Shown here one piece after another: positions 1-61,001 of a stretch of 61,001 nucleotides of DNA; position 1 is the stretch's first letter, and each line of letters opens with the position of its first letter. The stretch lies in NCBI GenBank assembly GCA_002937655.1, contig PTKH01000006.1:1-61001 (forward strand). The letters run 5' to 3'. The notes below the pieces were generated by a model. The model saw only the letters and a list, made by a program, of their open reading frames with translations. It had not been told where the DNA came from and did no database searches. The DNA comes from Alphaproteobacteria bacterium MarineAlpha9_Bin3. GTDB lineage: Bacteria; Pseudomonadota; Alphaproteobacteria; TMED109. The translations under genes and the position numbers were made by a program.

Positions 1-72
1 AGCGGGCGAAGAGATTCGAACTCTCGACATCTTCGTTGGCAACGAAGTGCTCTACCACTGAGCTACGCCCGC
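1..72 (-). tRNA. tRNA-Gly (anticodon GCC)
   Basis: Read on the minus strand this folds as a cloverleaf. The 7-bp acceptor stem GCGGGCG/CGCCCGC has a U discriminator. The D arm contains AGCTCAGTGGTAGAGC. The anticodon stem-loop CTTCGTTGCCAACGAAG carries anticodon GCC, and the T arm contains GTTCGAATC. The discriminator is the first base of the window, so any encoded CCA would lie outside it. It is transcribed away from the next gene. Confidence 0.96.
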
Positions 73-244
73 ATAAACTTTACTAAAATAATTTACTCAT
101 AAATAAAGTGGTTTTTATAAAAGATTTTGATATTTTGGTCAATGTTATTTGAACTCTATATATATAAGTTATATATCTAAATTTTATTTTATTTATTTAA
201 AAAATAAAATATTATATATATATCATAATAAACTTGGATAAAAT

Positions 245-1165
245 ATGAACGATAATGACTCAATAATTTCTACTGAACAAACTATGGAAAACATTATAGT
301 TGAGTCAGATACAGCTGCATTTAACAAAGATGTAATTGAAGCATCTAAGAATATTCCTGTATTAGTTGATTTTTGGGCTGACTGGTGTGCTCCTTGTAAA
401 CAACTAACTCCCATAATAGAAACATTAGTAAAATCCTATAACGGTCAAATAAAACTAGTAAAAATTGATACTGAAAAAAACCAAGAACTATCTCAGCAGC
501 TTCAGATTCAATCTCTGCCAACAGTTTACGCTTTTTATGAAGGGCAGCCTATAGATGGTTTTTCAGGTGCCATGCCGGAAAACGAAGTAAAGAAATTTAT
601 AAATAAAGTTATTGAAGCGAGTGGTGGAAATAAATTAGAAGAATTAAAAAAAGATATAGAAGATGCAGAAAAATTATTTAATGAAGAAAATTTTGAGGCT
701 GCTTTAACCTCATTTTCCAGTTTATTATCAGCTGAAGCTAATAATGCAACAATTATAGCAGGTTATGGAAAATGCTTATTAAAACTCGAGCGAGATAATG
801 AAGTAGCAGAATTACTTGAAGGATTAGAGGAAGATATGCTTAATGATAAGAGTATATTAAGCCTTATTGCCTTATCTAAACTAGAAAAGAATAATAAGCT
901 AGCAGGCGCTCCTGAAGAATTCCTTAATGATGTCAATTCAAATCCTGATAATCATGAGCTAAGATTTAAATTAGCTGAAGCATATTTAGCCTCTAATCAA
1001 AAAAGAGAGGGTTTAGATCAATTACTTATTATAGTAAAAAAAGATAGAAAATGGGAAGAGGATAAGGCTAGAAAGAAAATATTAGAACTGCTTAATGCCT
1101 TTGGAGAAGAAGATCCTATAACATCAGAAACTAGGCTTAAACTTTCATCTATAATATTTGCCTAA
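245..1165 (+). CDS. Thioredoxin-TPR co-chaperone (YbbN/CnoX family)
   Basis: 306 aa. The N-terminal thioredoxin domain (about residues 15-125) has the active-site motif WADWCAPCK with cysteines at 48 and 51. The C-terminal half is helical and TPR-like, as in YbbN/CnoX. These proteins hold oxidised or unfolding clients and pass them to DnaK or GroEL. The CxxC pair suggests real redox activity, unlike the E. coli protein, which lacks one cysteine. There is no signal peptide, so it is cytoplasmic. Met14 is an alternative start that would place the domain near the N-terminus, and neither start has a strong SD. The Lon-domain gene begins 2 nt after the stop, so the two are probably co-transcribed, as is common in alphaproteobacteria. 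Confidence 0.88.
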   Translation: MNDNDSIISTEQTMENIIVESDTAAFNKDVIEASKNIPVLVDFWADWCAPCKQLTPIIETLVKSYNGQIKLVKIDTEKNQELSQQLQIQSLPTVYAFYEGQPIDGFSGAMPENEVKKFINKVIEASGGNKLEELKKDIEDAEKLFNEENFEAALTSFSSLLSAEANNATIIAGYGKCLLKLERDNEVAELLEGLEEDMLNDKSILSLIALSKLEKNNKLAGAPEEFLNDVNSNPDNHELRFKLAEAYLASNQKREGLDQLLIIVKKDRKWEEDKARKKILELLNAFGEEDPITSETRLKLSSIIFA

Positions 1166-1167
1166 AT

Positions 1168-1812
1168 ATGGATAAAATTATTAATATAAAAAATTTACCA
1201 AAAGAGATACCAATATTTCCATTATCGAACTGCTTATTAATGCCCAAAGGAACTATTTCATTAAATATATTTGAGCCTAGATACATCAATATGACGGAAG
1301 ATGCAATTTCAAATAACCGATATATAGGAATGATTCAACCTCGACACAAACATAATAATGAACCAGAATTATACCCTACAGGATGTGTCGGAAAAATTAC
1401 TCATTTTTCAGAACTTAAAGACCAAAAGTATTTAATAGAATTAACAGGAGTTTGTAGATTTCAATTAATTAGCCATAAATTAACAGAAAGAAAATATAGA
1501 ATAGCAAGTATAGATTTAGCTAACTATTCTCAAGATTTAAAAGATAATAAATTAGAATTAAATCCTTTATTAAAAGATAGTTTCCTAAATTCTCTCAAAA
1601 ATTACTTTAAATCCCAAAAAATTGATGCAGACTGGCAAATTATAGAAAAAGCACCAACTAACGTTTTAATAAATTCTCTTGCTCAATCTTGTCCATTTAA
1701 TAAAGAAGAAAAGCAAAAACTTTTAGAGAGCACAGATCTGGACGATTTAATCAATATAATGATAACTTTATTTAAAATATATTCAGCGGGTGAAACTAAT
1801 AACCTTAATTAA
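1168..1812 (+). CDS. Lon N-terminal (LAN) domain protein
   Basis: 214 aa. The sequence matches the stand-alone Lon substrate-binding domain (PUA-like fold). It has the early [20 protein letters not shown]-type strand, the following IFEPRY motif, and a GCVGKI strand. There is no AAA+ or protease domain, so it is not Lon itself. The biochemical role of this family is not settled. It starts 2 nt after the thioredoxin-TPR gene and is followed by the Trm112-like gene, an order frequent in alphaproteobacteria. Confidence 0.85.
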
Positions 1813-1825
1813 GAAAAGGTATGAA

Positions 1826-2011
1826 ATGAAAAAAAATACAAATAAAATTGATAAAAACATACTAAATCTTCTAGTTTGCCCCATCACTAAGGGACCACTT
1901 AAATATGATATAGATAAATCAGAATTAATAAGTGAAAAAGCTAAGCTAGCATTTCCTATAGAAGATGGAATTCCAATAATGTTGATTGATAAAGCGAGAA
2001 GATTAAAATAA
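1826..2011 (+). CDS. Trm112-like small protein
   Basis: 61 aa. It contains [11 protein letters not shown] and a later IEDGIPIML, typical of the Trm112/YcaR family. In bacteria these are small, often zinc-related proteins of uncertain partner, while the eukaryotic member activates methyltransferases. Only one cysteine of the usual pairs is present (VCPITKGPL), so zinc binding by the classical four-cysteine site is unlikely. The ATG at 1826 is chosen because AAAAGG lies 6 nt upstream. An upstream in-frame ATG at 1790 would add 12 residues inside the preceding gene. Confidence 0.8.
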
Positions 2012-2358
2012 TGGAAGAAAAAAATAAATTTCAAATAAAGTCAATCATATGTAATAAAGATAAATTAAATATTGAATTTAATGATAATTATAAATCCATT
2101 ATTTCTGCAGAATTGTTAAGAGTTGAAAGTCCATCAGCAGAAGTGCAAGGGCATTCGGTAAAAGAAAAAGTGACTCCTCTTAATAAAAAATATATTTCAA
2201 TAATTAACATTGAAAAAGTAGGTAATTATGCAATTAGAATTATATTTGATGATGGACATGATACGGGTATATATTCATGGGTTTATTTAAGAAAAATGTC
2301 CGAACAAAATGCTGAATTATATAGAGACTATTTAGACAGAGTAAAAAAAATAAGTTGA
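2011..2358 (+). CDS. DUF971 family protein
   Basis: 115 aa. It matches the DUF971/GBBH-like N-terminal domain: LRVESPSAEVQGH, then NIEKVGNYAIRIIFDDGHDTG, then YSWVYL. In eukaryotes the domain is the zinc-binding N-terminal part of gamma-butyrobetaine hydroxylase. The bacterial stand-alone form is often linked to iron-sulfur protein biogenesis, but its function is unproven. Its ATG overlaps the previous stop by 1 nt (TAATG), indicating translational coupling. It ends 2 bp from the convergent UbiH-type gene. Confidence 0.85.
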   Translation: MEEKNKFQIKSIICNKDKLNIEFNDNYKSIISAELLRVESPSAEVQGHSVKEKVTPLNKKYISIINIEKVGNYAIRIIFDDGHDTGIYSWVYLRKMSEQNAELYRDYLDRVKKIS

Positions 2359-2360
2359 GA

Positions 2361-3569
2361 TCAAATTCCCATTGCATATTTCATAAAAGCTCTCTTAAGT
2401 ATGGGTGTGTTGCTTACAGTTGCTAAGCCTAAACGTCTAAAAGCTTTTACGTGTGGTTTTGAATTTCTAAATAATTCATTTAATGCATGAGTTGCATTGA
2501 TTAATGAGGCAACATCTACTTTTCTATACATTTCATAATCTTTTAAAAATATTTTACTTCCAATATCTAAACCTAAACCTACTCTCGCTGAACACATTTC
2601 TGAAAACTTTTCCATTCCTCTTAAAGATAAATTAAAACCTTGTCCTGCAATTGGGTGAATAGCATGAGCAGCATCACCCATAAGAACTATTCTTTCTGAA
2701 ACTATATTTTTTGGCTTTATTAATTCTAGAGGAAAAGCTTTAGAATCTCCGTATAACTCTATTTTTCCAAGCCAATCAAAACAATGCCTTTCTAATTCGT
2801 AAGATATAATATTCGGGTTTTTCTTACTATCTATTAATCGATTTCTAGTAGTTTCCTCTTTGTCAGACCAAATTATAGCCGACCTATATTTTTTTTTATA
2901 TTTTTTCATTGGGAGAACAGCCAAAGGTCCTCCAGGTAAGAACTTTTCTAAAGCAATATTATTATGATTTTTTTGATGTAAAATTTGTGTTACATAAGCC
3001 TCTTGATCATAAAAAGATCTATTTTCTCTAATGCCAACCATTTTTCTTACTACTGAGTTTTTTCCATCTGCTGCAACAACTAGGCTTGCCGTAATAATAT
3101 TTTTATTTTCCAAAAATAGTTTTGCTGAAGATTTATCTATTTTAATATTAAGCACCTTAGACTTAATTCTTTTTACCTTACCACATTTTTTAAGATTTTT
3201 TATTCTTAGATCAATTTGCTTAATTAAATCGCAATTCTCTACTACATACCCAAGACTATTTATATCCGTTAAATTATTTTTGCTTAAATAATCTTTATAA
3301 TCAAAGACTAAAGAAATAGAAGAGCTTCCATCAAGTATATTTATGCTATCAATAGCTTCGACTTTATCTTTTAAATTTTTCCAAACCCCCAAACTATCAT
3401 AAAATTTCTTAGGCCCAGCTGCAATTGCTGTTGTTCTTTTATCATCTTGCATTACCTGGCTAACACTCCTTGGATCAACAATAATAACATCAAGACCTTT
3501 TTTTTGTAATGAAAGAGCGAGCGTCATACCCGCCAAAGCTCCTCCGCATATTATTATATCTGTGTGCAA
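2361..3569 (-). CDS. UbiH/UbiF/COQ6-family FAD monooxygenase
   Basis: 402 aa, a normal length. The N-terminal dinucleotide-binding motif IICGGALAGMTLALSL is slightly degenerate from GxGxxG. A central VAADGKNSVVR strand is followed by the FAD-binding GDAAHAIHPIAGQGFN signature near residue 295. These enzymes hydroxylate the ubiquinone ring on the inner face of the membrane. The regiospecificity (UbiH, UbiF, UbiI or UbiL type) cannot be assigned from sequence by eye, so no symbol is given. It is divergent from the amidase and convergent with the DUF971 gene. Confidence 0.87.
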   Translation of the reverse strand: MHTDIIICGGALAGMTLALSLQKKGLDVIIVDPRSVSQVMQDDKRTTAIAAGPKKFYDSLGVWKNLKDKVEAIDSINILDGSSSISLVFDYKDYLSKNNLTDINSLGYVVENCDLIKQIDLRIKNLKKCGKVKRIKSKVLNIKIDKSSAKLFLENKNIITASLVVAADGKNSVVRKMVGIRENRSFYDQEAYVTQILHQKNHNNIALEKFLPGGPLAVLPMKKYKKKYRSAIIWSDKEETTRNRLIDSKKNPNIISYELERHCFDWLGKIELYGDSKAFPLELIKPKNIVSERIVLMGDAAHAIHPIAGQGFNLSLRGMEKFSEMCSARVGLGLDIGSKIFLKDYEMYRKVDVASLINATHALNELFRNSKPHVKAFRRLGLATVSNTPILKRAFMKYAMGI

Positions 3570-3610
3570 TTATTTTCCTTCATATAAACTGTTTATATTT
3601 CATAAATACT

Positions 3611-4984
3611 ATGACAGTATTAAGTATGCAAATACCTGAAAATATTAAATCATTATCTGCAAGTGATATAGGACAACTTTTACATAAAAAAAAGGTTTGT
3701 CCTATAGATTTAGTAAATTTTTATTTCGATGAGATAGAATCATTTTCTAAGCCTAGTCCTTATATTTATCTAACTAAAGATAGGGCTTACAAAGAAGCCC
3801 GCTTATCTAAGAAACGTATACTAGAAGATAAGCCCCTAAGTCCATTGGATGGCGTACCCGTAGCATGGAAAGACCTTTTTGATTTTAAAGATTATATAAC
3901 AACAAGCGGCTCCAAAATATTTGATAAAAGCAAACCTGCTAAGCAAGACGCGTATGCTGTGAATTTAGCAAAAAAAGCAGGCCTTATTCAATTAGGAAAG
4001 ACTTCTACTGTTGAGTTTGCTCTTGGAGGAATAGGGACTAATAATAACTTTATTACACCAGAAAATGCAATTATGACAAATGAACCGCATGTACCTGGTG
4101 GTTCTTCATCAGGGTCAGGGGTAGCATTAGCTAATGGGCTTTGTGCTGCTAGTTTTGGAACAGATACTGGAGGCTCAGTTAGAATACCCTCGGCGTGGAA
4201 TAAATTAGTAGGGTTAAAAACTTCAATTGGAAGAATTTCTTTAAAAGGTGTTACGCCGCTGGCTTCTTCATATGATACCGTTGGCCCCTTAACAAAAAGT
4301 ATTAAAGATGCAAGTTTATTATTTTCTATATTGACTAAGAGCCATTATGCTGATTTTAAAAAAATAGATTCTAAAAAAATAAGATTACTTGTAGTTAGAG
4401 GAATGCCTTGGCTTAATGCTAATATTAAGGTCCAAAAAGCATGCGAAGAAGCTATTAATAGTTTGTCTAAATCTGGGATCAATATAATTGAAAAAAAAGT
4501 TTATGAAATAGAAGAAATGCATAATTTACTTCTAGAAAATAATGGGGGAACGACTGTAGCAGAGGCTTATTCTGAATGGAAAAGCATAGTTGAAAAACAT
4601 AGTTCCTTAATGGATAAAGATGTTCTAAATAGAATGTTAATTGGAAAAAACATTACACAGCAGTCTCTAAATATAATTTATCAAGCGGAAGAAAAACTTT
4701 CAAAAAAATTGCATTTTTCAATGCATGAGTATGATGCTATTTTAATGCCTACTATTCCTATTTTACCGCCAACTATAGCGCAAGTTCAAAAAGATATGGA
4801 AACATATGACAAGTTTAACAGGCTGGCCTTAAGAAATACAAGAATTGCTAATTCTTTACGTTTATGTGCTATTACTCTTCCTCTTCCCGAAAATGTTCCA
4901 ATTGGAATTATGTTATGTAAAGCATTAGGCAAAGATGAGGAGTTATTAAATGTAGCAAATGCTATATTTGATATAATTAAATAA
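3611..4984 (+). CDS. Amidase-signature family hydrolase
   Basis: About 457 aa. It has the amidase signature: catalytic Lys in VAWKDLFD (about residue 87), GGSSSGSG with the cis-serine (about 165), and GTDTGGS with the nucleophilic serine (about 189). This is the Ser-cisSer-Lys fold shared with GatA, but no gatB or gatC is nearby, so a stand-alone amidase acting on a small amide is more likely. The substrate is unknown. A longer ORF from 3509 would run 61 nt into the divergent monooxygenase gene and is rejected. ATG 3611 or ATG 3626 is the real start. The gene ends on a bidirectional terminator shared with amt. Confidence 0.85.
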   Translation: MTVLSMQIPENIKSLSASDIGQLLHKKKVCPIDLVNFYFDEIESFSKPSPYIYLTKDRAYKEARLSKKRILEDKPLSPLDGVPVAWKDLFDFKDYITTSGSKIFDKSKPAKQDAYAVNLAKKAGLIQLGKTSTVEFALGGIGTNNNFITPENAIMTNEPHVPGGSSSGSGVALANGLCAASFGTDTGGSVRIPSAWNKLVGLKTSIGRISLKGVTPLASSYDTVGPLTKSIKDASLLFSILTKSHYADFKKIDSKKIRLLVVRGMPWLNANIKVQKACEEAINSLSKSGINIIEKKVYEIEEMHNLLLENNGGTTVAEAYSEWKSIVEKHSSLMDKDVLNRMLIGKNITQQSLNIIYQAEEKLSKKLHFSMHEYDAILMPTIPILPPTIAQVQKDMETYDKFNRLALRNTRIANSLRLCAITLPLPENVPIGIMLCKALGKDEELLNVANAIFDIIK

Positions 4985-5019
4985 AAAGGAGATAAAAAAG
5001 CTAAATATTACCTCCTTTT
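4984..5019. terminator. Bidirectional terminator between amidase and amt
   Basis: A perfect 8-bp inverted repeat AAAAGGAG (4984-4991) / CTCCTTTT (5012-5019) extends by TAA/TTA after one mismatch. A-rich and T-rich flanks lie on both sides, so it can end transcription of both convergent genes. Confidence 0.75.
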
Positions 5020-5036
5020 ATAAAATTCAAAAACTA

Positions 5037-6239
5037 CTAATTATAGCCTTTTTCTCCATGAATAGACGTGTCAAGCCCTTCTATTTCTTGATCATCATCA
5101 ACTCTTAATCCAATAGTCTTTTTAACTATAAGCGTTATAAGCCATGTGATAATTAGGCACCATAAGCCTACAGCAATTACGCCAATTACTTGAGTTATAA
5201 ATTGACTTCCGATTGTTTGATCTGATAATCCTAAACCTCCAAAAATTGGAGAACCTAAAGGTGCTGTTAATAAAATTCCTAAAACTCCTCCAATTCCATG
5301 AACAGCCATAACATCAAGAGCATCATCTATATTCCAATTATTTTTAATTATTCCACACATCTTATAGCAAATTATACCAGCTAAAACACCAATTATTAAA
5401 GCTCCTACAGGGCCTACAAAACCGGAAGCTGGTGTAATTGTTGCTAGACCTGCTATCGTGCCAGTTGCTATACCCACCAAAGTAGGTTTTCCATGAGACA
5501 TCCATTCTATAAACATCCAAGTTAGTGCAGCTGTAGCAGCAGAAATATGTGTTACTGTAATAGCCATTCCTGCAGCTCCGTCGGCAGCTAACGCTGAGCC
5601 TCCATTAAATCCAAACCAACCAACCCACAATAAAGCCGCCCCTACAAAAACTAGGGCAGGATTATGCGGAGGTTTTACGTCATTTGGAAAACCTTTACGA
5701 GGCCCTAAAATTTTAGCAATTACCAAAGCTGCCATTCCACAATTAAGGTGAACAACTAATCCACCAGCGAAATCTTGCAAGCCCATTGCTGCAAGCCAAC
5801 CGCCTCCCCAAATCCAATGAGTAACTGGAGCATATACAAATAGAAGCCATAGTCCTGATATCCATAAAACTGCAGAAAACTTTATTCTTTCAACAAATGC
5901 TCCTACTACTAATGCAGGCGTAATAATTGCAAAAGTCATTTGAAACATAAAAAATACATTTTCTGGAATATTACCCGCTTCAGTAGATGTCCCAACACCA
6001 GCTAAAAATGTTTTTGAAAAATCTCCAATATAAGCACCGCTTCCAGAAAAAGATAAACTATATCCTGCAATTAACCAAATTACAGACGCCATACAAGCAA
6101 TAGAAAAACATTGGATTAATACCGAAATAATATTTGTTGCTTTTACCAAACCTCCATAAAATAATGCTAAGCCTGGCAATGTCATTAAAAGAACCAAAGC
6201 AGTAGAAGTTAAAATCCAAGCCGTATCTGCACCAACCAT
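5037..6239 (-). CDS. amt: Ammonium transporter Amt
   Basis: 400 aa with about 11 hydrophobic segments. It opens with an N-out helix (LPGLALFYGGLV). Family landmarks include VTHWIWGGGWL, DFAGGLVVHLNCGMAALV, and DVMAVHGIGGVLG, which carries the second pore histidine. It mediates ammonium uptake across the inner membrane. The start has a strong SD (GGAGG, 3-4 nt before ATG). No glnB/glnK gene is adjacent, unlike many amt loci, so its PII regulator must lie elsewhere. No sigma-54 promoter was seen in the 213-bp upstream gap. Confidence 0.95.
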   Translation of the reverse strand: MVGADTAWILTSTALVLLMTLPGLALFYGGLVKATNIISVLIQCFSIACMASVIWLIAGYSLSFSGSGAYIGDFSKTFLAGVGTSTEAGNIPENVFFMFQMTFAIITPALVVGAFVERIKFSAVLWISGLWLLFVYAPVTHWIWGGGWLAAMGLQDFAGGLVVHLNCGMAALVIAKILGPRKGFPNDVKPPHNPALVFVGAALLWVGWFGFNGGSALAADGAAGMAITVTHISAATAALTWMFIEWMSHGKPTLVGIATGTIAGLATITPASGFVGPVGALIIGVLAGIICYKMCGIIKNNWNIDDALDVMAVHGIGGVLGILLTAPLGSPIFGGLGLSDQTIGSQFITQVIGVIAVGLWCLIITWLITLIVKKTIGLRVDDDQEIEGLDTSIHGEKGYN

Positions 6240-6452
6240 TTTACCTCCAATCTATATTAATGTAAGCTTAAAAATTACTCACTATAAAATTTTAATGTTT
6301 AAATATTAATCAAACATACTATATTTCTGTTAATTCGGCAAATTTTATAGAAAGAATTAAGATTTATATATTTATAGTGCGCTTAATAATATAGACCTAT
6401 TTAAAATACACAGCTATATTAAGTAAAAATTATCAGATTAGAAAAAAAATAT

Positions 6453-7661
6453 ATGAGTTATAAATTAATTAATATTAATGAGAATTTAGAACTGCTTAAT
6501 GACTACCCTTTTCAGAGGTTAAATAATCTTTTAAAAGATATACAAAAACCTAAGAAATCCTCAGAAATTATTATGTCTATAGGTGAGCCCAAACACAATC
6601 CTCCTGCATTTGTTAAAAATATTATAAATAAGAATTATGAAAAATGGGCAAAATATCCTCCTACTCTTGGTATGGAAAAATTAAATATTGCTTCTATTAA
6701 CTGGCTTAATAGAAGATTTAATCTTTCCAAAAAAGTTCTAAACCATAAAGAAAATATAGTTCAATTAGCAGGAACTAGAGAAGGATTATTTAATATCGCC
6801 TTAGCTCTTAGCCCTTCTATAAAAAATAACAATAAACCAGTCATGCTTCTGCCTGATCCATTTTACCAAGTTTATGCTGGAGCGTGCAGAATTAGCGGGG
6901 CAGAGCCGGTGTTTATCGGCTCTTTAAAAAAAAATAACTTTGTACCATCTTTTTCTAATGCCAAAAAAGAAATATTAAAGAGGACATCTATTATATACAT
7001 ATGTTCGCCCTCAAACCCTGAAGGCGCTTCGCTAAAGTTAAAAGAGTGGGAAAATTTAATATTACTTGCTAGAAAATATGCCGCTGTATTAATTGTAGAT
7101 GAATGCTATACTGATATATATTTTAAAAAACGTCCTTTAGGGGTATTAGAAGCATGCAAAAAACTAAAAACTGGCCTAGATAATATTGTTAGTTTTCACT
7201 CTCTTTCAAAGAGATCAAATGTTCCTGGAATTAGGTCAGGGTTTGCGGTTGGAGACAAATATCTTATTGAAAATTTTAAAAAACTAAGGCATTACTGTGC
7301 AGGTCAACAACCTCTTCCAATTCAAGAAGTAGCAACAGCTTTATGGAATGAAGATAGTCATTCTGAAAAAAATAGAAAATTATATACAAAAAAATTTAAA
7401 CTTGCCAAAGAGATTTTTAAAAAACATAAAAATTTTTATCTTCCTGATGGAGGATTTTATATATGGCTTGAAGTAGGTAATGGCGAAAAGTTTACGAAGT
7501 TATTGTGGAAAGAAAAGGGTATAAAAGTTATGCCTGGAGCTTACTTGTCAAAACTAGATAATTCTAAAGATTATATTAGAATTGCCCTAGTTTCGAATTT
7601 TAAAGAAACTAAAACTGCCCTAGAAGGTATATATGATGTTCTCAGTAAGCATGTAAAATGA
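6453..7661 (+). CDS. Class I aminotransferase, DapC-like
   Basis: 402 aa, a PLP fold-type I enzyme. It has CSPSNPEG (substrate/PLP binding), DECYTD with the PLP-ring aspartate (about residue 216), and SLSKRSNVPGIRSG with the Schiff-base lysine at 253. It resembles alphaproteobacterial N-succinyldiaminopimelate aminotransferases in the lysine/peptidoglycan pathway, and a dapB gene closes the window. Exact substrate is an inference. It overlaps ftsK by 4 nt (ATGA), so the two are translationally coupled. Confidence 0.82.
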   Translation: MSYKLININENLELLNDYPFQRLNNLLKDIQKPKKSSEIIMSIGEPKHNPPAFVKNIINKNYEKWAKYPPTLGMEKLNIASINWLNRRFNLSKKVLNHKENIVQLAGTREGLFNIALALSPSIKNNNKPVMLLPDPFYQVYAGACRISGAEPVFIGSLKKNNFVPSFSNAKKEILKRTSIIYICSPSNPEGASLKLKEWENLILLARKYAAVLIVDECYTDIYFKKRPLGVLEACKKLKTGLDNIVSFHSLSKRSNVPGIRSGFAVGDKYLIENFKKLRHYCAGQQPLPIQEVATALWNEDSHSEKNRKLYTKKFKLAKEIFKKHKNFYLPDGGFYIWLEVGNGEKFTKLLWKEKGIKVMPGAYLSKLDNSKDYIRIALVSNFKETKTALEGIYDVLSKHVK

Positions 7662-9922
7662 AAAACTTTAATAAAAATAATTTATCTAAAAATTCAATAG
7701 GCTTATATGCCTGGACAAAATACAAATTAATGCAGCTAATAGGCGTGCTATTTATAATGTTATCCATTTTTTTATGGTTTTCATTTTACTATTTTGATTT
7801 CCAGGACTATGGGAACCCTTATTTATCTTCATCGAAAGAGAAAATAAATTTATTAAAATTTTTAGGTTCTTGGTTTAATGGAGTTTTCACTTATTGGATA
7901 GGACAAGCATGCTGGATAATTCCTTTATTACCTTTTACCATAGGTTATAGATTATTTAATAATGAGAAAATTAAATATTTATTTTTTAAAGCAATTTTTA
8001 TTTTTATTGGTTTGCTTCTGATATCCGGAGGGCTAAAAAATTTTGGTTTAGAGGGGGGGCAGTTTAGTCTATTTACATATAAAATATTCATACAAATAGA
8101 AGGTTTAATAAATATAGAAAATAAAATATTTATTATAAATCTATCAGGAATTATAATTGGTGCTTTATTAATTTTAAGTTCGTTAGATATAAGATTCCAA
8201 CTTTATAATAAATTGTTGGTATTCTTTTTTAAGAATTTTTCATTATTACTTCATTTTACTTTTAAAACATTTTATAAAAATATAATATTTTTAAAATCTT
8301 TATTTATTTACAAAAAAGATATTACTAATAAAGCAACAAGCTCTAAAAAAACATTTTCTAAGAAAAAGATGCCTCATCTAGGCTCAAGAGAAGAGACGGA
8401 AAAGCAAAAAGAATTAGAACTAGAATTTCAAGAAGGCCCAGACTTTACATTACCTCATCTTGAATTATTAACGGAGCCCAAAAGAAAAAAAGAATATAAA
8501 AATAATGAAGAGCAGTTGGAAAATACAGCGAGAATGTTAGAAAATGTTTTAGATGATTTCGGAATTAGAGGGGAAATTGGTAGAATACAATCTGGCCCTG
8601 TCGTAACTAGATATGAATTAGAACCCGCACCCGGAGTAAGGTCAAGCAGAGTAATTGGTCTATCAGATGATATAGCCAGATCTATGAGCGCAGTTTCTGC
8701 AAGAGTGGCTGTTGTGCCTGGAAGAAATGCCATAGGTATTGAGCTGCCTAATGAAGATAGAGAAGTTGTTTTTCTAAGGGAAGTGCTAAGCGCCAAAGCA
8801 TTTGAAGAAAAATATGATCTGCCTCTTGCATTAGGAAGAAATATTGCTGGAAGCCCCATTATTACAGATTTAGGAAAAATGCCTCATTTACTTGTAGCGG
8901 GAACTACAGGCTCAGGTAAATCGGTTGCTGTAAACGCGATGATCATCTCATTATTATATACCTTAGAACCTAATAAACTAAAATTTATAATGATAGATCC
9001 AAAAATGTTAGAATTATCTGTATATGAAAATATACCTCATCTTTTACATCCGGTAGTAACGGAGCCACATAAAGCTGTAGTGGCTTTGAAATGGGCAGTT
9101 CAAGAAATGAATAATAGGTATCGTCTTATGTCAGAGTTAGGAGTTAGAAGTATACATAGTTATAATAATAAAATTACAAAAACTAAAGAAAAAGGACAAG
9201 TTTTAACCAAGTCATTTCAAACAGGCTTTGACCCAGATACCGGAAAACCAATAATAGAAAAACATGAACTGCCATCTGAAATTCTTCCGAACATAGTTAT
9301 AGTAATAGATGAAATGGCAGATCTAATGCTTTCTTCTGGAAGAGATATTGAAATGTCTATACAGGCTTTAGCCCAAAAAGCCCGAGCCGCCGGCATACAT
9401 TTAATAGTAGCAACTCAGCGCCCATCCGTCGATGTTATTACAGGAACAATAAAAGCTAACCTTCCTACGCGAATTAGCTTCCAAGTTACGAGCAAAATTG
9501 ACAGTAGAACAATCTTAGGAGAACAGGGAGCAGAACAATTATTAGGTAAAGGTGATATGCTTTTCATGGAGTCAGCAAGTCAAGTTCAAAGAATTCATGG
9601 GCCCTTTGTTTCTGATCAAGAGGTAGATAAAGTTGCTTCTTTTTTAAGAAGTAAAGGATCTCCTGATTATGTTTTTGAAATAACTGAAGACTTGGATGAG
9701 CAAAATGCTACATCAGAAACAGATAAATCTAATGACCCTTTATTCGATCAAGCCGTAGACTTAGTTTCAAGAGAACAAAAAGCCTCTACAAGTTTTCTTC
9801 AAAGACACCTTCAAATTGGTTATAATAGGGCAGCAAGAATAATTGATATAATGGAAGCAGAAAAAATGATCTCTCCAGCAAGCCAAACCGGTAAGCGCGA
9901 AGTTCTTCTCAATAAGAAATAA
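7658..9922 (+). CDS. ftsK: DNA translocase FtsK
   Basis: 754 aa. It has four N-terminal membrane helices (about residues 27-47, 75-98, 108-126 and 155-175), a short Lys/Glu-rich linker (210-275), and the RecA-like motor with Walker A GTTGSGKS (about 414-421) and Walker B IVIVIDEMADLM (about 546-556). The C-terminal winged-helix gamma domain (about 690-754, STSFLQRHLQIGYNRAARII) recognises KOPS. It moves chromosome termini at the septum and activates XerCD at dif. The linker is short compared with E. coli FtsK, as is usual in alphaproteobacteria. It follows the aminotransferase and precedes lolA. Confidence 0.96.
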   Translation: MKNFNKNNLSKNSIGLYAWTKYKLMQLIGVLFIMLSIFLWFSFYYFDFQDYGNPYLSSSKEKINLLKFLGSWFNGVFTYWIGQACWIIPLLPFTIGYRLFNNEKIKYLFFKAIFIFIGLLLISGGLKNFGLEGGQFSLFTYKIFIQIEGLINIENKIFIINLSGIIIGALLILSSLDIRFQLYNKLLVFFFKNFSLLLHFTFKTFYKNIIFLKSLFIYKKDITNKATSSKKTFSKKKMPHLGSREETEKQKELELEFQEGPDFTLPHLELLTEPKRKKEYKNNEEQLENTARMLENVLDDFGIRGEIGRIQSGPVVTRYELEPAPGVRSSRVIGLSDDIARSMSAVSARVAVVPGRNAIGIELPNEDREVVFLREVLSAKAFEEKYDLPLALGRNIAGSPIITDLGKMPHLLVAGTTGSGKSVAVNAMIISLLYTLEPNKLKFIMIDPKMLELSVYENIPHLLHPVVTEPHKAVVALKWAVQEMNNRYRLMSELGVRSIHSYNNKITKTKEKGQVLTKSFQTGFDPDTGKPIIEKHELPSEILPNIVIVIDEMADLMLSSGRDIEMSIQALAQKARAAGIHLIVATQRPSVDVITGTIKANLPTRISFQVTSKIDSRTILGEQGAEQLLGKGDMLFMESASQVQRIHGPFVSDQEVDKVASFLRSKGSPDYVFEITEDLDEQNATSETDKSNDPLFDQAVDLVSREQKASTSFLQRHLQIGYNRAARIIDIMEAEKMISPASQTGKREVLLNKK

Positions 9923-9929
9923 ATTAAAA

Positions 9930-10640
9930 ATGATAATAAAAAGTCAAATTTTAAAAAAAATATACGTTATATGTTTATTTTTTTTATTTTGTTTACCTAG
10001 TTATAGTTCAGATTTACAGAAAGATTTAATAACTCTTGAAAATTACCTTAATTCCTTTGAAAATATGTCATTTGTTTTTGAACAAAGTGATAATAATCAA
10101 AAAGAAATAGGATGGATGTTATTACAAAAACCAGATAAGTTAAGGATAGAATATGAAGGGGACAATGATTTAATAATAATTGCTAATACTTCTTATTTAA
10201 TCTTATATAAAGCAAAAGATGATATTATAACTAGCTTATCAAATACTGGCCCGTGGAACCTTTTAACAAAAAAAAATATTAAAATTACGACCAATCTAAA
10301 TGACAAGTATGCCAATGTTTATTTAGAGGCAACTAGACACTTTTCTATGAAAGAAAATAATTATATTATATATTATATTTATATGAAAGATGAAAGCGGT
10401 CAATTTAACATTCCTATTTTATTGAATACTTCTCTAAACCCCTTTAAAATAGAAGGGTGGGAAATATCTAATAACTCAGATCAAATAAGTGTTAAAGTTA
10501 TTGAAGTTTTAAAGCTTAATGAAGAAATTATTAGCTCAGATATGTTTTTTTTATCTGAAAAAAATAGAGAAGAGGGGAATGTATGGCTTAGCCCTTTCAA
10601 AAAAGACAATATAATTCGAAGACCTGAATATCGGAATTAA
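9930..10640 (+). CDS. lolA: Outer-membrane lipoprotein carrier LolA
   Basis: 236 aa. The N-terminal signal peptide (KKIYVICLFFLFCLPSYSS) cleaves near residue 27. The LolA half-barrel pattern follows: FEQSDNNQKEIGWMLLQKPDKLR, then strands with YLILYKAKDD. It shuttles lipoproteins through the periplasm to the outer membrane. It sits 7 nt after ftsK, the usual ftsK-lolA pair. It ends 5 bp from the convergent regulator gene. Confidence 0.88.
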   Translation: MIIKSQILKKIYVICLFFLFCLPSYSSDLQKDLITLENYLNSFENMSFVFEQSDNNQKEIGWMLLQKPDKLRIEYEGDNDLIIIANTSYLILYKAKDDIITSLSNTGPWNLLTKKNIKITTNLNDKYANVYLEATRHFSMKENNYIIYYIYMKDESGQFNIPILLNTSLNPFKIEGWEISNNSDQISVKVIEVLKLNEEIISSDMFFLSEKNREEGNVWLSPFKKDNIIRRPEYRN

Positions 10641-10645
10641 ATTCG

Positions 10646-11287
10646 TCAGAGTATTTTTTGTTTTAAAACATATCCGTTAGCTGTTGTTTCTAGATTAAAA
10701 ATATTTTCATCATTATTATAAATTTTCTTTCTTAACCTCCATATATGCGTTTTAATGGTATTAGAATTGGCGTTTGACGAATAACCCCAAACCTGTTTAA
10801 GTAAAAAATCTTCTTTCAAGGTATTATTTAAATTTTTATATAATATTAATAATAACCTTGCTTCAAGATTAGTAAGATTAATTAAATTATTTTTTTCATC
10901 TGAAAGTGTCTTTAAATTTTGGTCAAAATTAAACTTCCCTACCTTAATTGTAGAGTTAATATTATTAAAATTTGAATTACTAAAATAGGGCATTAAAGCG
11001 TTATGCAATGTATTCTTATCTATAGGTTTTTGATAAAAATGCATAAATGAATTATATGCATTTGCTTCAGATAAATTTTCTACAACACAAAAAATTGGTA
11101 TATCCACTTTAGATCTATCTTTTAAACTTTTTATGTGAATTCTTTTACCCTTATTAATAATATTTTCATCTATAAGCAAGGCTATGGTCTTGCTAGTAAT
11201 TTTATCTTTTACTTCAGAATAATCCCTTATTAAAATAGCGTTGATATTAATAGAAAATATAATGGATGCCAGCGCTTCAGAAATCAC
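10646..11287 (-). CDS. OmpR-family response-regulator-like protein with degenerate receiver
   Basis: 213 aa from GTG 11287. The C-terminal winged helix (about 125-213) is typical of OmpR/PhoB: NLTNLEARLLLILYKN, then the recognition helix SNTIKTHIWRLRKKI and the wing TTANGYVL. The N-terminal half is receiver-like, with a candidate phospho-Asp in IALLIDENI and the conserved Lys in YQKPID. The first beta strand appears only if the frame is extended upstream: IFDIIVCSTD is encoded in frame at 11288-11320. That extension has no ATG, GTG or TTG after the yggS stop, only ATT at 11332 or ATA at 11341. In that strand the usual Asp-Asp acidic pair is replaced by Ser-Thr, so phosphorylation is doubtful. 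It follows yggS on the same strand with no kinase nearby. Confidence 0.78.
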   Translation of the reverse strand: MISEALASIIFSININAILIRDYSEVKDKITSKTIALLIDENIINKGKRIHIKSLKDRSKVDIPIFCVVENLSEANAYNSFMHFYQKPIDKNTLHNALMPYFSNSNFNNINSTIKVGKFNFDQNLKTLSDEKNNLINLTNLEARLLLILYKNLNNTLKEDFLLKQVWGYSSNANSNTIKTHIWRLRKKIYNNDENIFNLETTANGYVLKQKIL

Positions 11288-11341
11288 ACTGTCAGTACTA
11301 CAAACTATAATATCAAATATTTCATTTTTAATTTTTACTAT

Positions 11342-12025
11342 CTATATTTCTCCATCTTTGCGTTCACCAAAAATCTTAGTTCCAATCCTTATTGAGGTTG
11401 CCCCCAAATATATTGCCATTTCGAAATCTTTGCTCATGCCCATACTAATATTTTTAATATTAGATTCTTTCGCAATATTTGATAGTAAGGCAAAATAAGG
11501 TGCAGGATTTTCCCCATAAGGAGGTATAGCCATTACTCCTTTAATATTAAGCCCATACTCATTACAGTTTCTAATAAATTTTTTTGCTTCAGAAGGGCGG
11601 CATCCGTGTTTTTGTTTTTCTTCACCTATATTAACTTGAACATATATTTTTGGAAAATTTTTAGATTTGTTCATATTTTTTTTAAGCTCTACAGCTATCT
11701 TTTCTCTATCTAAAGTCTCTATAATATCAAATATTTTTATTGCATCTTTTACTTTATTTGATTGCATAGGACCTATCATATGCAAAACAGTTTTAGGGTA
11801 TTGTTTTTTTATCTCTGGCCACTTTCGGATTGCTTCCTGAACTTTGTTTTCTCCAAAAGATATTTGTCCTAACATAGCTGCCTGACATATAAATGTAGAC
11901 TCTATAGTCTTACTCACTGCAACTAATTTGATATTTTTTTCAGAAACTTTAGCTAATTTACAAGCATTTCTAATTTCTTCTTTTACTTTTTTTATGTTAT
12001 TTAAAATTTTATTTTTTTCATTCAT
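11342..12025 (-). CDS. PLP homeostasis protein YggS/PLPBP
   Basis: 227 aa. It is the YggS fold: LVAVSKT with the PLP lysine at 39, FGENKVQEA, HMIGPMQSNKVKDA, VNIGEEKQKHGC, and near the C-terminus MGMSKDFEMAI and GATSIRIGTKIFGER. This non-enzymatic PLP carrier buffers cytoplasmic vitamin B6. Its TAG stop is immediately followed by the open frame of the regulator gene, suggesting co-transcription. Confidence 0.94.
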   Translation of the reverse strand: MNEKNKILNNIKKVKEEIRNACKLAKVSEKNIKLVAVSKTIESTFICQAAMLGQISFGENKVQEAIRKWPEIKKQYPKTVLHMIGPMQSNKVKDAIKIFDIIETLDREKIAVELKKNMNKSKNFPKIYVQVNIGEEKQKHGCRPSEAKKFIRNCNEYGLNIKGVMAIPPYGENPAPYFALLSNIAKESNIKNISMGMSKDFEMAIYLGATSIRIGTKIFGERKDGEI

Positions 12026-12099
12026 ATATAATTCTATCTTATTTATTTGTAATATTGTTATTGTTTAAATTATTATTAACTAAATTAGTGATTAAAGAA

Positions 12100-12702
12100 A
12101 TGATAAATAATAAATTTGTAAATACTACAAGGTCTATTTCTTTTAATTATAAAAGAAAGAAATTTTATAAAAGAAATATGAGGCCTCCATATTTATGGTT
12201 TTTTACTGATATAAAGAAAACACAACGTCCATTAACAATAATAAAAATACTGCCAAAGGAATCAGGCGTAGTTATAAGAAATTATTCTCATACTGAGCAA
12301 ATTGATATACGTGAAATAAAAAAATACAGACATAGTCGAATCCTAACTATACTTGCTGCTGGTGAATATACAAAGCATAACTATGTAGATGGTGTTCATT
12401 ACCCACGTTGGCTACAATCTTATAATATTAAAACTAATGTTATAAAATCAATATCTGTACATGGAGGTAAAGATATTAGAAAAAGCATTAATCTCAAGGC
12501 TAACTTGGTTTTTATTGCACCTATTTTTAAGACCACGTCTCATAAAAAACAAAATTGCCTGGGTGTAATTAAACTAGGTCTTTTAGCAAAACTATATAAA
12601 GTTCCGGTAATCGCCCTAGGGGGTATTAATGAGCATAATGTTTCCAGGCTTAAAGGCCTGCCTATTTTAGGTTGTGCCGGTATAGATGTTTTTATTAAGT
12701 AA
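12100..12702 (+). CDS. Thiamine-phosphate-synthase/TenI-like protein
   Basis: About 200 aa. The fold is recognisable: LWFFTDIKKTQ, then DGVHYPRW, SVHGGKDIRKSINL, FIAPIFKTTSHKK and ALGGINEHN near the C-terminus. This corresponds to the alphaproteobacterial ThiE-like paralogue with a basic N-terminal extension (KRKKFYKR here). The ThiE hallmarks are weakened: the GQ(E/D)D motif is replaced by DGVHYP and the SxH signature is SVHGG. Thiamine phosphate synthesis is therefore uncertain. ATG 12100 is preferred over TTG 12055; Met42 (12178) would remove the basic extension. It has no TPP riboswitch or thi neighbours. Confidence 0.7.
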   Translation: MINNKFVNTTRSISFNYKRKKFYKRNMRPPYLWFFTDIKKTQRPLTIIKILPKESGVVIRNYSHTEQIDIREIKKYRHSRILTILAAGEYTKHNYVDGVHYPRWLQSYNIKTNVIKSISVHGGKDIRKSINLKANLVFIAPIFKTTSHKKQNCLGVIKLGLLAKLYKVPVIALGGINEHNVSRLKGLPILGCAGIDVFIK

Positions 12703-12739
12703 ATAGAGAAAAATATTACAAAAAGCTAGCCAAATTGTT

Positions 12740-12757
12740 TGTTGCATTTTTACAACA
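12740..12757. promoter_or_regulatory. 18-bp palindrome upstream of porin 1 (shared with porin 2 region)
   Basis: TGTTGCATTTTTACAACA: imperfect dyad TGTTGCA-N4-TACAACA centred about 94 bp before the porin -10. The same arms with a different 4-bp centre recur at 28963-28980. The position suits an activator or repressor site. The cognate regulator is unknown. Confidence 0.55.
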
Positions 12758-12839
12758 TTCTTTAAAAATATTCTTTTAATTCTTTTTTTTTCATTGCTAC
12801 ATACTATTTACCCACGGTAATATCTATATTAAGCATTTT

Positions 12840-12848
12840 TGCTATAAT
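12840..12848 (+). promoter_or_regulatory. Extended -10 promoter of porin 1
   Basis: TGCTATAAT: perfect -10 hexamer TATAAT (12843-12848) preceded by the TGn extension. No good -35 lies 17 bp upstream, which fits an extended -10 promoter. Transcription would start about 12855, giving a very short leader containing GGAGG (12861-12865) before ATG 12872. Confidence 0.6.
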
Positions 12849-12871
12849 ATATTGTTCTTTGGAGGATAACT

Positions 12872-13996
12872 ATGAACAAATTTTTAATAACTTTAGCTAC
12901 TATAGTAGCTTTTGCACTAAGTAGTGTTGCACATGCTGAAATGAAAATCAGTGGCTTCTTGCAACAAATAATTGGTGCTGGAGACGAAGTAGATGGCGGT
13001 GTTACATACAAATTTAACAGATTTTCATTTGGTGCTGACACTACTATTGATAATGGTTGGACAGTAGGTGGTTCATTTGCTGCTGAATTTGGTAATATGG
13101 CCGCTGGCGGAATGTCAGGATATTTACCTACATCTAACTCAATGTACATACAAACAGATATGGCAACAGTAACAATCGGTTCTACTGGTGATGCGGTTAC
13201 AAATTTAATTCCACGTATTGGTAATATGGCTCCAGGCGGCGGACATGATGCTGGTTACCAGTTCTTGTTTGACGGTGGTGCTATTGCTAATAATGGTGTT
13301 AACTATGCAGAAGCATATTATGCTATGGCTGCAAACAGAATTAATATAGCATTACCTTCAGTAAATGGTTTCAGTGTTCAAGCTACATACACACCAGACA
13401 TGGGCATTAACTCAGGTTCAGGTATTAGCAGAACTGCTGCTAATGCAGATGTAAGCACTAGTCACGGTGAAACTACTCACGTAGCTGTTTCATATAGTGG
13501 TGAAATGGACGGCATGTCTTATACTATAGGTATAGGTTCTATTAATGGTAATAGTATCGGTACTTTAGGTTCAGGCACAACTTCATCAAATAATGACTTA
13601 TCTTCTATTGCTGGTGCAATTAAAGTAACAATGGGTAACATTGCTATGGGTATCCATGCCTTTGATAATGGCGATAGTTGGGGTCAAAGTGAAGACGCTG
13701 ATAAAGCAAGTCACTCTGGTTACACAGTAATGGCTACTTATAATATGGGTAACATTACAGTTGGTGCTGGTTTTGCACATGAAGAAAAAGCTTTAGGTAC
13801 CAGAGGTGCTACAACTACGCAAGCTGGTAATTTAGTTGCAGAAGATTCTATTACAGTACTTGGTATTGGATATAACATGGGTGGTGGCGTAAGCACTAAC
13901 CTTCAACTATCTAATATAGATCATACTGATGGAGATCACGCTACAACAGAAGCAGATCCTCAAGTTCTATTTGCTAATATTTCTTTAGGATTTTAA
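12872..13996 (+). CDS. General porin, outer-membrane beta barrel (porin 1)
   Basis: 374 aa. A clear signal peptide MNKFLITLATIVAFALSSVAHA cleaves before EMKISGF. The mature protein is rich in alternating polar/hydrophobic strands and Gly, ending LFANISLGF with the terminal Phe needed by BamA. This is the Gram-negative trimeric porin type for passive uptake of small hydrophilic solutes. Codon use favours GGT, GCT and ACT more than neighbours. Together with GGAGG, an extended -10 and a perfect terminator, this points to very high expression from a monocistronic unit. Selectivity cannot be predicted. Confidence 0.9.
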   Translation: MNKFLITLATIVAFALSSVAHAEMKISGFLQQIIGAGDEVDGGVTYKFNRFSFGADTTIDNGWTVGGSFAAEFGNMAAGGMSGYLPTSNSMYIQTDMATVTIGSTGDAVTNLIPRIGNMAPGGGHDAGYQFLFDGGAIANNGVNYAEAYYAMAANRINIALPSVNGFSVQATYTPDMGINSGSGISRTAANADVSTSHGETTHVAVSYSGEMDGMSYTIGIGSINGNSIGTLGSGTTSSNNDLSSIAGAIKVTMGNIAMGIHAFDNGDSWGQSEDADKASHSGYTVMATYNMGNITVGAGFAHEEKALGTRGATTTQAGNLVAEDSITVLGIGYNMGGGVSTNLQLSNIDHTDGDHATTEADPQVLFANISLGF

Positions 13997-14029
13997 TCTT
14001 AAGTAAAAATTAGTAAGTTAAACTAAATT

Positions 14030-14068
14030 AAAAGAGACAGTATAAAATTTTACTGTCTCTTTTTTTTT
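14030..14068 (+). terminator. Strong intrinsic terminator after porin 1
   Basis: A perfect 13-bp stem, AAAAGAGACAGTA (14030-14042) and TACTGTCTCTTTT (14051-14063), with an 8-nt loop, runs into a continuing T tract to 14068. It is the strongest terminator in the window and isolates the porin from the leuS cluster. Confidence 0.92.
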
Positions 14069-14155
14069 GTCTTATGTTAAACATCTGTTGATTTTCATAT
14101 AGTATAGATGTAAATCTATATACTATTATATTAAGAATTTATAGGTTATAAATAT

Positions 14156-14725
14156 ATGCTTTTTAAGATTAAAAATTTATTTTTTGTATGTTTTGCAGCA
14201 TTAGCTTGTTTAATTTTTACTAACAGCTGTTCTTTAGAAGATGCAGAAATAGTAAGAGCGCCTCCACCTGAAGATTTAGTAATTAAAAGAGAAAGAGAGA
14301 GAAGAGAAGCTTTAGGTGCTAAAGAAGATGATAGTTTTGTTGGGAATTTATTTAAAGACATAACTGGTTTAGGGAAAGAAAAAAAATCCTCTGGAGGAGC
14401 TGGCATAGCTGTAAATACATTTCTATGGAGGGCGTCATTAGATTCTTTATCCTTTATGCCTCTCCTCTCTGCTGATCCATTTGGAGGTGTTATTATTACT
14501 GACTGGTATTCTACTTCTCCTACCTCCAAAGAAAAATTTAAAGTTGTGGCTTACATATTAGATAAAGAATTAAGAGTAGATGCTTTAAAGGTTTCTGTTT
14601 TTAAGAGACTAAAAAATGAAGAGGGCGATTGGGTAGATTCTAAAGGCAACTCAGCTTTAAAAAATAAAGTTGAAGATGCAATTCTGACGAAAGCTAGAAA
14701 ATATAAAATACAAAGTATAAAATAA
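14156..14725 (+). CDS. DUF3576 lipoprotein
   Basis: 189 aa. The signal peptide ends in a lipobox FTNSC (Cys25), so it should be lipidated. The rest matches DUF3576: AVNTFLWRASLDSLSFMPL, SADPFGGVIITDWYS, then EKFKVVAYILDKELRVDALKV-type strands. The family is restricted mainly to alphaproteobacteria and usually sits directly before leuS, as here (30-nt gap). Its role is unknown. An envelope function linked to the LptE encoded downstream is only an inference. Confidence 0.87.
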   Translation: MLFKIKNLFFVCFAALACLIFTNSCSLEDAEIVRAPPPEDLVIKRERERREALGAKEDDSFVGNLFKDITGLGKEKKSSGGAGIAVNTFLWRASLDSLSFMPLLSADPFGGVIITDWYSTSPTSKEKFKVVAYILDKELRVDALKVSVFKRLKNEEGDWVDSKGNSALKNKVEDAILTKARKYKIQSIK

Positions 14726-14755
14726 TTAGCCTTTATATAGAGGATTATTTCAGGA

Positions 14756-17332
14756 ATGCAAAAGCCTTATATAGCAAAAAAGATAGAAACAAAGTGGCAA
14801 AAAGAATGGCAAAAGAAGAATGTCTATCGAGCATCTTCTAAAAATGATAAAAAGAATTACTATGTTTTGGAAATGTTTCCATATCCATCAGGAAAAATTC
14901 ATATGGGCCATGTACGAGTTTATACCTTAGGAGATGTGCTTGCAAGATATAAAAGATGTTCAGGATATAATGTGCTACACCCTATGGGTTGGGATGCATT
15001 TGGTATGCCTGCCGAAAATGCCGCTTTTGAAAATAAAATACATCCCGCAGTATGGACAAAGCAAAATATAGATAACATGCGAACACAACTTAAAGCAATG
15101 GGTTTAAGTTATGATTGGGATTTAGAATTTGCCACTTGCGACCCACTATACATAGAATGCCAACAAAAAATATTTTTAGACTTTTATAAAAACAACTTGG
15201 CCTATAGGAGAAAAGCCTGGGCAAATTGGGACCCAGTTGACCAAACTGTACTTTCTAACGAACAAGTAATTGATGGGAAAGGCTGGAGATCTGGCGCAAA
15301 AGTAGAGAGAAGAAAACTGCCTCAATGGTTTTTTAAAATAACAGAGTATGCTGATGACTTGATTGATAGCTTAGATGAATTAAAAAATTGGTCCAATCAA
15401 GTAAAAGTAATGCAAAAAAATTGGATTGGAAGGTCCGAAGGACTAAAAATAGAATTTAAAATAGAAAAAATAAATAAGCAAATAGATGCGGAAAATATCG
15501 AAGTTTATACAACTAGGCCAGATACTATCTATGGAGCAAGTTTTATCGCAATAGCTCCGGATCACCCTATATCAAAATCATTAGCCGCTAGTAATAAAGA
15601 ATTACAAAGATTTATATCTGAGTGCAATCAAATTGGAACATCAGAAGAAGCTCTAGAAAAAGAAGAAAAAAAAGGTTTTAATACTTTAATAAAAGTATTC
15701 CATCCCCTTGAAGAAGGAAAATTCTTGCCAGTTTATGTCGCTAACTTCGTGCTTATGAGTTACGGAACAGGCGCTATATTTGGTGTTCCTGCTCATGACC
15801 AAAGGGATTTAGATTTTGCTAATAAACTCAACTTGCCTATAAAAGTAGTAGTAAAAGACACAAGTAATAAATCTGAAAAAATAAGTAAAGTAGCTTTTAC
15901 AGGTGATGGAGAAATTATAAATTCAGGTGTTCTAAATGGAATGAATACCTCGGAAGCAAAATCTCACGTAATGAATCTTATTGAAAATAAGAAAATAGGT
16001 AAGAGGTCAAAACAATTTAGACTTCATGATTGGTGTGCTTCGAGACAAAGATATTGGGGATGTCCAGTGCCCATAATTTTATGTGATGAATGCGGAATAG
16101 TACCTGTTCCTATTACTCAACTTCCTGTTTTATTACCTGAAGATGTTACTTTTGATAAAATAGGCAATCCTTTAGATTATCATGAAGATTGGAAATCTGT
16201 TAAGTGTCCTAAGTGTAATAAAAATGCAAAGAGAGAAACACAAACATTCGATACTTTTGTTGACTCTTCATGGTATGCTCTCAGATATCCAGCACCCAAT
16301 TCTAAAGAACCTATTGATAAAAAAGAAATGATTAAATGGAGCCCTCCAGACCAATATGTAGGTGGAATTGAACATGCAATATTACATTTATTGTATTCTA
16401 GATTTTTTAATAGGGGGTTAAAAAAAACGAAATATGTTGATTTCGATGAGCCTTTTAAAGGTCTTTTTTGCCAAGGTATGGTTTGCCATAAAACTTTTAA
16501 AGGCCCAAATGGATGGGTAGAGCCAGAAAATGTAAGATTTAGAGGTGACAGAGCCTTTCTAAAATCTAGCAACCAAGAACTAAAAATCGGTCGATCTGAA
16601 AAAATGTCAAAATCAAAAAAAAATATCGTAGACCCTATGTCTATTATAGATAAATATGGAGCAGATACAGCAAGATTATTTATGTTATCAGACTCTCCGC
16701 CAGAAAGAGATCTTGACTGGAGTGAAAATGGCGTAGATGGTTGCTGGAAATATCTTAAAAAAATATGGGGCCATTTTCATAATTATAAGTTTACTCAGCC
16801 TAATTTTTCAATTTTAAAAGATGCTTCTGAACAGCAGAATAAAATAAGAAGAGAAATACATACCTGCATACAAAATACAACGGATAGCATAGAGTCATTT
16901 AGATACAATAGTGCAGTAGCAAGCATCAGAAAACTCTCAAATTTATTACTTAACCTAGATAATATAGACTCAAACTTAATACTAGAACAAATTATATTAG
17001 AAGGATGGCAGTCATATTTGATAATGCTATCGCCAATTACTCCGCATATTGCTGAAGAACTATGGTTGCTTATCAATAAAAAAAGCTCTATTCTGCTTCA
17101 AAAATGGCCAGAAGTTAATAGAGAGCTTCTAAAAGAACAAAAAATAAGAATGGCTATTCAAATAAATGGAAAATTAAAAAATACAATAGAAATAGAACAA
17201 AAAGAAATCAAGGATAGAGCTTTGCAAGAAAGTAAAGCTATGGCTCTAGATAACATAAAAAGTGCTACGACAAAGAAAAAGCCTAAAAAGATTATTGTAA
17301 TTCCAGGTAGAGTAATTAACATTGTACTATAA
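14756..17332 (+). CDS. leuS: Leucyl-tRNA synthetase
   Basis: 858 aa, full length. It is a class I synthetase with the HIGH-type motif HMGH (residues 49-52), a CP1 editing domain with TTRPDTIYGASF, ASRQRYWGCPVPII, a zinc-ribbon region with CDECG and CPKC, and KMSKS (about 619). It charges tRNA-Leu in the cytoplasm. The following lptE overlaps its 3' end by 11 nt. The block DUF3576-leuS-lptE-holA is conserved in alphaproteobacteria. Confidence 0.98.
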   Translation: MQKPYIAKKIETKWQKEWQKKNVYRASSKNDKKNYYVLEMFPYPSGKIHMGHVRVYTLGDVLARYKRCSGYNVLHPMGWDAFGMPAENAAFENKIHPAVWTKQNIDNMRTQLKAMGLSYDWDLEFATCDPLYIECQQKIFLDFYKNNLAYRRKAWANWDPVDQTVLSNEQVIDGKGWRSGAKVERRKLPQWFFKITEYADDLIDSLDELKNWSNQVKVMQKNWIGRSEGLKIEFKIEKINKQIDAENIEVYTTRPDTIYGASFIAIAPDHPISKSLAASNKELQRFISECNQIGTSEEALEKEEKKGFNTLIKVFHPLEEGKFLPVYVANFVLMSYGTGAIFGVPAHDQRDLDFANKLNLPIKVVVKDTSNKSEKISKVAFTGDGEIINSGVLNGMNTSEAKSHVMNLIENKKIGKRSKQFRLHDWCASRQRYWGCPVPIILCDECGIVPVPITQLPVLLPEDVTFDKIGNPLDYHEDWKSVKCPKCNKNAKRETQTFDTFVDSSWYALRYPAPNSKEPIDKKEMIKWSPPDQYVGGIEHAILHLLYSRFFNRGLKKTKYVDFDEPFKGLFCQGMVCHKTFKGPNGWVEPENVRFRGDRAFLKSSNQELKIGRSEKMSKSKKNIVDPMSIIDKYGADTARLFMLSDSPPERDLDWSENGVDGCWKYLKKIWGHFHNYKFTQPNFSILKDASEQQNKIRREIHTCIQNTTDSIESFRYNSAVASIRKLSNLLLNLDNIDSNLILEQIILEGWQSYLIMLSPITPHIAEELWLLINKKSSILLQKWPEVNRELLKEQKIRMAIQINGKLKNTIEIEQKEIKDRALQESKAMALDNIKSATTKKKPKKIIVIPGRVINIVL

Positions 17333-17831
17333 GACAAAATTTTTTAAAAAACTATACATCGCCACGATGCTATTAATTTTATTAAATGCCTGTCAATTTG
17401 AGCCTGTTTATAAAAATAAAAACCTAATATCAAACTTATGTTCAATTAAAGTAAGAGAAATTAAGCCTGCGTCACAAATTTATGAAATCAATTTCAAAAA
17501 TGAATTAGATTATATTCTATGTGATAAAAAAGTAGTTAGTAATGAATATATATTAGATTGGAGTATAGAAAGAAGGTTTAAAGAACTCATTAAATCGGAA
17601 ACAAATTTTACAAGAAGGTTTGAAGAAACTTTAAAAATTAAATTTAATTTATTGGATACAAATAATAATATTATTTATACAGATGAAATTATGTCTAAGG
17701 GCGCTTATAATATATTGGAAGATGAAATAATAAGTACAAAAGCATCGAAAGAATCTCTAAACACTGCGATTTCCCTCAACGCGGCCAGACTTGTACTAGA
17801 TAAAATTTACTTGTTTATGCGTAACAAATGA
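17322..17831 (+). CDS. lptE: LPS-assembly lipoprotein LptE
   Basis: 169 aa. The N-terminus has a basic region (KTKFFKK), a hydrophobic core and a lipobox LLNAC (Cys24), followed by QFEPVYKN, the usual FxPlY motif of LptE. It plugs the LptD barrel and helps insert LPS in the outer membrane. The TTG start at 17322 is chosen because ATG 17367 would leave only seven residues before the lipid cysteine. It overlaps leuS by 11 nt and holA by 4 nt (ATGA). Confidence 0.83.
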   Translation: MYYKTKFFKKLYIATMLLILLNACQFEPVYKNKNLISNLCSIKVREIKPASQIYEINFKNELDYILCDKKVVSNEYILDWSIERRFKELIKSETNFTRRFEETLKIKFNLLDTNNNIIYTDEIMSKGAYNILEDEIISTKASKESLNTAISLNAARLVLDKIYLFMRNK

Positions 17832-18844
17832 AAATTAAAAATTATGAAATAGATAACTTTTGTTCAAGTTCAAATATGAATACTCCTGCTATTTTGATTT
17901 ATGGTGAGGACTACGGATTAAAAAATGAGAGGGTTTCTTTAATTACAAAAAACTATTTAAATAACTCTAAAAATATTATAGACCTTGATGTAAAGTCAAT
18001 TATTTCAGATCCAGAAATTCTAACCACAGAATTAAAATCTATTTCGCTTCTTGCAGATAAAAAAGTTGTGAGAATTCGTGATGCTAATGATAAAATAAGT
18101 TCTATAATAGAAAATAATATCTTTTTTAATCCGAAAGAATGTTTATTAATCTTAATTAGCGAAAGTCTTTCGCCTAGGTCTAAACTAAGGCTTATTTTTG
18201 AAAAACATAAAGAAGCAGTAATTATACCATGTTATAGCGATGATGCGAAAAATATAATAAATATAATTGATAATATATTTAAAAAAGAAAATATTAAAAT
18301 TGATATCAATGCAAAAAAATTGCTGGCCAGCTATCTGGGTGTGGACAGATTAGTAACTAAATCAGAAATTGAGAAAGCAATATTATATTCAGGCAAGACT
18401 AAAGAACTTTCTATAAATGATGTCTCTTCATTCTTGATCGATCAAGCTGCAATAAATATTGATAAGCTATATGACCTAACTTTAACTGGTCACATAAAAC
18501 AAGCATATAAAGTTATTAGCAAGCTACAAAATGAGGGTATTCCAGCTATCCAAATTCTGAGGTCTTTTACAAGACAACTTCAGAACTTATATAATATTAA
18601 ACAAAACATCTTGTTAAAAAATGATATTAATTTTGTTATAGATAATTTTAAGCCTCCAATTTATTTTAAAAGAAAAGATAATATTAGATCACAAATACTA
18701 AAGTGGTCTTTTTCTATGATACAAGACGCTTTAAAGCTATTAGAAAACGCGGAAATAAACTGCAAGAAAGCAAGAAGCAGTCCTAATATTATAACAAAAC
18801 ATACTATTATAAATATAAGCTTGTTATTAAAAAAAGCTCATTAA
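17828..18844 (+). CDS. holA: DNA polymerase III delta subunit HolA
   Basis: 338 aa, the usual length. It fits the clamp-loader delta family by its early ILIYGEDYGLKNERV segment, the DLDVKSI and LLADKKVVRIRDAN strands of the divergent AAA+ core, and the C-terminal helical collar (QILRSFTRQLQNLYNIKQ). It opens the beta clamp during loading. It overlaps lptE by 4 nt, and its stop overlaps the convergent parB stop by 4 nt. Confidence 0.9.
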   Translation: MKIKNYEIDNFCSSSNMNTPAILIYGEDYGLKNERVSLITKNYLNNSKNIIDLDVKSIISDPEILTTELKSISLLADKKVVRIRDANDKISSIIENNIFFNPKECLLILISESLSPRSKLRLIFEKHKEAVIIPCYSDDAKNIINIIDNIFKKENIKIDINAKKLLASYLGVDRLVTKSEIEKAILYSGKTKELSINDVSSFLIDQAAINIDKLYDLTLTGHIKQAYKVISKLQNEGIPAIQILRSFTRQLQNLYNIKQNILLKNDINFVIDNFKPPIYFKRKDNIRSQILKWSFSMIQDALKLLENAEINCKKARSSPNIITKHTIINISLLLKKAH

Positions 18845-19701
18845 AGTTTTATTTTTTTTAAAAGCTCATCTAATTGTTCAACATTTTTATAAATAAAAGA
18901 GATTTTTCCTTTACCATTTTTATCAGTTATTTTTGTCTGAAGGCCCAAACTTGCCTCTAGCTCTCTTTCTAAATGTAAAATATTAATATCTGGCTCTATT
19001 TTATTATTACTTTTATCTTTTTTTTCTTCTTTAAGTAATTGTTCAACTTGCCTCGCATTTAAGCTTTTACTTATAATAATTTTTGCTAATTTTAAACAAT
19101 TTTTATGCCCTATGATTGGCCTAACTTGCCCTATAGTTATTTTTTTATTTTCTAATAATTTTTGGACCTCAATCGGCAAGCTTAAGAGACGTGTAAAATT
19201 AGCTATATATGCTCTACTCCTATGCATAGTTTTTGCTAGCTCCTCTTGAGTTATAGAAAATTTCTCCATAACTCTTTTATAGCCTTTTGCTTCATCAATA
19301 GGTGATAGATTTTCTCGCTGAATATTTTCAATTAATGCAACTATTGCCACTTCATCATCTTTTAGATTTTTTATATAGACAGGTATTTTATGTAAACCCG
19401 CTATTTGGGCTGCACGCCAACGTCTTTCTCCCGCTATTATCTGCCATGACTGATTTTTACCTTTAGATTCTCTAACAACTATTGGCTGTAAAACACCTTT
19501 ATCTCTTATAGAATCAGCTAATTCGTTTAAAAGTTCCATATCAAAAGATTTTCTGGGTTGTAAGGAATTAGGCTTTATTAATTCTATAGGTAAATGATCA
19601 AAAGTGTTATCTTTTTTATTAATATTAACTTCTTTCTCTTTATTCTCTTCAAATAAAGCTTCTATTCCTCTTCCTAATCCTCTTTTATTTTTTGCAGACA
19701 T
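18841..19701 (-). CDS. parB: Chromosome partitioning protein ParB
   Basis: 286 aa. The N-terminal RGLGRGIEALF motif is the segment that stimulates ParA ATPase. The CTP-binding and clamp domain follows, with LIKPNSLQPRKSF and GERRWRAAQIAG (about 90-101) and the ENIQRENLSPIDEA motif. The HTH (about 150-172, QEELAKTMHRSRAYIANF) recognises parS. The C-terminal dimerisation domain completes it. Two parS sites lie 3.3-4.7 kb upstream on the same arm. It is 13 nt downstream of parA in one operon. Confidence 0.97.
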   Translation of the reverse strand: MSAKNKRGLGRGIEALFEENKEKEVNINKKDNTFDHLPIELIKPNSLQPRKSFDMELLNELADSIRDKGVLQPIVVRESKGKNQSWQIIAGERRWRAAQIAGLHKIPVYIKNLKDDEVAIVALIENIQRENLSPIDEAKGYKRVMEKFSITQEELAKTMHRSRAYIANFTRLLSLPIEVQKLLENKKITIGQVRPIIGHKNCLKLAKIIISKSLNARQVEQLLKEEKKDKSNNKIEPDINILHLERELEASLGLQTKITDKNGKGKISFIYKNVEQLDELLKKIKL

Positions 19702-19714
19702 ACTTTATCTCCTA

Positions 19715-20488
19715 TTATTTAGCCCTTTGAATCATTTCTTTAGCGAGAGAAATATAAGCTTGGCTTCCAGTGGAATTAATATCATATAATATTGCGGGCA
19801 GCCCATGTGAGGGTGCTTCAGATAGCCTTACATTACGCGGTATTATAGTTTTAAAAACATCTTTACCAAAATATTTTATAACTTCCGCTTTAACTTCAGC
19901 GCTAATTCTATTTCTTTTATCATACATAGTTAATAAAATTCCTTCTATGTATATAGTAGTATTTAAATTTTGTTTTATTCGAGAAATGGTTTTCTTAAGA
20001 TGTGACAAGCCTTCTAAAGCAAAAAACTCACATTGTAATGGTATTAATAAGGAATCTGCCGCAGTTAAAGCATTTATAGTTAATAGTCCCAATGAAGGAG
20101 GGCAATCTATAAAAATAAAATTGTATTTCTCTCTAAAAAAACTATTATATCTTGCAAGTCTTTTCATTCTATCTTTTGAGTCTACTAGTTCTACTTCTAC
20201 AGCGCTTAAATCAACTGTAGCTGGAATTATATCTAAACCTGGAATCTGGGTGCTTTTTATAGATTTTTTAATATCTTTTTTCTCGCCTAGCATTTCATAT
20301 GCACCAATTTCTCTATCTTTTTCTGATATGCCAAGACCTGTAGATGCGTTTCCTTGAGGATCCAAATCTATTAATAAAACAGATTTTTTTATTGCGGCCA
20401 TTGAAGTTGCTATATTTATAGCCGTTGTTGTTTTACCTACGCCCCCCTTTTGGTTAGTTACAGCAATAATTTTATTCTTTTTAGGCAT
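19715..20488 (-). CDS. parA: Chromosome partitioning ATPase ParA
   Basis: 257 aa. It has the deviant Walker A KGGVGKTTT directly after the first strand (IIAVTNQ), LLIDLDPQGNAS, and FIDCPPSLGLLT. It forms the nucleoid-bound gradient that pulls ParB-parS complexes. ATG 20488 is preferred because it places the ATPase strand near the N-terminus and overlaps the rsmG stop by 8 nt. An ATG at 20515 would add nine residues. It sits in the minus-strand block mnmE, mnmG, rsmG, parA, parB, the classic origin-proximal order. Confidence 0.97.
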   Translation of the reverse strand: MPKKNKIIAVTNQKGGVGKTTTAINIATSMAAIKKSVLLIDLDPQGNASTGLGISEKDREIGAYEMLGEKKDIKKSIKSTQIPGLDIIPATVDLSAVEVELVDSKDRMKRLARYNSFFREKYNFIFIDCPPSLGLLTINALTAADSLLIPLQCEFFALEGLSHLKKTISRIKQNLNTTIYIEGILLTMYDKRNRISAEVKAEVIKYFGKDVFKTIIPRNVRLSEAPSHGLPAILYDINSTGSQAYISLAKEMIQRAK

Positions 20489-21086
20489 TTTTTTTTCTGG
20501 CCTCGTTAATGACAATGATACTACTTTTTTCTGATGTTATACTCTTAACTAATTTATAATCTATATGAAAACGTTTTTGGGCAAACAGCAACTCTTTTTT
20601 CCAATTTATGCCTTTTGGAAAGATACACACTCCATTTTTTGACAGCAAAGGTAATGAAATTTTTAATAAAGTTGATAAAGAAGAAACAGCTCTCGCAGTA
20701 ACAGCAACGGCGGAATTTAAAGGCAAAGCTTCTGCCCTAATGTTATCAATGATTACATTAGCGCCTGTTTTCTTTTTTACTTCTTCTAAAAAATTGCATT
20801 TTTTAGCATTAGACTCACATAAAATAATGTCTTTTCTTCCCATAATTGCCAAAACCATTCCGGGGAAGCCTGCTCCGGAGCCAATATCATAAACAAATGA
20901 CTTCTTTTTTTCTTCTGGCAACAAAGAAAACAGCTGGGCGCTATCAATAAAATGTCTTTCCCATGTATTTTTTAATGTAGAAGAGCCAATTAAATTATAT
21001 TTATTTTGCCATGACTTAATTAAACCGTAATAAACTTCGAGCTTGTCTGAAACTTCTTTAGAAAAAAGAAAACAGCTAGAATCCAT
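20481..21086 (-). CDS. rsmG: 16S rRNA (guanine527-N7)-methyltransferase RsmG
   Basis: 201 aa. It has KYNLIGSSTLKNTWERHFIDS, then the SAM-binding VYDIGSGAGFPGMVLAI (about 66-82) and LCESNAKKCNFLEEV. It methylates G527 of 16S rRNA. Its 3' end includes a run of nine A residues just before the stop, overlapping the parA start. It is 2 nt downstream of mnmG. Confidence 0.95.
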   Translation of the reverse strand: MDSSCFLFSKEVSDKLEVYYGLIKSWQNKYNLIGSSTLKNTWERHFIDSAQLFSLLPEEKKKSFVYDIGSGAGFPGMVLAIMGRKDIILCESNAKKCNFLEEVKKKTGANVIIDNIRAEALPLNSAVAVTARAVSSLSTLLKISLPLLSKNGVCIFPKGINWKKELLFAQKRFHIDYKLVKSITSEKSSIIVINEARKKNA

Positions 21087-21088
21087 TA

Positions 21089-22957
21089 TTACGCCGCCAA
21101 TTGGCGCATATATATGATTACAGCCCCTATAGCTGCAGGGGTAATGCCAGGCAAACCAGAAGCTTGGGCTATAGTTTCAGGCTTGGCATTATTTAGAACC
21201 TCTTTAGCCTCATTAGAAAGCGACCCAACACAAGAATAATCTAAATTTTTTGGTATTTTTAACTTTCTATCTTTTCTGTAAGCGTTGATGTCATTTTTTT
21301 GACGCTCAATATGTATTGCATACTGGCACTCAACCTCAAGCTGTAAAGCTATTTTAGGCTCTATTTTGCTCAGTTTAGGCCAAATTTTACATATCTCTTT
21401 AAATGTAATGTCTGGAAACGATAAAAGTTCAGTCGCAGTTCTTCTTACGCCATCTTTCCTAATATTTAAACCTTTTTTATTTCCTTCGTCTGGAGTTATG
21501 CTCAATTCCTTCAATATTTTATATGCTCTATTTATTTTATTCTTCTTTTTTTTATAGAATGCCCATCTTTTTTCTGAAACAGCACCTATTTTATAACCAA
21601 GACTTGTTAATCTTTGGTCGGCATTATCTGTTCTTAATCTTAACCTATATTCTGCCCTAGAAGTAAACATTCTATAAGGCTCTGGAGCACCTCTAGTAAC
21701 TAAATCATCTATCATGACCCCTAAGTATGCTTCTGCTCTATCCAAAATAAAGGGCGGCCTTTTTAAAACTTTTAATGCTGCATTTATTCCTGCAATTATT
21801 CCTTGGCCTGCAGCCTCCTCGTAGCCAGTAGTTCCGTTGATTTGGCCCGCCAAGAATAAGCCAGGGACCTTTTTTAACTCTAGCGAAGACAAACACTCCC
21901 TTGGATCCACAAAATCATAAGCAATTGCATAACCCGGCCTTAATATTTTTGCATTTTCTAAGCCTGGCATTAGCTTTATAATATCTTCTTGAACGCCTTC
22001 TGGTAAAGATGTAGAAATTCCATTTGGGTATACTGTATCATCATTTAAGCCTTCGGGCTCTAAGAATATTTGGTGCCGGTCCCTATCAGAAAACCTCATT
22101 ACCTTATCTTCTATAGAAGGGCAATATCTCGGTCCTTTGGCATCTAACTGTCCTGAATACATGGCTGATTTATTAATATTCTTTTTTATTAATTTATGAA
22201 TTTTTTTATTGGTATATGTAACACAGCAGTCCACCTGTTTGTTTTTAGGTTTAAGGCTAAATTCTGAAAACATTTCTGGCATTTCATCTCCCCTCTGCTT
22301 TTCTAGTGAACCCCAATCTATAGTTTTCCTATCTAGCCTAGGAGGTGTTCCCGTTTTAAGTCTTCCCATAGATAAATCGAAAGAACGCAAATCATTAGCT
22401 AAACTAATAGAAGGAGGCTCACCAACCCTGCCTGCTGCTATAGTTTTATCCCCCATGTGAATAACTCCATTTAAAAATGTTCCTGTAGTTAATATAACCG
22501 CCTTTCCAAATATATTTCCGCCCCCCTCCAATGATATTCCTTTTATTTTGCCTTTAGCGTCTCTCAGAAAACATCCTACTGTGCCTGAAAGAACTTTTAA
22601 GCCCTTTTGTCTTTCTATTGCTTTTTGCATAGAATGACGGTATATCTTTCTATCCGCTTGACACCTAGGCCCCCTTACTGCGGCCCCTCTGCTTTTGTTT
22701 AATAAACGGAATTGAATTCCAGATTCATCAGCCACTAGGCCCATCAACCCATCTAACGCATCTATTTCTTTTACTAAATGGCCTTTGCCTATGCCTCCTA
22801 TTGCTGGATTACAGGACATTTCGCCTATTTTGCTTTTGTCTTGCGTTATTAAAAGAGTTGTAACACCCATTCGTGCTGAAGCCGCGGCGGCCTCACAGCC
22901 CGCGTGCCCTCCTCCAATAACAATAACATCATAAATTGTATTTTTTTCTTTTAACAT
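21089..22957 (-). CDS. mnmG: tRNA uridine-34 carboxymethylaminomethyl enzyme MnmG (GidA)
   Basis: 622 aa, full length. The FAD motif [12 protein letters not shown] is followed by [40 protein letters not shown] and GYEEAAGQG. The C-terminal helical domain (from about 540) ends near [14 protein letters not shown]. It acts with MnmE to install cmnm5/cmnm5s2 at wobble U34 of tRNAs. Codon use is visibly more GC-rich than in flanking genes, as is common for highly conserved proteins. A parS-like site lies between it and mnmE. Confidence 0.98.
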
Positions 22958-22984
22958 AATGTTTATTTACTATATTTTTTGAAA

Positions 22985-23000
22985 TGTTTCACGTGAAACC
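22985..23000. promoter_or_regulatory. parS site (ParB-binding centromere), one mismatch
   Basis: TGTTTCACGTGAAACC: 15 of 16 bases match the bacterial parS palindrome TGTTTCACGTGAAACA. It lies in the 44-bp gap between mnmG and mnmE, about 12.7 kb from the candidate origin. Confidence 0.9.
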
Positions 23001-23001
23001 T

Positions 23002-24345
23002 TCATTTTCCTATACAAAAACCTAAAAAAATTTCGTCTAATACATCTTCTATGTCCACTAGGCCTACTATTCTTCCCAAAGAAACAGATGCCGCCCTTGT
23101 AAAATCGGCCGAAACATCTATTTTCCCTTTCTTTGCCTCTTTTAATGCTTCCTCTAGGCTTCCTTTAGTTTCTCTTAGGTGGCTCATATGCCTTATTCTA
23201 TTGGGGGCTACTGCCATGTCAGAAACAGAAGTCATGCCTTTGACCTCTTTGGATAAGCCCTCTATTAAGCGCTTAATTCCCTTCTTAGTTTTACATGAGA
23301 TGCTATAGCCTTCGCCTTTATGGTAATCTTTATTTTCTATAAGATCTGCCTTATTATAAACCTTTACAATTCTGGAAAATTTGTACTCTGATGTATCTAG
23401 TGACCTTAATGCTTTAGAGGGTGAGGGGGCGCCAATAGATAATATTATATCAGCATTTTGAGCGACTTTAATAGCCCTCTGAACCCCTTCCTTCTCTATT
23501 TCGTTTTTTGTATCTCTTATGCCCGCTGTATCGTAAATAGTTACAGGCACGCCTTCTAAATTTAGTCTAGCCTCTATAGCGTCCCTCGTCGTCCCTGGGC
23601 TTGAAGACACTATTGCCCTGTCTTCATTAAGAAAAGTATTTATAAGGCTTGATTTGCCGACATTAGGCGGCCCTATTAGCACAATTGTTATTCCTCTTCT
23701 TAGTCTTTCTCCCGCCATTCCTGCTAAAAGCTCTTTTTCAATATTCTTTATTAAATTGGAAATATTTTTAATAAAATTAAAGCTATCTGCTTTTTGAGAA
23801 ACATCTCCTTCATCTGAAAAATCTATCAAAGCCTCCATTTCTGCTCTCGTCTCTATTAGCTTTTGCCTCCAATCAATATATTTTTTTGATAGCTCTCCTT
23901 TTAACAGTTTTATAGACTGTGTTTTTTGTTGTTTTGTTTCTGAGGATATTAAATCTGCCAAGCCTTCTACTTCTGTTAAGTCCATTTTACCGTTTACTAA
24001 GGCTCTTTTTGTGAATTCTCCTGGTTCTGCAGCCCTTAGCCCTTTTAAAGTTGAAAAGAACAAGAAAAGATCATCAATCACAGCTATTGAGCCATGAAGA
24101 TGAAATTCTGCCAAGTCTTCGCCGGTTATGCTTTCATTCTCAGGAAAAAAACAAACCAGCCCTATATCTATAATTTCGTGGTCAGTCGGCTTAAGCTTTG
24201 TCAATGTTAGCTTTCTAGGCGTGAAAATTTTAGCGCCCAAAAGGCGCATTACTTCTCTTGCTTGCGGCCCACTGACCCTTACTATTGCGATAGCTGACGG
24301 TAAAGGCCCGCTAGACAAGGCGTATATTGTTTGAGAATTGTTCAT
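23002..24345 (-). CDS. mnmE: tRNA modification GTPase MnmE (TrmE)
   Basis: 447 aa from ATG 24345. The N-terminal tetrahydrofolate domain (TIYALSSGPLPSAIAIVRVSG) is followed by the G domain inserted in a helical region: G1 GPPNVGKS (about 225-232), G2 SSSPGTTRDAIEA, G3 DTAGIRDT, and G4 KVYNKADLI. The C-terminus is the conserved CIGK with the catalytic cysteine. It partners MnmG. ATG 24345 has a good SD (GAGGG, 5 nt away). A longer start at 24381 would translate through the parS site and is rejected. Confidence 0.97.
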   Translation of the reverse strand: MNNSQTIYALSSGPLPSAIAIVRVSGPQAREVMRLLGAKIFTPRKLTLTKLKPTDHEIIDIGLVCFFPENESITGEDLAEFHLHGSIAVIDDLFLFFSTLKGLRAAEPGEFTKRALVNGKMDLTEVEGLADLISSETKQQKTQSIKLLKGELSKKYIDWRQKLIETRAEMEALIDFSDEGDVSQKADSFNFIKNISNLIKNIEKELLAGMAGERLRRGITIVLIGPPNVGKSSLINTFLNEDRAIVSSSPGTTRDAIEARLNLEGVPVTIYDTAGIRDTKNEIEKEGVQRAIKVAQNADIILSIGAPSPSKALRSLDTSEYKFSRIVKVYNKADLIENKDYHKGEGYSISCKTKKGIKRLIEGLSKEVKGMTSVSDMAVAPNRIRHMSHLRETKGSLEEALKEAKKGKIDVSADFTRAASVSLGRIVGLVDIEDVLDEIFLGFCIGK

Positions 24346-24364
24346 ATTGCCCTCAATAATAGCT

Positions 24365-24380
24365 TGTTTCACGTGAAACA
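24365..24380. promoter_or_regulatory. parS site (ParB-binding centromere), perfect
   Basis: TGTTTCACGTGAAACA: a perfect 16-bp match to the bacterial parS consensus, 19 bp upstream of the mnmE start and about 11.3 kb from the candidate oriC. With the site at 22985 it brackets mnmE. Confidence 0.96.
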
Positions 24381-24443
24381 TATATACTTATTTGTTTATT
24401 ATCTATATATTATATCATATAATTAAAATTTAGGAGCAAAGTT

Positions 24444-25163
24444 ATGCCATCAGGGTACATAGATATTACATCTTCCGATGAAAAAGGTGCGTTTAAGGCT
24501 TATTTTACTTCTCGTCCCTACCTTCCAGACCTTCCAAGGCCCCCGGGCATAGTTATTGTACAGGAAATATTTGGTATAAGCCCTTTTTTAAAAGAAATGG
24601 CAAACCGCTATGCGGCGCATGGCTTTGCTGTAATAGTGCCCGACTTATTTTGGAGACAAGGGCAATCACTTACTGAGCTTCCAGATCAATCTGAGATAGC
24701 AACAAACAAAGCTTTTGAGCTATACCAAAAATTTGATATTGAAAAAGGTGTTGATGATATTGCTGCATCTTTAAGGTGGCTTAGAGAAAACGAGAATACT
24801 TCTGGGAAGACAGCCGTTGTAGGATATTGCTTAGGCGGCCTTTTAGCCTTCTTGTCTGGCTGTCAATTAGATATAGATGCTGCAATAGGGTACTATGGTG
24901 TAGGAATAGAAAAAAACTTAAATCATGAAAACATGATTAGAAAACCGATGATGCTACATTTTGCAGAAAATGATAGCTTTGTTCCTGCAGAAACAAGAAA
25001 AGTGCTAGAAGATAATTTCGCTGACAATAATTTTGTTTCTATTCATAATTATGGTGGCTGTGACCATGGTTTTGCTAGGACTGGCGGGGGAAATTATGAT
25101 AAAGCCGCAGCTGAAATTAGTGATACTCGAACATTAGCTCTTTTGAAAAAATCTTTAGCTTAA
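24444..25163 (+). CDS. Dienelactone hydrolase family protein
   Basis: 239 aa, alpha/beta hydrolase. It shows PGIVIVQEIFGI with the Glu (41) that partners the nucleophile, GYCLGG with nucleophile Cys129, FAENDSFVP with Asp177, and CDHGFAR with His208. This is the Cys-Asp-His triad of dienelactone hydrolase, which opens enol-lactones in chlorocatechol breakdown. No other aromatic-degradation genes are adjacent, so the real substrate is unknown. It has no signal peptide. It lies 15 nt before the quinone reductase gene, so the pair probably forms one operon. ATG has an AGGAG SD. Confidence 0.9.
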   Translation: MPSGYIDITSSDEKGAFKAYFTSRPYLPDLPRPPGIVIVQEIFGISPFLKEMANRYAAHGFAVIVPDLFWRQGQSLTELPDQSEIATNKAFELYQKFDIEKGVDDIAASLRWLRENENTSGKTAVVGYCLGGLLAFLSGCQLDIDAAIGYYGVGIEKNLNHENMIRKPMMLHFAENDSFVPAETRKVLEDNFADNNFVSIHNYGGCDHGFARTGGGNYDKAAAEISDTRTLALLKKSLA

Positions 25164-25178
25164 ATTTGGAGAAATAGG

Positions 25179-26156
25179 ATGAAAACAAACGGAATTAGAG
25201 TTCATAAAATTGGCGGGCCTGAAGAAATGGTTTTTGAATCATTAGATCTAGCAGCGCCAAAAGAGAATGAGGTTGTTATTAGGCAAAAAGTAATTGGCCT
25301 AAATTTTATAGATACGTATTTTAGATCAGGCCTATATCCTGCCCCTCTTCCTACTCCTATTGGTATGGAAGCAGCAGGGGTTATAGAAGAATTAGGTGCA
25401 GACGTTAATGATTTTAAAGTCGGAGATAGAGTTGCTTATGCTTCTAGGCCATTAGGTAGCTATTCCGAAGCAAGAGTCTTTCCCACAGAGAATTTAGTTA
25501 AAATTCCTGATGATATTTCAGATGAAACTGCTGCTGCTATAATGCTTAAAGGCATGACTGCTGAATATTTAATAAGAAGAACTTATAAAGTTTCTGCTGG
25601 CCAAACTGTATTATTTCATGCTGCAGCAGGTGGTGTAGGACTAATAGCCTGTCAATGGCTTAAAGCTTTAGGTGCAACTGTTATAGGCACTGTAGGGTCT
25701 AATGAAAAAGCTGAATTGGCTAAAGCCAATGGATGTGAACATACCATATTATATAAAGAAGAAAGCTTTGTTGATAGAGTTAAAGATATTACGAATGGTG
25801 CTGGTGTTCCTGTTGTATACGATAGTGTTGGAAAAGATACAGCCCTTCTTAGTCTTGATTGTCTATCACCACTAGGGCTTTTAGTTATATTTGGCAACTC
25901 TTCCGGTAATGCTCCTCCTATTGAGCCTGGGCTTCTTGCAGCTAAAGGAAGCTTATACGTAACGCGCCCAACTTTATTTAATTATAATGATACTAGAGAA
26001 AAATTAATTAATAGCGCTAATAGCGTTTTTGATGTGGTAAGAAGCGGGAAAATTTCAATAAAAATTGGTGCTAAATATGATCTTAAGGATGCAGTGCAGG
26101 CGCATAAAGATTTAGAAGGAAGAAAAACTACGGGATGTGTTTTGTTGATCCCATAA
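25179..26156 (+). CDS. NAD(P)H:quinone oxidoreductase, zeta-crystallin type
   Basis: 325 aa, medium-chain dehydrogenase superfamily without the zinc-ligand cysteines. It has IGLNFIDTYFRSGLYP (the QOR signature), GMEAAGVIEELG, the Rossmann AAAGGVGLIACQWLKALGA (about residues 148-166), and VYDSVGKDT. It reduces quinones or related enones with NADPH in the cytoplasm. It follows the hydrolase gene and is convergent with the PepSY gene. Confidence 0.92.
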   Translation: MKTNGIRVHKIGGPEEMVFESLDLAAPKENEVVIRQKVIGLNFIDTYFRSGLYPAPLPTPIGMEAAGVIEELGADVNDFKVGDRVAYASRPLGSYSEARVFPTENLVKIPDDISDETAAAIMLKGMTAEYLIRRTYKVSAGQTVLFHAAAGGVGLIACQWLKALGATVIGTVGSNEKAELAKANGCEHTILYKEESFVDRVKDITNGAGVPVVYDSVGKDTALLSLDCLSPLGLLVIFGNSSGNAPPIEPGLLAAKGSLYVTRPTLFNYNDTREKLINSANSVFDVVRSGKISIKIGAKYDLKDAVQAHKDLEGRKTTGCVLLIP

Positions 26157-26162
26157 TAATAA

Positions 26163-26903
26163 CTAAGTCTTTTTTTTCTTTCTAGCTCTATAAAAATACC
26201 TTTTTACAGAAGGTCTTATTGCTATATATGTGCCGCTAATAGATAAAAATATTATTAAAAAGCTTGTAACAGTAAATATAAGCATGACAAAGGGCCCGAA
26301 AAATCTTCCGTTATGTAAATCAGCAACTAGTCTTAGAGCTTGGATGCCAGGGCCCTGAACTTGGCTTAAAAAATAATTGGCGGTTTCTATATCTGGAATA
26401 GCTAGGAAGCTCTCGTTAAATTGTCCATTGCTTTCTTCAAATAAAGCAAACTCAAGGTTTTGATCAATGGTATAAAATGTACTATTAATATCTTTTATAA
26501 TAACTTTATTGTCTTTTATTCCAATGGCTTTAATTATAAAAGGAGTTTGCGCCTCTTTAATAATTTCCAAATCATAATCATTCTCTCGAATAACCATAAT
26601 TAAGTTATCGCTTGAAACAAATATCAGATCATCTTTTCTTATTGCTCCATTAATGTCATTAACACCTATTTCTAAAACCATATCTGATATAATAATTTTA
26701 GTTTTGACAACTCCTATATCTTCTGTAGCTTTTACATCTGAAGGGCTATACATGCCGTATAGAGAATATATAAAGTTGTTTGTAAAGTAAGTATCTTGGA
26801 GCTTGAAAGTACTAGGATACATTAAGATAATGCCTGTTATAGACAAATGTATAATAATTAAACAAACACTAAGCCCTATGATTTTATGCAGCTTTTTAAG
26901 CAT
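26163..26903 (-). CDS. PepSY-type membrane protein
   Basis: 246 aa. One N-terminal helix (about 7-29) and one C-terminal helix (about 203-227) enclose a periplasmic region, followed by a basic cytoplasmic tail (RARKKKKT). It resembles PepSY-associated TM proteins, with LHKIIGL at the start and DLHNGRFFGP before the second helix. His6, His19 and His197 sit at or in membrane segments and could ligate heme, which is an inference. Such proteins carry electrons across the inner membrane, often for iron reduction. It lies 9 nt after the FMN-binding gene in one operon. Confidence 0.72.
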   Translation of the reverse strand: MLKKLHKIIGLSVCLIIIHLSITGIILMYPSTFKLQDTYFTNNFIYSLYGMYSPSDVKATEDIGVVKTKIIISDMVLEIGVNDINGAIRKDDLIFVSSDNLIMVIRENDYDLEIIKEAQTPFIIKAIGIKDNKVIIKDINSTFYTIDQNLEFALFEESNGQFNESFLAIPDIETANYFLSQVQGPGIQALRLVADLHNGRFFGPFVMLIFTVTSFLIIFLSISGTYIAIRPSVKRYFYRARKKKKT

Positions 26904-26912
26904 TAATATAAA

Positions 26913-27440
26913 TTATTTACAATTTATATCTGGAACAAGGCTATTCATAGCAAGAGCTAGCCTTGTCATTTTTTCCATACTATTTACAGATAAAGTTGCA
27001 CCAGCTATTCCGTCTATTCTTTTATTTAATTTAAATCCGTCTAACATATTAATTCCTATAAATTGGTCTCTAAAACTTGGGTACTTAACTTCCCAACCAT
27101 GTGTTTCTCGATATACTAGAACATGTATGCTAGAAATGCGACAATTTTCAACTATAAAGCCTGCAGTAATAAGCTGGACTTTGCCAATTCTCTCTAAAAT
27201 CCAAGCTGTTTTATTATCTTCACGCCAATATTTAATTCTTATTTTTTTATAATTGCTGCCCATAATTTTTTGGGCAACTTCTTTTACTTCATTCTTGAAC
27301 CTAAGTCCTTTTCTTCTAGGAACGTCCTCATCAAAAGCAATCTTTAAAAATTCTTCTTTACTTAGAAGCACATCTTCTGATGAAGCATTAAAAGAAAAAA
27401 ATACAGTTAATATAAATAAGATTTTTACAAAATTTCTCAT
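26913..27440 (-). CDS. Periplasmic FMN-binding (flavinylated) domain protein
   Basis: 175 aa. A signal peptide (KILFILTVFFSFNASS) ends near residue 21. The C-terminal FMN-binding domain carries DGIAGAT (143-149), matching the Dxx(S/T/A)GAT flavinylation motif, with Thr149 the expected FMN attachment site for ApbE. No apbE is in this window. With the PepSY membrane protein next door, it probably relays electrons to a periplasmic acceptor, perhaps ferric iron. It is downstream of porin 2 on the same strand, but a terminator separates them. Confidence 0.8.
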   Translation of the reverse strand: MRNFVKILFILTVFFSFNASSEDVLLSKEEFLKIAFDEDVPRRKGLRFKNEVKEVAQKIMGSNYKKIRIKYWREDNKTAWILERIGKVQLITAGFIVENCRISSIHVLVYRETHGWEVKYPSFRDQFIGINMLDGFKLNKRIDGIAGATLSVNSMEKMTRLALAMNSLVPDINCK

Positions 27441-27501
27441 AGTTTTTCTACGTACACAATAGTAAGTTTAGATTAAATTAATTTTAATATGCAATTATAA
27501 T

Positions 27502-27557
27502 AAAAAAAGGATAGAACAGAAACTATATTAATTATTATTTTAGCCACTGTTCTATCC
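27502..27557 (-). terminator. Terminator after porin 2
   Basis: A perfect 11-bp stem GGATAGAACAG / CTGTTCTATCC (27509-27519 and 27547-27557) has a 27-nt loop. On the minus strand it is followed by seven T residues. It would attenuate readthrough into the FMN-binding/PepSY genes rather than necessarily block it. Confidence 0.75.
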
Positions 27558-27606
27558 TCCTTTGTTCTTAGGAAGGCATTTAAATAGATTTCATATAAAA
27601 TCTATT

Positions 27607-28788
27607 TTAGAAATTATACCCCATGCCCATATTAAAGCCTTGAACTGCTGTAGAACCGAAAGTTTTCTTTCTTTCCCAGTCTGCTTTAAGTACAGCTTGG
27701 TCTGTTAGCCACCAGTTAACACCAAATGTGCTCATAGTGATGTTATTTTTAGTTGTAGTAGCATTTTTTGTACCTGCTTTATCGTCCCACTCTTGTCTTC
27801 TAAACATTACTCCAAGACTTTGAGTTTCAGTTACGTCCCAACGATAGCTTCCTTCAGCATACCAGCCCCATTGATGATTACGGCCGTTCTCTGCACACTG
27901 ATTAGCGTCAGTAAGTACTGGTGGACAATCTAGGTCCCATTGACCATAAAATGCTCTAGTACCAAAGCCTCTAGAAGGCATATAGTTTGCATGTACTGCA
28001 TACATCTTACCAGTAACTTGAGGTCCTGATTGTCCCTCATTCATATCTGGCTCATAGTCCCATGAGAAACCAAGTTCTAACCCAGGATAAGCACCAGTAT
28101 ATCTAACAGCACCAGAATAAGCTTCTTTATTCATTGTAGCAGAACCAACTTTATCTCTACCGGCACGAATATCACCTTGAGTAGATGTTAAACTAGAGTG
28201 AACACCTGCAATTATAGTTAAATCCATATCTGGAATTACATGAGTTGCTTGAAAACCACCTTCCCAACGTGTGTTGGAACAGATTTCTTTTTCCACTACA
28301 TTTCTCTCTACACCATAAAAGGTAGGAGGCTCATGTATTTCATTTGTAATACCACATGGAATTAAGAACAAACCGTATTTCATATTTGTGTTAGGTAAGC
28401 CATATTCACCCCAATTATGGTCAAGATAAGCTTGCTCAAGCTCAACTTCACCGACTTTACCTTCACCAGCTATACTATGCTCTAATTCAAACTCTGAAGC
28501 CATGCTCACAGAATCGTTAAATTGATGATTTATGAATAAAACGTATCTATGAAAGTCTATAGATCCTGAGCCGTTATTATTGTTATAATGTAATTCACCA
28601 TAACCACCAACGGCAGTTTTAGTCCACCAACCAGCAGTGCCACTAGCTTCTGCACTATCTTCTAGGTCGTCTATTCTATCTTGTAAATCTTTCATTGCAT
28701 CTTGTAAATCACTCATGTCATCTGCCATTGAATTAAAAGCAAACAAAGAAGCAATTAAAAACACGAACATTTTGAAAAATTTGTCCAT
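27607..28788 (-). CDS. Outer-membrane porin with N-terminal coiled coil (porin 2)
   Basis: 393 aa from ATG 28788, which has a strong SD (AAGGAG, 6 nt away). The signal peptide (FFKMFVFLIASLFAFNSMA) is followed by a short heptad segment, MSDLQDAMKDLQDRIDDLED. The barrel starts AVGGYGELHYNN and ends GMGYNF. The N-terminal coiled coil resembles trimerising segments of phosphate-selective (OprO/OprP-like) porins. The barrel resembles that class too, but the substrate is unknown. Genomic context (Fur-like sites, imelysin, cytochrome) suggests a role in iron-limited growth. Confidence 0.85.
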   Translation of the reverse strand: MDKFFKMFVFLIASLFAFNSMADDMSDLQDAMKDLQDRIDDLEDSAEASGTAGWWTKTAVGGYGELHYNNNNGSGSIDFHRYVLFINHQFNDSVSMASEFELEHSIAGEGKVGEVELEQAYLDHNWGEYGLPNTNMKYGLFLIPCGITNEIHEPPTFYGVERNVVEKEICSNTRWEGGFQATHVIPDMDLTIIAGVHSSLTSTQGDIRAGRDKVGSATMNKEAYSGAVRYTGAYPGLELGFSWDYEPDMNEGQSGPQVTGKMYAVHANYMPSRGFGTRAFYGQWDLDCPPVLTDANQCAENGRNHQWGWYAEGSYRWDVTETQSLGVMFRRQEWDDKAGTKNATTTKNNITMSTFGVNWWLTDQAVLKADWERKKTFGSTAVQGFNMGMGYNF

Positions 28789-28867
28789 TATCTTCTCCTT
28801 GTAATTGTTTAAAAACCTACTTAATTCTCGCAATCCCCCAAAATACTAATTTAATATTCCAATTGGG

Positions 28868-28885
28868 AATGAGAATCAGTATTAG
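28868..28885. promoter_or_regulatory. Fur-like operator, copy 1
   Basis: AATGAGAATCAGTATTAG. The core TGAGAATCAGTATTA matches 11 of the 14 half-site bases of the 7-1-7 Fur consensus TGATAAT-N-ATTATCA. It lies just downstream of the minus-strand -10, over the expected start of porin 2 transcription. It is one copy of an 18-bp direct repeat (AATGAGAAT-N4-ATTAG). Confidence 0.6.
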
Positions 28886-28896
28886 TTGCACTTTTT

Positions 28897-28925
28897 TTTA
28901 TAATGAGAATGCGAATTAGTGTCAA
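28897..28925 (-). promoter_or_regulatory. Minus-strand promoter of porin 2
   Basis: On the minus strand, TTGACA (28925-28920), a 17-bp spacer, then TATAAA (28902-28897). The spacing is ideal. The second Fur-like copy occupies exactly the spacer, so repressor binding would block polymerase. Confidence 0.65.
28902..28919. promoter_or_regulatory. Fur-like operator, copy 2
   Basis: AATGAGAATGCGAATTAG, the second copy of AATGAGAAT-N4-ATTAG, 34 bp from copy 1 (about three helical turns, so on the same DNA face). The right Fur half-site is weaker than in copy 1. It falls between -35 and -10 of the porin 2 promoter. Confidence 0.55.
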
Positions 28926-28962
28926 AGATAATTCCAACAAATCTGCCGTTTTAATTAAATGC

Positions 28963-28980
28963 TGTTGCAAAAATACAACA
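28963..28980. promoter_or_regulatory. 18-bp palindrome in the porin 2/imelysin control region
   Basis: TGTTGCAAAAATACAACA. Its 7-bp arms are identical to the element at 12740-12757 upstream of porin 1; only the 4-bp centre differs. It is about 80 bp upstream of the porin 2 start point and about 90 bp upstream of the imelysin start point. This 306-bp gap (28789-29094) has no ORF of note and is filled by control elements. Confidence 0.55.
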
Positions 28981-29024
28981 AGAAAAAAAGCAAAAAATTT
29001 CACTTTTCCATGGCAAAAATATTA

Positions 29025-29054
29025 TTGACACTAATATTTAGTCGCATATATAAT
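29025..29054 (+). promoter_or_regulatory. Plus-strand promoter of imelysin-cytochrome operon
   Basis: TTGACA (29025-29030), an 18-bp spacer, then TATAAT (29049-29054), both perfect hexamers. The 11-bp sequence TTGACACTAAT at the -35 is repeated in inverted orientation at 28915-28925, the -35 of the divergent porin 2 promoter. This suggests a shared control site. Confidence 0.75.
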
Positions 29055-29094
29055 ATGTACCTATTTGTTTTTATATAAAAAAAGGGAAAGAAAG

Positions 29095-30249
29095 ATGTTT
29101 AAAATTAGGTTTGCTGTTTTAATGCCAGTATTGTTCGTGTTTTTATTTTTAGGAAAATCCGCATATACTGCAAATGAGAGCTTAAATAGTCTTGCAAAGA
29201 GCTATGCCAGTCTTGTAAGCCACTATTATGATGAAGTTGCTTTAAAAACAAAAAGCCTTCACAAATCAATTGTGCAATTTACAGAAAACCCAAATAACAG
29301 CAATTTTAACGAAGCAAAAAATAAATGGATAGAAGCCAGAATGGTTTATGGCATAACAGAAGCTTTTCGTTTTTATGGAGGACCCATTGATGGCGTTAAT
29401 CAATACGGAGAAGAAGGTCCAGAAGGTTTGATAAATGCTTGGCCGTTAAATGAAGCCTATATAGATTATGTCAAGGGCAGTCCTAACGCAGGAATTGTCA
29501 ACAACATGACTATAGATATAAATAAGGAAACTATTATTGCTGCAAATATGTCTGAAGATGATGCTGACGTTTCTACAGGCTGGCACGCCATAGAGTTTTT
29601 ACTTTGGGGCCAGGACTTTTCTCTAGAAACAGCTGGCAAGAGAGAATATACTGATTACCTGCCTGAGAATGATACAAACAAAAGAAGAAAAGAATTTCTT
29701 CTAGCAGCAAGTAGTTTATTACTAGAGCATGTAAATTGGTTGGCTGATGAATGGTCTAAAGAAGGAGAAGGAAGAAAAAGTTTTTTAGCGAAGAATGATC
29801 CTGGCGGAGCAATTCTCACAGGTATTGCCACATTAGCGGGTTTTGAACTATCTTCTGAAAGAATAGCAACGGCGTTAGATTCAGGAGACCCTGAAGACGA
29901 GCATTCTTGTTTTAGCGACCAAACTCATAATGATGTTAAAGCAAACTTTAATGGAATTAAAAATGTTTATTTAGGAAAAGGATTAAACGGTTTAAATTTC
30001 ACCCCTTCAATTTCTGAATTTGTTATGGATAAAAATATGAAATTACATGAAGATATTATGCAAGTTTTAAATAGCACGAATAATTCTATAAATAATATTA
30101 CAGTTCCTTTTGACAAAATGCTTTCTGAGCCTAAAGATGGTCCTGGCAGACAAGCTGCCGAAAAAACTGTTAGCAACTTGTTAGTTCTTGCAGAAAACTT
30201 TAAGGAAGCAGGTAAAAATCTAAATTGGAACGTAATTATCGCCGAATAA
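29095..30249 (+). CDS. Imelysin-family (M75/IrpA-like) periplasmic protein
   Basis: 384 aa from ATG 29095. The signal peptide (FKIRFAVLMPVLFVFLFLGKSAYTA) is followed by an all-helical imelysin domain with the GxHxxE signature in GWHAIEFLLWG, plus GPEGLINAWPLNE and TLAGFELSSERI. Despite the M75 label, family members are mostly iron-regulated periplasmic proteins thought to bind metal. It belongs to the COG3487 (IrpA-like) group, supported by its neighbour, the COG3488 di-heme protein. An ORF start at 29065 (+10 aa) is possible, but the signal peptide fits ATG 29095 better. Confidence 0.9.
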   Translation: MFKIRFAVLMPVLFVFLFLGKSAYTANESLNSLAKSYASLVSHYYDEVALKTKSLHKSIVQFTENPNNSNFNEAKNKWIEARMVYGITEAFRFYGGPIDGVNQYGEEGPEGLINAWPLNEAYIDYVKGSPNAGIVNNMTIDINKETIIAANMSEDDADVSTGWHAIEFLLWGQDFSLETAGKREYTDYLPENDTNKRRKEFLLAASSLLLEHVNWLADEWSKEGEGRKSFLAKNDPGGAILTGIATLAGFELSSERIATALDSGDPEDEHSCFSDQTHNDVKANFNGIKNVYLGKGLNGLNFTPSISEFVMDKNMKLHEDIMQVLNSTNNSINNITVPFDKMLSEPKDGPGRQAAEKTVSNLLVLAENFKEAGKNLNWNVIIAE

Positions 30250-31619
30250 ATATTTTTTTTACAAGTTTAGTAATATTATTCTCTGTATTACTTTTTTTAT
30301 CTATTAATAAAATTAGTAGTAAAGAATTATATGAGAATATGGATAAAGAAATATCTGTCAATAGAGAAACTAGGGAGTCTTTTGCTGCCCCTATTCCATC
30401 TTTATCATTATCCAAAATGCGTTTATTTACAGGAGGCCGGCATCTATTTCGCCGTTCATGGACTCCCGCTCCCAGCTCAGTGGAAAGCTTGGACGGTTTG
30501 GGGCCAGTGTTTAACCGTGTTAGCTGTTCCGGTTGCCATGTAAAAGATGGAAGAGGAAGACCGCCTAAAGCTGATGGGAAATTTAGATCTATGGTAATTA
30601 AGCTTTCGCTTTTGAATAACAATAAAATCTATCCAGACCCTAACTATGGCTACCAGTTAAATGATAAATCTATATTGGGGGTTCCTTTTGAGGGAAAGGC
30701 TAAAATAGAATATTCCTTAATCGATATAAAGCTAGCTGATGGAACGATCAAAAAATTGTCCGAACCATACATTACTTTTAACTCTTTATCCTTTGGTAAA
30801 TTCCATGACGACACAGAGTTTTCAGGTAGAGTCGCGCCTGTTGTGTTTGGCTTAGGTCTTTTAGAAGCAATCTCCGATGAAGATATACTCAAAAAAGCAG
30901 ACCCAGACGACATAGACAATGATGGAATATCGGGCCGCGTACATTATATTTTGGACGCACCAAGTAAAGAAAATATGATAGGTAAATTTGGTTGGAAAGC
31001 AACAAGAGCCACTTTACTTCATCATATAACTGGGGCAGCTTCGCAAGATATGGGCCTTACATCAAATATCTTTCCTAAGACGAACTGCACAAAAATACAA
31101 AAGTCTTGCCTGGAACAAATTAATGGGGGACAGCCAGAAATTTCAGATGCTCAAATAGAGCGCTTACTTGTTTATATGCAAACTCTAGCGCCACCAAGAC
31201 AAAGAAATAAAGATGAAAATAATATTCTTGAAGGTAGAGGATTATTTAAAAAAATAGGTTGTGAAAATTGCCATACCTCTTCTTATAAAACTGGAGTTCA
31301 TCCACAGCACCCTGAATTAAGCCATAGAATTATTAAGCCTTACAGTGATTTTTTACTACATGATATGGGAGAAGGTTTAGATGATGGCGTCAATGAAGAC
31401 AGCGCCAAAAGTTATGAATGGAAAACTCCTCCACTATGGGGTATAGGACTTGTAAAAACAGTTAACAAGCATACTAGATTTTTACACGATGGGCGTGCAA
31501 AATCAATTGAAGAAGCCATTTTATGGCATGGGGGAGAAGGCAAAAAAGCAAAGGATAATTATATTTCCCTAAACCAAAAAAATAGGAAAAAAATATTAGA
31601 CTTTCTTAACTCATTATAA
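30225..31619 (+). CDS. Di-heme c-type cytochrome, thiol-oxidoreductase-like (COG3488)
   Basis: 464 aa. An N-terminal membrane anchor or signal (about residues 10-28) is followed by two CxxCH heme sites, CSGCH (101-105) and CENCH (about 346-350). SLDGLGPVFNRVSC and TRFLHDGRAKSIEEAILWHGGEG match the DHOR family next to imelysins. It resides in the periplasm. The start is TTG 30225, overlapping the imelysin gene by 25 nt, because no ATG or GTG supplies a signal sequence. The family name thiol oxidoreductase is historical and activity is unproven. The gene ends 1 nt from the convergent rho. Confidence 0.9.
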   Translation: MERNYRRINIFFTSLVILFSVLLFLSINKISSKELYENMDKEISVNRETRESFAAPIPSLSLSKMRLFTGGRHLFRRSWTPAPSSVESLDGLGPVFNRVSCSGCHVKDGRGRPPKADGKFRSMVIKLSLLNNNKIYPDPNYGYQLNDKSILGVPFEGKAKIEYSLIDIKLADGTIKKLSEPYITFNSLSFGKFHDDTEFSGRVAPVVFGLGLLEAISDEDILKKADPDDIDNDGISGRVHYILDAPSKENMIGKFGWKATRATLLHHITGAASQDMGLTSNIFPKTNCTKIQKSCLEQINGGQPEISDAQIERLLVYMQTLAPPRQRNKDENNILEGRGLFKKIGCENCHTSSYKTGVHPQHPELSHRIIKPYSDFLLHDMGEGLDDGVNEDSAKSYEWKTPPLWGIGLVKTVNKHTRFLHDGRAKSIEEAILWHGGEGKKAKDNYISLNQKNRKKILDFLNSL

Positions 31620-32885
31620 TCACTGATTCATGCTATCGAAAAACTCTGAATTAGTTTTTGTTCCTTTTAATTTATCAACTAAGAAGTCCATTGCGTCGCT
31701 CATGCCCATAGGGCCCAAAATTCTTCTTAACATCCACATTTTTGATAAATCCCCCTTTTCAACTAGAAGCTCTTCTTTTCGAGTTCCTGATTTTGCTATA
31801 TCTATTGCAGGGAAAGTCCTCTTATCCGCAAGTTTCCTGTCAAGAACAATCTCAGAGTTACCAGTGCCTTTAAATTCCTCAAAGATAACTTCGTCCATTC
31901 TTGACCCTGTTTCAATTAATGCAGACGCTATTATAGTAAGAGAGCCTCCTCCTTCAATATTTCTTGCTGCACCAAAAAATCTTTTAGGCTTCTGAAGGGC
32001 ATTAGCATCTACTCCTCCTGTTAACACTTTACCTGAGGAGGGAACTACTGTGTTATATGCTCTTCCTAATCGAGTTATAGAATCTAACAATATAACAACA
32101 TCTCTTCCATGCTCTACTAATCTCTTGGCTTTTGAAATAACCATTTCTGCTACCTGAACATGTCTCATAGCGGGCTCATCAAAAGTAGATGATATAACTT
32201 CTCCTTTAACTGAGCGCTGCATATCTGTAACTTCTTCTGGCCTTTCGTCTATTAAGAGAACTAAAAGATATATTTCTGGGTGATTTTTTTCTATTGAATG
32301 TGCAATATTTTGCAATAACACTGTTTTCCCTGTTCTTGGTGGAGCTACAATTAAACCTCTTTGCCCTTTGCCTAATGGGCTTACCAGCTCAATTACCCTG
32401 CAAGAATTATCGCGATTCTTGTCTGGTTTTTCAGAATCAATTTCAAGCTTAATTCTTTCTTCAGGATATAATGGTGTTAGATTTTCAAAACGCACTTTGT
32501 GCTTTACCTTGTCAGGTGAATCAAAATTAATTTTATCTATCTTTAATAAAGCAAAGTATCTTTCTCCGTCCTTAGGTTGCCTAATTTGTCCTTCAATAGT
32601 GTCTCCCGTTCTTAAACCAAACTTTCTAACCTGAGAAGGAGAAACATAAATGTCGTCTGGACCAGGTAAATAATTACTTTCCGGAGCTCTTAAAAAACCA
32701 AACCCATCAGGAAGAATTTCGATTACGCCGTCACCGTTAATTATATCTCCATTATCTGCCAAATTTTTTAAAATAGAAAACATTAAATCTTGTTTTCTTC
32801 TATTTGATGCGTTTTCTACCCCTTTTTCTTCAGCAAAAAGGATTAGGTCTGCAGGAGACATTTGTTTAAGTTCTTTTAAGTGCAT
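31620..32885 (-). CDS. rho: Transcription termination factor Rho
   Basis: 421 aa. It has the N-terminal Rho-N helix bundle ([20 protein letters not shown]), the cold-shock RNA-binding domain ([20 protein letters not shown]), Walker [17 protein letters not shown], Walker [17 protein letters not shown], and a Q/R-loop region [14 protein letters not shown]. It is the hexameric RNA helicase that ends transcription. Its location between mnmE and the hem genes near the origin is typical of alphaproteobacteria, but here a 7-kb block separates it from mnmE. The 169-bp leader upstream is AT-rich with no confident attenuator. Confidence 0.98.
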
Positions 32886-33054
32886 TATTAGTCCTATTAT
32901 TTTAATAAATATTTTTTTAATGATTATAAAATTTAAGTGATTAAATAACTAGAATAGTTGCCTGGCTATTTTCAAGCTCGGTATTATATATTATTATAAA
33001 TAATTAATAAATGTCAAAATATAAATAATTAAAATTCTATCTGCATATTTTATA

Positions 33055-33570
33055 TTATAATTTTTTACAAAAATCATCCACTCTTTGCCAATCTGTAAAA
33101 TCATATGCACCATTTAGATTTGTTGGCCCTTTAGTTACCCACATAATGAAGCATATCATAAGTCTATCTATCAAATTATATTTCTTATAATCAATTTTAC
33201 CTGCAAAAACTCCAAGGTGTTTTGGTTCCCATTTAGTTATCTTTAAGAATTTTTGTATGTACGGATTATTTTTGGGCGAACTTTTATTTGTTTTACGAGC
33301 TACTACATTTACTGAGAAGAAGGCATTATCTATTTTATCTAGTAAAGTTTTATTTTCTTTTATAAACTTATAAACATTTGAACGATGTTTTCCGTATCTA
33401 ATGCTTGCTCCAATAATTACAAAGTCATATTTGATAAGCTCTTCTCTACAAATATCTTCTACAGAAATAATTTTTACATTATTGCCTTTATTTAAATTTA
33501 AACGCATTCTCTCACAAATTTTTTGAGTATGTCCGTCTACACTAGAATATATTATTAAAAATTTTGTCAT
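33055..33570 (-). CDS. hemG: HemG-type protoporphyrinogen IX oxidase (flavodoxin fold)
   Basis: 171 aa from ATG 33570, 7 nt after hemH. The flavodoxin FMN loop IIYSSVDGHTQKI is followed by the HemG hallmarks FVIIGASIRYGKHRS and FFSVNVVARK, YIQKFL, a W-rich loop (ITKWEPKHLGVFAG), a membrane-touching insertion (YNLIDRLMICFIMWV) and TDWQRV. It oxidises protoporphyrinogen IX using a membrane quinone as acceptor. Many alphaproteobacteria carry hemJ at this place, so HemG here is unusual. It forms an operon with hemE and hemH. Confidence 0.9.
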   Translation of the reverse strand: MTKFLIIYSSVDGHTQKICERMRLNLNKGNNVKIISVEDICREELIKYDFVIIGASIRYGKHRSNVYKFIKENKTLLDKIDNAFFSVNVVARKTNKSSPKNNPYIQKFLKITKWEPKHLGVFAGKIDYKKYNLIDRLMICFIMWVTKGPTNLNGAYDFTDWQRVDDFCKKL

Positions 33571-33577
33571 TACATAT

Positions 33578-34582
33578 TCACCAATTGGAACTATGTTTTT
33601 CAACAATGTTTTTAATAAAAGAAGCATGAAGCTGAGAATTATTTAAACAAGGTATATAAGCAAAGTCTTCTCCGCCGGCTTCTATAAAAATATCTTTGTT
33701 TTCTTCATTGATTTCTTCTATAGTTTCTAAACAATCTGCGCTAAATCCAGGAGCTAAAACAATAATATTTTTTATTCCTCTCTTAGGCAGCTCTTCCATT
33801 TTATCACTAGTATAAGGTTGCAGCCATTCATCTGGTCCAAATCTAGATTGAAAAGTAGTAATATATTTTTCTTTTTTAAGTTTCAGTTTTTTAGCAACTA
33901 GTTCTGTCGTTTCTTTACAAAAGAAACCATACGGGTCTCCTTTATTCATATTTCTTTTGGGAATTCCATGATAGCTAAAAACTATTTTTTGCGGTTTTTT
34001 AATTTTTATCTGTTTTTTTAAAGATTCTGCAATAGCTTCCACGTAACCCGCATCTTTATGATAGCCATTAATAAAGATAAGGCTAGGAACCCATCTCCAT
34101 TTTTTTAAAACATTTGTTACGGCATCAAAAACACTTCCGCTAGTAGTCCCAGAATATTGAGGAAAGGTGGGAAATATTATTATTTTATCACATCCTTTTT
34201 TTTTAAGAGATAAGAGCCCTTTCTCTATACTAGGGTTTCCATAGCGCATGGCGAGGACATACTTTATATTATTTTCTGAATTGGAATTTAATCTTTTTAC
34301 TAATCTTTTTGAAAAAACCATTAATGGAGAACCTTCTTTCATCCATACCGTTTTATATAGTTTTCCCGATTTAAGAGGCCTTAAAGTTAAAATAAATAAA
34401 TTTAAAATAAACCACCATAAAAACTTTGGTATTTCTACTACTCTTCCATCTGACAAAAACTCTTTAAGAAATTTTCTTACGTCTAAATAACCATAACTTT
34501 CTGGGGTTCCCAAATTACAGATTAAAACGCCCACATTATTTGGCATTTTATTTTCTTTAATTTTTTCTCCTAAAAAATTCAT
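33578..34582 (-). CDS. hemH: Ferrochelatase
   Basis: 334 aa from ATG 34582. It has GVLICNLGTPESYGYLDVRKFL, the central IIFPTFPQYSGTTSGS, VFSYHGIPKRNM with the metal-binding His, YITTFQSRFGPDEWLQPYT and APGFSADCLETIEEI with the catalytic Glu. It inserts Fe2+ into protoporphyrin IX. ATG 34582 overlaps the hemE stop by 4 nt (ATGA), while ATG 34546 is a shorter alternative matching many family starts. Confidence 0.96.
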   Translation of the reverse strand: MNFLGEKIKENKMPNNVGVLICNLGTPESYGYLDVRKFLKEFLSDGRVVEIPKFLWWFILNLFILTLRPLKSGKLYKTVWMKEGSPLMVFSKRLVKRLNSNSENNIKYVLAMRYGNPSIEKGLLSLKKKGCDKIIIFPTFPQYSGTTSGSVFDAVTNVLKKWRWVPSLIFINGYHKDAGYVEAIAESLKKQIKIKKPQKIVFSYHGIPKRNMNKGDPYGFFCKETTELVAKKLKLKKEKYITTFQSRFGPDEWLQPYTSDKMEELPKRGIKNIIVLAPGFSADCLETIEEINEENKDIFIEAGGEDFAYIPCLNNSQLHASFIKNIVEKHSSNW

Positions 34583-35637
34583 TTTTCCCAATCTCTAATG
34601 ACTTTGATTAATTTATGTATATTTTCAATAGGCGTTTCTTTTATTACCCCATGTCCTAGATTAAAAATATGTTTCAATGAAGAAAAGCTCTCTAATATAT
34701 AATGAATATCTCTCTCCATTTGAATTCCGCCTTTTAATAAAACTTCTGGGTTTAAATTACCTTGCAAACAAATATTACGCATTTTTTTAGATTTTAGATT
34801 ATTTATTAGTTCTAATATATCAACATTTTGGTCTATAGAAAGACAATCAATATTAACATTGTTAACATACTCCAGGTAATAGTTGCCTGCGTTTCTCGGA
34901 AATCCAATTATAGGTATATTAGGATATTTTTTTTTTATATTTTTTATAATTTTTTTATTTGGCTCAATACAAAACCGTTTAAATTTATTTTCCTTTAATG
35001 CTATTTCTGCATGAGATTCAAAAATTTGAATAGCTTCTGCGCCTGCTTCTATTTGTTTTATGAGGTGATCAGAAATAAAAACCTCTAATTTATTTAATAA
35101 TTCCAAAAAAGTTTTTTCATATTTATTAAAAAAATATATACAATTAGAAAAATCTTTACTCCCTTTTCCTTCTATCATATATGCCGCAATAGTAAATGGT
35201 GCTCCTGCAAAACCTATTAACGCTTTTTTTTCTTTAAGCTCACTTTTTACCAAATTTAAACTTTCGTATACTGGTTCTAAATATTCAACATTTGTTAATT
35301 GGAGGTCAAAAACTTCTTTTTCTTCTTTTATTGGTTTTAAACGCGGCCCTTCATTTTCTACAAACCTTAAATCTCTATCACATGCCATAGGTATTGTTAA
35401 AATATCAGAAAAAATAATTGCAGCATCTAAGTCAAATCTATCAAGTGGTTGTAAAGTAACTTCTGCAGATAATTTAGGATTCATGCATAAGTTTAAAAAA
35501 GACCCTGCCTTTTTTCTAATTTCTCTGTATTCTGGTAAATATCTTCCTGCTTGACGCATTAACCAAATAGGCTTTACTGAAGAGTATTTGCCATTTAAAG
35601 TTTTGATAAAACTAGACTTGTTTTTAAATTTATCCAC
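34579..35637 (-). CDS. hemE: Uroporphyrinogen decarboxylase
   Basis: 352 aa. It has the N-terminal signature PIWLMRQAGRYLPEYR, AAIIFSDILTIPMA, GFAGAPFTIAAYMIEG, and HGVIKETP near the C-terminus. It removes four carboxyls from uroporphyrinogen III. The start is GTG 35637, which lies inside a perfect DnaA box (35630-35638). hemE borders the replication origin in several alphaproteobacteria, as it appears to here. Confidence 0.97.
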   Translation of the reverse strand: MDKFKNKSSFIKTLNGKYSSVKPIWLMRQAGRYLPEYREIRKKAGSFLNLCMNPKLSAEVTLQPLDRFDLDAAIIFSDILTIPMACDRDLRFVENEGPRLKPIKEEKEVFDLQLTNVEYLEPVYESLNLVKSELKEKKALIGFAGAPFTIAAYMIEGKGSKDFSNCIYFFNKYEKTFLELLNKLEVFISDHLIKQIEAGAEAIQIFESHAEIALKENKFKRFCIEPNKKIIKNIKKKYPNIPIIGFPRNAGNYYLEYVNNVNIDCLSIDQNVDILELINNLKSKKMRNICLQGNLNPEVLLKGGIQMERDIHYILESFSSLKHIFNLGHGVIKETPIENIHKLIKVIRDWEK

Positions 35638-35851
35638 AGTTGTTCCAAGTTATATATTTATTTTTTATTATAAAGTATAATTGTAGTTGTTAATAGGTAT
35701 AATGGGGATTAAAATTTTATCCACAAAAAGGATAAATTTTATTTATAGCTCCTATAATAAATTTATATGTTTTAGGACTTATTAAGGTAATTAATATAAT
35801 TAATGATTTTTTGTTAACAATTTATAAAAACTGTATAACTTAATAGATGAA
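35630..35851. other. Candidate chromosomal replication origin (oriC)
   Basis: An AT-rich 214-bp gap lies between divergent hemE and the DUF299 gene, the same position as oriC in Caulobacter and Rickettsia. It holds two perfect DnaA boxes TTATCCACA at 35630-35638 and 35717-35725 in the same orientation, 87 bp apart. The second sits in a dyad (TTTATCC, 7 nt, GGATAAA, with AT-rich extension). Further right are T-rich unwinding-like DNA, three TTAA motifs spaced 9 bp (35780-35803) and a GTTAAC dyad near 35815. Genes immediately left are on minus and those right on plus, away from this point. Confidence 0.82.
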
Positions 35852-36709
35852 TTGCTTAAGGAAGATACAATAAAAAATAACAACAAAAATATACATATAC
35901 ACATTATTTCAGACTCAACTGGAGAAACTGTTAGCACTGTTTCTAGGTCTGCAATTGCACATTTTAAAAACTTTAATCCTATAGAACATAGTTGGGTATT
36001 AGTTAGATCAGAAAAACAATTAAAAAATATAATAGAGGAAATAAAAGAAAATAAAGGGTTAGTTATATATACTATAATAGACAAAAATTTAAGAAAAACT
36101 CTTGAAAAAGGCTGTGAAAAGCTTGGAGTTCCTATTGTTCCTGTTTTAGACCCAGTAGTAAACGCAATAGATAATTATTTTCATTATGACTTGGCAATAG
36201 ATGAACCGGGAAGACAGCATAGTTTGTCGCATGGTTATTTTGATAGAATAGGAGCAATGCAATTCACATTAGCACATGATGACGGGCAATTATCTCATGA
36301 TTTAGAAAGTGCTGATATAGTTTTAGTCGGCGTTTCTAGAACGTCTAAAACACCAACTTCCATGTATTTAGCAAATAGAGGAATACGAACAGCTAATGTG
36401 CCTGTGGTTCCAAATATAAATTTGCCAGAAAATTTATTTTTTTCCAAAGCGCTAGTTATTGGCTTAACAACAAGCCCAGAAAGATTAATACAGATAAGAA
36501 AATCAAGATTAAATTCTGTGGGAGAAAAGAAAACAACAAATTACGTAGAGGAAGATTTAATTAAAGAAGAAGTTCTTTCAGCGAAGAAACTATTTTTAAA
36601 GAATAAATGGCCAATAATAGATGTAACAAGAAAGTCTATTGAAGAAACAGCTGCTGCAGCTCTAGAATATTTAAGAGTCTACAAAGAAAATAGAAATAAA
36701 GAAATTTAG
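35852..36709 (+). CDS. Pyruvate phosphate dikinase / PEP synthase regulatory protein (DUF299)
   Basis: 285 aa. It has HIISDSTGETVSTVSRSAIAHF at the N-terminus and the P-loop GVSRTSKTPTSMYLANRG (about 159-176), followed by NVPVVPNINLP and GLTTSPERL. This bifunctional enzyme uses ADP to phosphorylate, and Pi to dephosphorylate, PEP synthase or PPDK. Which target applies is not visible. The start is TTG 35852. In Caulobacter the same gene is the first one right of oriC. Confidence 0.93.
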   Translation: MLKEDTIKNNNKNIHIHIISDSTGETVSTVSRSAIAHFKNFNPIEHSWVLVRSEKQLKNIIEEIKENKGLVIYTIIDKNLRKTLEKGCEKLGVPIVPVLDPVVNAIDNYFHYDLAIDEPGRQHSLSHGYFDRIGAMQFTLAHDDGQLSHDLESADIVLVGVSRTSKTPTSMYLANRGIRTANVPVVPNINLPENLFFSKALVIGLTTSPERLIQIRKSRLNSVGEKKTTNYVEEDLIKEEVLSAKKLFLKNKWPIIDVTRKSIEETAAAALEYLRVYKENRNKEI

Positions 36710-36710
36710 T

Positions 36711-37553
36711 ATGACGACAGGAATTATAGGAAAACCAATTAAACATAGTTTGTCGCCAGTTTTACATTCGTTTTGGTTAAGAATGTACGATATAGAATCC
36801 ACCTATAAAATATATGAGATTGAAAAGAACGATATTTCTCGTTTTTTAAAAAGCCTAGAAGATAATAATATTGATGGTTTAAATGTTACCATTCCTTATA
36901 AATCATTAGTCATGGATTATTTAGACCATATAGATCAGGACGCACTAGATTTAGGGGCTGTAAACACTATTAAAGTTGAAAAACAAAATAAGCTTACAGG
37001 ACACAATACTGATACTTATGGCTTTATGCATCATTTAAATACATCTGTTCCTTTGTGGAAAAATAAAGAAGGATATATTACCATTATTGGAGCAGGAGGC
37101 GCTAGTAGAGCAATTATATGGTCTTTTTTGAGAGAGAATAAGGTGGATATAAAGCTTTTCAATAGAAGTAAAGAAAGAGCATTTCAATTAATTGAAGATA
37201 TGAAAAAACTATTTCCTAAAGCCAATATAACTTTTTATTCTGATTTATCTGAGGCTATAAAAAACAGCTCTTTATTAGTAAATTGTTCAAGTCTTGGAAT
37301 GAAAGGACAGCCTAGACTTGAAATAAACTTAGAAAAAATGAAGGATAACTCTATAGTCTATGATATCGTTTATTCTCCTTTAAATACAGAATTGCTTTCT
37401 AAAGCTAAAAGACTAAATTTAATAGCTATTGATGGCTTAGGAATGTTAATAAATCAAGCAGCGCCAGCTTTCGAAATGTGGCACAATAAAAAAGCTATAG
37501 TGAATGAAAAGTTGAGAGAATATGCAATTAATTATTTGAAAAAAGAGAAATAA
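36711..37553 (+). CDS. aroE: Shikimate dehydrogenase
   Basis: 280 aa. It has GKPIKHSLSPVLHSFW (shikimate binding), GLNVTIPYKSLVMDYLD with the catalytic Lys, GAVNTI, HNTDTYGF and the NADP loop IIGAGGASRAIIW. It performs step 4 of the aromatic pathway. It starts 1 nt after the DUF299 stop. A maf-type nucleotidase gene commonly lies between these two in alphaproteobacteria but is missing here. Confidence 0.96.
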   Translation: MTTGIIGKPIKHSLSPVLHSFWLRMYDIESTYKIYEIEKNDISRFLKSLEDNNIDGLNVTIPYKSLVMDYLDHIDQDALDLGAVNTIKVEKQNKLTGHNTDTYGFMHHLNTSVPLWKNKEGYITIIGAGGASRAIIWSFLRENKVDIKLFNRSKERAFQLIEDMKKLFPKANITFYSDLSEAIKNSSLLVNCSSLGMKGQPRLEINLEKMKDNSIVYDIVYSPLNTELLSKAKRLNLIAIDGLGMLINQAAPAFEMWHNKKAIVNEKLREYAINYLKKEK

Positions 37554-37554
37554 A

Positions 37555-38154
37555 ATGATTGTTATAGGATTAACAGGGTCAATTGCCATGGGAAAAAGTG
37601 CTACAGCAGAAATTTTTAGATCTTTTGGAGTTCCTGTTTTTGATGCCGATAGTTGTGTGCATGACCTTATAGGTTTCAACGGAAAGCTCGTTCCTATAAT
37701 TGCTAAAGAATTTCCCTCTACTTTTGAAAAAAAAAGAAACGTTAGATATATTAATAGGATAAAACTTGGCAATATAATTTTTAAAAATGATAACTTAAAG
37801 AAAAAATTGGAAAAAATAATTCATCCCGAGATAGGAAAAGAAAGAAAAAGATGGAAGGATTTAGCAATAAGACAAAGGCATAAAATTATTTGTTACGATG
37901 TTCCTCTATTATATGAAACTAATGGCGAAAGAGCCTGTGATGGTGTTGTAGTAGTATCAGCGCCTCTATTTATTCAAAGACAAAGAGCGCTTAAAAGAAA
38001 AAATATGAATTTGCAAAAACTTAATAAGATTTTAAAGACACAAATGCCAGATGAACATAAAAGAAAAAGAGCAGACTTTATAGTAAATACTGGAAACGGC
38101 CTCAGGTTTTCTCGCAATCAAGTGAAAAAAATAATAAAGACGTTAACTCAATGA
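37555..38154 (+). CDS. coaE: Dephospho-CoA kinase
   Basis: 199 aa. The N-terminal P-loop GSIAMGKS (residues 8-15), VFDADSCVHDL, HPEIGKERKRW and VPLLYET are CoaE landmarks. It completes CoA synthesis. It begins 1 nt after aroE and overlaps dnaQ by 4 nt. Confidence 0.96.
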   Translation: MIVIGLTGSIAMGKSATAEIFRSFGVPVFDADSCVHDLIGFNGKLVPIIAKEFPSTFEKKRNVRYINRIKLGNIIFKNDNLKKKLEKIIHPEIGKERKRWKDLAIRQRHKIICYDVPLLYETNGERACDGVVVVSAPLFIQRQRALKRKNMNLQKLNKILKTQMPDEHKRKRADFIVNTGNGLRFSRNQVKKIIKTLTQ

Positions 38155-38834
38155 GAAGAATTGCACTAGATACGGAAACAACTGGTTTAAATCCACTAGA
38201 TGGCCATAGAATAGTTGAAATTGGATGTATTGAATTAGAAGAAAATATTCCAACCGGAAAAGAATGGCATGCTTATATTAATCCTGAAAGGCCTATGCCA
38301 GAAGCAGCATATGCCGTGCATGGCTTGTCTGAAGAGTTTTTATTAAATAAACCAATATTCAAAGATATAGCAGGAGATTTTATTAATTTCATTAATGGCG
38401 CAGAATTAGTTATTCATAATGCAAAATTTGATATTGGCTTTTTGAATAACGAGCTAAAAAAAACAGGTCTTTCAACCATAGATTTAAAAAAAACTATAGA
38501 CACAGTTCAGTTAGCAAGAGAAAAAATACCTGGCGCTGCAGCTAGTTTAGACGCTTTATGTAAAAGGTTTGATATTGATTTATCCATTCGAGAAAAGCAC
38601 GGAGCTTTATTAGATGCTAAATTATTAGCTGAAGTCTATTTAGAATTAACAGGAGGCCGACAAGCAAGTTTAACACTTACCCAAAAAAACAAAGAAAAAA
38701 ATAATGAGAAAAACAAGGAAGAAAAAGAGAGTATTGAAGGGCTTAAATTTACATCGATAAAGTTAACTGAAAAGGATTTAGAAGACCATAGAGAAATGCT
38801 GAAAAAAATTAACTCGCCTCTTTGGTTAAAATAA
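38151..38834 (+). CDS. dnaQ: DNA polymerase III epsilon subunit
   Basis: 227 aa. It is a DEDDh exonuclease: Exo I LDTETTGL (Asp7, Glu9), Exo II VIHNAKFDIGFL, Exo III HGALLDAKLLAEVY. The C-terminal tail carries a Lys/Glu/Asn-rich linker (about 178-195) before the polymerase-binding segment. It proofreads replication. secB, usually the next gene near Tim44 in this cluster, is absent. Confidence 0.96.
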   Translation: MRRIALDTETTGLNPLDGHRIVEIGCIELEENIPTGKEWHAYINPERPMPEAAYAVHGLSEEFLLNKPIFKDIAGDFINFINGAELVIHNAKFDIGFLNNELKKTGLSTIDLKKTIDTVQLAREKIPGAAASLDALCKRFDIDLSIREKHGALLDAKLLAEVYLELTGGRQASLTLTQKNKEKNNEKNKEEKESIEGLKFTSIKLTEKDLEDHREMLKKINSPLWLK

Positions 38835-38894
38835 TACTAATCTTGCTCTTTACCTAAGAACTTAAGAGCTCTATGTTATTAGTAATAAATATAG

Positions 38895-39533
38895 GTGGAA
38901 AAGAAATTGCAATATTTTGATATAATATTATTTGCCGTCATTGCTGGAGTTTTGGCAGTACGACTTTATAGAATATTAGGCATAAAATCTAAAGTCCTTT
39001 TAGAAAAAAATGAAAAAATCACCCCTAATGTTGTTAGCATTAAGAAAGAAAAAAAGGAAATAAATGAAGAAGTGAAGATAGAAAATGGGGAAGGGTTGCA
39101 ATATTTACAGAAGATTCAACCTGATTTTAAAGAAGAAAGTTTTCTCCAAGGGGCCGAAAAAGCTTTAATCATGTTGTTAGAGGCTAAATATACAGCAAAC
39201 AAGAAAACATTAATTAGTTTTTTAGAGGACGACATTTTTAGAATATTTGAAAAACAAATTTTAGATCAGGAGAGCAATGGGCATACAATTATAGATATTG
39301 ATATTAATGTGATTGATAAAAACATTCAAGAAATTATAATGCAAGACAATGTGGCATATATCAGGGTGAACTTTAAATATAATGAAAAGTATATAGTTAA
39401 AAATAGTGACGGAAGCATATTCTTGGACTTAAGTAAAGAGGGAAGTAAAAAAACGGTTGCATGGACTTTTTCAAGACCTGTCGAGTCTGATAGCCCTAAT
39501 TGGAAGCTATTTGGTGTTAATCAAATCAATTAG
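38895..39533 (+). CDS. Tim44-like membrane-anchored protein
   Basis: 212 aa from GTG 38895. A single N-terminal helix (FDIILFAVIAGVLAVRLYRILG) is followed by a Glu/Lys-rich linker (about 32-65) and a C-terminal Tim44/NTF2-like domain (AEKALIMLLEAKY, VAYIRVNFKYNEKYIV, WTFSRPVESDSPNWKLFGV). The bacterial homologues probably help membrane protein biogenesis or transport, but the role is not established. It precedes mltA, the conserved order near alphaproteobacterial origins. Confidence 0.88.
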   Translation: MEKKLQYFDIILFAVIAGVLAVRLYRILGIKSKVLLEKNEKITPNVVSIKKEKKEINEEVKIENGEGLQYLQKIQPDFKEESFLQGAEKALIMLLEAKYTANKKTLISFLEDDIFRIFEKQILDQESNGHTIIDIDINVIDKNIQEIIMQDNVAYIRVNFKYNEKYIVKNSDGSIFLDLSKEGSKKTVAWTFSRPVESDSPNWKLFGVNQIN

Positions 39534-39544
39534 TTATAATTTGA

Positions 39545-40717
39545 ATGGCGTTTAATAAAAAAGCATACAAAAGCCTATTTCTTTTATTGGTATTAATTTT
39601 ATTGGCTTTTTATTTAAGCATGCAGAAAAGTGAAAAAACAAAAAGCCAAATAACCGAAGTTGACTTTTCAGAATTGCCAAATTGGGCTGAAGCATATCTC
39701 CTTCCTTCAGTAAAATCTTTTGAAAAAAGCTGCAAAGCTATTTCCTTGATCAAGCCTTCTAAAATAAATAAATTTTTTAAACTAAACGTCAATAAAGACT
39801 CATATATAACTTTTTGTAAGGCTCTTCCCGAAGTTAAAACTAATGAGGAGCTTAAATTATTAATAGAAAATAATTTTTATCCTGCATATCTTTCAAGCAA
39901 GAAGGCTCATTTTACAGGATACGTTGAACTAGAGATTAAAGGAAGGCTAGAGTTTTCTGACCAAGAAGCCCCTAATGCTGTGCCCATATTTAAAATGCCT
40001 GCGAATATTATTACAGTAGATTTAGAAAATTTTAGAGATGAATTTAAAGGAAAAAAAATAAAAGGCCTTTTATTAGAAAATGATTTCATTCCAGTTCCCT
40101 CAAGAAAAATAATCGAAAATGAAAATATGTTTAAAGAACACATTCTTGCATATATTGACGACCCTGCTTTGGCATATTTTTTACATATTCAAGGTTCTGG
40201 AGTCATAACTCTTCCCTCAGGTAAAATATTGTCAGTTGGTTATGCAGGAGATAATGGTAAGAAATATTATTCAATAGGAAAAGATTTAATTGAAAAAGGA
40301 ATTATTAAAAAAGAAGATATGTCTATGCAGTCTATTTTAACTTGGATGAAAAATAATCAGCAAGAAGCTTTCGATTTGATGCAAAAAAATAATAGATTCA
40401 TTTTTTTTCGTGAAAGAAAGAATATGGAATTGCCAGAAGGCTCGAGCGGAGTTGAGGTAACTCCTATGTATTCTGCAGCCATTGATAATAAACATATTCC
40501 TTATCACCTACCTTTGTGGGTCCAGGTAGATAACTTTCATATAAATAGAGATAATAAAGAATTAACTAATATTTTTATAGCTCAAGATACAGGCTCTGCA
40601 ATTAAAGGGCTTACAAGAATGGACTTATTTTTAGGAAAGGGCAAAGAGGCAGAAGTGATTGCAGGGAAGCTTAGTTCTTCAGGAAAAATTTGGGCTTTAA
40701 TACCTAGAGGAGATTAA
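39545..40717 (+). CDS. mltA: Membrane-bound lytic transglycosylase A (MltA)
   Basis: 390 aa. The N-terminal hydrophobic segment (about 11-27) lacks a lipobox cysteine. The MltA domain has FTGYVELEIKG, FLHIQGSGVITLPSGK, and YAGDNGKKYYSIGK. The C-terminal 3D domain ends with NIFIAQDTGSAIKGLTRMDLFLG and GKIWALIPRG. It cleaves peptidoglycan to form 1,6-anhydromuropeptides. It is 11 nt after the Tim44-like gene. Confidence 0.92.
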   Translation: MAFNKKAYKSLFLLLVLILLAFYLSMQKSEKTKSQITEVDFSELPNWAEAYLLPSVKSFEKSCKAISLIKPSKINKFFKLNVNKDSYITFCKALPEVKTNEELKLLIENNFYPAYLSSKKAHFTGYVELEIKGRLEFSDQEAPNAVPIFKMPANIITVDLENFRDEFKGKKIKGLLLENDFIPVPSRKIIENENMFKEHILAYIDDPALAYFLHIQGSGVITLPSGKILSVGYAGDNGKKYYSIGKDLIEKGIIKKEDMSMQSILTWMKNNQQEAFDLMQKNNRFIFFRERKNMELPEGSSGVEVTPMYSAAIDNKHIPYHLPLWVQVDNFHINRDNKELTNIFIAQDTGSAIKGLTRMDLFLGKGKEAEVIAGKLSSSGKIWALIPRGD

Positions 40718-40796
40718 GTCTTTTGATTTTTTTTACAAAAAACTTGATTCTTAGAGTTTTTATTAGGTAGACTTAGAAACTAAATTAAAAATAACC

Positions 40797-40821
40797 TTTC
40801 CTATTAGGAGAGAATAGGAAA
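40797..40821 (+). promoter_or_regulatory. Leader hairpin immediately before the cyclase SD
   Basis: A perfect 9-bp stem TTTCCTATT (40797-40805) / AATAGGAAA (40813-40821) has loop AGGAGAG, and ends a few bases before the SD GGAGGAG. It may stabilise the mRNA or control translation. The weak downstream T-run (TTTT) argues against a strong terminator. Confidence 0.55.
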
Positions 40822-40838
40822 TTTTGGAGGAGAGAAGA

Positions 40839-41900
40839 ATGACTAAATTTTTATTAACTATATCAACTAGTATAGTTGCTATGTTTATTTGGGTTGGCGC
40901 TTCATTTGCTGACGGGCATTGTAATAAGTACGCCGACTTAAAAGGAAAAGCATGGGTTGATGGCGACTGCATGGAAACACCACTAGGTGAAAAATGGTGG
41001 CCAAACCCATTATGGGGTGCAGATGATCAAGCTGGTTCAACAAATTGGTATAAAAAACCAGAAGTTGTAAAAAGAGCTTTAGCGATGGTTAAAAAAGGAC
41101 AGACTATGCAATTAGGACATCCTTATACTGCAGACCAGCCAATGTTTGGTGCGCGTAAATTCGTATTACGTATTCCAGGTGCCCCAACCGGTGGTGCTTT
41201 TGGACCAAATAAAATAATGTGGAACGATGAGTTTCTTGCTACAGAAATAGGGCAAGCCGGAACACAGTTTGATGGCCTTGGGCATATTGGAGTTCAAGTA
41301 GGTGCTGATGGAGATAAAACAGAAATGCGTTGGTATAATGGGATTACTGTTCAAGAAATGAATGGTGCTTATGGTTTAGCTAAACTTGGTACAGAGCATC
41401 TTAATCCAATTGTTGCTAGAGGTATATTAATTGATGCCGCAGCAGTAAGAGGAGTAGAGGCAATGGAAGCTGGCGACGTAATAACTATGGCTGATGTTAA
41501 AAAAGCTTTAGAAATGCAAGGCATGTCTGACTATAAAATGATGCCAGGTGATGCTATATTATTCCACACAGGCTGGGATCAATATTGGGTAGTAGATAAT
41601 GTTAAATACAACAGCGGCTGTCCAGGAATTGGAATGGAAGTGGCTCGTTGGATTGCAGGCGGTCAAGCCGGTGTAACAGGTTTTGATACATGGCCAGGTG
41701 ATGCGATTCCAAATCCAGATCCAGACTGTGTTTTCTGTGTTCACCAATATCTGCAAACACGTCACGGTATAATCAACCAAGAAAACTTAAACACAAGTAA
41801 ATTGGTTGATGCAGGTGTTTATGAGTTTGCTTATATATACAACCCTGTTCCAATTGTTGGAGCAACAGGTTCAATTGGCCATCCAACAGCAATGTGGTAG
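40839..41900 (+). CDS. Secreted cyclase-family hydrolase (kynurenine-formamidase-like)
   Basis: 353 aa from ATG 40839, 6-7 nt after GGAGGAG. The signal peptide (KFLLTISTSIVAMFIWVGASFA) ends near residue 24, so it is periplasmic. The cyclase domain (PF04199-like) has the motif QAGTQFDGLGH, in which both early His of the canonical HxGTHxDxxxH are Gln while Asp and the last His remain. Metal binding may differ; related TQ(W/F)DGLGH variants exist in the superfamily. Arg codons CGT and Pro CCA are favoured, unlike the AGA-rich neighbours, suggesting high expression or transfer. It has its own leader hairpin and terminator. The substrate is unknown. Confidence 0.85.
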   Translation: MTKFLLTISTSIVAMFIWVGASFADGHCNKYADLKGKAWVDGDCMETPLGEKWWPNPLWGADDQAGSTNWYKKPEVVKRALAMVKKGQTMQLGHPYTADQPMFGARKFVLRIPGAPTGGAFGPNKIMWNDEFLATEIGQAGTQFDGLGHIGVQVGADGDKTEMRWYNGITVQEMNGAYGLAKLGTEHLNPIVARGILIDAAAVRGVEAMEAGDVITMADVKKALEMQGMSDYKMMPGDAILFHTGWDQYWVVDNVKYNSGCPGIGMEVARWIAGGQAGVTGFDTWPGDAIPNPDPDCVFCVHQYLQTRHGIINQENLNTSKLVDAGVYEFAYIYNPVPIVGATGSIGHPTAMW

Positions 41901-41934
41901 GCTATATAATATAAGTTAAGACTTTATTATAATT

Positions 41935-41968
41935 AAAAGGAGCGTATTTTTATATGCTCCTTTTTTTT
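41935..41968 (+). terminator. Intrinsic terminator after the cyclase
   Basis: The stem AAAAGGAGC (41935-41943) / GCTCCTTTT (41956-41964) is extended by a G-U pair and TAT/ATA, with a T-tract through 41968. It isolates the cyclase as a monocistron. Confidence 0.88.
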
Positions 41969-42052
41969 ATTTAATTTATAGTATTCTTTATTTATTTATT
42001 CTTATAAGATATAAGATCCAAGCTTACTAGTTGCTAAAGGAAATTAAATATT

Positions 42053-43216
42053 ATGAAAAACATTTTAAATGTTGAAGATTTACAAAGCATGGCTAGAAAA
42101 CGAGTGCCGAAAATGTTTTATGAGTATGCTGACTCTGGCTCCTGGTCTGCAGAGACTTATAAAGCTAATGAAAATGATTTTTCTAAAATAAAATTTAGAC
42201 AAAGAGTGGGAGTTAATATTGAAAACAGGACCCTATCTAAAACTTTTTTAGGAAAAAAGGTTTCTATTCCTTTGGCTCTGGCTCCAACCGGCCTCTGTGG
42301 AATGCAACATTATAACGGAGAAATTTTGTCTGCGCAAGCAAGTGAAGAATTTGGTATTCCTTTTACCCTTTCAACTATGAGCATCTGCTCTATTGAAGAT
42401 GTTGCAGAAGCAACATCACAGCCTTTTTGGTTTCAACTATATGTGATGAGAGACAAGGCTTTTATTTCTAATTTATTGAATAGAGCGCAAGATGCAGGTT
42501 GCAATGTTTTACAGATTACTATGGATTTAAATATTTTAGGTCAAAGACATGCAGATGTTAGAAATGGATTGTCTGCACCACCAAAATTTAAGCTCAAACA
42601 TATTAAACAAATAATTACTAAGCCCAGATGGGCCTTAGGTATGTTAAGAGCAAAGAGACATTTTTTTGCTAATGTAGTGGGGCATGCCGAAGGTGTAACG
42701 GATAGTGGGGCTTTATGGTCTTGGATTGCCGAACAATTTGATTCTACTTTTTCATGGAAGGATTTAGATTGGATAAGAAACCAATGGAAAGGAAAAATTT
42801 TATTAAAGGGCATTTTAGACCCTGATGATGCTGAAAAAGCAGCACAACTTGGCTATGATGGAATTATCGTTTCTAATCATGGCGGACGCCAGCTAGATGG
42901 TGCTTTATCATCTATTTCTGCCCTTCCATATATAGTTGATAAAGTTGCAAATAAGATGGAAGTCTATATGGATGGAGGAATTAGGTCAGGACAAGATATT
43001 TGTAAAGCGTTATGTTTAGGCGCTCAAGGCGTTTTAATTGGGAGGCCTTTTTTATATGGCCTAGGCGCAAATGGCAAAGCAGGAGTAACTCGATGTCTGG
43101 AAATAATGAGAGATTCCTTAGATGAAAGCATAGGATTCTTAGGTGAAAATGATGTAAATAATTTGAGTAGAAAAAATGTTTTATATACATCATATAAAAA
43201 AGGGGCCTTTGATTAA
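42053..43216 (+). CDS. FMN-dependent alpha-hydroxy acid dehydrogenase (L-lactate dehydrogenase-like)
   Basis: 387 aa. It begins LNVEDLQSMARKRVPKMFYEYADSG and has LALAPTGLCGMQH, the active-site SNHGGRQLDGA with catalytic His (about 273), and MDGGIRSGQDICKALCLGAQGVLIGRPFLYGL. This is the LldD/glycolate oxidase fold, oxidising L-lactate or another 2-hydroxy acid and passing electrons to the quinone pool. Substrate choice cannot be made from sequence alone. It follows the cyclase but has a separate upstream gap of 152 bp. Confidence 0.92.
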   Translation: MKNILNVEDLQSMARKRVPKMFYEYADSGSWSAETYKANENDFSKIKFRQRVGVNIENRTLSKTFLGKKVSIPLALAPTGLCGMQHYNGEILSAQASEEFGIPFTLSTMSICSIEDVAEATSQPFWFQLYVMRDKAFISNLLNRAQDAGCNVLQITMDLNILGQRHADVRNGLSAPPKFKLKHIKQIITKPRWALGMLRAKRHFFANVVGHAEGVTDSGALWSWIAEQFDSTFSWKDLDWIRNQWKGKILLKGILDPDDAEKAAQLGYDGIIVSNHGGRQLDGALSSISALPYIVDKVANKMEVYMDGGIRSGQDICKALCLGAQGVLIGRPFLYGLGANGKAGVTRCLEIMRDSLDESIGFLGENDVNNLSRKNVLYTSYKKGAFD

Positions 43217-43264
43217 ATTCTAAATATAGCACTTTAAATATTTTTAAAAATAAAGAAGCTTGAA

Positions 43265-43864
43265 ATGGTAAAAAATAAAAATAATAACTTTTCAGAGGAC
43301 GATGCGAAGCTATGGGAGTCAGTTTCAAGTAAGGCAAAAAAATATAAAAAACCAAATAGGATAATTCTAAATAGTGAGAAGAAAAGTATCAGACCAATAA
43401 AAAAAGAGACTATAAGTGAGAATAAAAGCGAGAACATTATAAATAAAATAAAGATAAAAAAAGAAGTCTTAAGAAAGGATAAAAAAAATAATTTAGAAGG
43501 ACTGGACCCTAAAAAAATTCCATCAGGCATATCTTTAAAACAAGCTCAAGAACTTAAAAAAGGAAAATTAAGACCAGAAAAAGTTTACGACTTACATGGA
43601 TATACGCAATTTAGAGCACATAATTATTTGAATGATGAGATTATAAAGTGCTATAAGAAAAATATAAGAAAATTACTTATAATAACAGGAAAAAAATTGG
43701 GAGCTACGGGAGCAGAAGGTGTTCTTAAGAGAGAAGTTCCTAAGTGGCTAAACCTCTCTCCACTGAGAGAAATTATTTTGATGACATCTTGGGCAACGCC
43801 TCGTGATGGGGGCGAGGGAGCGTTATATGTTTTATTAAAAAGATACAAAGAAATAAACAATTAA
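43265..43864 (+). CDS. Smr-domain protein
   Basis: 199 aa. The N-terminal half is Lys/Asn-rich and probably disordered. The C-terminal Smr domain (about 98-199) has YDLHGYTQFRAHNYL, LLIITGKKLGATGAEGVLK and a conserved DGGEGALYVLLKR tail. Smr domains bind or cleave nucleic acids. This stand-alone form next to mltA is a standard alphaproteobacterial arrangement, here separated by the cyclase and lldD-like genes. Confidence 0.88.
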   Translation: MVKNKNNNFSEDDAKLWESVSSKAKKYKKPNRIILNSEKKSIRPIKKETISENKSENIINKIKIKKEVLRKDKKNNLEGLDPKKIPSGISLKQAQELKKGKLRPEKVYDLHGYTQFRAHNYLNDEIIKCYKKNIRKLLIITGKKLGATGAEGVLKREVPKWLNLSPLREIILMTSWATPRDGGEGALYVLLKRYKEINN

Positions 43865-43929
43865 TTATGTATAAGAGATATATTATTATATTATAAAAAT
43901 TCTTAAAAAAGTATAAATTGGAAGAGCAA

Positions 43930-44529
43930 ATGCGTAATGCAAAAGTAGAGAGAAATACAAAAGAAACAAAGATTTCAGCTACAGTAAATTTAGACGGCAC
44001 TGGTTCATCAAAAATAGAGACAGGCATCGGGTTTCTTGATCATATGGCAGAACAAATTTCCCGTCACGGACTAATAGATATTAATTTAAAAGCAAAAGGT
44101 GATTTACACATTGATAACCATCACACAACAGAGGATTCAGGATATGTATTAGGTGATGCTATTGCTAAAGCATTAGGAGAAAGGAAAGGCATTAATAGAT
44201 ATGGGACTTCGTATATACCTATGGATGAAACTTTGACAAGAGTCGTTATAGATTTGTCTGGTAGGCCCTATTTAGTCTGGAAAGTTGCTTTTACACAAAA
44301 AAAATTGGGAGAGATGGATACTGAACTTTTCAAAGAGTGGTTTCAAGCATTCTCTCAAGCCTTAGGAGCAAATATCCATGTTGAAAATCTATATGGAACT
44401 AATAATCATCATATAATTGAATCCTGCTATAAAGGTTTAGCGAGGTCATTAAGAGATGCCGTTCAAATAGTTCCAAGAATATCTGGTAAAGTACCATCTA
44501 CAAAAGGCGTTTTAAGAAAAGACGGCTAA
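43930..44529 (+). CDS. hisB: Imidazoleglycerol-phosphate dehydratase
   Basis: 199 aa from ATG 43930. It has [36 protein letters not shown] (metal-binding His cluster), and [23 protein letters not shown]. It carries out the sixth step of histidine synthesis. The TTG at 43918 would add four residues. It opens the hisB-hisH-GNAT-hisA-hisF-hisE cluster. Confidence 0.97.
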
Positions 44530-44545
44530 GAAGAGAGATAATTAT

Positions 44546-45187
44546 ATGTATGTAGGAATTATAGATTATGGATCGGGTAATATCCGCTCTGTTTTAAAGT
44601 CATTTGAAAAAGCAGCTAGTTTGGTCTCTACAGAAATACAAATTAAAATAATTAAGAATGCTGACGAACTAAAAAAAATAGAAAAAATAGTATTGCCTGG
44701 AGTTGGAGCATTTGCAGATTGCATGGAAGGATTAAAGAGCCGAGTAAATCTGATAGAAATGTTAAATAAGAAAGTTATAGAAGAAAAAAAACCTTTTTTA
44801 GGAATATGTGTAGGTATGCAATTATTAGCTAATAGTAGCTCAGAATATGGCCATACTAAAGGACTTTCTTGGTTAGATGGAGAGGTAGAAAATATAAAAA
44901 TTATAAACGAAGACATAAAAATTCCTCATATGGGATGGAATTCTATAATATTTGATAAAGATGATCCTTTATTAATTAATATTAAAAAAGGCGAGGATTT
45001 TTATTTTGTACATTCTTATCAATTTAATGTAAAAGAAAATAATTTTGTGCTTGCAAAAACAAATTATGGGGCAGATATAACAGCCATAGTTTTAAAAAAT
45101 AATATCTTAGGAACGCAGTTTCATCCCGAGAAAAGTCAGAGAGCAGGAATTCAATTTATTAAAAATTTTTTAGAATGGAAGCCATGA
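44546..45187 (+). CDS. hisH: Imidazole glycerol phosphate synthase glutaminase HisH
   Basis: 213 aa. It is a class I glutaminase: IDYGSGNIRS, LPGVGAFADCM, nucleophile Cys88 in LGICVGMQLL, and FHPEKS with His193/Glu195. It feeds ammonia to HisF. It overlaps the acetyltransferase gene by 4 nt. Confidence 0.97.
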   Translation: MYVGIIDYGSGNIRSVLKSFEKAASLVSTEIQIKIIKNADELKKIEKIVLPGVGAFADCMEGLKSRVNLIEMLNKKVIEEKKPFLGICVGMQLLANSSSEYGHTKGLSWLDGEVENIKIINEDIKIPHMGWNSIIFDKDDPLLINIKKGEDFYFVHSYQFNVKENNFVLAKTNYGADITAIVLKNNILGTQFHPEKSQRAGIQFIKNFLEWKP

Positions 45188-45723
45188 AAAGTAACAGTAA
45201 AAAGTTATCAGTAAATTTGATCAATAAATTTAATGTAGGAGAGTTACAAGAGCTCTGCAAGGCTACAGAAGAAGCTATAGAAAAAGGTATAGGTTTTAGT
45301 TGGATTAAGCCACCCCCTAGACAAAATTTAGAAAATTATTGGAAAGGAGTACTTGCTATGCCTCAAAGAAAACTTTTTATTGGAAGCTTTGAAGGTGCAG
45401 TTGCAGCATCCCTTCAACTAGTATTCCCAAATAAAAGTAATGAAGCATCATCTTTTTCTGCAAGTATTGATACGCATTTCGTATCCCCATGGGCCAGAGG
45501 GCATGGCTTAGCGAGAATGCTGCTTGAAGCTGGTGAAGAATTAGCATATCAGAATGGCTTTAGCCAAATTTTATTAGAGGTTAGAGAAACTCAAAATAGA
45601 GCGATTAGTTTATATGAAAACGCTGGTTACATTAGATGGGGAGAGTTGCCGGCTTATCATATAGTAAATGAAAAGGTTGTGGGAGGTTACTATTATCATA
45701 AAAGAATAGATAAAAAACAATGA
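45184..45723 (+). CDS. GNAT acetyltransferase inside the his operon
   Basis: About 179 aa from ATG 45184 (ATGA overlap with hisH); ATG 45175 is also possible. It has the acetyl-CoA loop WARGHGLARMLLEAGEELA (about 106-124), then LLEVRETQNRAISLYENAGYIRWGELPAYH, a full GNAT motif A/B. The substrate is unknown. It is tightly coupled on both sides (overlaps hisH and hisA by 4 nt), so it is co-expressed with histidine synthesis, but no histidine step needs an acetyltransferase. Confidence 0.88.
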   Translation: MKSNSKKLSVNLINKFNVGELQELCKATEEAIEKGIGFSWIKPPPRQNLENYWKGVLAMPQRKLFIGSFEGAVAASLQLVFPNKSNEASSFSASIDTHFVSPWARGHGLARMLLEAGEELAYQNGFSQILLEVRETQNRAISLYENAGYIRWGELPAYHIVNEKVVGGYYYHKRIDKKQ

Positions 45724-46445
45724 TTTTTTTTCCAGCAATAGACTTAAAAGATGGAAAATGTGTCAGATTAAAACAAGGCGACATATCCAGATCTACTGTG
45801 TTTGATTTAGACCCCGTGGCAAGAGCAAAATCTTTTTATGATGCCGGTTGTTCTTGGCTACATTTGGTAGACTTAAATGGCGCGTTTGAAGGAAAGCCTA
45901 TAAACCATAAAATAGTAGAAAGCATTATAAAAAATGTTGATATAAAAATTCAATTAGGCGGAGGAATAAGAAATCTTGACACTATTGACTTTTGGATAAA
46001 GGCAGGCATTAAAAGATTAATTATAGGAACTATGGCTTTAAAAAAACCGGAGTTAGTTATAGAGGCTTGTAAAAAATACCCAGGAAAAATCGCTTTAGGA
46101 ATAGATGTAAGAAATGGAAAAATAGCAACAGAGGGCTGGGTAGAGCAATCACAAATTTCAGCTATGGATTTAGTAAAAAAGTTTAAGTCCGTAAATGTTT
46201 CTGCCATTATTTATACTGATATTAGTAGAGACGGCATTCTGATGGGCCCTGCACTTGAAGAGACATTAGTTTTCGCAAAGAATACTAATATACCAACTAT
46301 AATATCAGGAGGAGTTTCATCAGAAAAAGATATAAGACAAATAAAAAAGATGGCAAATGAAGGAATCTTAGGCGTTATAAGCGGAAGAGCAATTTATGAT
46401 AACAGATTAAATGTTTCAGAATGTAATAAAATATTAGGTAAATAA
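45720..46445 (+). CDS. hisA: HisA isomerase
   Basis: 241 aa beta-alpha barrel. It has [19 protein letters not shown] with the first catalytic Asp, [20 protein letters not shown], and [13 protein letters not shown] with the second Asp. It isomerises ProFAR to PRFAR. It overlaps the GNAT gene by 4 nt and hisF by 1 nt. Confidence 0.97.
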
Positions 46446-47200
46446 TGTTAAAGACAAGAATTATACCATGCCTCGATGTTAAAGATGGCCGAGTAGTTAA
46501 AGGAATAAACTTTGTAGATTTGGTTGATGCTGGAGACCCTGTTGAGCAAGCTAAAGTATATGATAAGCAAGGAGCGGACGAATTATGTTTTTTAGACATA
46601 ACAGCAAGTTCAGACAACAGAAACATTTTATTAGATGTTGTAAGAGAAACTGCTAACCAATGCTTCATGCCTTTAACCGTTGGGGGTGGTGTGAGAGAAT
46701 TATCAGATATTAGAAATCTTCTTCTAGCAGGAGCTGATAAAGTGGGAATAAATACTAGCGCTATAACTAACCCTGATTTAATTCAAGATGGAGCTAACAA
46801 GTTTGGTTCTCAGTGCATAGTGGTGGCTATTGATGCAAAAAAAATTAACGATAAATGGATAGTTTTTACTCATGGAGGCAGAAAAGAAACAAAGCTAGAT
46901 GCAATTAAATGGGCACAATTTGTCGTAGATAAAGGAGCTGGGGAGTTGTTAGTTACTTCAATGGATAGAGATGGAACTGGAAGTGGTTTTGATCTAGAGT
47001 TATTAAAAGAAATCACTTCTAAAGTTACGGTGCCCGTTATTGCTTCTGGCGGTGTTGGAACCTTGAAACATTTAGTTGAAGGAGTTAAGATTGGGGGTGC
47101 AAGCGCAGTTTTAGCAGCATCAATTTTTCATTTCGGAAAATATAAGATAAAAGATGCAAGAAAAGCAATGACAGATGCAGGCCTTAATACTAGGCTATAA
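46445..47200 (+). CDS. hisF: Imidazole glycerol phosphate synthase cyclase HisF
   Basis: 251 aa. It has [19 protein letters not shown] with catalytic Asp11, [39 protein letters not shown] and [12 protein letters not shown]. It couples HisH ammonia to PRFAR cleavage. Its ATG overlaps the hisA stop by 1 nt. Confidence 0.98.
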
Positions 47201-47235
47201 ATAATATATTTGTATTGCTAGGCAGGATTAATTTA

Positions 47236-47568
47236 ATGACATATAAAAATAAATTTGAAAAACTAGAAGATTTGTGGAAAACCATTGAGGACAGAGCTGT
47301 AAACGCATCACCAGAAGATTCATATGTTTCTAGTTTGATTTCAAAAGGCGTCAAAGAGTGCGCAAAAAAACTTGGAGAAGAGGGATTAGAAACATCATTA
47401 GCGGCAATTACCCTGAATAAGGAAGATACTACAAAAGAATCTGTAGATTTGCTTTTCCATCTTTTAGTATTGTGGAAAGTAGTTGGATTAAAACCAGAAG
47501 AAATAATGGAAGAGCTTAAAAAAAGAGAATCAGTTTCTGGCCTTATAGAGAAAAAAAATAGAAAATAA
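47236..47568 (+). CDS. hisE: Phosphoribosyl-ATP pyrophosphatase
   Basis: 110 aa from ATG 47236 (AGGA upstream). It has the all-alpha MazG-like fold: LEDLWKTIEDRAVN, SYVSSLISKGVKECAKKLGEEGLE, then ESVDLLFHLLVLW with the metal-binding acidic residues. It performs the second step of the pathway. An ORF start at 47215 adds seven residues. Confidence 0.94.
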   Translation: MTYKNKFEKLEDLWKTIEDRAVNASPEDSYVSSLISKGVKECAKKLGEEGLETSLAAITLNKEDTTKESVDLLFHLLVLWKVVGLKPEEIMEELKKRESVSGLIEKKNRK

Positions 47569-47579
47569 GAGTTTAAAAA

Positions 47580-47957
47580 TTGCATAAAAAATATAATAAA
47601 AATAATATTTTTTTTAAAATAATTAATGGGGAAATACCTTGTGATAAGGTTCTGGAAACTAAGCATAGCTTAGCTTTTAAAGATATTAACCCTCGAGCAA
47701 AGATTCATATATTATTAATACCAAAAAATCCCTACTTAAATTTAAACGATTTTATTTCATCTGCAGATAAGCTTGAAAAGCTTGATATTTTTAATGCTAT
47801 TTCTGAGGTAGTGAGCTTATATAATTTGGAGGAATCAGGCTATAGGCTTTTAACTAATGTAGGAAAAGATGGTCACCAAGAAGTACAACACCTCCATTTT
47901 CATATTTTAGGAGGACAGCCTTTAGGAAGCTTTATAAAAAAATTAGAAATAAATTAA
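47580..47957 (+). CDS. HIT-family nucleotide hydrolase (HinT-like)
   Basis: 125 aa from TTG 47580. It has FFKIINGEIPCDKV at the N-terminus, AFKDINPRAKIHILLIPK, and the histidine triad HLHFH (104-108). It hydrolyses purine nucleoside phosphoramidates. Being beside hisE is a typical alphaproteobacterial link. It overlaps the convergent gshB end by 4 nt. Confidence 0.92.
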   Translation: MHKKYNKNNIFFKIINGEIPCDKVLETKHSLAFKDINPRAKIHILLIPKNPYLNLNDFISSADKLEKLDIFNAISEVVSLYNLEESGYRLLTNVGKDGHQEVQHLHFHILGGQPLGSFIKKLEIN

Positions 47958-48892
47958 ATTTTTTCTTCTAAAGCATCCCAGAACTTCTCGCTTATATTAG
48001 AATTATCAAATAAAGATATTTCTTGTACTCCTGTTGGAGAAGTGACATTAATTTCTGTTAAATAATCCCCAATAATATCTAATCCTACGAGAATTAATTC
48101 TTTATTCTTTAATTCTTCTTTAAGAGCTTCACATATTTCTAGCTCTCTATTATTGAGTATTTTTTTTTCAGCCTTTCCTCCTACATGCAGGTTTGATCTT
48201 GCTTCCCCTTTAGGAGGAATTCTATTTACTGCACCAGCAATTTCTCCGTTTATCATTATAACTCTGCAATCCCCATTTCTCACTTCAGGAAGATACCTTT
48301 GTATTATTAGAGGCTCATTAGAATATTCAAAAAACATTTCTAATAAAGATGAAATATTTGGATCATCTTCTCTAATATGAAAAACTTGTTTACCCCCGTT
48401 TCCATAAAGAGGCTTTACTATGATTTCTCTAAACTCTTTTTTAAATTTATTAATTTCTATAAGATCTCTAGTAATTAATGTTTCAGGAATAAACTCTTTA
48501 AATTTATTAACAAATATTTTTTCCGGAGCATTCCTAACCTCAAAAGGATTGTTTACTACAAAAGTATTTGGATGAAGGTTTTCTAAAAGATGTGTGTTTG
48601 TAATATATGTCATATCAAATGGAGGATCTTGTCTTAATAAGATAGCGTCTTCTGTTGATAAATCTTTTTTTTCTTCTTCAGAAAGAAGAACATGTTCTCC
48701 AATTTTATGTTGAATATTTATTATATTTTTTCCTTTAGCTGTAATTTTGCCGTTACAATACGTTAAGTCTTTAGGATTATAATAAAATAATTCGTGCCCT
48801 CTTTTAAAGGCTTCTAAAGCTAGCGCAAAAGTGGTATCGGATTTAGTATCTATTAACTCTATTGGATCCATTTGAATTGATATTTTAGACAT
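47954..48892 (-). CDS. gshB: Glutathione synthetase
   Basis: 312 aa, ATP-grasp enzyme. It has IQMDPIELIDTKSDTTFALALEA, LRQDPPFDMTYI, VKPLYGNGGKQVF (ATP lid), IQRYLPEVRNGDCRVIMINGE, NLHVGGKAE and a GLDIIGDYLTEINVTSPTG tail. It joins gamma-glutamylcysteine to glycine. It follows the BON gene by 6 nt on the same strand. Confidence 0.96.
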   Translation of the reverse strand: MSKISIQMDPIELIDTKSDTTFALALEAFKRGHELFYYNPKDLTYCNGKITAKGKNIINIQHKIGEHVLLSEEEKKDLSTEDAILLRQDPPFDMTYITNTHLLENLHPNTFVVNNPFEVRNAPEKIFVNKFKEFIPETLITRDLIEINKFKKEFREIIVKPLYGNGGKQVFHIREDDPNISSLLEMFFEYSNEPLIIQRYLPEVRNGDCRVIMINGEIAGAVNRIPPKGEARSNLHVGGKAEKKILNNRELEICEALKEELKNKELILVGLDIIGDYLTEINVTSPTGVQEISLFDNSNISEKFWDALEEKI

Positions 48893-48898
48893 AAGTTA

Positions 48899-49498
48899 TT
48901 ATTGCCTTCTTTTATCATTTTTTAGAATTATGTGGCTTACAACTTTTGTCACACCTTTAACAGTTCTAGCATGGTGTATAACTTTGTCTAATTCTTCATC
49001 ATTTGCAGCAATACCTATTAAATAAATCACTTGCTTTGAAACTGAATGACTAAAATTTATATCTGAAATTTCTGTGTCTGCAATGAGAAGACCTGATAAA
49101 GATAGTGAAATTCTAGCATCTTTTGCTTCGCTTACTAAGGACGAATCTTTCCCAACTGTAATTTCATTTAAAACATCTTTTATTTTAGGCGAAATTTCCC
49201 ATGTAATTTGAGCAGCTTGATCTCTTAAATCTTTTGAGTGTACATTTCCAACTAGTAAAACCCTTTGTTCAATTATTTGAATATCTACATTTACAAAGAG
49301 CTTTTCTGTATTAGATCTAAATAATGCTTCTTGTATTTGTAGCTCTAGTTTTAAATCAATAGCAGCATCTTTTACAGATCTTTCCTGAACAGTCGCAAGA
49401 CCTACAGTTGCAACTCCTCCTATAAGCGCACTTGCACAGCCTCCTAAAAAAATAAAAATTATAAATAGAGCTAAATATTTATTTATAAATTTATGCAT
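48899..49498 (-). CDS. BON-domain lipoprotein
   Basis: 199 aa. The signal peptide and lipobox FLGGC (Cys21) are followed by two BON domains (about 55-115 and 130-195) with LLVGNVHSKDLRDQAAQITWE and VIYLIGIAANDEELDKVIHHARTV. It resembles YraP/DolP, an outer-membrane lipoprotein supporting envelope integrity and BAM. It lies between gshB and rsmI, matching the yraN/yraP neighbourhood of other proteobacteria, but yraN itself is not found here. Confidence 0.88.
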   Translation of the reverse strand: MHKFINKYLALFIIFIFLGGCASALIGGVATVGLATVQERSVKDAAIDLKLELQIQEALFRSNTEKLFVNVDIQIIEQRVLLVGNVHSKDLRDQAAQITWEISPKIKDVLNEITVGKDSSLVSEAKDARISLSLSGLLIADTEISDINFSHSVSKQVIYLIGIAANDEELDKVIHHARTVKGVTKVVSHIILKNDKRRQ

Positions 49499-49524
49499 TT
49501 TATATCCTCTTTAATTTAAAAATT

Positions 49525-50370
49525 TTATTCCTTTAATGATATTGCTAGTTTATAGATATAATCACTTTTAATGGAAGTGATTTTTGAAATTTCTTTTGAG
49601 GCTCTTGAAGCGCCTAATTTCGGAAGCTTCTTTTTAAGCATATTTATAATGTCTTGATCTTTAAAAATATCTACAGGTGTTTCTGGCTTTTCTATTAGGA
49701 CCACTATTTCTCCTTTTATATTTTTATTTTTTAGCAAGCTCATAACATCTCTTATGCTTCCTCTAATATTTTCTTCATATAACTTTGTAATTTCTCTAAT
49801 TATACTAATATTTCTATTTCCTAATAATTCATGTAATTCTTCCAATAGCTTATTGAGCCGTAATGCGTTTTCAAACATTATTACGGAGTAATTTTGTTTC
49901 ACTAAAGAAGAAATTTTTATTCTTCTTAACGCTTTTTTTCTTGGAAGAAAGCCTATAAAAATAAATTGGTCGGAGCTAATACCGGAAACTGACATTGCTG
50001 CTGTTAAGGCGCTAGGGCCAGGAATGCTTTTAACTTCTATATTTTTTTCTAACGCTGATCTTATTAATTTATATCCAGGATCTGAAATTAGTGGAGTGCC
50101 CGCATCTGATACTAAGCCTATGTTAAAACCATCGTTTAGCTTTTTTAATATAAACGGGGTTGTCCTAGATGAATTATGATCATGGTAAGATATAAGCTTA
50201 TCTTTATAATTTATTTTATGTATTCTACATAATTTTGATGTAATCCGAGTGTCTTCACAGGCAATAAAATCCATTTCATCTAGTGTTTTTATTGCTCTAA
50301 TAGTAATATCTTCTATGTTTCCAATAGGCGTAGATATTACATAAATGCTTCCTGTGTTTTTTGTTTTCAT
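49525..50370 (-). CDS. rsmI: 16S rRNA 2'-O-ribose methyltransferase RsmI
   Basis: 281 aa. It has IYVISTPIGNIEDITIRAIKTL, ACEDTRITSKLCR, YHDHNSS, LVSDAGTPLISDPGYKLIRSA and IPGPSALTAAMSVSG. It methylates C1402 of 16S rRNA. It is divergent from the LpoA-like gene, as in many proteobacteria. Confidence 0.97.
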   Translation of the reverse strand: MKTKNTGSIYVISTPIGNIEDITIRAIKTLDEMDFIACEDTRITSKLCRIHKINYKDKLISYHDHNSSRTTPFILKKLNDGFNIGLVSDAGTPLISDPGYKLIRSALEKNIEVKSIPGPSALTAAMSVSGISSDQFIFIGFLPRKKALRRIKISSLVKQNYSVIMFENALRLNKLLEELHELLGNRNISIIREITKLYEENIRGSIRDVMSLLKNKNIKGEIVVLIEKPETPVDIFKDQDIINMLKKKLPKLGASRASKEISKITSIKSDYIYKLAISLKE

Positions 50371-50425
50371 AATGCCCTATAATTATATAGTGTTATATTA
50401 CTATAATTTAAAAAGGTTACAATTT

Positions 50426-51745
50426 GTGAAATATTTATTTTTAATTTTTTTTATATTCGTTATTTCTTGCTCAATAGAAACTTTTGAAAGAGAAGAAATT
50501 GTTATTGTGAAAAGTAATCAAATAAAAAAGAATAATGAAGCAGAGATAATCAATGAAAAAGAAAAAACTAATAATAAAAAAATTATAAGCACTGTTGAAA
50601 AAGATAATAATACAAGTAAAAAAAGCGTAAGCACTGTTGAAAAAGATAATAATATAAGTAAAAAAATTATTGAAGTGCCTAAACCTATGGAAAAAATGGA
50701 GCAAGATAAGTTAACTGAAAAAGAAGCTTATGATGTTTCGTTTAATGAAATTATAAAAATAGGAATTTTACTTCCTTTTTCTGGAAAAAATAAAAAGCTA
50801 GGAAGGTCTATTTCTAATGCTTTAGAAATGGCTTTATTTGAAACAAAGTCTGAAAATATAGAACTAATATTTAAGGATTCAGGCGATGATTTAGATTCAG
50901 CAACTAAGGCTTCAAAAGAGTTAGAAAAAGAAGGTGCTGCAATAATTATTGGCCCTGTTTTTTCTTTTCAAGCATCAGAAATACGAAAAATAATAAGAGA
51001 AGATATACCAATATTTTCTTTTACTAACGATGAATCTGTTAAATCTAAGGGTTTGTGGTCATTAGGTTTTTCACCTAAACAACAAATAGAAACAATATTT
51101 CAAGAGATGATAAATCATTCTGTATCAACTATCTCTATAATAGTTCCCGAAAATATTTACGGAGATATTATTTTACAGGCAAGCAGAAAGGAGAGCATTC
51201 TAAAAAATATAAAAATTAATCAAATTTATAGATATAATAAAAAAGCGCGTGATTTCTCAGATTTTAGTAAATATTTGAATAAAGATAATTCTTTAGTTAA
51301 TGAAGGCTTATTAATTATTGCTTCTGGCAAACAATTAAAAGAGATCTCTTCTAGAGCTCAGTATCGAGGATTCAACCCTAAGGAAACAAAGTATTTCGGA
51401 ATATCTGGGTGGAATGATGCCGAGATTTTAGGAGAGCCTTCCTTACTTGGGGGGCATTTTGTTGCTCCTCAACAACTATCATATGAGACATTTGTATCAA
51501 GATATTTTAAATTATATGACATGGTGCCAAATGAAATAAGTGGGTTGGGCTATGATATTTTAGCTTTATTATCAATTGGTTTAAAAAACTCACACAATAC
51601 TCAGGAATTATTAAAATTTTTAACTAACCCAGTAGGCTTTAATGGAATTTTTGGTCTTTTTAAAGTATCTAGTCAAGGAGATTTTTATAGAAAATTCATA
51701 CCATATGAGGTTATGGAAAGAAATTTTGTAAAGAAATATAGATAA
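50426..51745 (+). CDS. LppC/LpoA-like lipoprotein (penicillin-binding protein activator)
   Basis: 439 aa from GTG 50426. The short signal peptide has a lipobox VISC (Cys15). A Lys/Asn/Glu-rich linker (about 25-100) contains a near-exact 14-residue tandem repeat STVEKDNN(T/I)SKK. The periplasmic-binding fold follows: KIGILLPFSGKNKKLG, IIGPVFSFQASEI, VPENIYGDIIL. It is the COG3107-type partner that stimulates PBP1 enzymes. The ORF from 50345 would overlap the divergent rsmI and lacks a signal peptide, so GTG is preferred. Confidence 0.82.
   Translation: MKYLFLIFFIFVISCSIETFEREEIVIVKSNQIKKNNEAEIINEKEKTNNKKIISTVEKDNNTSKKSVSTVEKDNNISKKIIEVPKPMEKMEQDKLTEKEAYDVSFNEIIKIGILLPFSGKNKKLGRSISNALEMALFETKSENIELIFKDSGDDLDSATKASKELEKEGAAIIIGPVFSFQASEIRKIIREDIPIFSFTNDESVKSKGLWSLGFSPKQQIETIFQEMINHSVSTISIIVPENIYGDIILQASRKESILKNIKINQIYRYNKKARDFSDFSKYLNKDNSLVNEGLLIIASGKQLKEISSRAQYRGFNPKETKYFGISGWNDAEILGEPSLLGGHFVAPQQLSYETFVSRYFKLYDMVPNEISGLGYDILALLSIGLKNSHNTQELLKFLTNPVGFNGIFGLFKVSSQGDFYRKFIPYEVMERNFVKKYR
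50586..50669 (+). repeat. 42-bp tandem repeat in the LpoA-like gene
   Basis: Two adjacent copies of a 42-bp unit start at 50586 and 50628 (TAAGCACTGTTGAAAAAGAT). They differ at very few bases and encode the linker repeat. Slippage could change the linker length between strains. Confidence 0.85.
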
Positions 51746-51757
51746 ACAAGTATTCAA

Positions 51758-52924
51758 TTATAATATTATTTTATTAATAATATGATTTAGAATGGGAACG
51801 CCTTTATTTGTTATTCTGAGCATATTATTAAACGTTTCTATTAAACCTAATTTATTGAATTTATAATATTCATTTTCATCGATTATTAAATCTTTTTGTC
51901 TAATATTTAAATTATCGAAAAGTTTTTTAATGTTCACTCCTTTTCTTAGCCTTAAACCAGTTAATAAGATTTCTTTAGCTCGTGTCTTATTAGATATTTC
52001 TATTTTTTCATAGAAGCTAGATTTTTCTTTTAAAAATTTACTTAGCCATATATTTGGAGCGGAAAATTTTTGAGTAGCATACCATTTTTTATTAACAATT
52101 ATTCTTCCATGTGCTCCAGGCCCAATACCACAGTATTCACTTCCTTGCCAAATATCTAAGTTATGTATACATTCTGAACCTTTAATTGCATAATTGGAAA
52201 TCTCATATTTCTCAAGTTTAGCACTATTAAGTAAGTCATCAGTAAGATTATAAAGATTTAAAAGTATTTCCTCTTCAGGTAGAGAAAATTTTCCATCTCT
52301 ATAAGAAGCATAGAAAGGTGTTCCTTTTTCTATTGTTAATTGATAAGCAGACATGTGCTCTTCAGCTAAATTAATAGCCTCTTTAAGCTCTTCTTCCCAC
52401 TTTTTTTCATTTTGATTTGGAAGACCATAAATTAAATCAAATGAAATTCTGTTAAAATATCGTTTTGCAATTTCAAGGGCCTTAAAACTATCTTGAGCCG
52501 TATGGTTTCTTCCTAGAAAATTTAGAGAATTATTATTTAATGATTGAAATCCTAGAGAAAGCCTATTTACTCCTGTTTCATAGAGGCTTTTAAAATTATT
52601 TATCTCTACACTTGATGGGTTTGCCTCCATAGTAATTTCTACAGAACTCGAAAAAGTCCATTTTTTTGCTAATTGGTTTAAAATAGATTCTATTAAATAA
52701 GTTGGCATTAAACTAGGGGTGCCCCCACCAAAAAAAACACTTTTTACATTTCTATGCCCTAATAAATTTTGTTCCATATTGATTTCACTTTTATAAGACT
52801 TCTCCCATTCTTGACTTTCAATTTTAGATTTAGAAATATGACTATTAAAGTCACAGTAAGGACATTTTTTTAAACAATATGGCCAGTGAATATATACTGA
52901 AATATCTTTATTATTTATTAACAA
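51758..52924 (-). CDS. hemW: Radical SAM heme chaperone HemW
   Basis: 388 aa. The CxxxCxxC cluster motif (Cys17, 21, 24 in YCLKKCPYCDF) is followed by FFGGGTPSLMP, MEANPSS, LSLGFQSLN and a C-terminal winged helix. The family motif HNxxYW reads HNLDIW. HemW inserts heme into respiratory proteins and is not an oxygen-independent coproporphyrinogen oxidase. The start is TTG 52924, overlapping rdgB by 14 nt. Confidence 0.93.
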   Translation of the reverse strand: MLINNKDISVYIHWPYCLKKCPYCDFNSHISKSKIESQEWEKSYKSEINMEQNLLGHRNVKSVFFGGGTPSLMPTYLIESILNQLAKKWTFSSSVEITMEANPSSVEINNFKSLYETGVNRLSLGFQSLNNNSLNFLGRNHTAQDSFKALEIAKRYFNRISFDLIYGLPNQNEKKWEEELKEAINLAEEHMSAYQLTIEKGTPFYASYRDGKFSLPEEEILLNLYNLTDDLLNSAKLEKYEISNYAIKGSECIHNLDIWQGSEYCGIGPGAHGRIIVNKKWYATQKFSAPNIWLSKFLKEKSSFYEKIEISNKTRAKEILLTGLRLRKGVNIKKLFDNLNIRQKDLIIDENEYYKFNKLGLIETFNNMLRITNKGVPILNHIINKIIL

Positions 52925-53516
52925 TAATATTCTCTTTAAATTTTTTGAATGCTATAGCTCTATGGCTTATTAATTCTTTTTTTAAAGGGTCCATTTCGCC
53001 AAAAGTCATAGTATTATTTTTTGGAATAAAAATTGGATCATAACCAAAACCCATTTCTCCTTTTTTAGGAAAAGTTAAAGTGCCATTTATTTTTCCTTCA
53101 AATACATATTCTTCATTTTTTTCATTCACTAATGCTAAAGCACAAATAAAATAAGCTTTCTTATTATTTATATTTTTAAGTTTTTCTTCTATTAATAACA
53201 TTGCTTTATTAAAATCTTTTTTGGGCCCTGCCCAACGAGCAGAATATATACCAGGGGCACCATTTAAGCCTTCCACACATAGCCCAGAATCATCGGCTAA
53301 AGAAGTGGTATTAGATAATTTTTTTGCATTTCTTGCTTTTATTAAAGCATTTTCTTTGAAGCTATTTCCATTCTCAATTGGTTCAATATCAGAAAAATTA
53401 GAAATTGGTAAAGCTTTTATCCCAATATCATTTAGCAAGGTATTAATTTCTTTTACTTTTCCTTCATTATGGCTAGCTATTACTATTTCTCTAGGAATCT
53501 TTATTTTATTTTTCAT
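52911..53516 (-). CDS. rdgB: XTP/dITP pyrophosphatase RdgB
   Basis: 201 aa from ATG 53516, overlapping rph by 11 nt. It has IVIASHNEGKVKEI, ENALIKARNA, LADDSGLCVEGLNGAPGIYSARWAG and FGYDPIFIP. It removes non-canonical purine nucleotides. The longer ORF (53555) adds residues inside rph. Confidence 0.95.
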   Translation of the reverse strand: MKNKIKIPREIVIASHNEGKVKEINTLLNDIGIKALPISNFSDIEPIENGNSFKENALIKARNAKKLSNTTSLADDSGLCVEGLNGAPGIYSARWAGPKKDFNKAMLLIEEKLKNINNKKAYFICALALVNEKNEEYVFEGKINGTLTFPKKGEMGFGYDPIFIPKNNTMTFGEMDPLKKELISHRAIAFKKFKENIIVNK

Positions 53517-54246
53517 TTTTAATAGCTTTCGATTGTATTTCAAATAATTTATCACACTCTTCGCAGGCCATATCTGTTAATAGATATAGTTGCTTTTTAC
53601 TAAAATTTCCTTTTTCAGCGGTGGCTTGTACTTCTATTAAATTACTAGGCTTAGAAATTATAAAATTAGCATCTATTTCTGCATTACTATCTTCAAAATA
53701 ATCGAGATCTAAAAGCTCTTTGCCTTTATAAATGCCACAAGAAATTGCAGCAATTTGATTTAATATGGGGCTTTCTTCTAAAACTTTTTGTTCTAACAGA
53801 GAATTAATTAATAACCATAAAACCACCCAACCACCTGTAATAGATGCTGTTCTAGTTCCCCCGTCAGCATTTAAAACATCACAATCTATTTTAATTTGCA
53901 TTTCGTTGAGTTTATTTAAATCTAGAGCCGCTCTCAATGATCTGCCTATTAACCTCTGTATTTCTAAGGTTCTTCCAGTTTGCTTTCCTTTTGAAGACTC
54001 TCTATTATTTCTTGTATGCGTTGCTGCAGGAATCATTCCATATTCTGCAGTTAGCCAACCTTTACCTGATCCCTTTAACCAATTAGGAACGGTTCTTTCC
54101 AATGAAGCAGTACATACAACACTTGTATCACCAATACTGATAAGGCAAGAGGCATCGGCATTTTTAATATATCCTTGTAATATATTTACATTTCTGGCTT
54201 GGCTAGTTTTTCTGCCAGATTCTCTTTTTATTATCTTATTATTCAT
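53506..54246 (-). CDS. rph: Ribonuclease PH
   Basis: 246 aa, full length with no C-terminal frameshift. It has GDTSVVCTAS, KGSGKGWLTAEYGMIPAATHTR, RLIGRSLRAALDL, DCDVLNADGGTRTASITGG and a conserved LDLDYFEDSNA segment. It trims tRNA 3' ends with phosphate. It is divergent from hrcA across a 59-bp AT-rich gap. Confidence 0.97.
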   Translation of the reverse strand: MNNKIIKRESGRKTSQARNVNILQGYIKNADASCLISIGDTSVVCTASLERTVPNWLKGSGKGWLTAEYGMIPAATHTRNNRESSKGKQTGRTLEIQRLIGRSLRAALDLNKLNEMQIKIDCDVLNADGGTRTASITGGWVVLWLLINSLLEQKVLEESPILNQIAAISCGIYKGKELLDLDYFEDSNAEIDANFIISKPSNLIEVQATAEKGNFSKKQLYLLTDMACEECDKLFEIQSKAIKNEK

Positions 54247-54305
54247 TTATAATTTCCCCTACAATATTATAACTATATATATAATATATAAAGAGAGAAA
54301 GATTA

Positions 54306-55379
54306 TTGAATAAATTAAAAAATAATATGACGCTTTTATCCTCACTAGATAACAGGTCCAGAACTATTTTGCAGCATATTGTAGAATCATATTTAGAAAC
54401 GGGAAATCCTATAGGCTCTAATACTTTATCTAAAAAAATTTCACCATCTTTAGCTTCTGCAACCATTAGAAATGTTATGTCAAATTTAGAAGGCTTAAAT
54501 TTATTAAAATCCCCTCATATTTCTGCTGGAAGAATACCAACTGAAACAGGGCTAAAGCTTTTTATTGATGGCTTATTACAAGTAGGAGATATTTCTAGTG
54601 ATGAAAAAAAGAGCATAGAAGCTTTATCAGCTGGAATGGGAAAAAGCTTAAATAATATTTTAAGTGAAACTTCTGCGGCTTTATCTGGCCTTTCTAATTG
54701 TGTCAGTTTAGTCATGGCCCCTACCTTTGAGAGAGCTATCAAACATATAGAGTTTGTTCCAATAGATAATGATAAAGCTTTAGTAGTTATAGTTGATATT
54801 TTTGGTCTTGTAGAAAATAGAATAATAGATATTCCAAAAGGAACACCTGCAGGTAATTTGATTGAAGCATCAAATTTTATAAATGCAAGAGCTGTAGGAG
54901 GGACTCTTGAAGAAACAAAAAAGCAAATTGAAGAAGAGTTGCTAATTCATAGGAAAGAGATAGATGTAATTTCCGAAAAAGTTATTAAAGCAGGGCTTGC
55001 GGTGAAGACCGAAGATATGGATTATCCTTCATTAATAGTTACAGGAAAAAATAATATTTATAGCGATTTAAATACGCAGGAGGATTTTAAAAAAATAAAT
55101 GAATTATTTGAAAAAATTGAACAGGGCCAAACTTTAACTGAACTTCTAAAAAACTCTCTGTCTGGAACAGGCGTTCATGTCTTTATAGGAGCGGACAATA
55201 AATTATTTGATTATTCTGGTTGTTCTATGATTGTTGCCCCATTTAAAAGTAAAGATAATAAGACTAAAGCCAAAACTTTGGGGGCAATAGGAGTTATAGG
55301 CCCTATAAGAGTAAACTATGGAAAAATTATTCCTATGGTTGATTTTACTGCTCAGGCAATTTCAAAGTTATTTAAATAA
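54306..55379 (+). CDS. hrcA: Heat-inducible repressor HrcA
   Basis: 357 aa from TTG 54306, which has a GAGAG-type SD. The N-terminal winged helix includes LDNRSRTILQHIVESYLETGNPIGSNTL and ATIRNVMSNLEGLNLLKSPHISAGRIPTE. The C-terminal HrcA domain follows. It represses groESL at CIRCE operators, and no CIRCE sequence is visible before hrcA, grpE or dnaK, so its targets lie elsewhere. The ATG at 54327 is a shorter alternative. Confidence 0.96.
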   Translation: MNKLKNNMTLLSSLDNRSRTILQHIVESYLETGNPIGSNTLSKKISPSLASATIRNVMSNLEGLNLLKSPHISAGRIPTETGLKLFIDGLLQVGDISSDEKKSIEALSAGMGKSLNNILSETSAALSGLSNCVSLVMAPTFERAIKHIEFVPIDNDKALVVIVDIFGLVENRIIDIPKGTPAGNLIEASNFINARAVGGTLEETKKQIEEELLIHRKEIDVISEKVIKAGLAVKTEDMDYPSLIVTGKNNIYSDLNTQEDFKKINELFEKIEQGQTLTELLKNSLSGTGVHVFIGADNKLFDYSGCSMIVAPFKSKDNKTKAKTLGAIGVIGPIRVNYGKIIPMVDFTAQAISKLFK

Positions 55380-55438
55380 TTACTTGTATATACATTGTTT
55401 AATCACAATATTTACTTTAAATATTAATAGGAGCCCTT

Positions 55439-56020
55439 ATGACAAAAAAGACTAAGAATAAAAAAACATCATCTAAAATAAACCACGAAGATGAAGTAAA
55501 AGAAGAATTATCAGAAAATAATAGTGGAGAAAAAGCCTCGGAAGATATTGAAGCCTTAAAAGAAGAGTTAGCAGAAGCTAATGATGCTAAGCTAAGAGCT
55601 TTAGCTGAAGTTGAAAATATGAGAAGGAGAATGGAAAAAGAAAAACAAGAAAATGCTAGATACGGAGCTTCTAATTTAGCAAGAGGCATTTTTTCTGTTT
55701 TGGATAATTTTGATAGGGCTTTATTGGCCTCTCCTAAAGATTTAAAAAATAAAAAGGATATAGAAAAAAATTATATTTCCCTTCATGAGGGCGTTGAACT
55801 TACTGTTAAGGAAATTTTAAATACTTTAAATCAAAATGGAATAGAAGTTATTGTGCCATCTAAAGGAGATCCTTTTGACCATAATTTTCATCAAGCAATG
55901 TTAGAAGTTCCAACAAATGAATTTGAGCCTGGATGTATATGTGAGGTTTTACAATCTGGCTATAAAATTTATGATAGACTATTAAGGCCCGCAATGGTTG
56001 GCGTTAGTAAAAAAGAGTAA
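55439..56020 (+). CDS. grpE: GrpE nucleotide-exchange factor
   Basis: 193 aa. A long N-terminal charged coiled coil (about 15-95) is followed by the GrpE beta domain: GVELTVKEILNTLNQNGIEVI, PFDHNFHQAMLEVP, LQSGYKIYDRLLRPAMVGVSK. It recycles DnaK. It is 59 bp after hrcA with a GGAG SD at 7-8 nt. Only a poor sigma-32-like match lies upstream. Confidence 0.96.
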   Translation: MTKKTKNKKTSSKINHEDEVKEELSENNSGEKASEDIEALKEELAEANDAKLRALAEVENMRRRMEKEKQENARYGASNLARGIFSVLDNFDRALLASPKDLKNKKDIEKNYISLHEGVELTVKEILNTLNQNGIEVIVPSKGDPFDHNFHQAMLEVPTNEFEPGCICEVLQSGYKIYDRLLRPAMVGVSKKE

Positions 56021-56040
56021 TAATAAATAAGGTTATAAAT

Positions 56041-57015
56041 ATGGATGTTTTGACATTAGGTGATACTTCTTTTGAAATGCCTTTAGATCCCGCATGGGAG
56101 GTTACCTACTTTGATGAAGATTATTCAAAAGCAGATGTGCGATTTAATACAGGAAAATATCCGGTTTTAGGTGTAAAAATTATTAGTCTTGATGAGCCAA
56201 AGTATAAAAAAAATAATAAGCTTAAAGATTATTTATTTGATCCCATTTTAATTGAATCTCACCCTGATTTGCAAATAAAGATTTCTCCAAATGAAGTCTA
56301 TGGAATTGAATATCAAGCTAACCTTGAGTCTGGAGAGAAGGTAAAGGTGTGGAGAAAAGCAACTATAATAGGCTCTAGAACTGTTAGGCTTGTGACCTTG
56401 GCGCTATCGTGGATGTCAAACCCTTCATCAGATAAAGCAGTAAATAATATTTTGAAAGAAATAGAAAAGAAATTGGAGCAGTGTAACTTTATTGCTAAAG
56501 AAACTAATTTAGATATTGAGGCTAAGGTTTCAGCAAGAATATCAAGATTGAAACAGGAGGTAATATCTCCTTGGAATGGGTTAAGTATTTTAATGCCCGC
56601 GTCTTGGCCATATGAAATAAATAAACAAGAAAAAACTTTAGTGAGCAGGGTCACAGGTTATGAGGAGGCTATGGTTTTTTTAAATTGTGATGAAATAAAT
56701 ATTCCAGATAGCACTAAAATAACACCTGAATATATGCAGCAAATTGCCTCTTCTATTGGAGAAGACGAAAAAATTAAAGACATTTCTTTGCTTTCAACAG
56801 GGAAGGAAGTTTATCTCATTTCTTGTAACAAGGCGGAAAAGGATGGCGATGCAGGTTTGGTCTTAAATAATTATTTTTGGCATATTTTTGCAGTTAAAGA
56901 AAAAGTTATGATAAGATTACACTTTACATACGTTTTTCCAGATATGGATGACAAGTTTTTATATCAAATAGTTAATGTTCTTAATGAAAATATAAAAAAC
57001 TTAAAGCTAGAGTAA
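56041..57015 (+). CDS. Unrecognised protein between grpE and dnaK
   Basis: 324 aa. It has no signal peptide or membrane helix, so it is probably cytoplasmic. Two halves (about 1-155 and 185-324) look alike in layout: each starts with a compact strand/loop (SFEMPLDPAWEVTYFDED and GLSILMPASWPYEINKQE) followed by beta-strands and a final helix. This suggests an internal duplication of a Mog1/PsbP-like or DcrB-like sandwich, which is only a guess from pattern. The fold and function are unknown. It starts 20 nt after grpE (AAGG 8 nt before ATG) and precedes the dnaK promoter. Confidence 0.75.
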   Translation: MDVLTLGDTSFEMPLDPAWEVTYFDEDYSKADVRFNTGKYPVLGVKIISLDEPKYKKNNKLKDYLFDPILIESHPDLQIKISPNEVYGIEYQANLESGEKVKVWRKATIIGSRTVRLVTLALSWMSNPSSDKAVNNILKEIEKKLEQCNFIAKETNLDIEAKVSARISRLKQEVISPWNGLSILMPASWPYEINKQEKTLVSRVTGYEEAMVFLNCDEINIPDSTKITPEYMQQIASSIGEDEKIKDISLLSTGKEVYLISCNKAEKDGDAGLVLNNYFWHIFAVKEKVMIRLHFTYVFPDMDDKFLYQIVNVLNENIKNLKLE

Positions 57016-57032
57016 TTTTTTTATATTTAAGG

Positions 57033-57060
57033 CTTGTGTTTCAAATTTTAATCCCCATAT
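57033..57060 (+). promoter_or_regulatory. Sigma-32-type heat-shock promoter of dnaK
   Basis: CTTGTG (57033-57038), a 14-bp spacer, then CCCCATAT (57053-57060). This resembles the heat-shock consensus CTTGAA / CCCCAT-T with normal spacing. It lies about 48 bp before the dnaK ATG. Confidence 0.75.
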
Positions 57061-57107
57061 AACAGCTGCAGACTAATTTTTAATAAATTTTAAAGAGAGA
57101 AAAAATA

Positions 57108-59054
57108 ATGGGTAAAGTAATTGGAATCGATTTAGGTACTACGAACAGCTGTGTTGCAGTTATGGAGGGAGGTAATGCGAAAGTTATAGAAAATGCAGAG
57201 GGCGCCAGAACAACCCCTTCTATTGTTGCCTTTACTGAAAATAATGAAACTTTAGTAGGCCAAGCTGCAAAAAGACAAGCAGTGACGAACCCTGAGAATA
57301 CTTTATTTGCCATTAAAAGATTGATAGGAAGACCTTTTACAGACGAAAAAGTTACTAAAGATAAAGACATGGTTCCATATAAAATTGTTAAATCAGACGG
57401 AGGAGATGCCTGGGTGAATGCTGCTGGTAAGGACTACGCTCCAAGCCAAATAAGTGCATTTACTTTACAAAAAATGAAAGAGACAGCGGAAGCACATTTG
57501 GGACATGAGGTAACAGAAGCAGTTATTACTGTGCCAGCATATTTCAATGATGCACAACGCCAGGCCACTAAAGATGCAGGAAAAATTGCAGGTTTAGACG
57601 TTTTAAGAATAATTAATGAGCCAACAGCGGCAAGTTTATCATATGGCTTAGACAAAAAAGAATCGGGCACTATAGTTGTATATGATTTAGGAGGCGGTAC
57701 TTTCGATGTATCTGTATTAGAAATAGGTGATGGTGTTTTTGAAGTAAAGTCTACAAATGGAGATACTTTTTTAGGTGGCGAAGACTTTGATACAAAAGTA
57801 GTTGAGTATTTAGTTGATGAATTTAAAAAAGAAAATGGAGTGGATTTAAAAACAGATAATTTAGCATTACAAAGATTAAAAGAAGCTGCAGAAAAAGCTA
57901 AAATAGAACTGTCATCTACTGCTCAAACAGATATTAATTTACCATTTATTACAGCAGATGCCTCTGGGCCAAAACACTTAACTCTTAAATTTACAAGAGC
58001 AAAATTAGAAAGCCTTGTAGAAGATTTTGTAAAAAGAACTATCGAGCCATGTAAAGCAGCGTTAAAAGATGCTGGAGTTACAGCTAGTGATATAGATGAG
58101 GTAGTGTTAGTTGGCGGTATGACTCGTATGCCAAAAATTATAGAGACAGTTAAAGATTTTTTTGGAAAAGAACCTAATAAGGGAGTTAATCCTGATGAAT
58201 GTGTTGCTTTAGGAGCAGCTATTCAAGGGGCTGTACTAGCAGGAGATGTTAAAGATGTTTTATTATTAGACGTAACACCTTTATCTCTAGGTATTGAAAC
58301 TTTGGGTGGAGTTTTTACTAGATTAATAGAGAGAAATACCACTATACCAACAAGAAAAAGTCAGACTTTTTCTACTGCGGAGGATAATCAAACGGCCGTT
58401 ACGATTAGAGTTTTTCAGGGAGAACGAGAAATGGCAGTCGATAATAAAATGCTAGGAAACTTTGACTTAGTTGGAATTCCTCCAGCCCCAAGAGGCATGC
58501 CCCAGATTGAAGTAACATTTGATATCGATGCGAACGGTATAGTAAATGTATCTGCTAAAGATAAAGCTACAAATAAAGAGCAAAAAATTAAAATACAGGC
58601 TTCTGGTGGCTTATCGGACTCAGATATTGAAAATATGGTCAAGGATGCAGAGTCACATGCCGAAGAAGACAAAAAGAAAAAAGAATCTATTGATGCTAGA
58701 AATCAAGCTGATGCTTTAGTGTATTCTACTGAAAAAAGTATGAAAGAACATGGAGAAAAGCTTCCTGCAGAGGACAAAGAAAAAATTGAATCAAGCGTAA
58801 AAGATTTAAAAGATGTTCTTGCTAACGCAGAAGCTACTAGTGAAGAGATTACGGCTAAAGTTGAAACGTTAAATGCTTCTGCTATGAAACTTGGCGAAAT
58901 GATGTATAAAGAAAGCCAAGAACAAGCTGCAGCCGGAGCAGCTGGTGCTGAAGGAGCTGACAGTAAAGCTTCAGAGAAAGACGCCGATGTTGTGGATGCA
59001 GATTTTGAAGAAGTTAAACCTGACGAAAAAGATGAGAAAGCAACTGAAAAATAA
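57108..59054 (+). CDS. dnaK: Chaperone DnaK (Hsp70)
   Basis: 648 aa, full length. The N-terminal [17 protein letters not shown] is followed by IIGRPFTD-like loops, [45 protein letters not shown], the linker [19 protein letters not shown] and the lid. The tail is acidic and ends [15 protein letters not shown]. It folds client proteins with DnaJ and GrpE encoded alongside. SD GAGAG precedes ATG. Confidence 0.99.
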
Positions 59055-59091
59055 TTAAGCGTATTTTTTTGAAATTATAGGTAAAAACTAG

Positions 59092-60195
59092 ATGCGTGAT
59101 TATTATGAAATTCTCGGAGCAGATAGAAACACTTCTGACGCAGAGCTGAAAAAAAAGTTTAGAAAGCTTGCCATGCAATATCATCCAGATAAAAATCCTG
59201 GAGATAAAGAAGCAGAAGCAAAGTTTAGAGAAGTAGGGCAAGCCTATGACGTTTTAAAAGACCCTCAAAAGAAAGCTGCATATGACCAATACGGACACGC
59301 TGCCTTTGAGGGGAACTCTGCAGGTCCAGGAGGCCCAGGGGGAGCTGGCGGCTTTTCAGATATTTTTGAAGATTTGTTTGGCGACTTTATGGGAGGAGGC
59401 GGAGGACAAAGACAATCTCAAAGAGGGTCAGATCTCAGGTATAATATAGATTTAGATTTTAGTGAGGCATATTCTGGATTAAAAAGAGATATAAAAATAA
59501 ATACATATGTAATGTGTGGAGCATGTAATGGAACTGGCGGTGAAGAAGGTGCTCAACCTGTCACTTGCGGTACTTGTAATGGTTCAGGAAAGGTTCGTTC
59601 TAGTCAAGGCTTCTTCATGGTAGAGAGAGCATGCCCAACTTGTGGCGGAAACGGGCAAATAATTAGCAAACCTTGTCGTGTATGTGTTGGAGAAGGAAGA
59701 GTACAAAGAGAAAAAACAATAAGTGTAAATATTCCGGCAGGAGTTGATGACGGAACTAGAATTAGAGTTTCGGGCGAAGGCGAAGCTGGACCTAATGGGA
59801 CAGCAAATGGAGACCTTTATTTATTTGTTCAATTAAAGCCCCATGCTTTATTTAATAGAGATGGCTCAGACCTTTTAATAGAAGCTAAAGTGCCAATGAC
59901 ACTTGCTGCTCTTGGCGGATCTGTAGATGTGCCAACACCAGCAGGAGGAAAGGTTAGAGTTACTATTCCTGCCGGAACACAATCTGGACATAGGTTTAGA
60001 TTAAAAGGTAAAGGAATGCCAGTTGTAAATAGATCTAATAAAGGTGATTTATATGTTGATGTTTATACAGAAATACCAGTATCCTTAAATAAAAAACAAA
60101 GAGAAATTTTAGAAGAATTACAATCAATGGAGAACTCAAGTAATCAGCCAGAAAGTGAAGACTTCATTAAAAAGGTAAAAAAAGCAGGGCGTTAA
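59092..60195 (+). CDS. dnaJ: Chaperone DnaJ (Hsp40)
   Basis: 367 aa. The J domain has the HPD motif (YHPDKNPGDKE, about 32-42). A short Gly/Phe region (about 75-105) follows. Four zinc-finger repeats begin with CGACNGTG, CGTCNGSG, CPTCGGNG and CRVCVGEG. The C-terminal substrate domains complete a type I DnaJ. It is 37 nt after dnaK. Confidence 0.98.
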   Translation: MRDYYEILGADRNTSDAELKKKFRKLAMQYHPDKNPGDKEAEAKFREVGQAYDVLKDPQKKAAYDQYGHAAFEGNSAGPGGPGGAGGFSDIFEDLFGDFMGGGGGQRQSQRGSDLRYNIDLDFSEAYSGLKRDIKINTYVMCGACNGTGGEEGAQPVTCGTCNGSGKVRSSQGFFMVERACPTCGGNGQIISKPCRVCVGEGRVQREKTISVNIPAGVDDGTRIRVSGEGEAGPNGTANGDLYLFVQLKPHALFNRDGSDLLIEAKVPMTLAALGGSVDVPTPAGGKVRVTIPAGTQSGHRFRLKGKGMPVVNRSNKGDLYVDVYTEIPVSLNKKQREILEELQSMENSSNQPESEDFIKKVKKAGR

Positions 60196-60198
60196 AAT

Positions 60199-61001
60199 AT
60201 GGAACGAGTTAAAGTTGGTATTTGTGGTGCATCCGGAAGAATGGGCAGAGCTTTAATAAAAGCAGTGTCTAATAATGAGCAACTTGAATTAGTCGCAGCA
60301 TTAGAACATTCTAATAACGAAAATGTTGGAAAAGATGTTGGAGAGGTGGCGAATTCTGGAAAGCTAGGAATAGAAATTATTTCAGATGCTGAAGTCTTTT
60401 TTTCTAAATCTGAAGGGGTAATAGATTTCTCTTTTGCCTCTTCATCAATTGAAAATATTAAGATGGCTTCTAAACATAATTGTTCTTATGTATTGGGAAC
60501 AACTGGTTTTGATAAAGAACAAATTAAAATAATTGAGGAGGTTGCAAAATCCATACCTATTGTGTTTTCAGCTAATATGAGTATAGGTGTAAATATTCTT
60601 TTATATTATGTCGAGATGATGGCTAAAAACCTAGGTAACGATTATGATGCGGAAATTCATGAAATTCATCATAGAGATAAATTGGATTCTCCCTCTGGTA
60701 CAGCTCTTTCCATTGGGAAAGCTATTGCCAAAGGTAGAAAAATTGATTTAGAAAAAAATACTATCAAAAGTCGGTGGGGAATAGAGAATGAAAGAGAAAA
60801 AGGTGCAATTGGTTTTTCTATATCAAGAGGAGGTGATGTAATAGGAGACCATACGGTTACATTTGCAGGACCTGGAGAAAGGGTTGAGCTTAGTCATAAA
60901 GCGGGAAATAGAGAGATTTTTTCTAATGGAGCATTAAAGGCTCTAATTTGGTTAAAAGATCGGCCGCCTGGTTATTATACAATGGCTAATGTTTTAGGGC
61001 T
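60199..61001 (+). CDS. dapB: 4-hydroxy-tetrahydrodipicolinate reductase DapB (partial)
   Basis: 267 complete codons are present, and the window ends before the stop. It has VKVGICGASGRMGRALI (NAD(P)H loop), DFSFASS, VLGTTGFDKEQ, FSANMSIGVNIL, EIHEIHHRDKLDSPSGTAL (catalytic His-His/Lys) and GAIGFSISRGGDVIGDHTV. The last visible residues, MANVLG, match the usual C-terminus, so only a codon or two is missing. It reduces dihydrodipicolinate in lysine and diaminopimelate synthesis. It is 3 nt after dnaJ. Confidence 0.96.
   Translation, partial: MERVKVGICGASGRMGRALIKAVSNNEQLELVAALEHSNNENVGKDVGEVANSGKLGIEIISDAEVFFSKSEGVIDFSFASSSIENIKMASKHNCSYVLGTTGFDKEQIKIIEEVAKSIPIVFSANMSIGVNILLYYVEMMAKNLGNDYDAEIHEIHHRDKLDSPSGTALSIGKAIAKGRKIDLEKNTIKSRWGIENEREKGAIGFSISRGGDVIGDHTVTFAGPGERVELSHKAGNREIFSNGALKALIWLKDRPPGYYTMANVLG

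Follow-up and report, generated by a model that had tools for sequence, protein, structure and literature searches.

Within a 61,001-nucleotide stretch of contig PTKH01000006.1 from Alphaproteobacteria bacterium MarineAlpha9_Bin3 (the window), genes for a porin, an FMN-binding protein and a PepSY protein form a module that, on balance, we take to be a Fur-controlled reductive iron-assimilation system. The locus is distinguished by its gene content, an invariant gene order, conserved cofactor residues, shared regulatory boxes, and linkage to imelysin-DHOR, apbE and fbpA genes. The initial annotation, which had inferred a flavin-heme-imelysin iron module inserted between mnmE and rho, named five genes (PepSY_TM, FMN_bind, porin, imelysin and DHOR), all of which are confirmed at their places. 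The insertion itself is borne out and is also common to congeners; it additionally contains a dienelactone hydrolase gene and a quinone oxidoreductase gene. The features of the locus are as follows.

26163..26903, minus strand: two-helix membrane protein of the PepSY_TM family (PF03929), predicted b-type cytochrome
26913..27440, minus strand: secreted FMN_bind protein (PF04205), predicted flavinylation site T149 (DGIAGAT)
27503..27563, minus strand: inverted repeat forming a long hairpin with a T run after it, in the space separating the porin and FMN genes
27607..28788, minus strand: outer-membrane porin with a short N-terminal coiled coil, assigned through family alignment matches to porin Pfams
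28870..28884, plus strand: Fur-type box TGAGAATCAGTATTA, with a near-identical box before fbpA
28897..28925, minus strand: probable porin promoter, TTGACA-17-TATAAA, its spacer overlapping a Fur-like box
28904..28918, plus strand: second Fur-type box TGAGAATGCGAATTA, a direct repeat 34 bp from the first
29025..29054, plus strand: imelysin promoter, TTGACA-18-TATAAT (12/12), with the operator-like sequence CTAATATTTAGTCGCA in its spacer
29095..30249, plus strand: secreted imelysin (M75; PF09375), GWHAIE corresponding to the GxHxxE motif
30225..31619, plus strand: di-heme DHOR/DUF1111 protein (PF06537; CSGCH and CENCH) with an N-terminal signal or anchor

The order porin-FMN-PepSY is the same throughout 13 families, some alphaproteobacterial and others from elsewhere in the Proteobacteria, which establishes a recurrent gene unit and disposes of the possibility, named by the initial annotation as a refutation, that the genes are together only by chance in one strain. 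In a sister version the order is porin-FMN-ApbE, with a small DUF4405-like protein in place of PepSY (one genome, G031, that at first gave a weak match of 26 bits carries this version), and in both cytochrome versions every complete locus has the porin and FMN genes side by side. The unit is two-tiered: porin-FMN-PepSY is constant, and imelysin-DHOR joins it repeatedly but not always. In six genera, spread over three families, imelysin lies 0.9-4.8 kb from the module, with at least five arrangements among them. Chance proximity is expected at about 0.7% per genome; the binomial probability is 7e-12, or 6e-6 when the small-genome members of the window's family are collapsed, and these statistics reject both a chance neighbourhood and strain-specificity. 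A complete operon of imelysin, DHOR, a second imelysin (IMEL2) and DUF1513 is fused to the module at one locus (L044) and split around it at another (L116), while at a third (L120) a complete imelysin operon is followed by, and fused to, the sister version. Imelysin is nonetheless not an obligate partner, because porin-FMN-PepSY often stands without imelysin nearby (g7, g8, f28, f60, f97, f139 and f177). Two loci (L044 and L055) carry a divergent gene for an FbpA-type protein.

The PepSY protein scores 43.4 bits against PF03929 (cut-off 28.8), and a profile search with 19 homologues hits FoxB (7ABW) in its first helix (E=5.6e-4). It belongs to no NCBIfam family. Its two hydrophobic segments (residues about 4-33 and 199-233) agree with the initial annotation, and the membrane histidines also claimed there hold for H6 and H197, invariant in 37/37 and 36/36 aligned homologues respectively, but not for H19 of the first helix, which is conserved in just 11/37. 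The protein is a predicted b-type cytochrome, in which H6 would lie towards the cytoplasmic side of the membrane and H197 towards the periplasmic side. With one invariant histidine per membrane face in each subunit, a histidine pair would need a homodimer. The AlphaFold2 model (pLDDT 75) shows a beta-rich domain flanked by two long helices; a fold search of the PDB with this model found no significant match (best E 2.9e-3, TM about 0.3).

For the FMN protein, the score against PF04205 is 26.2 bits (cut-off 22), and a PDB profile search returned no relevant structure. The position given earlier for T149 is correct (DGIAGATLS), and the residue is invariant in 60/60 homologues, most of which carry SGAT where the window protein has AGAT. 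Covalent attachment of FMN to Thr149 is predicted. No apbE gene lies within the window's cluster; elsewhere in the genome, where the initial annotation had looked to one, there are two copies. Across 144 surveyed genomes, apbE is present in 22 of the 25 that encode the FMN protein (p=4e-8 for co-occurrence), and it adjoins the module in 10/11 alphaproteobacterial loci outside the window's family.

The window porin itself has no Pfam match, although 5-6 members of its family alignment match Porin_O_P, Porin_4 or OMP_b-brl; no NCBIfam family covers it and a PDB profile search gave nothing relevant. Over 43 sequences the invariant residues are E80, R96, E114, E118, E133, H167, E168, R177 and E191, numbered from a TTG start at 28833; the likelier start is the ATG at 28788. 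Its AlphaFold2 model, for which the input was only five close sequences, is poor (pLDDT 33). The porin may be the entry route for iron. None of the porin, FMN and PepSY proteins has a CxxCH motif. On the other side of the control region, the imelysin (likelier start ATG 29095) scores 204 bits against PF09375 and matches 7XRX at 3e-37, and the DHOR protein, with two CxxCH motifs, scores 263 bits against PF06537. The two genes overlap by 25 bp and make up the whole imelysin operon of the window, the second imelysin and DUF1513 being absent. There is one imelysin gene in the genome, no EfeU/FTR1 permease gene between mnmE and rho, and in several members of the window's family imelysin is on a different contig.

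Two Fur-type matches lie in the control region, against 0.09 expected, and a near-identical box, TGAGAATAAGTATTA, immediately precedes the genome's own fbpA, which belongs to an fbpABC-type Fe(III) importer. The window's box deviates from the palindrome at 3 positions. The porin promoter and the imelysin -35 region mirror each other, congeners have boxes corresponding to the imelysin operator-like sequence, and Fur-type boxes are found upstream of the porin in most loci, with strong boxes in relatives. A fur gene is present in the genome. Iron regulation, as the initial annotation had supposed, is indicated by the Fur-type boxes together with genetic linkage to Fe(III)-binding proteins. By themselves the boxes are no proof of iron control, since in a pattern-search sample of boxes elsewhere in the genome the strongest Fur-type palindromes precede peroxiredoxin and GST-like genes, which have no evident iron role. 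The cluster was also described as lacking TonB components, which is true of the cluster only: the genome encodes TonB, ExbB, ExbD and two receptors, and a TonB-free organism is rejected.

The substrate, the direction of electron flow and the division of labour that we infer are the following. The PepSY cytochrome, probably a homodimer in which each subunit is half a FoxB and one bis-His heme lies at each membrane face, would draw electrons from the quinol pool and pass them to the periplasmic flavoprotein, to which an ApbE encoded elsewhere would have attached FMN at Thr149. The flavoprotein would then reduce ferric iron in small chelates admitted by the co-encoded, acid-lined porin. Imelysin-DHOR, divergently expressed from the shared control region, may bind the freed iron and manage its redox state, and an FbpA-type Fe(III) ABC importer may take the iron thereafter. 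The genome has an fbpABC operon and no FeoB, so FeoB is rejected as the partner importer in MarineAlpha9_Bin3. An Fe(III) importer, with FeoB absent, is an uneasy fit for a route that reduces iron.

Electrons from PepSY and the flavoprotein could instead feed the adjacent di-heme DHOR/MauG-type protein, which would reduce peroxide or oxidise an imelysin-bound substrate, with iron control merely reflecting the heme and iron context. DHOR adjoins the module in g1, g3, g5, f124 and f151, a CCP_MauG di-heme peroxidase gene lies directly upstream of the sister module in Ideonella, and strong Fur-type palindromes of this genome are at the peroxiredoxin gene. This peroxidase role is nevertheless rather unlikely: a di-heme protein gene is missing from the surroundings of most modules, imelysin without the module is common (among 398 genomes, imelysin is in 111 and the FMN protein in 22), and the porin and the FbpA linkage are left unexplained. 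That porin-FMN-PepSY and imelysin-DHOR are two unrelated units, neighbours here by accident, is highly improbable. Each is also found alone, and the separate contigs in several family members would fit, but their adjacency recurs in at least five arrangements with the statistics given above, and the two share a divergent control region with mirrored promoters. The iron link would be incidental if the module reduced some other substrate or a metal such as copper, a role put forward for CrpH, itself a PepSY_TM protein; PepSY_TM proteins are diverse, CrpH is copper-linked (PMC13038864) and one locus (L053) adjoins an ArsP_1-type permease gene. Linkage to FbpA and to imelysin operons, and Fur-type boxes in many loci, make this very improbable.

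In porin-cytochrome conduits of the MtrAB type, too, the genes for a porin and a periplasmic electron carrier lie next to each other. If the porin here held the flavoprotein, electrons might leave the cell for extracellular ferric colloids or chelates, as a flavin counterpart of those complexes. The constant porin-flavoprotein adjacency and the many invariant residues of both proteins are consistent with such a conduit, which we nevertheless consider quite improbable: the locus encodes no electron carrier for the cell surface, the small flavoprotein has a single predicted flavin, the barrel model is poor, and no precedent was found in the literature searched. MtrAB-type conduits use a multiheme cytochrome, whereas the carrier here is a single FMN_bind protein and no multiheme carrier is encoded with the porin. 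A broader proposal, that porin, covalent-flavin protein and small cytochrome (PepSY or DUF4405-like in the same slot) form a general modular proteobacterial electron-export set, is speculative and unlikely. In it the flavoprotein would be docked on the porin or within it, and reduction of ferric chelates would take place inside the pore or beyond it, giving iron assimilation a TonB-free, single-flavin counterpart of porin-cytochrome complexes.

Returning to reductive iron assimilation, we read the module as a variant of the PepSY-like flavinylation systems joined to a known imelysin–DUF1111 operon. PepSY-like flavinylation clusters and VciB have been linked to iron reduction (Meheust et al. 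2021, PMC8238504), and the PepSY-like locus of Caulobacter is a Fur target required under EDTA (PMC11870441). Shared with those systems are a PepSY_TM protein, a periplasmic ApbE substrate, an iron-assimilation context and, outside the window's family, apbE in the cluster. Their DUF2271/DUF4198 partners are frequent, not obligatory; the substrate here is FMN_bind, and neither partner is found between mnmE and rho. Three helices are stated in PMC8238504, against two in this PepSY protein, and the dedicated porin always present here has no counterpart in the main text of that paper, which mentions neither porins nor imelysin. FoxB of Pseudomonas and VciB of Vibrio cholerae (the latter likened by description) likewise belong to the PepSY_TM family and have histidines conserved at either face of the membrane. 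Their histidine pairs bind two hemes, whereas this short two-helix unit with its beta-rich loop would need a dimer to do so, and what is co-encoded here is a flavoprotein and a porin, not a siderophore receptor.

The imelysin–DUF1111 operons (PA4370-PA4373), compared here together with EfeUOB, have been linked to iron uptake (PMC3143127) and share with the window a GxHxxE imelysin, a DUF1111/DHOR di-heme protein encoded next after it, Fur-type boxes and the lack of EfeU in the operon. They usually include the second imelysin and DUF1513 that the window lacks and L044, L116 and L120 have; the window's operon is coupled to a porin and a flavin/PepSY electron chain. DUF4405-type flavinylation cytochromes are described in PMC10979944, which mentions no porin; the sister module seems to use such a cytochrome in the slot that PepSY occupies in the window. 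A literature search, with most subscription journals outside its reach, found no description of the porin–FMN–PepSY or imelysin-linked set. With this locus, iron reduction based on flavinylation would gain a component in the outer membrane. Repeated gene linkage ties that chemistry to imelysin–DUF1111 operons, and in small-genome marine bacteria it may provide a reductive iron route without a dedicated receptor. The hairpin between the porin and FMN genes folds as RNA at -26.1 kcal/mol (z=-4.4) and is probably a partial terminator or RNA processing element.

The porin, FMN_bind protein (FMN), PepSY_TM protein (PepSY), imelysin and di-heme DUF1111 protein (DHOR) are encoded together on contig G000:C56 of a 1.62 Mb alphaproteobacterial draft genome that is 96% complete. 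Three features mark out the locus:

23002-24381, mnmE
27503-27563, strong hairpin with a U tract between the porin and FMN genes (z=-4.4)
31620-32885, rho

Besides these five genes, the mnmE-rho interval holds genes for a dienelactone hydrolase and a quinone oxidoreductase. The porin gene is on the minus strand, followed after 166 bp by FMN and after a further 9 bp by PepSY; the imelysin and DHOR genes, which overlap by 25 bp, diverge from it on the plus strand. DHOR carries two CxxCH motifs, and imelysin carries GxHxxE. The hairpin may keep porin levels above those of the redox proteins. The same arrangement and position are found in three loci of the genus (L038, L039 and L040) and partly in L043, and two further genera (L041, L042) share the arrangement as far as the contig end.

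Searching 144 genomes with the 175-aa FMN protein gave matches in 26: 22 in the window's family, a single one in each of three further families of Alphaproteobacteria, and a weak match. Given enough contig, a porin homologue lies upstream of FMN and a PepSY homologue downstream, in constant order. Profile searches of 398 genomes from the phylum and 385 from the class extended this triplet to further families (f10, f124, f135, f196, f197, f207, f209), two of them outside the class (f139, f177, in addition to those just listed). The initial annotation had grouped all five genes as a unit; the porin-FMN-PepSY part of this grouping is fixed across 13 families, but imelysin is a recurrent rather than obligate partner, since in genera g7 and g8 and family f177 it is encoded in the genome and not near the module.

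Where the link exists, the imelysin-FMN gene distance is 0.9-4.8 kb (genera g1, g3, g4 and g5 of the window's family, and f124 and f151 (another class)). Taking the chance of a distance of 5 kb or less as about 0.7% per genome, its occurrence in 6 of 9 genera has p=7e-12, or p=6e-6 if the small-genome members of the window's family are counted as one event. Gene order varies: IMEL-DHOR-IMEL2-DUF1513-PORIN-FMN-PepSY on one strand in L044, PORIN-FMN-PepSY-small protein-IMEL-DHOR in L049, and imelysin genes on both sides of the module in L116. Genes for FbpA-type Fe(III)-binding proteins are divergent neighbours of the module in L055, L044 and, judged by sequence, L034; the named PDB matches of these proteins are nearly all iron-binding proteins.

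The initial annotation had proposed looking for apbE elsewhere in this genome, and two such genes are present. Among the 144 genomes, apbE occurs in 22 of the 25 that are clearly FMN-positive (Fisher p=4e-8); the other three are MAGs of 54-75% completeness. It adjoins the triplet in L053, L107, L116, L153, L155, L156, L157, L158, L162 and L163, and does not in L154. One of the two apbE genes of the window's genome (L133:3133-5998) is preceded by the gene of a Fer4_5 (NosR/NapH-like) membrane protein and so may serve another flavinylation system.

The residues expected to carry cofactors are conserved. T149 of FMN is invariant (60/60 homologues), as are H6 (37/37) and H197 (36/36) of PepSY; H19 is found in only 11/37. 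The Lys/Arg-rich ends of PepSY suggest that both termini are cytoplasmic, which would place H6 close to the inner side of the membrane and H197 close to its outer side. FoxB has four helices and two hemes with His ligands at each face (PMC13038864, PMC10979944), whereas a two-helix PepSY subunit supplies half of this set, so that a homodimer would restore it; the PepSY profile matches the first FoxB helix at E=5.6e-4. Among 43 porin sequences, E80, R96, E114, E118, E133, H167, E168, R177 and E191 are invariant and H82, D93, H95, E116, H119 and E181 nearly so. The alternation E114-x-E116-x-E118-H119 would fit a lumen-facing acidic strand.

Weaker FMN matches fall in PORIN-FMN-ApbE clusters ending in a DUF4405-like protein of about 140 aa; these clusters are carried by other families and by Ideonella, Sphingomonas and Bradyrhizobium plasmids:

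L058, L060, L062, L117-L124, sister-version loci, chromosomal and plasmid

The barrel of the Sphingomonas version is DUF6662, and L120 reads IMEL-DHOR-IMEL2-DUF1513-PORIN-FMN-ApbE-DUF4405-like. DUF4405 proteins are heme b cytochromes tied to flavinylation (PMC10979944); the assignment here is weak (E=0.007 for one of three proteins tested, under the Pfam cut-off). As porin and FMN are accompanied by either PepSY or the DUF4405-like protein, the porin and flavoprotein appear to be the constant part, combined with a seemingly interchangeable membrane cytochrome.

Two direct repeats of 19 bp, AATGAGAATCAGTATTAGT and AATGAGAATGCGAATTAGT, lie in the porin-imelysin gap and resemble 7-1-7 Fur boxes. 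The imelysin-side promoter is a perfect TTGACA/TATAAT (12/12) and the porin side mirrors it with TTGACA-17-TATAAA, both spacers being filled by operator-like sequence. Better boxes occur in relatives: TGAGAATTATTCTCA in L050 and L044, TGATAATCATTCTCA in L034 and L055, TGATAATCACTATCA in L051 and TGATAATCATTATCA in f139. When 310-bp upstream stretches were scored against dinucleotide shuffles, 39 loci combined gave Fisher p=7e-26, a value inflated by relatedness among the loci and by a consensus that had been relaxed once the first set was known. The later-fetched loci L106-L116 are a fairer set, with p<0.01 in 5/11 (four of the five from one genus) and p<0.06 in 9/11. The window's genome encodes fur, and in its own fbpABC-type operon TGAGAATAAGTATTA stands 26 bp upstream of the gene for the binding protein. 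The window counterpart of this box is TGAGAATCAGTATTA; the exact pattern occurs once in the window, with none expected. The genome's strongest palindromes are at genes without an evident iron role, including a peroxiredoxin, which counts against an iron reading of the boxes.

Published work assigns iron-reducing roles to PepSY-like systems and to VciB (PMC8238504), a Caulobacter PepSY-like locus shows Fur control and a chelation phenotype (PMC11870441), and imelysin-DUF1111 operons have been tied to iron uptake (PMC3143127). Probably, the PepSY hemes would draw electrons from quinol and pass them to FMN-T149, which would reduce ferric chelates in the periplasm. Small chelates would come in via the porin, and imelysin and DHOR would catch the iron and re-oxidise it for an FbpA/ABC importer; for the porin's role and the imelysin hand-over we rely on inference. 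FeoB was not found in the window's genome. In the main rival reading, which is less likely, the electron chain would feed the di-heme protein; an Ideonella cluster in which a CCP_MauG gene immediately precedes the sister module speaks for it. By the published definition, which asks for a PepSY protein within a group of flavinylation genes, the module belongs with the PepSY-like flavinylation systems; these frequently have DUF2271, where the window's module has FMN_bind. A partial literature search, which covered the main texts of the flavinylation surveys, found no description of the constant porin, FMN_bind replacing DUF2271, the two-helix PepSY, the imelysin-operon linkage or the parallel DUF4405 version; the supplementary tables of these surveys may list such clusters.

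Downstream of PepSY, sister genera conserve a fourth gene. It encodes a small, secreted protein with cysteines and the motif NKPSCxRLGNxYDACQW and is missing from the window's genus; Pfam gave no convincing family for the protein:

L044:8116-8553, small Cys-containing protein
L049:8055-8456, small Cys-containing protein
L050:8140-8541, small Cys-containing protein
L055:7074-7460, small Cys-containing protein

Near the f139 modules (L109, L112, L114, L115) is a gene for a 389-424-aa membrane protein, NnrS-like by eye. A porin homologue without FMN or PepSY neighbours is found on Candidatus Manganitrophus (Nitrospirota) plasmids (L061:4884-6047). According to the search, the FMN homologues of G254 and G285 (L086, L092) each have one TGA within the matched stretch, and these may be draft errors, start-site read-through or pseudogenes. 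Between rho and hemE, the window carries a protoporphyrinogen oxidase gene of the flavodoxin-like hemG type, together with hemH (33055-34591); in the congeners L038, L039 and L040 the hemG slot is taken by a membrane protein of ~150 aa, HemJ-like by eye, and hemH is 29% identical to the window's, an apparent replacement of the gene pair.
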